DNA of 33,379 bases, taken from positions 7,433-40,811 of the forward strand of contig NZ_JACSQQ010000017.1 in NCBI RefSeq assembly GCF_014836555.1. The letters are read 5' to 3'. Origin of the DNA: Oerskovia rustica (lineage in GTDB: Bacteria; Actinomycetota; Actinomycetes; Actinomycetales; Cellulomonadaceae). The notes below the pieces were generated by a model. It made no database searches and had not been told where the DNA came from. It saw nothing but the letters and a program-made list of their open reading frames with translations. A program made the translations under genes and the position numbers. This document shows positions 1-33,379 of this stretch, piece after piece; position 1 is the stretch's first letter; each line of letters starts with the position of its first letter.

Positions 1-417
1 GACCCCGTGCTCTTCCGCGCGACGCGACGCCTCGTGGTCGGCCTCGACGACGACGCCTCGCGGGCCCGCGGCGTCCGGTGGTGGGAGGAGATGACCGACG
101 CGGGCGGCGAGGGCATGGTCGTCAAGCCGCTCGCCAACCTGGTGCGCGGCCCCAAGGGGCTCGTCCAGCCGGGGCTCAAGGTCCGCGGCCGTGAGTACCT
201 GCGGATCATCTACGGCCCCGAGTACACCCAGGCGCACCACCTGGAGCGGCTCCGGGTCCGGTCGCTGGGGCGCAAGCAGTCGCTCGCGCTGCGCGAGTAC
301 GCGCTGGGGCTCGAGGCGGTCGAGCGCGTGGTCGGGGGCGAGCCGCTGTGGCGGGTCCACGAGGCCGTCTTCGCGGTGCTGGCCCTCGAGTCGGAGCCGG
401 TCGACCCACGGCTCTAG
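1..417 (+). CDS. pnkp: Polynucleotide kinase-phosphatase (Pnkp), C-terminal end of the ligase domain, partial
   Basis: This is the 3' end of a gene whose frame is open to the window edge, so at least 138 codons are present and the start lies outside. Motifs of the adenylyltransferase (ligase-like) domain of bacterial Pnkp are visible: GGEGMVVKP (ligase motif IV region), then QPGLKVRGREYLRIIYGPEY (motif V lysine region and following helix), and the family's usual C-terminal tail with LWRVHE and ALESEPVDPRL. In the known family, Pnkp carries kinase, phosphatase and ligase modules and works with the methyltransferase Hen1 to heal and seal broken tRNA. Hen1 would be expected upstream, outside this window. 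A 12-bp inverted repeat 14 bases after the stop probably ends transcription. The family call rests on motif recognition; the upstream domains cannot be seen. Confidence 0.88.
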   Translation, partial: DPVLFRATRRLVVGLDDDASRARGVRWWEEMTDAGGEGMVVKPLANLVRGPKGLVQPGLKVRGREYLRIIYGPEYTQAHHLERLRVRSLGRKQSLALREYALGLEAVERVVGGEPLWRVHEAVFAVLALESEPVDPRL

Positions 418-430
418 CGAGGTGGCGGAC

Positions 431-456
431 CGGGCGTGACCGCTCGGTCACGCCCG
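431..456. terminator. Perfect 12-bp inverted repeat, probable bidirectional terminator
   Basis: CGGGCGTGACCG (431-442) is followed by a 2-nt loop and its exact complement (445-456). It lies between the end of the Pnkp gene and the end of the convergent small gene at 502-774. There is no U-tract, as is common in high-GC actinobacteria. Confidence 0.7.
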
Positions 457-501
457 TTGCGACAGGTGGGCAGGGACGGCGGCGGCCCCTGCCGCCGCGG
501 G

Positions 502-774
502 TCAGCCCAGCGTCGAGAACGAGCTCAGCGCGAGCGCCGAGAACAGCGCGATGGCCACGAGGACAGAGCCGGCGACGAGCCAGCCGTTCGCCCGCTCGGA
601 CGGGTCGGACGACGCGCCGGGGCGACGTTCCTGCGGGCGGGGCGCTCCGCCGTCGGGCCGTGTGGCGGGGGAGGAGCCCGCGGGGCGAGCCGACGAGCGC
701 GCGCGGCGGGTCGTCGTGTCGTGGCCGCGGAGTGCGACGCGGATCGGCGTCGAGGTCGTGACCTGCGTGGTCAT
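502..774 (-). CDS. Small single-pass membrane protein, function unknown
   Basis: A 90-residue frame. The ATG at 774 is preceded by a strong Shine-Dalgarno (GGGGAGGAAGCC then ATG), which is the main argument that this is a gene. Residues 1-62 are polar and low-complexity, rich in Arg, Pro, Ser and Thr. Residues about 63-86 form one hydrophobic segment (WLVAGSVLVAIALFSALALS) that leaves only a few residues at the C-terminus, so it looks like a tail-anchored or single-pass protein with a cytoplasmic N-terminus. I do not recognise a family. The 191 bases upstream (775-965) hold no further gene that I can support, only GC-rich short palindromes such as ACGGGCGCCCGT near 908. Confidence 0.6.
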   Translation of the reverse strand: MTTQVTTSTPIRVALRGHDTTTRRARSSARPAGSSPATRPDGGAPRPQERRPGASSDPSERANGWLVAGSVLVAIALFSALALSSFSTLG

Positions 775-965
775 GGCTTCCTCCCCAGGAAAAGTTGGCC
801 GCCCTCGCTGTCGCGGGGCGTACCACCAGTCTCTTCGGGGCGGGGGTGCGGGCACATCGGCCCTCCGAACCATCCTCGGTGGGGGCCTCGTCCTCCCGGA
901 GGATGACGGGCGCCCGTCGGATGGGGGACATCCCTTCCGGGACGCCCCTGAGCCGGGGGCCGGGG

Positions 966-1154
966 TCAGCGCGGGGCGTTGCGCTGATGGTCGATGCGCT
1001 GCAGGTAGCGAATCTCGCGGAAGCCTACCGCCACGGCGACGAGCAGCGGGAACCAGGCCCACGTGCGCCCTCTGAGCAGCGAGAACAGGCTCACGAGCCC
1101 CACGACGACGCACCCGAGCACGGTCAGCAGGCTCGCCCAGCGGATGGTCTTCAT
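966..1154 (-). CDS. Small two-helix membrane protein downstream of TetR regulator
   Basis: A 62-residue protein. Its ATG at 1154 overlaps the stop of the upstream TetR gene by 4 nt (ATGA), which indicates translational coupling and one operon. Two hydrophobic segments are visible: about residues 6-28 (WASLLTVLGCVVVGLVSLFS) and 33-45 (AWFPLLVAVAVGF). A short basic tail follows. I do not recognise a family and infer no function beyond membrane location. A role linked to the TetR gene or to the exporter divergent from it is possible but unproven. Confidence 0.62.
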   Translation of the reverse strand: MKTIRWASLLTVLGCVVVGLVSLFSLLRGRTWAWFPLLVAVAVGFREIRYLQRIDHQRNAPR

Positions 1155-1828
1155 GCGGTCCTCGGCTTCTCGGTGGGGCTCGCGGGGGAAGGGGCGGGGG
1201 GCTGCGAGGAGGGCGCGAGCACGACGCCCTCGATGCTGCGGACCGCCATGCGCAGCGCGTCGCTGCGCGAGGTGCAGTCCTCGGTCACGACCGACCACGC
1301 GTTGAACAGGGTCCACCACAGCGTGCGCTGGTCCCACGAGATCGTGAGGCTCCGGTCGAACACGCCGTCCTGCTGCCCGCGCTCGAACAGGTCGCGCACG
1401 GGGCCCTCGGCGGTGTCGCTCTCCTGCCAGAACGCCTCGTCGTCGGCGAGCAACGGGTCGGCGAACAGCAGCATGTACCAGGGGCCGAGGTCGAAGTACT
1501 CGACCACGAGGCGACGCAGGGCGGTCACGGGACTGCCGTCGTCGAGCCGCGCCGCGAGGATCGCGGCGCGCGTGCGGTCGAGAGCCTCGGCGCCGACGGC
1601 GCGCATGAGGTCGGCGCGCTCGGGGAAGTAGCGGTGCAGCGTGCTGCGGCCGACCTGGGCGGCCTGGGCGACCTCGCCGAGGGACGCCGCCTGGTTCGAG
1701 CTGAACACCGAGACCGCGGCGTCGAGGATCGCGCGCCGTGTCCGGGCGCGCACGCCCGTGGCGGGGGCGTCGGACGGAGCGCCGGCGCTCGCCTCGCCCG
1801 GTGCGGCGGCGGTGTCGCTTGCTGTCAC
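1151..1828 (-). CDS. TetR/AcrR family transcriptional regulator
   Basis: A 225-residue regulator. Residues about 28-75 form the TetR DNA-binding domain: RRAILDAAVSVFSSN, then the helix-turn-helix VAQAAQVGRSTLHRYFPERA. The rest is a helical ligand and dimer domain ending in a Pro/Ala/Ser-rich tail. The GTG start at 1828 has no Shine-Dalgarno, but a TACGCT hexamer ends 6 nt before it (1835-1840), so the mRNA is probably leaderless. The gene is divergent from the ABC exporter at 1884 with 55 nt between them, the classic arrangement of a repressor and its target efflux system. A 21-bp palindrome over the exporter start is the likely operator. The ligand cannot be told from sequence. Confidence 0.9.
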   Translation of the reverse strand: MTASDTAAAPGEASAGAPSDAPATGVRARTRRAILDAAVSVFSSNQAASLGEVAQAAQVGRSTLHRYFPERADLMRAVGAEALDRTRAAILAARLDDGSPVTALRRLVVEYFDLGPWYMLLFADPLLADDEAFWQESDTAEGPVRDLFERGQQDGVFDRSLTISWDQRTLWWTLFNAWSVVTEDCTSRSDALRMAVRSIEGVVLAPSSQPPAPSPASPTEKPRTA

Positions 1829-1834
1829 GTGCTC

Positions 1835-1902
1835 AGCGTAGCCGCCATCTCGTGGGACGCCCCTTGTCTAAAATGGGACAGCCATGTTCCACTGGAACAT
1901 GG
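1835..1902. promoter_or_regulatory. Divergent promoter region with 21-bp palindromic operator over the exporter start codon
   Basis: CCATGTTCCA (1882-1891), a central C, and TGGAACATGG (1893-1902) form a perfect 10+1+10 palindrome that covers both candidate ATG codons (1884 and 1899) of the exporter. A -10-like TAAAAT lies at 1869-1874 and sits inside a weaker dyad, TGTC...GACA (1866-1880). On the minus strand, TACGCT (1840 to 1835) is the -10 of the TetR gene. A repressor on the palindrome would block initiation just downstream of the -10 element. That TetR binds here is an inference. Confidence 0.7.
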
Positions 1903-3899
1903 CCGACACCGATCCCGCGCCGACGACCGAGCCGACCCCGGCGACACCGACCGCCCAGGCGACCGAAGGCGCGGAGAACCCGCCCACGGAGCCCAAGGGG
2001 CCGCTGCTCCCACGCCTCAAGATCCTCTGGACGTTCGTCACCCCCCACCGCAGGACGCTCGCCGTCGGGCTCGCGCTGGGCCTCGGGACGACGGCCGCGA
2101 GCCTCGCGACCCCCATGGTCACCAAGGCCGTGCTCGACACCCTGGGTACCGGCGCCTCGCTCGTCCCGGCCGTGAGCCTGCTGATCGGCCTGCTCGTCGT
2201 GGGCCTCGTGCTGGGGATGTGGCAGTGGATCCTGCTGGGCGCGCTCGCCGAGCGCGTCGTGCTCGACGCGCGCACCTCGATGGTCCGCCGCTTCTTCCGG
2301 GCCAAGGTCGGGGCGCTCGGGTCGCGCCCCACGGGCGAGCTCGTCACGCGCGTCACCTCGGACACGGTCCTGCTGCGCGAGGCCGCGTCGTCGAGCATCG
2401 TGAGCCTCGTCAACGGCGTCGTGAGCCTGGTCGGCACCGTCGTCCTCATGGCCGTGCTCGACATGGTGCTGCTCGGGACCACGCTCGCCGCGATCGTCGT
2501 CATCGGCATCCTCGTCGGTCTCCTGATGCCGCGGATCGCCAAGGCCCAGGAGCAGGCGCAGGAGTCCCTCGGCCGGCTGGGCGGCGTCCTCGAGGGCGGT
2601 CTGCGGGCCCTGCGGACCATCAAGGCGAGTCGCGCCGAGGAGCGCCAGATCGACCGCGTCGTCGCCGACGCCCAGGACTCCGCGCGCCACAACCTCAAGG
2701 CCGTGCGCACCGGGGCCGTCGCGTGGACCATCGCAGGCGGAGGCATCCAGCTCGCGATCATCGTGATCCTCGCGCTCGGCGCGTGGCGCGTCGACCAGGG
2801 CCTCCTCGCGGTCTCGAGCCTCGTCGCGTTCCTGCTCTACGCGTTCCAGATCGTCGACCCCGTCACGACCCTCACGCAGAACGTCACCGAGCTCCAGGCC
2901 GGCATCGCGGCCGCTGGCCGCATCCGCGAGGTCGAGGCCATCGAGACGGAGGAGCCCGGGCGCACCTCGGGCGCGCCCGGGCCAGGTGCTGCGGGGAGCC
3001 GCGTGCCGTCGTCGGGCACGGGGACCTCGCTGCCCGACGGCGCCGCGCACCACCCGCCGCACCTCGCCGACGCGTCGGGCGAGCCGCCCGTGCTCGCGTT
3101 CCAGGACGTCGCCGCGCGCTACCTCCCCGGCGGCGAGCCCGTCGTCCGTGACCTGACGTTCGAGGTGCCGCGACGGGGGCAGGTCGCGATCGTCGGCCCG
3201 TCGGGCGCCGGGAAGACCACGACCTTCTCGCTGCTCCTGCGCTTCCTCCAGCCCGAGTCCGGGACCCTGCTGCTCGACGGCCGCCCGTACTCGGACTACA
3301 CGTTCGACGAGGTGCGCGCACGCATCGCGTACGTCGAGCAGGAGACGCCCGTCGTGCCCGGGACGATCCGCGAGAACCTCCAGCTCTCCGACCCCGACGC
3401 GTCCGAGGACGCCATGTGGGACGCGCTCGCCAAGGTGCGCCTCGACGCCAAGGTGCGTTCGCTGGCCGACGGGCTCGACACGTCGCTCGTCGGGACCACG
3501 GTCTCGGGCGGTGAACGCCAGCGCGTCGCCCTCGCCCGCGCGGTGCTGCACGCGCCAGAGGTCCTGCTGCTCGACGAGGCCACGGCTCAGGTCGACGGCC
3601 TCACCGAGGCCGCGGTCCACGCCGTGATCGAGGACCTGTCGCGCGACCGCGCCGTCGTGACGATCGCGCACCGGCTCTCGACCGTGATCGACGCCGACCA
3701 GATCCTCGTCATGGAGGACGGGCGCGTGCGGGCGCGCGGCACGCACGCCGAGCTGCTCGCGGCGGACGAGCTGTACCGCGACCTCGTGGCCGCGCTGCGG
3801 ATCTCGACCGAGGCGCGGACGGACGAGGAGGCGTCCGTCGGTCAGGCGGCCCGCGACCAGGCCGAGGCGGAGACGCCCGCGGGCGTCGAGGTGCGCTGA
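1884..3899 (+). CDS. ABC exporter, fused transmembrane and ATPase domains (MDR-like half transporter)
   Basis: A 671-residue half transporter, likely working as a dimer at the membrane. Residues 1-45 are a Pro/Thr-rich tail. Residues about 60-340 hold the six-helix ABC transmembrane domain. The ATPase domain follows: Walker A GPSGAGKTTT near residue 437, Q-loop YVEQETPVVPGTIRENL, signature VSGGERQRVALARA near 540, Walker B VLLLDEAT near 561 and switch histidine TIAHRLST. The D-loop reads AQVDG instead of SALD. A linker of about 45 residues rich in Gly, Pro, Ser and His separates the two domains and looks like an insertion. The start is ATG 1884 or in-frame ATG 1899; both lie in the operator and neither has a Shine-Dalgarno. 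The substrate is unknown; the divergent TetR suggests a drug or metabolite. Confidence 0.93.
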   Translation: MFHWNMADTDPAPTTEPTPATPTAQATEGAENPPTEPKGPLLPRLKILWTFVTPHRRTLAVGLALGLGTTAASLATPMVTKAVLDTLGTGASLVPAVSLLIGLLVVGLVLGMWQWILLGALAERVVLDARTSMVRRFFRAKVGALGSRPTGELVTRVTSDTVLLREAASSSIVSLVNGVVSLVGTVVLMAVLDMVLLGTTLAAIVVIGILVGLLMPRIAKAQEQAQESLGRLGGVLEGGLRALRTIKASRAEERQIDRVVADAQDSARHNLKAVRTGAVAWTIAGGGIQLAIIVILALGAWRVDQGLLAVSSLVAFLLYAFQIVDPVTTLTQNVTELQAGIAAAGRIREVEAIETEEPGRTSGAPGPGAAGSRVPSSGTGTSLPDGAAHHPPHLADASGEPPVLAFQDVAARYLPGGEPVVRDLTFEVPRRGQVAIVGPSGAGKTTTFSLLLRFLQPESGTLLLDGRPYSDYTFDEVRARIAYVEQETPVVPGTIRENLQLSDPDASEDAMWDALAKVRLDAKVRSLADGLDTSLVGTTVSGGERQRVALARAVLHAPEVLLLDEATAQVDGLTEAAVHAVIEDLSRDRAVVTIAHRLSTVIDADQILVMEDGRVRARGTHAELLAADELYRDLVAALRISTEARTDEEASVGQAARDQAEAETPAGVEVR

Positions 3900-3920
3900 G
3901 GCCCGCCAGCGGCGCGCCGT

Positions 3921-4808
3921 TCAGCCGAGCTGCGCGAGCCCCTCGACGGCGATCTTCTCGAACGTCGCCTGGTCGGCCGCGAACTGCGAGCCGGCGATGG
4001 GCCAGTGCAGGACGATCTCCGTGATCCCCTGCTCGCGGTAGGCGTTCGCGGCATCGACGAACGCGTCGACCGAGTCGAGCGGCCGGTCCGGCGTGAAGCC
4101 TGTCAGGAGGATGCGCTCGATGCTGCCGGGGTCGCGCCCGGCCTCCGTGCACGTCGCCTCGAGCCGGGACACCTGGGCGCCGACCGCGGCGCGCGACGCG
4201 GCAGGTGTCCCGTCCTCGCCGACGGCGCCGTCGCCCGTCGTGACCCACGCCTGCCCGTAGCGGGCGGCCAGCCGCAGCCCGCGGGGCCCGGTCGCGGCGA
4301 TCGCGAACGGGATGCGCGGTTCCTGGACCGGGCCGGGGATCGTCCGGGCCTCGTGCGCACGGTAGTGCCCCTCGTCGTGCGTGACGACGGGCTCGGTCAG
4401 CAGGCGGTCGAGCAGCGCGGTGAAGTCCCGCAGCCGGTCCGCCCGCTCGCGCGCCGACCATCCCTCGCCTCCCAGGACCGTCGCGTCGAAGCCCGTGGTG
4501 CCGGCGCCGAGCCCGAGCGTGATCCGGCCACCCGACAGGTCGTCGAGGGTCATGAGGTCCTTGGCGAGCGTCACGGGCTCGCGGAAGTTCGGCGAGGTCA
4601 CGAGGGTCCCGAGCCGCATCCGCTCGGTGAGCCCGGCCGCCGCCGCGAGCGTGGGGACCGCACCGAACCACGGGCCGTCACGGAAGTTCCGCCACGACAG
4701 GTGGTCGTACGTGTAGGCCGCGTGGAAGCCCAGGTCCTCTGCGCGGCGCCAGACGTCGCGCCCCTCGGACCAGCGGTAGATCGGCAGGATCACGGTGCTC
4801 AGTCGCAT
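3921..4808 (-). CDS. LLM class F420-dependent oxidoreductase
   Basis: A 295-residue luciferase-like TIM-barrel enzyme. Recognisable family blocks are AEDLGFHAAYTYDHL near the N-terminus, RMRLGTLVTSPNFREPVTLAKD, the signature DLSGGRITLGLGAGTTGFD, and PFAIAATGPRGLRLAARYGQ. Members use F420 or FMN for hydride transfer to varied substrates; the substrate cannot be read from sequence. A TAGGGT hexamer ends 6 nt before the ATG (minus strand, near 4820), so leaderless transcription is likely. The gene converges with the ABC exporter, only 21 nt apart with no clear terminator. It is divergent from the unrecognised gene at 4912, beyond which lies a second LLM enzyme of a different subfamily. Confidence 0.92.
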   Translation of the reverse strand: MRLSTVILPIYRWSEGRDVWRRAEDLGFHAAYTYDHLSWRNFRDGPWFGAVPTLAAAAGLTERMRLGTLVTSPNFREPVTLAKDLMTLDDLSGGRITLGLGAGTTGFDATVLGGEGWSARERADRLRDFTALLDRLLTEPVVTHDEGHYRAHEARTIPGPVQEPRIPFAIAATGPRGLRLAARYGQAWVTTGDGAVGEDGTPAASRAAVGAQVSRLEATCTEAGRDPGSIERILLTGFTPDRPLDSVDAFVDAANAYREQGITEIVLHWPIAGSQFAADQATFEKIAVEGLAQLG

Positions 4809-4911
4809 GGTCCGACCCTACGTGCCCGTGGGCCGCGCGTCCCGGCTCGAACCGGACCGCGGACCTGTGATGTGCTGTCCGGAGTCCGCTCACGCACCAC
4901 CGGAGGTCCCC

Positions 4912-5487
4912 ATGGCTGTCGTCGTCAACGTGTCCCACCGCTTCCCGCGCACCGGCTCGCGCGCCGAGCAGCTCGCGGTGGTCCGGGGCGACTGGCCCGT
5001 GCCCGAGGTCGACAACCCCGAGGCGTTCGCGGACTCCGACGACGCGCAGGAGCTCCTCGACGCGGCGGACGTGCTGATCGCCGCGGCGGGCAACGAGGTC
5101 GTCGACGTCCAGCGCATCACGGGGCTCCAGGTCGACGAGGGCGGGCACGTGCGTTTCGAGACGGTCGACGAGCCGGTCCTCGTGGGGATGATCGGGCAGC
5201 GCCTGCGGCCGGGGGCGGCCTGGGAGCCGGGGGAGAGCTGGCCCGTGAAGCTCGCCGACGCCGCGGGGGCCGTGAGCGGGTACCTCGAGCTCGTCGGGGA
5301 GGCGGCCCGGGGGGAGGGCGAGCCAGCGCGCGCCGACTCACCGGAAGCCGCGGACGCGGCGGCGGGCGACCTGTCCGACGACCTCGAGCTCGGCGGGTTC
5401 CGCCTGGTCCTGGGCGTCGACGGGAACCTCGTGGTCACGGCCCCGGCGGGCCGTTCGGTGACCGTGCTCGCCACGCACGAGGGGTGA
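4912..5487 (+). CDS. Hypothetical protein between two LLM oxidoreductases
   Basis: A 191-residue protein that I do not recognise. ATG 4912 is chosen because GGAGG lies 5 nt upstream (4902-4906); a longer in-frame extension back to 4795 would overlap the divergent gene and its promoter. The protein is acidic. It contains segments that look like beta strands (GGHVRFETVDEPVLVGMIGQRL, residues about 77-98; FRLVLGVDGNLVVTAPAGRSVTVLATHEG at the end) and an Ala/Glu-rich spacer at residues about 132-155. There is no signal peptide and no membrane segment. The next gene starts 58 nt downstream on the same strand and could be co-transcribed. No function can be assigned. Confidence 0.78.
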   Translation: MAVVVNVSHRFPRTGSRAEQLAVVRGDWPVPEVDNPEAFADSDDAQELLDAADVLIAAAGNEVVDVQRITGLQVDEGGHVRFETVDEPVLVGMIGQRLRPGAAWEPGESWPVKLADAAGAVSGYLELVGEAARGEGEPARADSPEAADAAAGDLSDDLELGGFRLVLGVDGNLVVTAPAGRSVTVLATHEG

Positions 5488-5545
5488 GCCGAGGCGTGCG
5501 GGAGCGCGACCACGGCACCCTGCGCGGCATGGCAGGGTGGAGGCC

Positions 5546-6475
5546 ATGACGATCGACCTCCGCATCTTCACCGAGCCCCAGCAGGGCGCCACCTACGACG
5601 ACATCCTCGCGGTCGCACGAGCGACGGAAGAGCTCGACTTCGACGCGTTCTTCCGCTCCGACCACTACCTCGTCATGGGAGACGGTGACGGGCTGCCCGG
5701 CCCGACCGACGCCTGGACCACGCTCGCGGGCCTCGCACGTGAGACGAGCCGCATCCGCCTGGGCACGCTCGTGTCGTCGGCGACGTTCCGGCACCCGGGC
5801 GTCCTCGCGATCCAGGTCGCGCAGGTGGACCAGATGTCGGGCGGTCGCGTCGAGCTGGGCCTGGGCGCGGGCTGGTTCCCGCAGGAGCACTCGGCGTACG
5901 GCATCCCGTTCCCGGCCAAGCGGTTCGGGATCCTCGAGGAGCAGCTCGCGGTGATCACCGGCCTGTGGGAGACGCCCGTGGGGGAGCGGTTCGACTTCGC
6001 GGGCGAGCACTACACGCTCAAGGACTCCCCGGCGCTGCCCAAGCCCGCGCAGTCCCGCGTGCCGGTCGTCGTGGGCGGGCACGGACCGCGTCGCACGCCG
6101 GCGCTCGCGGCGCGCTACGCGACCGAGTTCAACGTGGCGTTCCCCGACCCGGGCGTGCTGGGCGACCGCATCGAGAACGTGCGCGTGGTGTGCCAGGACG
6201 CGGGCCGCGACCCCGACGACCTGATCTACTCGGCGGCGTTCGTGGTGTGCGTGGGCAAGGACGAGGCCGAGTTCCGGCGTCGCGCCGAGGCGATCGGCCG
6301 CGACCCCGAGGAGCTGCGCACGAACGGCATCGCGGGTACGCCCGCCGAGGCCGCGGACAAGCTCGCCGCCGCGAGCGAGCAGGGCGCGACGCGCTTCTAC
6401 CTGCAGGTCCTGGACCTCGCGGACCTCGACCACCTCGAGCTGGTCGCGCGCGAGGTCAAGCCGCAGCTGAGCTGA
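5546..6475 (+). CDS. LLM class F420-dependent oxidoreductase (Rv1855c-like family)
   Basis: A 309-residue enzyme of the F420-dependent group resembling mycobacterial Rv1855c. Features are LRIFTEPQQGATYDDILAVA at the N-terminus, FDAFFRSDHYLVM, IRLGTLVSSATFRHPGVLAI, the signature QMSGGRVELGLGAGWFPQEH and VPVVVGGHGPRRTPALAARY. ATG 5546 matches the usual family N-terminus; GGAGG lies only 2 nt before it, and a CAGGGT hexamer ends 7 nt before it, so either ordinary or leaderless initiation is possible. A GTG nine bases upstream (5537) is an alternative. The gene ends just before a strong terminator (6489-6537). The substrate is unknown. Confidence 0.92.
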   Translation: MTIDLRIFTEPQQGATYDDILAVARATEELDFDAFFRSDHYLVMGDGDGLPGPTDAWTTLAGLARETSRIRLGTLVSSATFRHPGVLAIQVAQVDQMSGGRVELGLGAGWFPQEHSAYGIPFPAKRFGILEEQLAVITGLWETPVGERFDFAGEHYTLKDSPALPKPAQSRVPVVVGGHGPRRTPALAARYATEFNVAFPDPGVLGDRIENVRVVCQDAGRDPDDLIYSAAFVVCVGKDEAEFRRRAEAIGRDPEELRTNGIAGTPAEAADKLAAASEQGATRFYLQVLDLADLDHLELVAREVKPQLS

Positions 6476-6488
6476 GCGCACCCTCCTG

Positions 6489-6537
6489 CCCGACGGCGGA
6501 GCGCACCTTCTTCCCGAGGGTGCGCTCCGCCGTCGGG
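6489..6537. terminator. 19-bp perfect hairpin after the LLM gene
   Basis: Arms 6489-6507 (CCCGACGGCGGAGCGCACC) and 6519-6537 are exact complements with an 11-nt loop. It lies 13 nt after the stop at 6475, so it is a strong candidate terminator. It starts with the word TGCCCGACGGCG, which recurs elsewhere in the window. Confidence 0.8.
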
Positions 6538-6614
6538 AGTCCTGGGAGGTAGGTGGTGAGGCGGGCGCGAGGGGGGCGCCGGGCCGGGGCCGTGGGACGT
6601 GGCTGTCCACGACG

Positions 6615-6654
6615 TACCGGTCGGTAACGGAGGCTGCGTGCGCGGCAGTACCCT
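6615..6654 (+). promoter_or_regulatory. Candidate promoter and short palindrome upstream of the uracil permease
   Basis: A TACCCT hexamer (6649-6654) could be a -10 element, giving a leader of about 37 nt. Upstream lies TACCG-GT-CGGTA (6615-6626), a 5+2+5 dyad that could be an operator. No convincing -35 is seen. Weak evidence. Confidence 0.35.
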
Positions 6655-6697
6655 TCCCTTCGGCACTTCACCAAAACTTCACGAACGGAGCCCCCCC

Positions 6698-8011
6698 ATG
6701 GCAGCACTCGGCTGGAAGATCCACGGAGACGGGAAGCGCGTCGAGCCCGGCGCCGTGGTCAGCACCGACGAGCGCCTGAGCTGGCCCCGCACGATCGGGA
6801 TCGGCATGCAGCACGTCGTCGCGATGTTCGGCGCGACGTTCCTCGTCCCGCTCCTGACGGGCTTCTCGCCCGCCACGACGCTTTTCTTCTCGGCGATCGG
6901 GACCATCGGGTTCCTGCTCATCACGCGCAACCGGCTCCCCAGCTACCTCGGGTCGAGCTTCGCCTTCATCGCTCCCATCACCGCGGCGACCGCCTCCGGG
7001 GGGCAGTCGGTCGCCGTCGGCGGGATCCTGGTGACGGGTGTCGTGCTCGCGCTCATCGGCGTCGTGGTGCACTTCGCGGGACCGCGCTGGATCGACCTCA
7101 CGATGCCGCCCATCGTGACCGGCACGATCGTCGCGCTCATCGGCCTCAACCTGGCGCCCGCGGCGTGGAACAACTTCCAGCAGTTCCCCGTCACGGCCGT
7201 CGTCACGCTGGCCTCGATCATCCTCATCACGGTCCTCTTCAAGGGGATCATCGGACGCCTCGCGATCCTGCTCGGCGTGATCGTCGGGTACATCACGGCG
7301 ACGATCCGCAGCGAGGTCGACTTCGCGCCCGTCGCCAAGGCGGCCTGGCTCGGCCTGCCCGAGTTCGTGACCCCCACGTTCGACGTCGCCGTGCTCGGCC
7401 TGTTCGTCCCGGTCGTGCTCGTGCTCGTCGCGGAGAACGTCGGCCACGTGAAGTCCGTCGCGGCCATGACGGGCAAGAACCTCGACGACCTCACCGGTCG
7501 CGCGCTCTTCGCCGACGGCCTCGCGACGACGTTCGCGGGCATCGGCGGCGGCTCGGGCACCACGACGTACGCCGAGAACATCGGTGTCATGGCAGCAACG
7601 CGCGTCTACTCGACCGCGGCCTACTGGGTCGCGGGCGCCACGGCCCTGGTGCTGAGCATGTCGCCCAAGTTCGGAGCGCTCATCGCGACCATCCCCGCGG
7701 GTGTCCTGGGCGGGGCGACGACCATGCTCTACGGCATGATCGGCATCCTCGGTGCGCGCATCTGGGTGCAGAACAAGGTCGACTTCTCCGACCCGGTCAA
7801 CCTGACCACGGCGGCCGTCCCGCTCGTCGTCGGCATCGCGAACTTCACGTGGGTCATCGGCGACGTGACGTTCGAGGGCATCGCGCTGGGTACGGCGTCG
7901 GCCCTCGTGATCTACCACCTCATGCGCAACATCGCCCGGTGGCGCGGGACGTCCCAGGAGCCCGCGAGCCCGGCGTCGGTGCCGGGCGGCACGGAGATGG
8001 CGGACCGCTGA
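6698..8011 (+). CDS. Uracil/xanthine permease (NCS2 family)
   Basis: A 437-residue NCS2 carrier that would take up uracil or a related base by proton symport across the cytoplasmic membrane. Family features include MQHVVAMFGATFLVPLLTGF in the first helix region, SYLGSSFAFIAPI, PPIVTGTIVALIGLNLAP, LVLVAENVGHVKSVAAMTG (conserved AENxGH region) and GGSGTTTYAENIGVMAATRVYS (the TYAEN block typical of uracil permeases). About 12-14 hydrophobic helices are visible. ATG 6698 has GGAG 7 nt upstream and fits the family's N-terminus; a longer frame back to 6599 is unlikely. The gene stands alone between two strong hairpins, so it is probably monocistronic. The uracil preference is inferred from the TYAEN block. 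Confidence 0.94.
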   Translation: MAALGWKIHGDGKRVEPGAVVSTDERLSWPRTIGIGMQHVVAMFGATFLVPLLTGFSPATTLFFSAIGTIGFLLITRNRLPSYLGSSFAFIAPITAATASGGQSVAVGGILVTGVVLALIGVVVHFAGPRWIDLTMPPIVTGTIVALIGLNLAPAAWNNFQQFPVTAVVTLASIILITVLFKGIIGRLAILLGVIVGYITATIRSEVDFAPVAKAAWLGLPEFVTPTFDVAVLGLFVPVVLVLVAENVGHVKSVAAMTGKNLDDLTGRALFADGLATTFAGIGGGSGTTTYAENIGVMAATRVYSTAAYWVAGATALVLSMSPKFGALIATIPAGVLGGATTMLYGMIGILGARIWVQNKVDFSDPVNLTTAAVPLVVGIANFTWVIGDVTFEGIALGTASALVIYHLMRNIARWRGTSQEPASPASVPGGTEMADR

Positions 8012-8021
8012 CCCTGCTGTC

Positions 8022-8064
8022 GGACGCGAGGTCGGTCAGGCACCCTCTGACCGGCCTCGCGTCC
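8022..8064. terminator. 18-bp hairpin after the uracil permease
   Basis: Arms 8022-8039 and 8047-8064 pair over 18 bp with one G-U wobble and a 7-nt loop. The hairpin lies between the ends of the convergent permease and GNAT genes, so it could serve both. Confidence 0.8.
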
Positions 8065-8087
8065 GGGCACCCCGAGACCGGTCGGCC

Positions 8088-8696
8088 CTAGAGCTTGAGC
8101 CCCAGCACGTAGCCCTCGTCGGTCGGGACCCGTTCGAGGCCGAGGTGCTCGTAGAAGCCGATCGCCGACGTGTTCGTCTCCGAGACGCCCAGGTGGACCC
8201 CCTGGACACCACGCTCCCGGAGCGCGTCGAAGAGCACCTCGAGCAGACGACGCCCGTTTCCCCCGCCCTGGGCCGCGGGCAGCAGGTCCACGTGGAGGTG
8301 GGCGGGGAAGAGGTCGAGCACCTCACGGTCCGCCGTCGACGGAGAGTGCATGGCGTGCACCAGGCACGCGTCGTCCGTGTCCGCGGGGAAGGAGTCGACC
8401 GGGTAGCGGGCGCGCAGGGCCGGCCACCAGTCCCGCGCACAGCGTTCCTCGAACGCCGCCGTGTCCACCGTGCCGACGACGTACCCGAGCGCACCCGACC
8501 CGTCGTCGACCACGAACGCGAGCTCCGGCTCGAACGCCAGGTACGCCCCGAGGTAGATCTCGCCGAGCAGCCGGGGGTCGCGATACCTCGCCGTGGCGTC
8601 GCCGCCGTCAGCACCGGTCCGCAGGCAGATGTCGTACAGGCGGTCGACCTCGCGGGGGTCGGTGGTGCGAGCAGGGCGGATCGGGAGGGAGACCAT
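8088..8696 (-). CDS. GNAT family N-acetyltransferase
   Basis: A 202-residue acetyltransferase, counted from the ATG at 8696, which puts the usual GNAT opening (SLPIRPARTTDPREVDRLYDICLRTG) at the N-terminus. The acetyl-CoA site motif QGGGNG (form Q-x-x-G-x-G) is in LLPAAQGGGNGRRLLEVL, and the C-terminal block is NTSAIGFYEHLGLERV. A GTG start at 8774 would add 26 atypical residues. A TACTGT hexamer at 8750 to 8745 (minus strand) is a plausible -10, which would give a leader of about 45 nt. The acceptor is unknown. The gene lies 106 nt downstream of the LytR_C gene on the same strand. Confidence 0.85.
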   Translation of the reverse strand: MVSLPIRPARTTDPREVDRLYDICLRTGADGGDATARYRDPRLLGEIYLGAYLAFEPELAFVVDDGSGALGYVVGTVDTAAFEERCARDWWPALRARYPVDSFPADTDDACLVHAMHSPSTADREVLDLFPAHLHVDLLPAAQGGGNGRRLLEVLFDALRERGVQGVHLGVSETNTSAIGFYEHLGLERVPTDEGYVLGLKL

Positions 8697-8802
8697 CGTG
8701 TGCCGGACCGTTCGAGAGCAGGGAGAAGAAGGCGCCGCGCCCAGACAGTAGTCGCGAACCCGGCTCAGGGCCACCCGTGCATGTGCGCTGCCGCGGAGTG
8801 CG

Positions 8803-9507
8803 TCAGCCTCCGACGGTGGGGGCCTCGTCGGCAGGGTCGACGTCGGCGGGGGCCTCTTCGGCGGGCGGCGTCGGCGGGACGTAGGCCGCCTGCGGCGTGA
8901 TGGTCTCGACCCCGACGCACTTCGCCGGGTTCACCAGCGGAACCGCAGGGTCGACCACCACGAGCTCCTCGTCCACGAGGTTCACGAAGTTCTCGCCCAG
9001 CACGAGGTCGACGCTGGTGTCGGGCCGGTCGTCGAGGACGAGCACAGGGTCCTGGTAGTGGGCGGCGAGCGTGTACGCCTGGGCGATCCCGGTCACACCG
9101 AACGAGATCTGGGTGGTGCGCTGCGTCGTGTTCTTCCCCTCGGGGGTCTGCAGGTCACCGACCGTGGCGACGGTGAATCCACGGCTCTCGAGGATCTGCT
9201 CGTTGGCTGCGGCCATCCCACCCTTGCCCGAGGCGTTGAAGATCCGGACCTGCACCTCGCCGTAGGGGGTCGGCAGGGTGCCTTCAGCCAGGCAGGGAGC
9301 CTTCACGTCGGCGATCGCGTCGTCGACCTTGGGCGAGCTGAAGGTACGGTCGAACGGCGGTTCGACGGCACCCGTGTAGACGGCGAGGGCGCCGATGCCG
9401 GTGATCGCCAGGAAGGCGACGAGCAGCCCGAAGACCACGGCCTGTCGCTCGTGCATGTGCCGTCGACGGACGGATCGAGAGGGATCGGAGCCGGGCTGCG
9501 TGGTCAC
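8803..9507 (-). CDS. LytR C-terminal domain (LytR_C) membrane-anchored envelope protein
   Basis: A 234-residue protein. A short cytoplasmic basic segment (RSVRRRHMHER) is followed by one transmembrane helix at residues about 24-46 (AVVFGLLVAFLAITGIGALAVY). An extracytoplasmic LytR_C domain follows, seen as VQVRIFNASGKGGMAAANEQILESRGFTVATVGD, about residues 86-180. The tail is Pro/Ala/Glu-rich. The domain also occurs at the end of LCP (LytR-CpsA-Psr) enzymes that attach polymers to peptidoglycan; here it stands alone without the LCP catalytic domain. The GTG start is supported by a TAGGTT hexamer ending 6 nt upstream (minus strand, 9519 to 9514), a likely leaderless promoter that overlaps the stop of the upstream gene. 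Confidence 0.85.
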   Translation of the reverse strand: MTTQPGSDPSRSVRRRHMHERQAVVFGLLVAFLAITGIGALAVYTGAVEPPFDRTFSSPKVDDAIADVKAPCLAEGTLPTPYGEVQVRIFNASGKGGMAAANEQILESRGFTVATVGDLQTPEGKNTTQRTTQISFGVTGIAQAYTLAAHYQDPVLVLDDRPDTSVDLVLGENFVNLVDEELVVVDPAVPLVNPAKCVGVETITPQAAYVPPTPPAEEAPADVDPADEAPTVGG

Positions 9508-9513
9508 GCCAGA

Positions 9514-9519
9514 AACCTA
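9514..9519 (-). promoter_or_regulatory. -10 element of the LytR_C gene, overlapping the 3' end of the upstream gene
   Basis: On the minus strand TAGGTT is followed by TCTGGC and then the GTG start. The hexamer overlaps the stop codon of the upstream small gene (9517-9519), so the LytR_C gene may be transcribed both from this promoter and by read-through. Confidence 0.5.
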
Positions 9520-9828
9520 CCCGACCGAGGGGGCGTTGAGCATGAGCACACGAGCGTGCAGGATGGCCCGCTGCTGCAGTGCTGCGCGGACCGCCCGGTG
9601 CAGACCGTCCTCGAGATAGAGCACCCCCTGGTACTCCACGACGTGCGCGAAGAGGTCACCATAGAACGTCGAGTCCTCCGAGAGCAGGTTGTCGAGGTTC
9701 AAGGTCCGTTTGGTCGTCACGAGCTCGTCGAGCCGTACCTGCCGGGGCGGGACGCTCGACCAGTCCTTGGGCGTGACCAACCCGTGATCCGGATACGGGC
9801 GCCCGTCACCCACGGCCTTGAAGATCAT
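9517..9828 (-). CDS. Small conserved actinobacterial protein upstream of LytR_C
   Basis: A 103-residue protein that starts MIFKAVGDGRPYPDHGL. It contains IPPRQVRLDELVTT-like and TFYGDLFAHVVEYQGVLYLEDGLHRAVRAALQQR blocks that I recall as conserved in actinobacterial neighbours of LytR_C genes. Such proteins are sometimes labelled VapB-family antitoxin, but no toxin gene is adjacent here and I would not assign that role. The ATG at 9828 has no Shine-Dalgarno; TAGACT ends exactly 7 nt before it, so it is very probably leaderless. The LytR_C gene begins 9 nt after the stop, so the two form a conserved pair. Confidence 0.8.
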   Translation of the reverse strand: MIFKAVGDGRPYPDHGLVTPKDWSSVPPRQVRLDELVTTKRTLNLDNLLSEDSTFYGDLFAHVVEYQGVLYLEDGLHRAVRAALQQRAILHARVLMLNAPSVG

Positions 9829-9835
9829 GCGGGCC

Positions 9836-9841
9836 AGTCTA
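9836..9841 (-). promoter_or_regulatory. -10 element, leaderless promoter of the small conserved gene
   Basis: TAGACT on the minus strand, then GGCCCGC (7 nt), then ATG. The distance places the transcription start at or next to the A of the ATG. Confidence 0.6.
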
Positions 9842-9946
9842 GGGGGAGGCCTCGGCGCGGTGCTGCGGATCGCGTCCCGGTGCCCCACAACTCCACAGGC
9901 CCCGCACATCCGGCCCTCACCACCTGGGTCGGGATTCGGGACCCCG

Positions 9947-11617
9947 TCACGCGCCCCCCACGTCCCGGCGCCGGAACCCGGCGTAGGAGACCGCGACGAG
10001 GGCTGCGGCGATGCCCGTCAGGGCCAGGACGGGCCCGAGGGAGAACGGGTCGAGCGGGACCTGCGGCACGTGCGTGAACGGCGACAGGTCACGGACCCAC
10101 TGCGGCAGCCCGAACAGCTCGCCGAGCTGCCCCACGACCAGGAAGACCGTGACGGCGCCCCAGCCCAGGGCGACGAGCCGCGGCCACCACCCGTAGAGCA
10201 CGAGCACGAGCCCGGCGACGACCATCGCCGCAGGGACCTGCACGAGCCCGGCACCGACGGCGTCGCCGAAGGCGCTGCCCCACCCGCCCGACACGAGCGC
10301 GTGCCCCAGACCCATCATGAGCCCGGCCCAGAGCGGGACGGCCACGACGCCGACGACCAGCAGCACCACGGAGGCCGTCAGGTACCGCGTCCGGGACGTC
10401 CCCGTCGCGAGCACGAGCTCGGTGCGGCCGGAGGTCTCCTCGGCGTGGACCCGGGACACGAGCGTCACGGCGAAGGCGGCCGCGGCGATGCCGACGAAAC
10501 CCATGATCGCGACCTGGAAGACCTGGGCGAGCGCCCCGGCGCCGCCGAGCTGCGCGATGATCTGCTGCATCTGCGGGGACGACCCGGCGATGTCGTCGAC
10601 CGAGTCCAGGAGGAACCCGACGAGCAGGCAGTACGCCCCGACGCCCAGCGTCCACGACACGACCCCGGGGAGCTGGAGCCGCGTCGCGAGCGCGAGCGGG
10701 CTCGTGAGCGATGCGGAGCCGGCCGGACCCGGGCGCGGCTGGACGAGGCCCGCGCCGAGGTCTCGCCCGAGCGAGAGCCGGGCCGCGACCGCCACGCACA
10801 CGACGAACAGCGCGAGGCACAGCAGCGCGGGCCCCCAGGCGTTCGCACCGAACGGGTCGATCTCCTGGACCCACCCCACGGGGGAGACCCAGTGCAGCCA
10901 GTCCGCGGAGTCGATGTCGGCCACGCCGCGCAGCGCGTACCCGGCGACGAGCAGCAGCACGCCGATCGTGTTGGCGGTCCGCGAGGACGTGGCGACCTGC
11001 GCGCACACGGCCCCGATGCCCGTCCCGGCCAGGCCGAGCGCCGCGAACTGGAGGCCGAACGCGACGGACGAGGCACCGTCGGCTCCTTGTGCCACGTACA
11101 TCGCGGCCATGAGCGCGCCCGTGACCACGGACATCCCGGCCGCGACGAGGACCCCCGTCGCGAGCGGGGCGAGCGACCCCACGCGGGCGGCGCGCACGAG
11201 CTCGAGCCTGCCCGTCTCCTCCTCCTTGCGCGTGTGACGCACCACCGTGAGCACGGCGAGCACGCCCAGGACCAGGATCATGAACAGGCCCACGCGCCAG
11301 GCGGCCGTCGAGGCGACCGACCCGGTGTGCTCGAGCGGACCGAGCAGCGCGAGGAACGCGCTGTTGGTGCCCATGCTCGCCGTGAGCTCGTCGCGCTCGG
11401 CCTGCGTCCCGTACACCGTGGCGACCGACGAGTACGTGACTGCGACCATGAGCAGCACCACGACGACGTACACGGGCAGGACGACGCGGTCACGGCGCAG
11501 CGCGAGGCGCGTCAGCGCCGCCGTGCCCGCGAACGCCCCGCGCAGGGACAGGGGAGGGGCGGCGTCCGCGCGCCGGGGCGAGGCGGCGGCCGGGTCGGCG
11601 GAGGTCAGCGCGGTCAT
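9947..11617 (-). CDS. ABC exporter permease (polyketide-antibiotic exporter type)
   Basis: A 556-residue integral membrane protein with about 12 hydrophobic helices in two similar halves. Each half carries the repeat-like block found in this family: [20 protein letters not shown] and [20 protein letters not shown]. This duplicated ExxTGRxEL pattern is typical of permeases annotated as exporters of polyketide antibiotics (TnrB3-like). The ATG at 11617 overlaps the stop of the ATPase gene by 4 nt (ATGA), so translation is coupled. With the ATPase at 11614-12573 it makes one efflux pump, regulated presumably by the TetR gene upstream. The substrate is unknown; export of a drug-like compound is inferred from the family. 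Confidence 0.9.
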
Positions 11618-12573
11618 CGCAGGGCCTCGCCGTCGAGCAGGGCGAGCTCGTCGCCGTACTGCCGCAGGAAGAGCTCCTCGAGGGACGGGGGCTCGATCGT
11701 CAGGCCGTGCGGCGCCAGGTCGGCGAGCGCGCGCGTGACCTGCGGCAGGGCGTCGTCGTCGACGTGGAACGTCACGTGCGAGCCGTCGACGACGAGGTCG
11801 TGGACCCCGTCGAGCGCCTCGAGGGCACCCGTCGAGGGCGTCCCCGATCCCACCGTCGCGACGACCTTGGAGCGCGTGAGGTGCCGCAGCTCGCGCAGCG
11901 TGCCGGACTGCACGGCCCGGCCGCCCCGGATGATCGTCACGGTGTCGCACAGGGCCTCGACCTCGGCGAGGATGTGGCTCGACAGCAGGACCGACGTGCC
12001 GCGGGACGTGGCCTCGCGCACGCAGTCCTGGAACACGGCCTCCATGATGGGGTCGAGGCCCGACGTCGGTTCGTCGAGCACGAGCAGCTCGGCGTCGGCG
12101 CTCAGCGCGGCGACGAGCGCGACCTTCTGCCGGTTGCCCTTGGAGTAGGTGCCGGTCTTCTTGGTCGGGTCGAGCTCGAAGCGTTCGAGCATGCGGGCCT
12201 TGCGCCGTTCGTCGACGGTCGCGCCGCGCAGTCGCAGCAGCAGGTCGATCGTCTCGCCGCCCGAGAGCTGGGGCCAGAGCGTCACGTCGCCCGGGACGTA
12301 GGCGAGGCGTCGGTGCAGCGACACGGCGTCGCGGAACGGGTCGCCGCCCAGCAGGGTCGCGGTGCCCGAGTCCGGGCGCAGGAGGCCGAGCAGCACGCGG
12401 ATGGCCGTGGACTTCCCGGCACCGTTGGGCCCGAGGAAACCTGCCACCTCCCCGGCACGGACCGTGAGGTCGAGTCCGTCGAGGGCCGTGGTCGTGCCGA
12501 AGGACTTGCGCAGGTCGTGGATCTCGACGGCCGGCCCGCGGGTCGCGGCGGTCGTGCGTGCGGTCGTGGTCAT
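11614..12573 (-). CDS. ABC transporter ATP-binding protein (drug-export type)
   Basis: A 319-residue ATPase: Walker [11 protein letters not shown] near residue 49, signature region [15 protein letters not shown] (SKGN in place of the usual SGGQ, common in this exporter subfamily), Walker [14 protein letters not shown] and switch histidine [14 protein letters not shown]-terminal domain of about 100 residues (from near residue 220) is typical of DrrA/CcmA-like export ATPases. GAGGAACC precedes the ATG at 12573. The gene lies 141 nt downstream of the TetR gene on the same strand and overlaps the permease gene by 4 nt, so a three-gene operon TetR-ATPase-permease is likely. The gap 12574-12714 is G/C-rich and holds nothing else I can support. 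Confidence 0.93.
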
Positions 12574-12714
12574 GGTTCCTCGTCGGGTGAGGGAGGGAGT
12601 GGACGGAGAGGGGCGACGGTGCGTGCCGAGGTCGGGTGGGAGCGGGGTCCCGGTGCCCGACGGCGCCGCTCGTCCAGGGGGGGCCGGGCTGCGGAACGCG
12701 CCGGTCGTCCTGGG

Positions 12715-13464
12715 CTACGGGGCCGGCGCTGCGGCCTGCTCGCCGGGTGGCGGCTCGGCGTACCGGAGGTATGCGTCGAGGAGCGTGCGGTCGGTGAGGA
12801 ACCCGCCGGTGAAGAGCTCGATCGACGGCAGGCCGTGCCGGTCGACGTACCCCCGGATGACGGACCCGGTGTCTCCCGGGTCGGTGGGTGGGTTCAGCGT
12901 GAGGTCGAGGAGGATCGTCCCGAGCGACTGCGTGACGAGGTACCGGGCGCGCGCGCTCTCGTCGAGAGAGGGCTTGATGGTCCCCGTGGCGACCCCGTCC
13001 GCGATGTAGGCGACGGCGTCGTCGATCATGCTCGCGACGAACGAGCGGGCGAGGTCGCCGCCCTCCTGGAGGCTGCGCAGGACGTAGCCGAGCACCGGGC
13101 CGTACTCCTCGATCGACCCGAGCTGCGCGAGGACGTCCACGGGACTGCCCCGGGATCCCTGCTCGTCGCCCAGGACGTTGCGCTTGTTCTCGCGGACGAG
13201 GACGAGGACGTGCTCGTCGCACGCGCGGCGCAGCCCCTCCTTGGACCCGAAGTGGTGGATGACGAGCCCCGGGCTGACCCCGGCGTCGGCCGCGATGGTG
13301 CGGACCGGGACCCGGAAGCCCTCGGACGCGAACCGGAGCAGAGCGGCGTCGCGGATGCGGGCGCGCCCGGTGAGGTCCGGGACGTCGGGCGCCTCCGGGA
13401 CGTTCGGCGTCCGCGTGCCGGGGCCGGTCGGGTCGGGCTCGTCACCCCGTGGGACTGAACGCAT
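12715..13464 (-). CDS. TetR/AcrR family transcriptional regulator of the adjacent ABC exporter
   Basis: A 249-residue regulator. The DNA-binding domain is at residues about 34-80: RIRDAALLRFASEGF, then VRTIAADAGVSPGLVIHHFGSKEGLRRACDEHV. The C-terminal region is a TetR ligand-binding domain. The ATG at 13464 is favoured because TAGCGT ends 7 nt upstream (leaderless); the frame is open further upstream to 13515 but that extension would pass through the promoter. Dyads around the start (13455-13490) suggest autoregulation. It sits first in the operon with the ABC ATPase and permease, so it likely represses that pump; the ligand is unknown. Confidence 0.9.
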   Translation of the reverse strand: MRSVPRGDEPDPTGPGTRTPNVPEAPDVPDLTGRARIRDAALLRFASEGFRVPVRTIAADAGVSPGLVIHHFGSKEGLRRACDEHVLVLVRENKRNVLGDEQGSRGSPVDVLAQLGSIEEYGPVLGYVLRSLQEGGDLARSFVASMIDDAVAYIADGVATGTIKPSLDESARARYLVTQSLGTILLDLTLNPPTDPGDTGSVIRGYVDRHGLPSIELFTGGFLTDRTLLDAYLRYAEPPPGEQAAAPAP

Positions 13465-13490
13465 GTTCAACACGCTAAACACTCGTTCAG
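13455..13490. promoter_or_regulatory. Promoter and dyad operator region of the TetR-ABC operon
   Basis: The minus-strand -10 TAGCGT (13477 to 13472) ends 7 nt before the ATG. Around it are TGAAC-GCAT-GTTCA (13456-13469), which covers the start codon, and an outer pair CTGAACG (13455-13461) and CGTTCAG (13484-13490). These nested dyads fit an autoregulatory TetR site. From 13491 to 13661 I see no gene. Confidence 0.6.
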
Positions 13491-13661
13491 CAGGATGCAA
13501 GAGGTTGTGCGTCAAGAAGACGTCAAGGTTCGACGGCTTCGAAAGGGGACCCCAGGGCCGGGAAGTCCCCCGCGAGGATGACGATCGAGCCCCCGAGGAC
13601 GGGGGACGGATCAGGGGAGTCCCCGATGTGCGCGAACCGAGCCCCGGCGTACCGTCGAAGC

Positions 13662-13850
13662 ATGAGCCACATCCTCGCCAGACCGCGCCACGGCGCCGTG
13701 ATCGCCGGCGTCTGCGCGGGCCTCGCCCGCCGCTTCGACATCAGCCCGACGCTCGTCCGCGTCATCGCGGTCGCCTCGTGCATCCTGCCCGGGCCGCAGA
13801 TCCTGGCCTACGTCGTGCTGTGGATCATGCTGCCCCGCGACCCGGAGTGA
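13662..13850 (+). CDS. PspC domain protein
   Basis: A 62-residue protein made almost wholly of a PspC domain: RPRHGAVIAGVCAGLARRFDISPTLVRV followed by the hydrophobic segment VIAVASCILPGPQILAYVVLWIMLP. PspC domains occur in membrane proteins of the phage-shock type envelope stress response; a stand-alone copy like this is common in actinobacteria. The ATG at 13662 is preceded by TACCGT ending 6 nt upstream (13650-13655), so it is probably leaderless; a longer frame from 13578 is unlikely. It converges with the GNAT gene, separated by a short GC-rich hairpin. Confidence 0.88.
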   Translation: MSHILARPRHGAVIAGVCAGLARRFDISPTLVRVIAVASCILPGPQILAYVVLWIMLPRDPE

Positions 13851-13854
13851 CAGG

Positions 13855-13874
13855 GGGCCGCCGCGGCGCGGCCC
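13855..13874. terminator. Short GC-rich hairpin between convergent genes
   Basis: GGGCCGC (13855-13861) pairs with GCGGCCC (13868-13874) across a 6-nt loop. It lies in the 34-nt gap between the ends of the PspC and GNAT genes. Weak as a terminator but well placed. Confidence 0.4.
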
Positions 13875-13884
13875 GTCGTCCTCG

Positions 13885-14421
13885 TCAGAGCCGCAGCGCC
13901 AGCCACCGTTGCGCGTACCGGTCCTCGTTGAACGCCGGGACGTCCACGTACCCGCGCCGTGCGTAGAGGGCCAGGGCCTCGACGAGGTCGTGCCTGGTGT
14001 CGAGCCGCACCACCACGGCGCCGAGGCCCCGCGCCGCGGCCTCGGCCGCCTCGAGGAGGGCGCTCGCGACGCCTCGCCCACGGAACGCCGGTTCGACGAA
14101 GACGCGCCTGAGCTCCGCGGTCGGCTCGGGGGCGTCGGGCGCGAGCTCGACCCCCGCGCACCCGACGGCCTCGGGGCCGTCACCGCCGTCCGCCCAGGCG
14201 AGGTGGAACGAGCCGCCGGGAGCAGCCAGCCCCGTGGAGTCCTGGGCGGCGAAGCCCGTCGCGAGGTCCTCCGGCGGCGTCGCGTGGCCGAAGAACCGGT
14301 CGCTGACCTCGGTGTAGTACCGGAACAGGATCTCTCGGGACTCCGGCGCGTGGACCGAGTGCTCGGCGACGTGCCAGGCCGTCGGCCGGTCGACGGGGAG
14401 CGGGCGGTCTGCGGGGGGCAC
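13885..14421 (-). CDS. GNAT family N-acetyltransferase
   Basis: A 178-residue acetyltransferase. The acetyl-CoA motif is in LRRVFVEPAFRGRGVASALLEAAE (R-G-R-G-V-A), followed by VVVRLDTRHDLVEALALYARRGYVDVPAF, the usual end of the fold. The GTG at 14421 is chosen because CATACT (14434 to 14429, minus strand) ends 7 nt upstream, again the leaderless pattern, and because the frame upstream of it would cross the promoter of the divergent lipoprotein. The substrate is unknown. Confidence 0.85.
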   Translation of the reverse strand: MPPADRPLPVDRPTAWHVAEHSVHAPESREILFRYYTEVSDRFFGHATPPEDLATGFAAQDSTGLAAPGGSFHLAWADGGDGPEAVGCAGVELAPDAPEPTAELRRVFVEPAFRGRGVASALLEAAEAAARGLGAVVVRLDTRHDLVEALALYARRGYVDVPAFNEDRYAQRWLALRL

Positions 14422-14473
14422 GCCGGCCAGTATGCACCGAACCCACCCGGCCTCGGACCGTTGCCCGAGGCTT

Positions 14474-14502
14474 TTGTCCGACACAGGTCGGCATGGCACC
14501 AT
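14474..14502 (+). promoter_or_regulatory. Promoter of the lipoprotein gene
   Basis: TTGTCC (14474-14479) and CACCAT (14497-14502) are 17 nt apart, an ideal -35/-10 spacing. The GTG start follows 6 nt after the -10, so the mRNA is likely leaderless. Confidence 0.55.
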
Positions 14503-14508
14503 CCGAGG

Positions 14509-15072
14509 GTGCGCTCCCACCCCACCCGAGTCGTCCTGCTGCCCCTCTGCCTCGGCGTCGTCGCCGTGACGCTCGCAGGGTGCGTCTCCACCGCCTCGTC
14601 CATGGCCACCGCGGAGCAGACCCCTGCCGCCGCAGCCCCTGCCACGCCCCTTCCGACGTTCGACGGGTCGACGAGGGAGGGGGCGCTCCTGCGGGCCGCG
14701 GCGGGCGAGCTCGACCCGGCCGTCCTCCCCGCCGAGTTCCACTACGTCGAGACCGTCGACCTCGACCTCTCGGGGTCGACGAGCTCGGTCTACGTCCAGG
14801 GGCAGCCCGAGGACCAGGGGCCGGGCCTGTACGTCCACGCGATGCACGCGGGCGTCACCGTCGAGGGCCTCGGCGACGGCTGGGCGTTCGAGGAGGTCCC
14901 CGAGCTCTCGGGCGAGGAGGACGTGACCGTGGCCTCGGACCCCGAAGGGCTGGAACGCTCGGTCGTCTCGATCGACGCGGCCCCTGCCGGGACCGTGCGT
15001 CTCATCGGCGACGGGGTCCCGCGCGACGAGCTCCTCGCGACGGCGGGGCGGCTGCTCGACTCGGTGGGCTGA
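14509..15072 (+). CDS. Putative lipoprotein, function unknown
   Basis: A 187-residue exported protein. The signal peptide has a basic start (RSHPTR), a hydrophobic core (VVLLPLCLGVVAVTLAGC) and a lipobox L-A-G-C with Cys near residue 25, so it is probably anchored on the outer face of the membrane. The mature part starts with an Ala/Pro/Thr-rich linker and continues as an acidic domain with the blocks FHYVETVDLDLSGST and VSIDAAPAGTVRLIGDG. I do not recognise the domain. GTG 14509 is supported by the promoter 6 nt upstream. It is divergent from the GNAT gene. Confidence 0.8.
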   Translation: MRSHPTRVVLLPLCLGVVAVTLAGCVSTASSMATAEQTPAAAAPATPLPTFDGSTREGALLRAAAGELDPAVLPAEFHYVETVDLDLSGSTSSVYVQGQPEDQGPGLYVHAMHAGVTVEGLGDGWAFEEVPELSGEEDVTVASDPEGLERSVVSIDAAPAGTVRLIGDGVPRDELLATAGRLLDSVG

Positions 15073-15096
15073 CGCGCCCCGGCGCCCGGCACCCGG

Positions 15097-15124
15097 CGCC
15101 CGGCGCCCGCTCCGGCGCCGGGCG
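15097..15124. terminator. 11-bp hairpin between convergent genes
   Basis: CGCCCGGCGCC (15097-15107) and GGCGCCGGGCG (15114-15124) are exact complements around a 6-nt loop. The preceding bases repeat the word GGCGCCCGG several times. The hairpin touches the stop codon of the minus-strand gene and can serve both genes. Confidence 0.65.
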
Positions 15125-15664
15125 TCAGTCGGCCTCGACCTCGGTCGTCCGCGTCACCGTGATGCGGTCGGGTCGACGGCGGCGGGCGGGGAAGATCGAT
15201 CCGGTGGTACGCAGGTGCCGACCGCTCCCCGCAAGCTGCCAGCGGGTCTTGGCGACCTGCCCGTGGACGAGCCAGTCCAGCTTCTCGACGGGCCGGTGCA
15301 GCTGGCGGTCGAGCCAGTCGGCGGCCCAGGCCCCGAACGTCTCCGCGCCGGCCACGACGCCCAGGACGGTGAGGTCGTCGGGGCCGTCCGAGTGGTTGTC
15401 GAGGACGTGCTGGTCACCCCACCCGCCCGTGAGCCGCCAGGAGTGCAGGGAGTCGTCCGCCCAGAAGGCGATCTGGAGGAAGGCACCCACCACTGGCAGG
15501 TCCACCGTGACGAGGAGCGGGTCCCGCGACGTGTCAGCCCCGGTCAGGTCAGGGTCGAGACCGGCCAGGTCCCACCGTGCGGCGCCGGCGCGGAGGCCGG
15601 CGAGGAACGCCTGCTCGTGCGGCGTCCGCGGCTCGTCGCCCGAGAACCAGGTGTCGTCGGTCAT
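15125..15664 (-). CDS. Hypothetical protein
   Basis: A 179-residue protein of unknown family. The ATG at 15664 has TAGCGT (15677 to 15672) ending 7 nt upstream, which supports both the start and expression. The protein has no signal peptide or membrane helix. It is rich in Trp and Asp (FWADDSLHSWRLTGGWGDQH in the middle, FGAWAADWLDRQLHRPVEKLDW later), which suggests an alpha/beta fold with a helical second half, and it ends in a basic stretch FPARRRRPDRI. No function can be assigned. It lies downstream of tRNA-Ser on the same strand but behind a terminator. Confidence 0.75.
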   Translation of the reverse strand: MTDDTWFSGDEPRTPHEQAFLAGLRAGAARWDLAGLDPDLTGADTSRDPLLVTVDLPVVGAFLQIAFWADDSLHSWRLTGGWGDQHVLDNHSDGPDDLTVLGVVAGAETFGAWAADWLDRQLHRPVEKLDWLVHGQVAKTRWQLAGSGRHLRTTGSIFPARRRRPDRITVTRTTEVEAD

Positions 15665-15725
15665 GGGCTGCACGCTACGCGTTTCCGTGCGCGCAGGGCC
15701 GGGGGGAGGTGGGCCCCGGGAGCGA

Positions 15726-15759
15726 CGAAGGGCCCGCAGCGCACGCTGCGGGCCCTTCG
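15726..15759. terminator. 16-bp hairpin, terminator of tRNA-Ser
   Basis: CGAAGGGCCCGCAGCG (15726-15741) and its exact complement (15744-15759) enclose a 2-nt loop. It lies 5 nt beyond the 3' end of the minus-strand tRNA. Confidence 0.85.
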
Positions 15760-15764
15760 GTCTG

Positions 15765-15850
15765 CGGAGGATGGGGGATTCGAACCCCCGAGGGCTTTTA
15801 ACCCAACACGCTTTCCAAGCGTGCGCCATAGGCCACTAGGCGAATCCTCC
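15765..15850 (-). tRNA. tRNA-Ser (anticodon GGA)
   Basis: Read on the minus strand, the acceptor stem is GGAGGAT with ATCCTCC and discriminator G. The anticodon stem-loop is CACGC-TTGGAAA-GCGTG (anticodon GGA), there is a long variable arm as expected for serine, and the T arm is GGGGG-TTCGAAT-CCCCC. CCA is not encoded. A TATTCT hexamer at 15899 to 15894 is a plausible -10, about 45 nt upstream of the mature 5' end. Confidence 0.96.
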
Positions 15851-15952
15851 GTGCTGCAGCGTCGACCCACGCGGGGCGTCAGGCAGCGTGTCGAGAATAC
15901 CGGACGCCGGGCCTGCGACCGAATCGGCCTGTCCGGGGCCGTGCCGCCCTGG

Positions 15953-15990
15953 CCCAGGAGGGCCGGTTTCGGACGACCGGCCCTCCTGGG
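15953..15990. repeat. 15-bp hairpin just upstream of the SRP RNA promoter
   Basis: CCCAGGAGGGCCGGT (15953-15967) and its exact complement (15976-15990) enclose an 8-nt loop. It ends 1 nt before the SRP RNA -10 element, so the putative -35 lies in the loop. It could block transcription entering from upstream. Confidence 0.7.
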
Positions 15991-15991
15991 C

Positions 15992-15997
15992 TAGGCT
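15992..15997 (+). promoter_or_regulatory. -10 element of the SRP RNA gene
   Basis: TAGGCT at 15992-15997 is followed 6-8 nt later by the predicted RNA 5' end. TTCGGA (15968-15973) with an 18-nt spacer is a weak -35. Confidence 0.6.
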
Positions 15998-16003
15998 GGG
16001 TCC

Positions 16004-16093
16004 AGACCCCTCGTGCGGCGCTATCTCACTGAACTCCCCCAGGGCCGGAAGGCAGCAAGGGCAGGTGGGCTCTGGTGGGTGCACGGGGGGTCC
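16004..16093 (+). ncRNA. ffs: Signal recognition particle RNA, small bacterial (4.5S) type
   Basis: The conserved SRP domain IV apex is present: CAGGGCCGGAAGGCAGCAAGGGC, with the GGAA tetraloop at 16047-16050 closed by CC/GG and the asymmetric AGCA loop that binds Ffh. The ends close in an 11-bp stem, ACCCCTCGTGC (16006-16016) with GCACGGGGGGT (16081-16091), which includes one G-U pair. The RNA folds as one long hairpin of about 88 nt, lacks the Alu domain, and works with Ffh in co-translational membrane targeting. End positions are estimates within a few bases. A TAGGCT -10 lies at the right distance upstream. Confidence 0.94.
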
Positions 16094-16202
16094 TTTCATG
16101 TCCGGGCACCTGGCCGGCGCGGAGGCGTCCAGCGCCCCGACGGCGTCGCTCGCCCGCGCGCCCGGCGTGCTCGTCGTGTCAGGGGTTCCGGAGTGTGGCC
16201 TG

Positions 16203-16341
16203 CGTCATAGATGACGTGCTGATATCGCCACAGAACATGACATGTCGCCCACGATCGACCATGATGCGGACGGTTTTCCGTCCAGCATTTGGAATATCGA
16301 CCACCGCAGTGGTTTTGAGGCGTCGAGCGTGCGCATCATGG
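16203..16341. promoter_or_regulatory. AT-enriched dyad-rich regulatory region upstream of the met leader
   Basis: Bases from about 16203 to 16325 are clearly richer in A/T than the rest. They hold several dyads: CGTCAT-AG-ATGACG (16203-16216), ACATG-A-CATGT (16235-16245), GGACGG-TTTT-CCGTCC (16268-16283) and ACCAC-CGCA-GTGGT (about 16300-16312). The last two lie inside a wide 10-bp pair CCATGATGCG (16259-16268) and CGCATCATGG (16332-16341), so the region could fold as a three-way junction if transcribed, or hold protein sites. No protein-coding gene is visible from 16094 to 16345. Confidence 0.55.
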
Positions 16342-16345
16342 AGCC

Positions 16346-16456
16346 ATGACCCGCCCCACGAGCACCGAGCTCACGACGCACCGCGCAGCAGTCCGCTGCC
16401 GAATGTCGTGTCGCTCCGTCCTGCGTGGCGCCGGTCGAATGTGCTGTCAGCTCTGA
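16346..16456 (+). CDS. Putative Cys-rich leader peptide of metQNI
   Basis: A short frame of 36 codons. The peptide starts MTRPTSTELTTHRAAVRC and ends GRMCCQL; it has four cysteines, two of them adjacent near the end, and three methionines in total. A CATCAT hexamer (16334-16339) ends 6 nt before the ATG, the same leaderless geometry as other genes in this window. Leaderless short ORFs with consecutive Cys codons are known in mycobacteria as cysteine-responsive attenuators, and similar short leader peptides are annotated upstream of actinobacterial sulfur-amino-acid genes. Alternating complementary segments between this ORF and the metQ Shine-Dalgarno strengthen the case. That it is translated and regulatory is an inference. 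Confidence 0.6.
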   Translation: MTRPTSTELTTHRAAVRCRMSCRSVLRGAGRMCCQL

Positions 16457-16557
16457 CCTGACCCCAGCACCGCACCGCCCGCTTCGCGAGCGCAGCCCGG
16501 AGACGACCGGAGCCCGCGCCGCAGCGCCCGCCTCATCCCTTCCTGAACCACCGACCA

Positions 16558-16684
16558 CCGGTGACGTGTCCTCGCGACGCGCGCTCCGTCGTCGGGCAGG
16601 AGGACGTTCCACCTCCCACCCGTCACCACCGTGACGCCCCCCACGGACGCCCCGCGACAACCGCCGGCGCCCGTCACCGGAAGG
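16558..16684 (+). promoter_or_regulatory. Candidate attenuator: four alternately pairing segments ending at the metQ Shine-Dalgarno
   Basis: Segment A is CCGGTGACG (16558-16566), B is CGTCACC (16621-16627), C is GTGACG (16631-16636) and D is CGTCACCGG (16672-16680). A can pair with B (7 bp) or D (9 bp), and C with B (6 bp, CACC loop) or D (6 bp). D runs into the metQ Shine-Dalgarno GGAAGG (16679-16684), so the A-D fold would hide it. This fits a switch controlled by ribosome position on the leader peptide. Confidence 0.5.
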
Positions 16685-16691
16685 ACAGCCC

Positions 16692-17585
16692 ATGCTCCGC
16701 AAGAACCTGACCCTCGCCGCCGTCGCGGCCGCCGCCGCCCTCACGCTCGGGGCGTGCGCCACGACGCCCGCCGACAGCGGTGCCTCGGCAGGCAGCGCCG
16801 ACGACGTCGTCAAGATCGGCGTGGTCGGTGCGCAGGAGGACAAGTGGGCCGTGTTCGAGAAGGTCGCCAAGGAAGAGGGCCTGAACATCGAGATCGTCGA
16901 CTTCGGCGACTACCAGCAGGCCAACCCGTCGCTCTCGCAGGGCCAGATCGACCTCAACCAGTTCCAGCACCTGCAGTTCCTCGCGGGCTACAACGTCGAG
17001 GCCGGCGACGACCTCCAGCCGATCGGCGCCACCGCGGTCTACCCGCTCGCGCTCTACTCGTCCAAGCACACGGCGCTCGAGGACATCCCTGCGGGCGGCG
17101 AGATCGCGATCCCGAACGACGCCACGAACCTCGCGCGCGCGCTCCTCGTCCTCCAGGAGGCGGGGCTCATCGAGCTCAAGGACGGCGGCAGCTCGCTGTC
17201 GACCGAGGCCGACGTGCTCCCGTCCTCGAAGGTCAAGGTCACTCCGGTCTCGGCCGAGCAGACCCCGATCGCCCTGCAGTCGGTCGACGGCGCGGTCGTC
17301 AACAACGACTTCATCAAGGACGCCGGACTCAACCCCGACGACGCCCTGTTCCAGGACGACCCCGACTCCGCCGCGGCCGAGCCCTACATCAACGTGTGGG
17401 TCGCGCGCGCCGAGGACAAGGACGACGAGACGCTCCTGAAGATCGCCGCGCTCTCGCAGAACGAAGAGGTCATCGCCGCCGAGAACGAGTCGTCGGGCAA
17501 CTCCGCCGTCATCAAGAGCAACTCGGCTGCTGAGCTCCAGGAGATCCTCGCGGGGATCGAGAAGAACTACCGCGCCCAGGGCTGA
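16692..17585 (+). CDS. metQ: Methionine ABC transporter substrate-binding lipoprotein MetQ
   Basis: A 297-residue NlpA/MetQ-family lipoprotein. The signal peptide MLRKNLTLAAVAAAAALTLG ends in lipobox L-G-A-C with Cys near residue 21. The family blocks follow: VKIGVVGAQEDKW, IEIVDFGDYQQANPSLSQGQIDLNQFQHLQFL (the ligand-site region), AIPNDATNLARALLVLQEAGLI and GAVVNNDFIKDAG. Known members bind D- or L-methionine outside the membrane and deliver it to MetNI. GGAAGG lies 7 nt before the ATG at 16692. It is the first full gene of metQNI and is separated from metN by 145 nt. Control through the leader described at 16346-16684 is likely. Confidence 0.95.
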   Translation: MLRKNLTLAAVAAAAALTLGACATTPADSGASAGSADDVVKIGVVGAQEDKWAVFEKVAKEEGLNIEIVDFGDYQQANPSLSQGQIDLNQFQHLQFLAGYNVEAGDDLQPIGATAVYPLALYSSKHTALEDIPAGGEIAIPNDATNLARALLVLQEAGLIELKDGGSSLSTEADVLPSSKVKVTPVSAEQTPIALQSVDGAVVNNDFIKDAGLNPDDALFQDDPDSAAAEPYINVWVARAEDKDDETLLKIAALSQNEEVIAAENESSGNSAVIKSNSAAELQEILAGIEKNYRAQG

Positions 17586-17730
17586 GCCCTCGGCACGAGC
17601 CACGGGTGCCCGACGCACCACCCGCGTGTTGGACTGTCCGTACACGCCTGTCGTCCCCCGCACACGACGCGTGGCCACGCGGCTCTCACGAGGAGCCCGG
17701 CCGCCGTACCCCCGCACGAGAGGTTCCTCC

Positions 17731-18990
17731 GTGAGCATCACCTCGGACACGATGGTCAGCTTCCGCGACGCGACGAAGGTCTTCGGGACCGGTCCGTCCG
17801 CCGTGGCCGCCGTCGACGGCGTCACCCTGGACATCCGGGCGGGTGAGATCTTCGGCGTCATCGGCTACTCGGGCGCGGGCAAGAGCACGCTCGTCCGCCT
17901 CATCAACGCCCTCGAACCCGTCACCAGCGGGAGCGTCGTCGTCGACGGCGACGAGGTGAGCGCCCTCGGCGAGCGCGAGCTGCGTCCCGTGCGCGCGAGC
18001 ATCGGCATGATCTTCCAGCAGTTCAACCTCTTGTCCTCGCGGACCGTCGCCGGGAACGTGGCCTACGCCCTCAAGGTCGCGGGCTGGGACAAGCCCCGCC
18101 GTGAGGCCCGCGTCGCCGAGCTGCTCGAGTTCGTCGGCCTGTCCGAGAAGGCCAAGGCCTACCCGTCGCAGCTCTCCGGCGGGCAGAAGCAGCGCGTCGG
18201 GATCGCCCGTGCGCTCGCGACGTCGCCCAAGATCCTGCTCGCCGACGAGGCCACGAGCGCGCTCGACCCCGAGACCACGCGCGACGTGCTCGCGCTCCTG
18301 CGCCGCGTCAACGCCGAGCTCGGCGTGACGATCGTCGTCATCACGCACGAGATGGACGTCGTGCGCTCGACCTGCCACCGCGTCGCGGTCATGGAGCACG
18401 GCAGGGTCGTCGAGGTCGGCGAGGTCTACGACGTGTTCTCGTCGCCGCAGGCGCCCGCGACCAAGAAGTTCGTCGGGACGGCGCTGCGCGACCGGCCCGG
18501 CCCCGAGGCGCTCGAACGCCTGCGGCGCCGCCACCCCGGGCGCCTCGTGACCGTCGGCGTCCACGAGGACGGGACCTCGGGCGCGAGCCTGACGCGGCTC
18601 CTGCGCGAGCACGGGCTCGACGGTGCCGTGGTCTTCGGCGGCATCTCCGAGATCGGGGAGCGGCCCTTCGGCTCCCTCACCCTCGAGCTCGCGGGCGACG
18701 ACGCCACGATCGCGGCGTTCCTCACCGAGCTCGCGGCGACCACCGACGTCGTGGACCTCGGGACCGCCGCGGACCCGCGCGACGACCCGCGCGTCGTGGC
18801 CGGGGCGAGCGACGAGTCGGGCGAGGCCGACGACGCCACCGGGGCTCCGCCGTCGGGCCGCGTCGACGAACCCGACCCGCGCGACGCCTGGCAGAGCGAG
18901 AGATGGCCCGGGACGGGAGGCCCCGGCACGCAGGGGACCCAGCCCGGTGACCGCGGCGGCAGGACCGGCACGTTCGGAGGGGAGCGATGA
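17731..18990 (+). CDS. metN: Methionine ABC transporter ATP-binding protein MetN
   Basis: A 419-residue ATPase. Walker A GYSGAGKST is near residue 50, the Q-loop is IGMIFQQFNLLSSRTV, the signature is LSGGQKQRVGIARAL, Walker B is ILLADEATSALDP, and the switch histidine is in VITHEMDVV. A C-terminal NIL domain (LVTVGVHEDGT to AATTDVVDL, about residues 270-350) is the methionine-sensing domain known to give feedback inhibition. A further tail of about 70 residues, rich in Gly, Pro, Asp and Arg, is unusual for MetN. The start is GTG 17731, with GAGAGG 7 nt upstream; the longer frame to 17626 lacks a signal. In the 145-nt gap after metQ, GGTGC-CCGAC-GCACC near 17605-17620 is a small hairpin that may reduce read-through. 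Confidence 0.95.
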   Translation: MSITSDTMVSFRDATKVFGTGPSAVAAVDGVTLDIRAGEIFGVIGYSGAGKSTLVRLINALEPVTSGSVVVDGDEVSALGERELRPVRASIGMIFQQFNLLSSRTVAGNVAYALKVAGWDKPRREARVAELLEFVGLSEKAKAYPSQLSGGQKQRVGIARALATSPKILLADEATSALDPETTRDVLALLRRVNAELGVTIVVITHEMDVVRSTCHRVAVMEHGRVVEVGEVYDVFSSPQAPATKKFVGTALRDRPGPEALERLRRRHPGRLVTVGVHEDGTSGASLTRLLREHGLDGAVVFGGISEIGERPFGSLTLELAGDDATIAAFLTELAATTDVVDLGTAADPRDDPRVVAGASDESGEADDATGAPPSGRVDEPDPRDAWQSERWPGTGGPGTQGTQPGDRGGRTGTFGGER

Positions 18991-19649
18991 ACCGCGACTG
19001 GTCCACCCTGTGGCCGATCCTGCTGTCCTCGCTGGGCGAGACGCTCTACATGGTCTCGATCGCGCTCCTCGCGGGCGGGCTCGGAGGCCTGGTGCTGGGG
19101 CTCGCGCTCTACTGCACGCGCAAGGGCAACCTGTTGGCCAACAGCGTGGTGTTCAACGTCCTCAACGTGCTCGTCAACATCGTCCGGCCCATCCCGTTCA
19201 TCATCTTCCTGACGATGATCTACCCCGTGACGCTCGCGGTCGTCGGGACGACGATCGGTACCGAGGCGTTCATCCTGCCGCTGTCCGTCATGACCGCGTT
19301 CGGGACCTCGCGCATCGTCGAGCAGAACCTCGTGAGCATCGACCCGGGCGTGGTCGAGGCGGCGCGCGCCATGGGGGCCTCGCCGTGGCGGATCATCCGG
19401 ACGGTCCTCATCCCCGAGGCGCTCGCGCCGCTCATCCTGGGCTACACGTTCATCTTCGTGGCCGTGATCGACATGTCCGCGATGGCCGGCTACATCGGCG
19501 GCGGTGGCCTGGGCGACTTCGCGATCCGGTACGGCTACCAGCGCTACAACTGGGCCGTGACGGCCGTGACGGTCGTGGTCATCATCGTGATCGTGCAGGT
19601 CGTCCAGTTCTTCGGGAACTGGCTCGCGCGCAAGGTCCTGCGGCGCTGA
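18987..19649 (+). CDS. metI: Methionine ABC transporter permease MetI
   Basis: A 220-residue permease with five hydrophobic helices. It carries the binding-protein-dependent permease loop EAARAMGASPWRIIRTVLIPEALAPLI (EAA motif), which docks on MetN, preceded by VRPIPFIIFLTMIYPVT and followed by GYIGGGGLGDFAIRYGYQRYNW, all typical of MetI. The ATG overlaps the metN stop by 4 nt (ATGA) and has GGAGGGGAG just upstream. It completes the MetQ-MetN-MetI importer. A strong hairpin follows at 19672-19697. Confidence 0.96.
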   Translation: MNRDWSTLWPILLSSLGETLYMVSIALLAGGLGGLVLGLALYCTRKGNLLANSVVFNVLNVLVNIVRPIPFIIFLTMIYPVTLAVVGTTIGTEAFILPLSVMTAFGTSRIVEQNLVSIDPGVVEAARAMGASPWRIIRTVLIPEALAPLILGYTFIFVAVIDMSAMAGYIGGGGLGDFAIRYGYQRYNWAVTAVTVVVIIVIVQVVQFFGNWLARKVLRR

Positions 19650-19671
19650 GCCGCCCCGGGCGGCTGCCCGA

Positions 19672-19697
19672 CCGTGGGCGGCCGGGCCCGCCCACGG
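19672..19697. terminator. 10-bp hairpin after metI
   Basis: CCGTGGGCGG (19672-19681) and CCGCCCACGG (19688-19697) are exact complements around CCGGGC. It probably ends the metQNI transcript before dnaX. Confidence 0.75.
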
Positions 19698-19751
19698 GCC
19701 CCCGGGACACCTGCCTGGGGACCTGCTGTGCGGGCTGTCAGCCTCGCCGTC

Positions 19752-19757
19752 TAGAGT
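19752..19757 (+). promoter_or_regulatory. -10 element, leaderless promoter of dnaX
   Basis: TAGAGT (19752-19757), then TGCCGGG (7 nt), then GTG. No Shine-Dalgarno is present. No clear -35. Confidence 0.55.
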
Positions 19758-19764
19758 TGCCGGG

Positions 19765-22551
19765 GTGAGCACCGCCCTGTACCGCCGCTACCGGCCAGAG
19801 ACCTTCGCCGAGGTCATCGGGCAGGACCACGTCACCGGACCGCTGCGGCAGGCGCTGCGCAGCGGACGCGTGAACCACGCCTACCTCTTCTCGGGCCCCC
19901 GCGGCTGCGGCAAGACGACCTCGGCGCGCATCCTCGCGCGCACCCTGAACTGCGCGCGCAACACCGAGGAGACGCCCGTCGACACCCCCTGCGGGGAGTG
20001 CTCGTCGTGCGTCGAGCTCGCGCGCGGCGGCTCGGGCAGCCTCGACGTGATCGAGATCGACGCGGCGTCGCACAACGGTGTCGACGACGCCCGCGAGCTG
20101 CGTGAGCGCGCGACCTTCGCGCCCGCCCGCGACCGGTACAAGATCTTCATCCTCGACGAGGCCCACATGGTCACGCCGCAGGGCTTCAACGCGCTCCTCA
20201 AGCTCGTCGAGGAGCCCCCGCCGCACGTGAAGTTCATCTTCGCGACCACCGAGCCGGACAAGGTCATCGGGACCATCCGCTCGCGTACCCACCACTACCC
20301 GTTCCGCCTCGTCCCGCCGGACGTCCTGGGCCCGTACCTCGAGCAGCTCTGCGCCGCGGAGGGCGTGACCATCGGCACAGGCGTCGTGCCGCTCGTCGTG
20401 CGCTCGGGCGGTGGCTCGGTGCGTGACTCGCTGTCCGTCATGGACCAGCTCATCGCGGGCGCCGAGGCCGGGAACGTCGACTACGAGCGCGCCGTGGACC
20501 TCCTGGGCTTCACGCACGCCTCGCTGCTCGACGACGTCGTGGAAGCCCTCGCGGCCCGCGACGGCGCGAGCATCTTCCGCGTCGTCGAGCAGATCATCAC
20601 CACGGGGCACGAGCCGCGCCGCTTCGTCGAGGACCTCCTCGAGCGCCTGCGCGACCTCATCGTCATCTCCGTCTCCGGCGGGGCCGCGGACGCCGTGCTG
20701 CGCGACGTCCCGTCCGACCAGCTCGACCGCATGAAGGCCCAGGCGCAGAACCTCGGCGCGGCCGAGCTCTCGCGCGCGGCGGACCTCGTCAACGCGGCGC
20801 TCACCGAGATGAGCGGCGCCACGTCACCCCGCCTGCACCTCGAGCTCCTGTGCGCGCGCCTCCTGCTCCCCGGCGTGGACGACGGCGCCGCGGGGCTCGC
20901 GGCCCGCATCGACCGGTTGGAGCGGGGCGGGCTGGGAACCGGTGGGCTCGCGCCTGGCGCACCGCGACCCGGCGCCCCCGAGGGCCTCGCCGCTGCCGCG
21001 CCCCGTGGGCCGCGGGTCGAGGACGACGCACCCGTCGCCCCCGTGAACGGGCTCAGCGGAGCCGCGGCCGCACGTGCCGCGCTCCAGGCCCGCAAGGCGG
21101 GGGAGGGGGCTGCGGCTGCTTCGACCGCGCCGGGCGCACCCGCCTCGCCGACTACGGCTCCCGTGCCTTCTGCTGTGCCCGACGTGGTGCCCGTCGACGT
21201 GATGCCCGTCGACGTGGTGCCGGTTGTGGAGGTGCCGACCGAAGCGGTGGCTCCTGCTCCTGCCTCGTCGGGCGCGCCGGACGCCCGGGCGACCGACGAG
21301 TGGCCGGTCGTGGTGCCGGTCGGCACCGCAGAGGCCGCACCTGCCACGTCGGAGGCCGGTGCCGAGGCCGCACCCGGGGGTGAGGACTCTCCGGCCGTCT
21401 CCCCGGTTCCCGACCACGGGACCACGCCCACGGCCGAGCCGGTGCACGCCGCGCCGGTCGAACCGGCGGCGCAGCAGGTCGCCGTGCCCGCCGCGCCTGC
21501 CGCACCGGCAGGGCCCTCGGCGACGTCGACCGACACCGCGGCGCTGACCCTGCGCTGGCCCGAGGTCCTCGAGACGCTGAGCACCATCAAGCGCCTCACG
21601 TGGATGCTCGTGCGCGACAACGCCGAGGTCGCCGAGCTCACGGAGAGCACGCTCGTGCTCAGCTTCAGCAACGGTGGCGCCGCAGGCTCGTTCCGCAACG
21701 GCAACAACTCGGCCGCGCTCCAGGAAGCGGTGCACAAGACGCTCGGGTTCCAGGTCCGGATCGACGTCCAGATCGACGAGGGCGACGGGACCCCCCGGGC
21801 CCGGACCACGGCTGGTCCCGCTCCCGTCCCCTCCCCGCAGCCCGCGTCGGGGGCGACGCCCCCGGCGCGTCCCCTCGACGCACCGGTGACACCGCCGACG
21901 CCTTCGACACCTCCGCAGCGGGAGGCGTCGGGTGGTGCCGCTCCCCCGACCGGTCAGGTGCCCGGTGCCGGCTCGGTGCCGAGCGCCCCCACCGCACCCC
22001 AGGGCACGGGAGCGCTCCAGGTCTCCGGCGAGACGGCGGCGGTCACCGACCAGCGCGGCGGCGTCGCCCTCCAGGAGCGACCCGACCCGGCGTCGCAGCC
22101 CTCCACCCCGGTTGCGGTGGCACCTGTCGTCGAGCCCCCGGTCGTGAACGCGGCCGACGAGGCCTGGCTCGCGGGCCTGCCCGTGACCGAGCCTCCCGCC
22201 GACCTCGACGAGGGCCACGAACCGCCGCCTGCGGACGTGCGGCCAGCCGCGCCGTCGGGCAGCGGGACCGGGCAGCGCCCCTCGGCGCCGACGGCACCCA
22301 GTGCGCCGACACCCGCCGTCCCCACGGGGCCCGCGCCGGGCGTGCGCGAGACGCGCCGCCAGACGCTCGAACGGCAGGCCGCCGAGCAGAAGGCCCGGCA
22401 GTCGTCGGCGCGCGTCGCGGTCTCGATGGACGACGACTCGCCGTCCGACGACGACCCGGACCTCGCGTCGTCGGGCCTGGTCGGTGCGCCGCTCGTCGCC
22501 CAGCTGCTGGGCGGCGTCGTGATCGACGAGACCATCGACACCGGGATCTGA
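19765..22551 (+). CDS. dnaX: DNA polymerase III subunit gamma/tau
   Basis: A 928-residue clamp-loader subunit. The AAA+ module is in the first 370 residues: YRRYRPETFAEVIGQDHV at the start, Walker A SGPRGCGKTTSARIL near residue 42, four zinc-binding cysteines around LNCARNTEETPVDTPCGECSSC, Walker B FILDEAHMV, and sensor regions IFATTEPDKVIGTIRSRT. After residue about 375 comes a long Ala/Pro/Val-rich linker with a short repeat (VPVDVMPVDVVPV), then a folded block RWPEVLETLSTIKRLTWMLVRDNAEV (tau domain III, residues about 595-680), and a second linker to the end. Start GTG 19765 is supported by the TAGAGT element and the conserved N-terminus. The next gene starts 2 nt after the stop. Confidence 0.97.
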   Translation: MSTALYRRYRPETFAEVIGQDHVTGPLRQALRSGRVNHAYLFSGPRGCGKTTSARILARTLNCARNTEETPVDTPCGECSSCVELARGGSGSLDVIEIDAASHNGVDDARELRERATFAPARDRYKIFILDEAHMVTPQGFNALLKLVEEPPPHVKFIFATTEPDKVIGTIRSRTHHYPFRLVPPDVLGPYLEQLCAAEGVTIGTGVVPLVVRSGGGSVRDSLSVMDQLIAGAEAGNVDYERAVDLLGFTHASLLDDVVEALAARDGASIFRVVEQIITTGHEPRRFVEDLLERLRDLIVISVSGGAADAVLRDVPSDQLDRMKAQAQNLGAAELSRAADLVNAALTEMSGATSPRLHLELLCARLLLPGVDDGAAGLAARIDRLERGGLGTGGLAPGAPRPGAPEGLAAAAPRGPRVEDDAPVAPVNGLSGAAAARAALQARKAGEGAAAASTAPGAPASPTTAPVPSAVPDVVPVDVMPVDVVPVVEVPTEAVAPAPASSGAPDARATDEWPVVVPVGTAEAAPATSEAGAEAAPGGEDSPAVSPVPDHGTTPTAEPVHAAPVEPAAQQVAVPAAPAAPAGPSATSTDTAALTLRWPEVLETLSTIKRLTWMLVRDNAEVAELTESTLVLSFSNGGAAGSFRNGNNSAALQEAVHKTLGFQVRIDVQIDEGDGTPRARTTAGPAPVPSPQPASGATPPARPLDAPVTPPTPSTPPQREASGGAAPPTGQVPGAGSVPSAPTAPQGTGALQVSGETAAVTDQRGGVALQERPDPASQPSTPVAVAPVVEPPVVNAADEAWLAGLPVTEPPADLDEGHEPPPADVRPAAPSGSGTGQRPSAPTAPSAPTPAVPTGPAPGVRETRRQTLERQAAEQKARQSSARVAVSMDDDSPSDDDPDLASSGLVGAPLVAQLLGGVVIDETIDTGI

Positions 22552-22553
22552 CC

Positions 22554-22955
22554 GTGAGCCCGCGCGGGGAGCTCCATCACGTCGAGCTGTGGGTCGAGGA
22601 CCTCGACGCGGCGGAGAGCTCGTGGGCGTGGCTGCTCGACGAGCTCGGCTACACGCGGTTCCAGACGTGGGCCTCGGGCCAGAGCTGGCTGCGCGGGGCG
22701 ACGTACATCGTGCTCGAGGCGAGCCCGGCCGCCCGCGCCGCGAGGCACGACCGCCTGCGTCCCGGCCTCAACCACCTGGCGTTCTCGGGCGGGCGCCGCG
22801 CCGAGGTCGACGACCTGGTGACGCGCGCGGCCGAGCACGGATGGAGCCTGATGTTCGCCGACGCCCACCCCTACGCGGGCGGCCCGCAGCACTACGCGGC
22901 CTACCTCGAGAACGCCGACGGCTTCGAGGTGGAGATCGTCGCGGCCGACGACTGA
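22554..22955 (+). CDS. VOC (glyoxalase/bleomycin-resistance fold) family protein
   Basis: A 133-residue single-domain vicinal-oxygen-chelate protein. The fold's typical metal ligands seem present: His in LHHVELWVEDLDA near residue 8, His in RPGLNHLAF near residue 78 and Glu in DGFEVEIVAAD near the end. GTG 22554 lies 2 nt after the dnaX stop, so it is coupled to dnaX and no separate promoter is seen. The substrate is unknown. It occupies the place between dnaX and recR where many bacteria carry the nucleoid protein gene ybaB/ebfC. Confidence 0.88.
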   Translation: MSPRGELHHVELWVEDLDAAESSWAWLLDELGYTRFQTWASGQSWLRGATYIVLEASPAARAARHDRLRPGLNHLAFSGGRRAEVDDLVTRAAEHGWSLMFADAHPYAGGPQHYAAYLENADGFEVEIVAADD

Positions 22956-23006
22956 CGCGGCCCCCGTGACGTCCGCGCGGCGGACCACGGAGTCGGCGGC
23001 GCCACG

Positions 23007-23012
23007 TAGGCT
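23007..23012 (+). promoter_or_regulatory. -10 element, leaderless promoter of recR
   Basis: TAGGCT (23007-23012), then GGGGGC (6 nt), then GTG. It has the same sequence as the SRP RNA -10 element. Confidence 0.6.
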
Positions 23013-23018
23013 GGGGGC

Positions 23019-23618
23019 GTGTATGAAGGCGCGGTCCAGGACCTGATCGACGAGCTCGGCCGACTCCCCGGGGTCGGCCCCAAGAGTGCCCAACGCATCG
23101 CGTTCCACCTCCTCGCGGCCGACGCCGCGGACGTGCGGCGGCTCTCCGACGCGCTCACCGAGGTCAAGCTGCGCGTGCGGTTCTGCGAGATCTGCGGCAA
23201 CGTCGCGGAGTCCGAGCAGTGCCGCATCTGCCGTGACCCCCGGCGCTCCGCAGAGGTGATCTGCGTCGTCGAGGAGCCCAAGGACGTCGTCGCGATCGAG
23301 CGCACGCGCGAGTTCCGCGGCAAGTATCACGTGCTCGGCGGGGCCATCAACCCGATCGACAACGTCGGTCCCGACGACCTGCGCATCCGTGAGCTCCTCA
23401 CCCGGCTCGCCGACGGCGCGGTCCAGGAGGTCATCCTTGCGATGGACCCCAACGTCGAGGGCGAGGCCACGGCCACCTACCTCACGCGCATGCTCTCGCC
23501 CATGGGGCTGCGCGTGTCCCGCCTGGCGTCCGGACTGCCGGTAGGTGGAGACTTGGAGTACGCCGACGAGGTGACGCTCGGGCGGGCGTTCGAGGGACGG
23601 AGGGTCGTCAGTGGTTGA
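23019..23618 (+). CDS. recR: Recombination mediator protein RecR
   Basis: A 199-residue protein of normal length. It has an N-terminal helix-hairpin-helix [24 protein letters not shown], a four-cysteine zinc finger [19 protein letters not shown] (residues about 54-72), a Toprim domain beginning [17 protein letters not shown] and continuing [15 protein letters not shown], and a C-terminal [18 protein letters not shown] block. RecR acts with RecF and RecO to load RecA on gapped DNA. Start GTG 23019 (Val-Tyr-Glu-Gly) fits the family, with the leaderless promoter 6 nt upstream. It overlaps the next gene by 8 nt. Confidence 0.97.
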
Positions 23619-24186
23619 GACCGAAGAGGCCGTGGGGTCGGACCTGCGGTCCGTCGCGGCCTCGGTGTCCGCGCAGGCGCGCACCTTCCTCACGACGACC
23701 GCGGAGGTCGCCTCGGGCGCGGCCCCGGAGGCCGCGATCCCGTTGCTCCTCCTCGCCACGTCGGACCTGCTGGCCGTCGGCGCACGACTGGGCGCCATGA
23801 TGGACGTCGTCCCGGACCAGCGCTTCGAGCCCGACGCCGGGCCCGAGACCGACCTCGACCCGTTGCGCGAAGGCCTGGCCCGGCTGCTCGACGGCCTCGA
23901 CGACTACCCGGAGATCGAGGACCCGGTGCTCGGTGCGGTCGTCGGTCAGGCGTCCGTGTCCGGGGACATCGCGTGCATCGCCGAAGCCCTGGCCAAGGGG
24001 CTCCAGCACTACGACTCCGGCCAGGAGCTCGAGGCCCTGTGGTGGTGGCAGTTCTCCTACCTGTCGCTGTGGGGCGAGCGGGCCGCGAGCGCGCTGCGCG
24101 TCCTGCAGCTCGTGCTCGCGCACCTGCGGCTCGACGTCGAGGACGACGTCGCCGCCGAGGCGGAGTACGACGCGCTGCACTCCTGA
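23611..24186 (+). CDS. DUF5063 domain protein
   Basis: A 191-residue protein that I recognise as the DUF5063 family, which commonly follows recR in actinobacteria. It is mostly helical and acidic, with [60 protein letters not shown] and [28 protein letters not shown]. There is no signal peptide. GTG 23611 overlaps recR by 8 nt with GGAGGG about 10 nt upstream, so it is co-translated with recR. Its function is unknown; the conserved position suggests a link to recombination or replication, but nothing in the sequence shows this. Confidence 0.85.
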
Positions 24187-24291
24187 CGCGAACAGTGCTC
24201 GGGAGGCGTGGCGCGTGCAGTGTCCTGCGGCGTGACCACCGACCGCTAGGGTCTGGCAGCAAGACAGCACGCGGACGTCTCGTCGCCCGTC

Positions 24292-25152
24292 GTGCAAGAC
24301 TTCCGTGTGACCTGGGACCTCGCCGCGACCCTTCCCACCGCCGACGGGATCGTGCTGCCCGGCTCGGGCGGGCTCGAGCTCGACCTCCTGACGATCGCCC
24401 TGCTGGTCCTCGCGGGCCTGACCGCCGGCTGGATCGACGCCGTGGTCGGCGGGGGAGGGCTCGTCCAGCTCCCCGCGCTGCTGCTCGTCCCCGGGATCAG
24501 CCCCGTCCAGGCCCTCGCGACCAACAAGCTCGCGAGCATCATGGGCACGTCCGTGAGCGCGACGACGTACTACCGGCGCGTGGGGCCGGACCTACGGACC
24601 GCCGGACCCATGGCGCTCGCGGCGCTCGTAGGGGCCGTGGGCGGCGCAGCGCTCGCGTCGAAGATCCCCGCCGAGCTGTTCAAGCCGATCATCCTCGTGG
24701 TCCTGATCGCCGTGGCGGCGTACACGATCGCCAGGCCGAGGCTCGGTCACACGACGAACCTGCGCTGGGAGGGCAACGGTCACCGGTGGGCCGCGGCGGG
24801 GATCGGGCTCGCGATCGGGTTCTACGACGGGCTGCTCGGCCCCGGGACGGGGACGTTCTTCGTCATCTCGCTCGTGAGCATCCTGGGGTACGCGTTCCTG
24901 CCGGCCTCGGCGCTCGCGAAGATCGCGAACTTCGCGACCAACGCCGGGGCGCTCATCTTCTTCGTCCCGTACGGCGCGGTGCTGTGGGGACTGGGGCTCG
25001 CGATCGGGGCCGCGAACCTGCTCGGCGCCTACATCGGGGCACGCATGGCAGTGGCCAAGGGCAGCGGGTTCGTGCGGGTCGTGTTCGTGGTCGTGGTGGG
25101 CGCCTTGATCTGCAAGCTGGGGTACGACGTCCTCACGAGCCTGGGGGAGTGA
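24292..25152 (+). CDS. TSUP (TauE/SafE) family transporter
   Basis: A 286-residue membrane carrier with about eight helices in two halves. The family motifs are GLTAGWIDAVVGGGGLVQLPALLLVPGISPVQALATNKLASIMGTS (first half) and GFYDGLLGPGTGTFFVISLVSILGYAFLPASALAKIANFATNAGAL (second half). TSUP proteins move sulfur-containing organic anions such as sulfite or sulfoacetate, or other anions; the substrate here is not known. GTG 24292 is the longest sensible start; GTG 24307 (VTWDLAA) is an alternative. TAGGGT at 24247-24252 is a likely -10, giving a leader of about 33 nt. The next gene starts 2 nt after the stop. Confidence 0.92.
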   Translation: MQDFRVTWDLAATLPTADGIVLPGSGGLELDLLTIALLVLAGLTAGWIDAVVGGGGLVQLPALLLVPGISPVQALATNKLASIMGTSVSATTYYRRVGPDLRTAGPMALAALVGAVGGAALASKIPAELFKPIILVVLIAVAAYTIARPRLGHTTNLRWEGNGHRWAAAGIGLAIGFYDGLLGPGTGTFFVISLVSILGYAFLPASALAKIANFATNAGALIFFVPYGAVLWGLGLAIGAANLLGAYIGARMAVAKGSGFVRVVFVVVVGALICKLGYDVLTSLGE

Positions 25153-25154
25153 CC

Positions 25155-25727
25155 GTGCGCGAGGAGGGGGTGTCGGGCGGGGCCGGTCCGAAGGGGTCCG
25201 GCCGGCCGGGGCCGAGACGGGTCGTCCGGTCCGAGACGGGTGGTTACGCACCTGACCTGGAGACCCGTCTCGTGCGCGAACACCCGTCTCGTGCGCGACC
25301 GCGGGTGCGGGCGCCGGGTGCGACGAACCGTGGCGGCGACCTCGTGCACGACCTGCACGACCTGCACAACCTGCACGACCTGCACGGTCGGCCTCGTTCG
25401 CGGTGGCGCCCTCTCGTCGGGGTGCTCGTCGCTGTCGTGGGGTATGTCCTGGTGGCGATCCCCGCCATGATCGCCTACGACCGCGGGATCGACGGCTACG
25501 GCTACCTCTGTCAGACGGGACCGGGCGTCGAGGCTGACCTTGCCTGCATCGGCGATCCGGCGCCTGCCACCGAGGCGTTCGCGGACCTCGTGGTGATGGT
25601 CACCGTGCCTGCCGCGCTCGGGATCCTCGTCGCCTGGCCGCGGCGGCGGGGTCTCGTGCTCCTGGTGCTGGCCTGTGCGGGCCTCGGGCTCTACACCTGT
25701 CTCGTGCTGGCCAACCCGCGCACCTGA
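25155..25727 (+). CDS. Small membrane protein with LHD repeats; start uncertain
   Basis: From GTG 25155 the frame gives 190 residues. The first 62 are low-complexity and Arg/Gly-rich and are encoded by a repeat-rich stretch, so they may not be translated; GTG 25344 is an alternative start giving 127 residues. Then come five 3-residue repeats (VHD-LHD-LHN-LHD-LHG) and three hydrophobic helices: WRPLVGVLVAVVGYVLVAIP, FADLVVMVTVPAALGILVAW and RGLVLLVLACAGLGLYTCLV. The loop between helices 1 and 2 has two cysteines (GYLCQTGPGVEADLACIGD), likely an extracytoplasmic disulfide. The family is not recognised. It follows the TSUP gene by 2 nt. Confidence 0.6.
   Translation: MREEGVSGGAGPKGSGRPGPRRVVRSETGGYAPDLETRLVREHPSRARPRVRAPGATNRGGDLVHDLHDLHNLHDLHGRPRSRWRPLVGVLVAVVGYVLVAIPAMIAYDRGIDGYGYLCQTGPGVEADLACIGDPAPATEAFADLVVMVTVPAALGILVAWPRRRGLVLLVLACAGLGLYTCLVLANPRT
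25213..25298. repeat. Two-by-two mirrored repeats with 19-nt period
   Basis: CGAGACGGGT occurs at 25213-25222 and 25232-25241. Its complement, extended to ACCCGTCTCGTGCGCGA, occurs at 25263-25279 and 25282-25298. Both pairs have a 19-nt period, so the whole forms a double inverted repeat able to fold into a long stem. It looks like an intergenic repeat element, although it lies inside the possible 5' end of the gene above. Confidence 0.7.
25344..25388 (+). repeat. Short tandem repeat of a 9-base unit
   Basis: About five copies of (C/G)TGCACGAC, in frame, encode (V/L)HD units. The third copy has AAC for GAC and the last is partial. A 9-nt unit changes length in frame if copies are gained or lost. 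Confidence 0.85.
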
Positions 25728-25759
25728 CCCCGCCCAGCCACCACCCGGCTGCCCACGCC

Positions 25760-25818
25760 GCCGAGAACGGGATGGAGGCCGTCAGGGGGCCCGAAACGGC
25801 ATCGACAACGTTCTCGGC
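25760..25818. terminator. Long hairpin in the gap before ask
   Basis: GCCGAGAACG (25760-25769) pairs with CGTTCTCGGC (25809-25818); inside, GGCCGT and ACGGC can pair as well. It lies 33 nt after the membrane protein stop and is probably its terminator, though an operator is possible. The rest of 25728-25913 shows nothing else I can support. Confidence 0.5.
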
Positions 25819-25913
25819 ACCCGCTGATCACGGCGTCGTCGCAGGTCAGCGCCCGACCCCCGTTCCCGGCCGGCCGCATCCTGAGCACCCTCCCGGCGAC
25901 CCCGGGCCTCGGG

Positions 25914-25919
25914 CTATCA
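25914..25919 (+). promoter_or_regulatory. -10 element of ask-asd
   Basis: TATCAT (25914-25919) is the best -10 match in the gap. It would give a leader of about 65 nt with a normal Shine-Dalgarno, unlike the leaderless genes nearby. No clear -35. Confidence 0.5.
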
Positions 25920-25989
25920 TCGACCGACTCGTAAAACACCCGGCGGGCCGTTGAGAGAGACGGAGGCCGGCGACGTAACGGAGCAGCAA

Positions 25990-28403
<2,414 letters not shown>

Positions 28404-28409
28404 CCCGGC

Positions 28410-28451
28410 TGTCAGAACCAGCGTGACACCGAGGTCACGCTGGTTCTGACA
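28410..28451. terminator. 18-bp hairpin after asd
   Basis: TGTCAGAACCAGCGTGAC (28410-28427) and its exact complement (28434-28451) enclose ACCGAG. It starts 7 nt after the asd stop. Confidence 0.88.
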
Positions 28452-28472
28452 CGGACCACGCATCGCAGTGCC

Positions 28473-28511
28473 CGACGGCGCCCCTCACCTTCCGGTGGGC
28501 GGGCGCCGTCG
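28473..28511. terminator. Second hairpin after asd
   Basis: CGACGGCGCCC (28473-28483) pairs with GGGCGCCGTCG (28501-28511); CACC-TTCC-GGTG (28486-28497) pairs inside. It may act as a back-up terminator between asd and the GntR operon. Confidence 0.6.
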
Positions 28512-28571
28512 TGCTGTGTGCCGTCCCGGGAAGTGAGCTGTGGCCCCATGGTCCGACGGGATCAGGGGCCG

Positions 28572-28587
28572 CCCCCCCCCCCCCCCC
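28572..28587 (+). repeat. Homopolymer of 16 C upstream of the GntR-ABC operon
   Basis: An uninterrupted run of 16 C, by far the longest homopolymer that I see in the window. It lies 36 nt before the palindrome and about 100 nt before the GntR start. Such runs are prone to slippage and to sequencing error. Confidence 0.9.
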
Positions 28588-28588
28588 A

Positions 28589-28678
28589 CTTCTCGTCGAG
28601 GAAGCCCCTTGCGCGCACCCACGGTTCTGTGGTTCATTACTCATGTAATGAACCACAGAACGTGCGATCGACGAGAGG
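28589..28678 (+). promoter_or_regulatory. Nested palindrome: operator/promoter region of the GntR-ABC operon
   Basis: GTTCTGTGGTTCATTAC (28624-28640) and its exact complement (28645-28661) enclose TCAT: a 17-bp perfect palindrome that is A/T-rich for this genome. A second pair, TCTCGTCGA (28591-28599) with TCGACGAGA (28668-28676), lies outside it. With C28589-G28678 and a T-G wobble it extends to 11 pairs and covers the GntR Shine-Dalgarno GAGAGG (28673-28678). YtrA-type GntR regulators usually bind such palindromes in their own promoter. TTGCGC (28609-28614) is a weak -35. Confidence 0.75.
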
Positions 28679-28687
28679 ATGGGCCCC

Positions 28688-29077
28688 ATGTTCGACGGAC
28701 CTGAACCCATCTACCTGCAGATCGCCCAGCAGATCCGCGCCCAGATCCTGAGCGGCGACCTCGCCGAGGAGGAGCAGGTCATGTCCACGACCCAGTACGC
28801 GACGACGTTCCGCATCAACCCCGCGACGGCCGCCAAGGCCTTCGCCGGGCTGGTCGACGAGGGCGTCCTCTACAAGCGCCGTGGCGTCGGCATGTTCGTC
28901 GCGACCGGAGCCCGCGAGAAGCTGCTCGCCGAGCACCGCGACCGCTACTTCGCCGAGGTCCTGCGCCCCGCGCTGGTGCAGGCCGACCTCCTGGGTATCA
29001 CGCCCGCCGAGATCGTGGACCACGTGCTCGGCCGCGGACCCCAGGGCCGCCCCACCCCGACGGGAGAGACCTCATGA
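28688..29077 (+). CDS. GntR family regulator, YtrA subfamily
   Basis: A 129-residue regulator of the short YtrA type. A winged helix (PIYLQIAQQIRAQILSGDL, then VMSTTQYATTFRINPATAAKAFAGLVDEGVLYKRRGVGMFVA) is followed by only about 50 residues of helix for dimerisation, with no large ligand domain. Start ATG 28688 has GAGAGG 9 nt upstream; ATG 28679 is closer to it but leaves no spacing. The stop overlaps the ABC ATPase start by 4 nt. YtrA-type genes normally head operons for ABC transporters induced by cell-wall antibiotics and repress their own operon; the palindrome upstream fits that. The inducer is unknown. Confidence 0.93.
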   Translation: MFDGPEPIYLQIAQQIRAQILSGDLAEEEQVMSTTQYATTFRINPATAAKAFAGLVDEGVLYKRRGVGMFVATGAREKLLAEHRDRYFAEVLRPALVQADLLGITPAEIVDHVLGRGPQGRPTPTGETS

Positions 29078-29979
29078 CCGCCCCCACCCGCCCCGAGCCG
29101 TTCGGCGTCGAGCTCCAGGACGTGACCCTGAGCTTCGGCAAGGACGAGAAGCACCCTGCGCTCGACGGCCTGAGCCTCCAGGTACGCCCGGGCACCATCA
29201 CGGGCCTGCTCGGCCGCAACGGCGCGGGCAAGACCACCGCCCTCTCGCTGATCGCCGCCATGCGTCGGCCTGACGCCGGCACGGTCCTGGTCGACGGCGA
29301 GGACCCGTTCGAGAACGCCTGGGCCATGGCCGGCACGCAGCTCGTCCGCGAGAGCGGCGACACGATCGCCGCGACCAAGGTCGCCGACAGCCTGGGCTAC
29401 TACGCCGAGCTGCGCGAGCACTGGGACGCGAACCTCGCTGCGGGCCTGGTCGACCTGTTCGAGATCGACCTGCGCAAGGCTCCCGAGAGCCTCTCGCGCG
29501 GCAAGCGATCGGCGCTCGGAGCGGTCATCGGGCTCGCGTCGCGGGCGCCGCTGACGATCTTCGACGAGGTCTACCTCGGGATGGACGCGCCCAGCCGGTA
29601 CGCGTTCTACGACGCGCTCGTCGAGGACTACACCGAGCACCCCCGCACGATCATCCTGTCGAGCCACCTGATCGACGAGGTCGAGCGGATCTTCGAGGAC
29701 GTCGTGATCGTGGACAAGGGGCGTGTCCTGCTCGCGGAGAGCGTCGAGTCGGTCCGCGCCAGGGGAGTGAGTCTCACGGGGACCGCTGCCGTGGTCGAGC
29801 AGTTCGTCGACGGCCGCCGTGTGCTGGCCCGTCAACGCCTGGGCAGCACGGCCCAGGTCACGCTCTTCGGCACGCTCGACGACGCCGAGCGCGCCGCGGC
29901 GACCGAGGCGGGCCTCGAGCTCGGCGCGGTGCCGTTGCAGGACCTGTTCGTGCACCTGACCCGAGAGGAGCGGTCATGA
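29074..29979 (+). CDS. ABC transporter ATP-binding protein (YtrB-like)
   Basis: A 301-residue ATPase. Walker A is GRNGAGKTTAL near residue 49. The signature is LSRGKRSALGAVIGLA, with R-G-K in place of G-G-Q. Walker B is LTIFDEVYLGMDAPSR, with Asp-Glu kept, and the switch His is in LSSHLIDEVER. The altered signature is typical of YtrB-type ATPases encoded with GntR regulators. A C-terminal domain of about 80 residues follows, ending LFVHLTREERS. It overlaps both the GntR gene and the permease gene by 4 nt (ATGA), so the three are tightly coupled. Confidence 0.92.
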   Translation: MTAPTRPEPFGVELQDVTLSFGKDEKHPALDGLSLQVRPGTITGLLGRNGAGKTTALSLIAAMRRPDAGTVLVDGEDPFENAWAMAGTQLVRESGDTIAATKVADSLGYYAELREHWDANLAAGLVDLFEIDLRKAPESLSRGKRSALGAVIGLASRAPLTIFDEVYLGMDAPSRYAFYDALVEDYTEHPRTIILSSHLIDEVERIFEDVVIVDKGRVLLAESVESVRARGVSLTGTAAVVEQFVDGRRVLARQRLGSTAQVTLFGTLDDAERAAATEAGLELGAVPLQDLFVHLTREERS

Positions 29980-30773
29980 CCGAGAACCTGGCGGGCCCCA
30001 CGGCCCTCACCGATCGCGAGGTGCAGCGTGCCACGATGCGTCGCGCTGCCGAGAGACGGTCGCTGCGCACCTCGGCGTGGTCGATGTGCGCCGGGACGTG
30101 GCAGATCGGCGTGTGGTTCTGGGCGATCGTGCTCATCATCGCGGGCATCATCGGCTACGTCGAGGTGCGCACCGACATCCTCGACGGCAGCGTGATCGAC
30201 GGCGTCGTGAGCGGGTCGGCGAAGTTCTTCCTGTTCGTCATGGGCATCATCACGCCCCTCGCCATGATCGCGGTGCACGTCGCGGCGGGAGGCACCCGAC
30301 GGTCGTTCATCCGTTCGGCCTGGTTCACGGCGGTCTTCCTCGGGCTCACGTTCGCGGTCGTGGCGGCAGCGCTCGGCTACGTGGAGTGGCTCGTCTTCCG
30401 GTCGCAGGGCTGGTCGCCCGAGCTCGACCGGGCCCAGCTCTACGTCGACGGCGGGCAGGTCGGCACCGCGTTCCTCGTGCAGCTCTTCTTCTGCAGCGTG
30501 TACTGGCTCTCGGGCGCGGCGATCGGCATGGGGTACTACGGCTTCGGCGTGTGGCGCGGGACCTTCGCCATCCCGCTGTTCCTGGTCCCACTGGTCCTCG
30601 TCGAGCTCGCGTTCCAGAGCGGCTACTTCGGCAGGCCGTTCGCCCAGGCCGTCGGTCTGGCCGATGCCCAGGTGCTCACCGCGGTGGTGGGCGGTCTTCT
30701 GGGCCTCGCCGCAGCGGCGTTCGCGTTCCACCTGGTCACGAGGTCGGTGGCCATCGCTCCCGTCACGACCTGA
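29976..30773 (+). CDS. ABC transporter permease of the GntR operon
   Basis: A 265-residue membrane protein with about six hydrophobic helices, among them GVWFWAIVLIIAGIIGYVEV, FFLFVMGIITPLAMIAVHVA, AWFTAVFLGLTFAVVAAALG, VQLFFCSVYWLSGAAIGMGYYG, IPLFLVPLVLVELAF and VVGGLLGLAAAAFAF. The N-terminal 35 residues are cytoplasmic and charged. It is translationally coupled to the ATPase and must be its partner. I recognise no closer family, and the substrate is unknown; export of an antibiotic or lipid is inferred from the YtrA-type regulator. Confidence 0.85.
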   Translation: MTENLAGPTALTDREVQRATMRRAAERRSLRTSAWSMCAGTWQIGVWFWAIVLIIAGIIGYVEVRTDILDGSVIDGVVSGSAKFFLFVMGIITPLAMIAVHVAAGGTRRSFIRSAWFTAVFLGLTFAVVAAALGYVEWLVFRSQGWSPELDRAQLYVDGGQVGTAFLVQLFFCSVYWLSGAAIGMGYYGFGVWRGTFAIPLFLVPLVLVELAFQSGYFGRPFAQAVGLADAQVLTAVVGGLLGLAAAAFAFHLVTRSVAIAPVTT

Positions 30774-30790
30774 CGGTCGACTGACGCACT

Positions 30791-30805
30791 GGCGTCCCCG
30801 ACGCC
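30791..30805. terminator. Short hairpin between the two ABC operons
   Basis: GGCGTC-CCC-GACGCC (30791-30805) is followed by TTAG. It is the only dyad of note in the 157-nt gap 30774-30930; no clear promoter is seen, so some read-through into the next operon is possible. Confidence 0.45.
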
Positions 30806-30930
30806 TTAGCGCGGCGCGTCCCCTCCGCGGGGCCGGCGCACCCACCACGAACGCTCATCCCGTCCAGCGGACGGCGCCCGGTCCACCGGTGCGCCGCCCG
30901 GTGGGCGAACACACCCTCAGGGAGGTCGCC

Positions 30931-31980
30931 ATGACCACCGCACATCCTGTCCCGTCCGTCCCACCCTCGCCGTCGCTCGCGGCACGCACCGTGCCCGACG
31001 GCGCCGCACCGGCCATCGAGGTCGTCGCCCTGCGCAAGGCGTACGGGAGCACCGTCGCCGTGCGCGACGTGAGCTTCGCCGTCGGGCCGGGGGAGATCTT
31101 CGGCGTCCTCGGCCCCAACGGGGCCGGCAAGACGACCACGGTCGAGTGCCTGGCCGGGCTCCGGCAGGCCGACGCCGGGACCGTCCGGATCCTCGGCCTC
31201 GACCCGCAGTCGGACCCTGCCTCGGTGCGCGAGCTCCTGGGCGTCCAGCTCCAGGAGGCCGAGCTCAACGAGCGCATGACCGTGGCCGAGGCGCTGCGGC
31301 TCTACGCCTCGTTCTACGAGGACCCGGCCGACACGGCCGAGCTCATGGACCTGCTGGACCTCGCCCCGCACCGCGACCAGCAGTTCGCGAAGCTCTCGGG
31401 CGGGCAGAAGCAGCGGCTCTCGATCGCGCTCGCGCTCGTCGGGAACCCGCAGGTCGCGATCCTCGACGAGCTGACCACGGGGCTCGACCCGCAGGCCCGC
31501 CGGGCGACCTGGGAGCTCGTCGAACGCGTGCGGGAGCGGGGCGTGACGATCCTGCTCGTGACGCACTTCATGGACGAGGCCGAGCGCCTGTGCGACCGCC
31601 TCGTCATCATCGACCAGGGTGTCGTCGTCGCGGCCGGGTCCCCGGCCGAGCTCATCGAGTCGGTCGACTCCTCGCGCGTGCTGCGGCTGCGGGTCGAGCC
31701 CCACGAGGAGCCCGTCGTGCTCGAGGTCCTCGGCGGCCTCGCGGACGTCGGTGCGGTGGCGCGAGCGGGCCGCGAGATCGAGGTGACGGGGACGCGGCGG
31801 GTGCTGCCCGCCGTCGTGCTGGCACTCGCAGAGCGTGACGTCGTGCCCGACGTCCGGACCATGACCAGATCGCTCGAGGACGTGTTCGTGCACGTCACGG
31901 GCAGGACGTACGACCACACGGGGGCGACGGGCCCCGCCGCGACCGACGACCGGTCCGACACCGAAGGAGCAGCGCGATGA
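30931..31980 (+). CDS. ABC transporter ATP-binding protein (DrrA-like drug export type)
   Basis: A 349-residue ATPase. After about 30 Pro/Ser-rich residues it has Walker A GPNGAGKTTTVE near residue 65, Q-loop GVQLQEAELNERMTV, signature LSGGQKQRLSIALAL, Walker B VAILDELTTGLDP and switch His VTHFMDEAERLC. The C-terminal domain ends TRSLEDVFVHVTGR, the usual DrrA-type ending, plus an acidic tail. ATG 30931 has GGGAGG 5 nt upstream; longer frames lack a signal. It overlaps the permease by 4 nt. With the permease it forms an ABC-2 type exporter. Confidence 0.93.
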   Translation: MTTAHPVPSVPPSPSLAARTVPDGAAPAIEVVALRKAYGSTVAVRDVSFAVGPGEIFGVLGPNGAGKTTTVECLAGLRQADAGTVRILGLDPQSDPASVRELLGVQLQEAELNERMTVAEALRLYASFYEDPADTAELMDLLDLAPHRDQQFAKLSGGQKQRLSIALALVGNPQVAILDELTTGLDPQARRATWELVERVRERGVTILLVTHFMDEAERLCDRLVIIDQGVVVAAGSPAELIESVDSSRVLRLRVEPHEEPVVLEVLGGLADVGAVARAGREIEVTGTRRVLPAVVLALAERDVVPDVRTMTRSLEDVFVHVTGRTYDHTGATGPAATDDRSDTEGAAR

Positions 31981-32816
31981 CCACGCAGACGGCACGGACG
32001 ACGACACAGGGCGCGCGGCAGGCGGGCGGCCCCCGACGCCGCAGGATCGCGGGCACGGGTTGGCACGGCCTGCGGACGCTGACCCTCACCGAGGCCCGCC
32101 TGCTGCTCCGCGACCCGGGGACGGTCTTCTTCGCGCTCTTCTTCCCGACGGTCCTGCTCGTGGGTGTGGGTTTCGCGTTCCCCGGCATGCGGGACGTCAT
32201 CACCGACGCGCCGCCACCCTGGGAGGGGCTGACCGCGGTCGCGGTCTACGTCCCCGTGGCGCTCGCGACCGCCGTCGCGACGGTCGCGCTCACGACCCTG
32301 CCCGTCTACTTCGCGACGTTCCGCGAGAAGGGCGTGCTGCGCCGGCTCTCGACGACCCCCATGAAGCCGCAGGGGCTCATCGGGGCGCACCTGTTCATCA
32401 ACCTGGTGACGGTCTGCGTCGCGGCGCTGCTCGCGGTGGTCGTGGGGAGCCAGGTGTTCGACCTCGCGGGCCCCACGAACCTCACGGTCGTCCTGGGGAG
32501 CTTCCTGCTGGGGATCCTGTCGATGTTCTCGATCGGGATGCTCATCGCGTCGCGCGCCGGGAAGGCGAGCACCGCGTCGGCGATCGGGATGACGCTGTAC
32601 TTCCCGATGCTGTTCCTCGCGGGCATGTGGACGCCCGGGCCGGTCATGCCCGAGGTAGTGGAGACCATCGCCGGATACACGCCGCTCGGCGCGGCGACGC
32701 AGGCCATGACGACGGGCTGGTTCGGGACCGGCGTCCCGGTGTCGCAGCTCGTGGTCATGGCGGTGTGGACCGTGGTGCTGCTGCCGCTCGCGGCGAGGCT
32801 GTTCCGCTGGTCGTGA
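31977..32816 (+). CDS. ABC-2 type exporter permease
   Basis: A 279-residue permease with six predicted helices: an N-terminal Arg-rich cytoplasmic segment, LTLTEARLLLRDPGTVFFALFFPTVLLVGVGF, then YVPVALATAVATVALTTLPVYFATFREKGVLRRLSTTPMKP. This last block is the conserved ABC-2 loop (E-K-G-x-L-x-R-L-x-x-T-P). The helix LYFPMLFLAGMWTPG and the motif PLGAATQAM are typical of ABC-2 exporters of the DrrB type. It is coupled to the ATPase by an ATGA overlap. The gene converges with the Nudix gene 7 nt away. Confidence 0.92.
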   Translation: MTTQTARTTTQGARQAGGPRRRRIAGTGWHGLRTLTLTEARLLLRDPGTVFFALFFPTVLLVGVGFAFPGMRDVITDAPPPWEGLTAVAVYVPVALATAVATVALTTLPVYFATFREKGVLRRLSTTPMKPQGLIGAHLFINLVTVCVAALLAVVVGSQVFDLAGPTNLTVVLGSFLLGILSMFSIGMLIASRAGKASTASAIGMTLYFPMLFLAGMWTPGPVMPEVVETIAGYTPLGAATQAMTTGWFGTGVPVSQLVVMAVWTVVLLPLAARLFRWS

Positions 32817-32823
32817 GGACGGG

Positions 32824-33321
32824 CTACCGGACGAGGTGCGGGCCCGCGGTCGGGTCCGCGAGGTAGCCCAGCGTGTGGCCGAGGCGCTCGCTCGTCGACG
32901 CGGCGAGGTCGGTGGGCAGGTCGTCGGGCGAGAACCACGCGACGGCGAGCGACTCGTCGTCCGCGACGTGGGCCTCGGCCGCCGCGGCGGGGGAGACCGG
33001 GCGGCACAGGAAGCACAGGTCGAGGTACTGCGACCGGTCGCCGTTCGGGTACTCGACGGGCGGCGTCACGGTGACCCCGGTCAGGGCGTCGACGTGGACC
33101 GCGACGCCGGTCTCCTCCAGGATCTCGCGGGCGAGGCCCACGGCCGGGTCCTCGCCCGGTTCGAGGATGCCGCTGACGATCGCCCACTGCCCGGTGTCGG
33201 CGCGCTGCCCCAGGAGGAGGCGGCCTGCGTCGTCGATCACGACGCCGGACACCCCCGGCATCCACAGGAGGTCGGTCCCGACGCGGGACCGGAGGGCGGC
33301 GACGAAGTCGGGGATCGGCAT
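32824..33321 (-). CDS. Nudix hydrolase
   Basis: A 165-residue hydrolase. The Nudix box is complete: GILEPGEDPAVGLAREILEETGV, matching G-x5-E-x7-R-E-U-x-E-E-x-G-U at residues about 58-80, where the glutamates bind Mg2+. It starts MPIPDFVAALRSRVG and contains GVSGVVIDDAGRLLLGQRADTGQWAIVSG before the box. Substrates are nucleoside diphosphate derivatives; which one is not clear. ATG 33321 is favoured because TACGCT ends 7 nt upstream (33334 to 33329, minus strand), which marks a leaderless start. A longer frame to 33348 would cross that promoter. No gene is visible from 33335 to the window end. Confidence 0.93.
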   Translation of the reverse strand: MPIPDFVAALRSRVGTDLLWMPGVSGVVIDDAGRLLLGQRADTGQWAIVSGILEPGEDPAVGLAREILEETGVAVHVDALTGVTVTPPVEYPNGDRSQYLDLCFLCRPVSPAAAAEAHVADDESLAVAWFSPDDLPTDLAASTSERLGHTLGYLADPTAGPHLVR

Positions 33322-33328
33322 GGGATCG

Positions 33329-33334
33329 AGCGTA
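33329..33334 (-). promoter_or_regulatory. -10 element, leaderless promoter of the Nudix gene
   Basis: TACGCT on the minus strand, then CGATCCC (7 nt), then ATG. Confidence 0.55.
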
Positions 33335-33379
33335 GACCTGCGCGCCACGGGGAGTGTCGGAACCCGCGAGACCTCGGGG

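Follow-up and report, generated by a model that had tools for sequence, protein, structure and literature searches.

A short, cysteine-rich open reading frame precedes the metQNI operon of Oerskovia rustica, and its conservation in related genomes is far beyond chance. Our confidence that this leader ORF is real and under selection is very high. Judged by its sequence, the leader likely serves as a sensor of sulfur amino-acid supply. It carries a constraint on synonymous codons, CGA before AUG, that is invisible in an alignment of the peptides. We tentatively favor the view that the leader is part of an attenuator that adjusts metQNI to the availability of cysteine, and probably of methionine, and operates via Rho; we would put the chances of this reading a little short of even.

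The leader ORF and the metQNI operon

The window, i.e. the whole stretch of 33,379 nucleotides that was analysed, contains the following features at the leader and the operon.

16334 to 16339, plus strand: -10-like hexamer CATCAT, a candidate with 4 of 6 matches to TATAAT and a spacing that suits a leaderless start at the leader ATG
16346 to 16456, plus strand: leader ORF of 36 codons, C-terminal part rich in Cys, Met and Arg, translation MTRPTSTELTTHRAAVRCRMSCRSVLRGAGRMCCQL followed by the stop
16400 to 16405, plus strand: first CGA-ATG (Arg19-Met20), preceded by Arg17-Cys18
16436 to 16441, plus strand: second CGA-ATG (Arg31-Met32), the conserved rare codon pair
16442 to 16447, plus strand: tandem Cys codons TGC-TGT (Cys33-Cys34), as read from the sequence
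16679 to 16685, plus strand: Shine-Dalgarno-like GGAAGGA of metQ, as read from the sequence, conserved in 7 Oerskovia
16692 to 17585, plus strand: metQ, NlpA/MetQ lipoprotein (PF03180)
17752 to 18990, plus strand: metN, ABC ATPase with NIL domain, start codon uncertain, TIGR02314 below cut-off
18987 to 19649, plus strand: metI, permease, NF008049 below cut-off

The 36-codon ORF with adjacent Cys codons near its end, which a preliminary description of this DNA had pointed out, is indeed present. In front of its first CGA-ATG the window's leader has Arg-Cys (16394-16399), a place taken by Cys-Cys in 5 of the 7 Oerskovia. The operon was identified as metQ-metN-metI by Pfam, and the best NCBIfam models were MetQ, MetN and MetI, each below its cut-off; by these matches the leader heads a sulfur-related operon. 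Among 14 named loci the closest MetQ was that of Oerskovia douganii (Cellulomonadaceae) with 97% identity. A leaderless mRNA start at the window's leader ATG is likely from the sequence, while a promoter consensus scan of the window returned a single promoter-like site at 16237-16265 instead of CATCAT.

The surroundings of the operon were searched for known RNA elements. Rfam matches in the window were limited to a small SRP RNA and a tRNA, with no riboswitch of the SAM type and no T-box. The small SRP RNA gene (16002-16098, plus strand) lies closely upstream of the leader and a tRNA-Ser gene occupies 15764-15850 on the minus strand. ARAGORN additionally reported a tRNA with undetermined anticodon at 21262-21354 on the minus strand, which is absent from Rfam at gathering score and probably spurious.

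A MetQ match was present in 119 of the 150 Cellulomonadaceae genomes. Conservation of the ORF in relatives, on which the preliminary description had staked its reading, turned out to be strong: a Cys-bearing counterpart of 29 to 40 codons was accepted 5' of metQ in 98 of 108 upstream regions from 22 genera, although this conservation may be flattered, the 98 leaders having been hand-picked on their Cys content, length, position and resemblance, with codon choice playing no part. The ten regions without an accepted leader were L071, L076, L088, L098, L100, L106, L110, L114, L117 and L122; MetQ matches weaker than about 1e-60 and one of the two matches in G113 were left out. Cys and Met made up 336 and 233 of the 3145 residues of the 98 leaders, start excluded (11% and 7%). 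At least two Cys were present in 93 of the 98 leaders and tandem Cys in 65, being absent from the other 33. The peptide shared by the leaders is confined to a short core of the MCCR plus GRMC type, with a mean column identity of 43%. NANNNT stood at leaderless distance from the start in 87 of 98 leaders compared with 53 of 880 other ATGs, where the former count is not independent because the feature also served to choose among leader starts. The metQ loci of other taxa (L007-L014) had no convincing Cys leader, and weak profile matches in Oerskovia yielded no leader in the five stretches inspected out of seven.

The CGA-AUG codon pair in two leader families

The preliminary description had not mentioned the codon pair CGA-AUG, which emerged here as an additional feature of the leader. 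Arg before Met was encoded by CGA in 89 of 94 cases in the 98 leaders, compared with 11 of the 470 Arg codons in other contexts. Ordinary long ORFs used CGA for about 6% of Arg codons, and before ATG in 0 of 25 cases at Oerskovia loci and in 2 of 32 at other loci. CGA-ATG occurred in frame in 82 of the 98 leaders and out of frame in none, and the CGA of Arg-Met was within two codons of a Cys codon in 70 of 89 cases. Yet the pair is not universal, being present in 16 of the 22 genera and absent from 6. Codon choice was unusual at cysteine, too: TGT made up 63 of 159 tandem Cys codons of the Cellulomonadaceae versus 13 of 142 Cys codons in ordinary ORFs, and third-position GC was 0.68 in the core versus 0.88 outside.

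Two explanations of the pair were rejected. Pairing of CGAATG with a downstream complement failed since CATTCG is found downstream in just 2 of 98 leaders. Frameshifting at CGA-AUG was dismissed as metQ is reached from 33 of the 82 leaders in one shifted frame and from 11 in the other. A transcription-pause consensus matched only part of the leaders.

According to PMC4046918, the Salmonella his leader is read more slowly at CGA than at CGC or CGU, and work cited there has the Cys tRNA, among others, reading NNC faster than NNU. The simplest reading of CGA plus UGU would be that slow synonymous codons are placed beside the sensed codons, and a slow codon pair as a tuned element is plausible from the sequence. 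The slow-codon reading leaves the AUG after CGA unexplained; methionine might be a second sensed amino acid.

A second family was found to have the same core in front of a different gene. Scanning 297 genomes of the order for the pattern ATGTGYTGYCGAATG turned it up in 20, of which 19 belonged to one family (f19); in the class it was present in 13 of 296 genomes, one outside the order. The reversed control matched nowhere among the genomes listed for the order scan and at one place in the class scan. The f19 matches stand 5' of a winged-helix regulator gene (PF00486 at the C-terminus of the protein), which was detected in 59 of 60 f19 genomes, each from another genus. When 30 f19 loci were chosen by the regulator gene, 29 had a leader whose C-terminus was CCRMC or similar, and every one of these carried CGA-ATG. 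The filter for this count was Cys spacing and that for the codon statistics was Arg-Met near the leader end, which kept 28 of the 30 leaders and missed L187 and L203; neither filter used the codon. The same leader precedes the same regulator gene in Agromyces terreus, A. salentinus and Gulosibacter sediminis, and because Agromyces belongs to the Microbacteriaceae, f19 very probably represents this family.

The core common to both families is Cys-Cys-Arg(CGA)-Met-Cys, which in f19 is located at the leader end. In the 28 second-family leaders Cys was encoded by TGT in 57 of 82 cases versus 11 of 121 in ordinary ORFs, third-position GC was 0.22 in the core versus 0.82 outside, and the sole Arg-Met without CGA fell outside the core. 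TTGAC was found at -48 to -28 in 24 of these 28 leaders.

The fixation of six bases in 82 of the 98 metQ leaders and in all 29 second-family leaders, together with the low third-position GC of the second-family core, could also mean that CGAAUG is an RNA motif for a protein or another RNA and that its meaning as codons is incidental. We consider this improbable: the hexamer is always in frame, though inheritance alone could hold the frame, its flanking bases vary, its complement is rare, and with 6 to 7 bases only the motif would be very short. If the ORF encoded a small protein that acts independently, this would account for a peptide core conserved across genera. That is hard to reconcile with the brevity of the common core, with fixed synonymous codons and with the location of the ORF before metQ in one family and before a regulator gene in the other, and we give it next to no credence. 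Somewhat better, yet still on the unlikely side, is the idea that UGY / CGA-AUG is a portable stall module. A rare and inefficiently read Arg codon would be selected before Met and beside Cys in two families with unrelated genes, and reading speed, rather than an RNA hairpin, would set the sulfur threshold while Rho decides.

The winged-helix regulator gene behind the CCRMC leader (L177-L206 and L227-L229) is uncharacterised; its position behind this leader makes it a candidate for regulating sulfur metabolism. Homologues of the regulator in Oerskovia (L207 and L208) had no CGAATG and no convincing Cys leader. The pattern GGGCGAATGTGC occurred in the order at 13 places in 11 of 59 genomes compared with 2 places for the reversed control; none of the ten of these 13 places that were inspected (L215-L224) was convincing as a leader. 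The one MCCRM match outside the order (L169) was inside a longer open frame and did not qualify as a clear leader. In a genome of another family (L142 in G228, family f20) a frame ending in ALMCCRMCGQQA lies 5' of genes for an ABC ATPase and a permease. NCBIfam matches of this ATPase include taurine and sulfonate transporters, all below cut-off, so that it is possibly of the taurine/sulfonate type.

RNA structure between the leader and metQ

The interval between the leader stop and metQ contains the following elements.

16457 to 16678, plus strand: C-rich, G-poor spacer from the leader stop to the metQ Shine-Dalgarno, a candidate Rho-loading region
16558 to 16566, plus strand: segment A, CCGGTGACG, invariant in 7 Oerskovia
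16621 to 16627, plus strand: segment B, CGTCACC, invariant in 7 Oerskovia
16631 to 16636, plus strand: segment C, GTGACG, altered in 3 of the 7 Oerskovia, with two pairs lost in 2 of those
16672 to 16680, plus strand: segment D, CGTCACCGG, invariant in 7 Oerskovia, extends into the Shine-Dalgarno

The preliminary description had combined segments A to D into an RNA switch that controls metQ translation, and all four are exactly where it had placed them, D extending into the metQ Shine-Dalgarno. A perfect 9-bp inverted repeat between the leader stop and metQ was obtained in 154 of 1000 dinucleotide shuffles, and in 26 of 1000 when the 3' arm was to lie in the last 32 nt before metQ. The whole leader-to-metQ RNA was more stable than its shuffles with a z of -2.98 (0 of 100 as stable), the 161-nt part with A-D moderately so with a z of -1.63 (12 of 200 as stable). 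The seven Oerskovia species show no variation in any of the 9 A-D or 7 A-B pairs, which makes these pairs uninformative as to whether pairing occurs. In 2 of the 7 species (G023 and G043) B-C has lost two pairs and so has C-D, and there was no both-sided, covarying change in any named pair among the seven. RNAalifold on the Oerskovia alignment kept part of A-D and gave one both-sided change in a neighbouring helix.

If control were by translational attenuation, pairing would hide the metQ ribosome-binding site (RBS) and a ribosome stalled on the Cys codons would free it. This mechanism has been reported for mycobacteria (cited in PMC13236596). It agrees with the invariance of A and D while their neighbours vary, with the presence of A-D in predicted folds of the 161-nt part and partly in the alignment fold, and with the stability of the leader-to-metQ RNA. 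The expected effect of a stalled ribosome was, however, absent from 24 metQ loci from 22 genera. The metQ RBS was predicted to be at least as accessible as the shuffled mean in 18 of the 24, and a ribosome on the last Cys codon shifted RBS access by 0.005 on average compared with 0.0055 in shuffles, as calculated by folding at 37 °C, which does not represent co-transcriptional folding. In the window itself the footprint changed access by 0.014, a value reached by 18 of 25 shuffles. No shared k-mer or motif of the spacers exceeded the null expectation. In the second family the footprint changed access by 0.015 versus 0.0002 in shuffles (26 loci), 3 of the 26 being above all 20 of their own shuffles; this predicted shift is a hint at most of a structural opening. 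Taken together with the broken segment C in 2 of 7 species and the lack of both-sided changes in the named pairs, translational attenuation appears a rather poor candidate.

Thus the case for the four-segment RNA switch is weak. The comparison with relatives suggested at the outset found the Cys-bearing ORF conserved and gave no compensatory change in A-D. Of the proposal that a ribosome stall signals Cys or Met supply, the Cys-rich leader before metQNI and the leaderless-type spacing in most relatives are supported, and the RNA switch as its output is not supported.

A possible role of Rho, and related control systems

The preliminary description had itself voiced a doubt, namely that A lies about 100 nt past the leader stop and that Rho might be needed. 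A role of Rho, putative as it is, is the better fit to the spacers. Over 16457-16691 the window has 48% C and 27% G. The spacers of the 98 leaders contain 47% C and 27.5% G, with C exceeding G in 98 of 98 and a C/G ratio above 1.3 in 95, and in the second family they were C-rich and G-poor in 26 of 26. Control 5' flanks had C above G in 34 of 45 and a C/G ratio above 1.3 in 17 of 45; the latter applied to 3 of 6 metQ flanks without a Cys leader. The C excess of the window carries on into metQ. Second-family spacers were not less structured than shuffles (0.404 versus 0.439 unpaired). A rho gene is present in the genome, and positions 15900-17700 of the window contain no terminator-like site, i.e. 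GC-rich hairpin with T run. From these sequence features we rate the chance that Rho is the effector as about even.

In the attenuator that we favor, low levels of charged tRNA-Cys, or tRNA-Met, would cause the ribosome to stall in the Cys / CGA-AUG / Cys core near the leader end. The stalled ribosome would block the loading of Rho on the C-rich RNA, or its movement along it, and metQNI would be transcribed. With ample supply the ribosome would run to the stop codon, leave the spacer bare, and transcription would be ended by Rho upstream of metQ. How long the pause lasts would be set by slow synonymous codons, CGA for Arg and often UGU for Cys. We infer that the leader is translated, that ribosomes stall on it, which amino acids are the signal, that Rho takes part and which way control runs; the order of starvation, stall and expression is the one expected from the CruR-like anatomy discussed below. 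Several points speak against the Rho attenuator. A single stalled ribosome covers little of a spacer of about 135 to 380 nt, CGA-AUG is missing in 6 of 22 genera and tandem Cys in 33 of 98 leaders, a C excess is common in control flanks, and the full leader RNA is unusually stable.

A competition of this kind is known from the tryptophanase operon of E. coli, where the arrest peptide TnaC senses free tryptophan and the ribosome stalled at the leader end keeps Rho away. The metQ leader would share the stalled ribosome opposing Rho, whereas its signal would likely be codon supply and not a free amino acid. In the classical leader peptides, such as his and ilvB1 of M. tuberculosis (PMC13236596), codons of the amino acid concerned are used as they are here; a terminator-like site is not found here.

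For CruR of Bordetella pertussis PMC9426467 proposes that a stalled ribosome on the uORF keeps Rho off a C>G bubble. The Cys-bearing uORF, the C>G bubble before the next gene and the proposed choice between stalled ribosome and Rho are the same as here. CruR differs in that it is a DUF2946 protein, is much longer (well above 100 residues), has CXXC and RAPP motifs and senses copper; none of this was seen in the leaders of 29 to 40 residues, and neither CXXC nor a C-terminal RAPP was conserved in the 98 leaders. Because CruR senses copper via its CXXC motif and acts through Rho (PMC9426467), and the core of the metQ leader is rich in Met and Cys, the nascent peptide might instead sense a soft metal such as copper, or redox state, with binding altering stalling and the access of Rho. 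We regard this as quite unlikely. Apart from the missing CXXC motif, even the CC pair is absent from 33 of 98 leaders, the fixed synonymous codons favor reading speed over the peptide alone, and the operon serves methionine uptake.

By comparison of sequence and predicted folds, the anatomy resembles that of the mycobacterial cysteine sensor, but folding did not recover the structural output reported there. Mycobacterial polycysteine leaders were reportedly tested by Canestrari et al. 2020 (Mol Microbiol 114:93), who are reported to have implicated RNA structure and stalling at Cys codons. Cys-rich leaderless short ORFs of mycobacteria are known from Shell et al. 2015 (PMC4633059), and later work on polycysteine leaders is cited in PMC13236596, PMC9031893 and PMC9094748. 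The mycobacterial ORFs and the metQ leader have in common a short Cys-rich ORF, a start that in the metQ leader is putatively of the leaderless type, a sulfur-related operon and stalling at Cys as the proposed sensor. The metQ leader differs in belonging to another order-level lineage, in preceding metQNI, in its fixed CGA-AUG and its richness in Met, and in its long C-rich spacer; the structural control of the RBS described there is unsupported by folding here. New are CGA before Met and the same core before a different gene in a second family. A literature search that omitted most subscription journals and bioRxiv returned nothing that we recognised as dealing with the CGA-AUG pair or with leaders of this kind in either Cellulomonadaceae or Microbacteriaceae. 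If the proposed attenuator is correct, control by cysteine leader peptides would reach beyond mycobacteria, into Cellulomonadaceae and Microbacteriaceae, and would take in methionine uptake as well.

Finally, the regions upstream of the leaders contain an operator-like inverted repeat, GTCTC-N7-GAGAC, at about -67 to -70 and -90 to -94 from the leader ATG (e.g. L095, L077 and L085). At least 8 of its 10 half-site bases were matched in 28 of 98 regions compared with 3 of 98 when shuffled. The repeat was not above shuffles in the second family. In the window, positions 16280-16294 bear a weak similarity to it. Via this repeat a DNA-binding sulfur regulator may act on the leader promoter.
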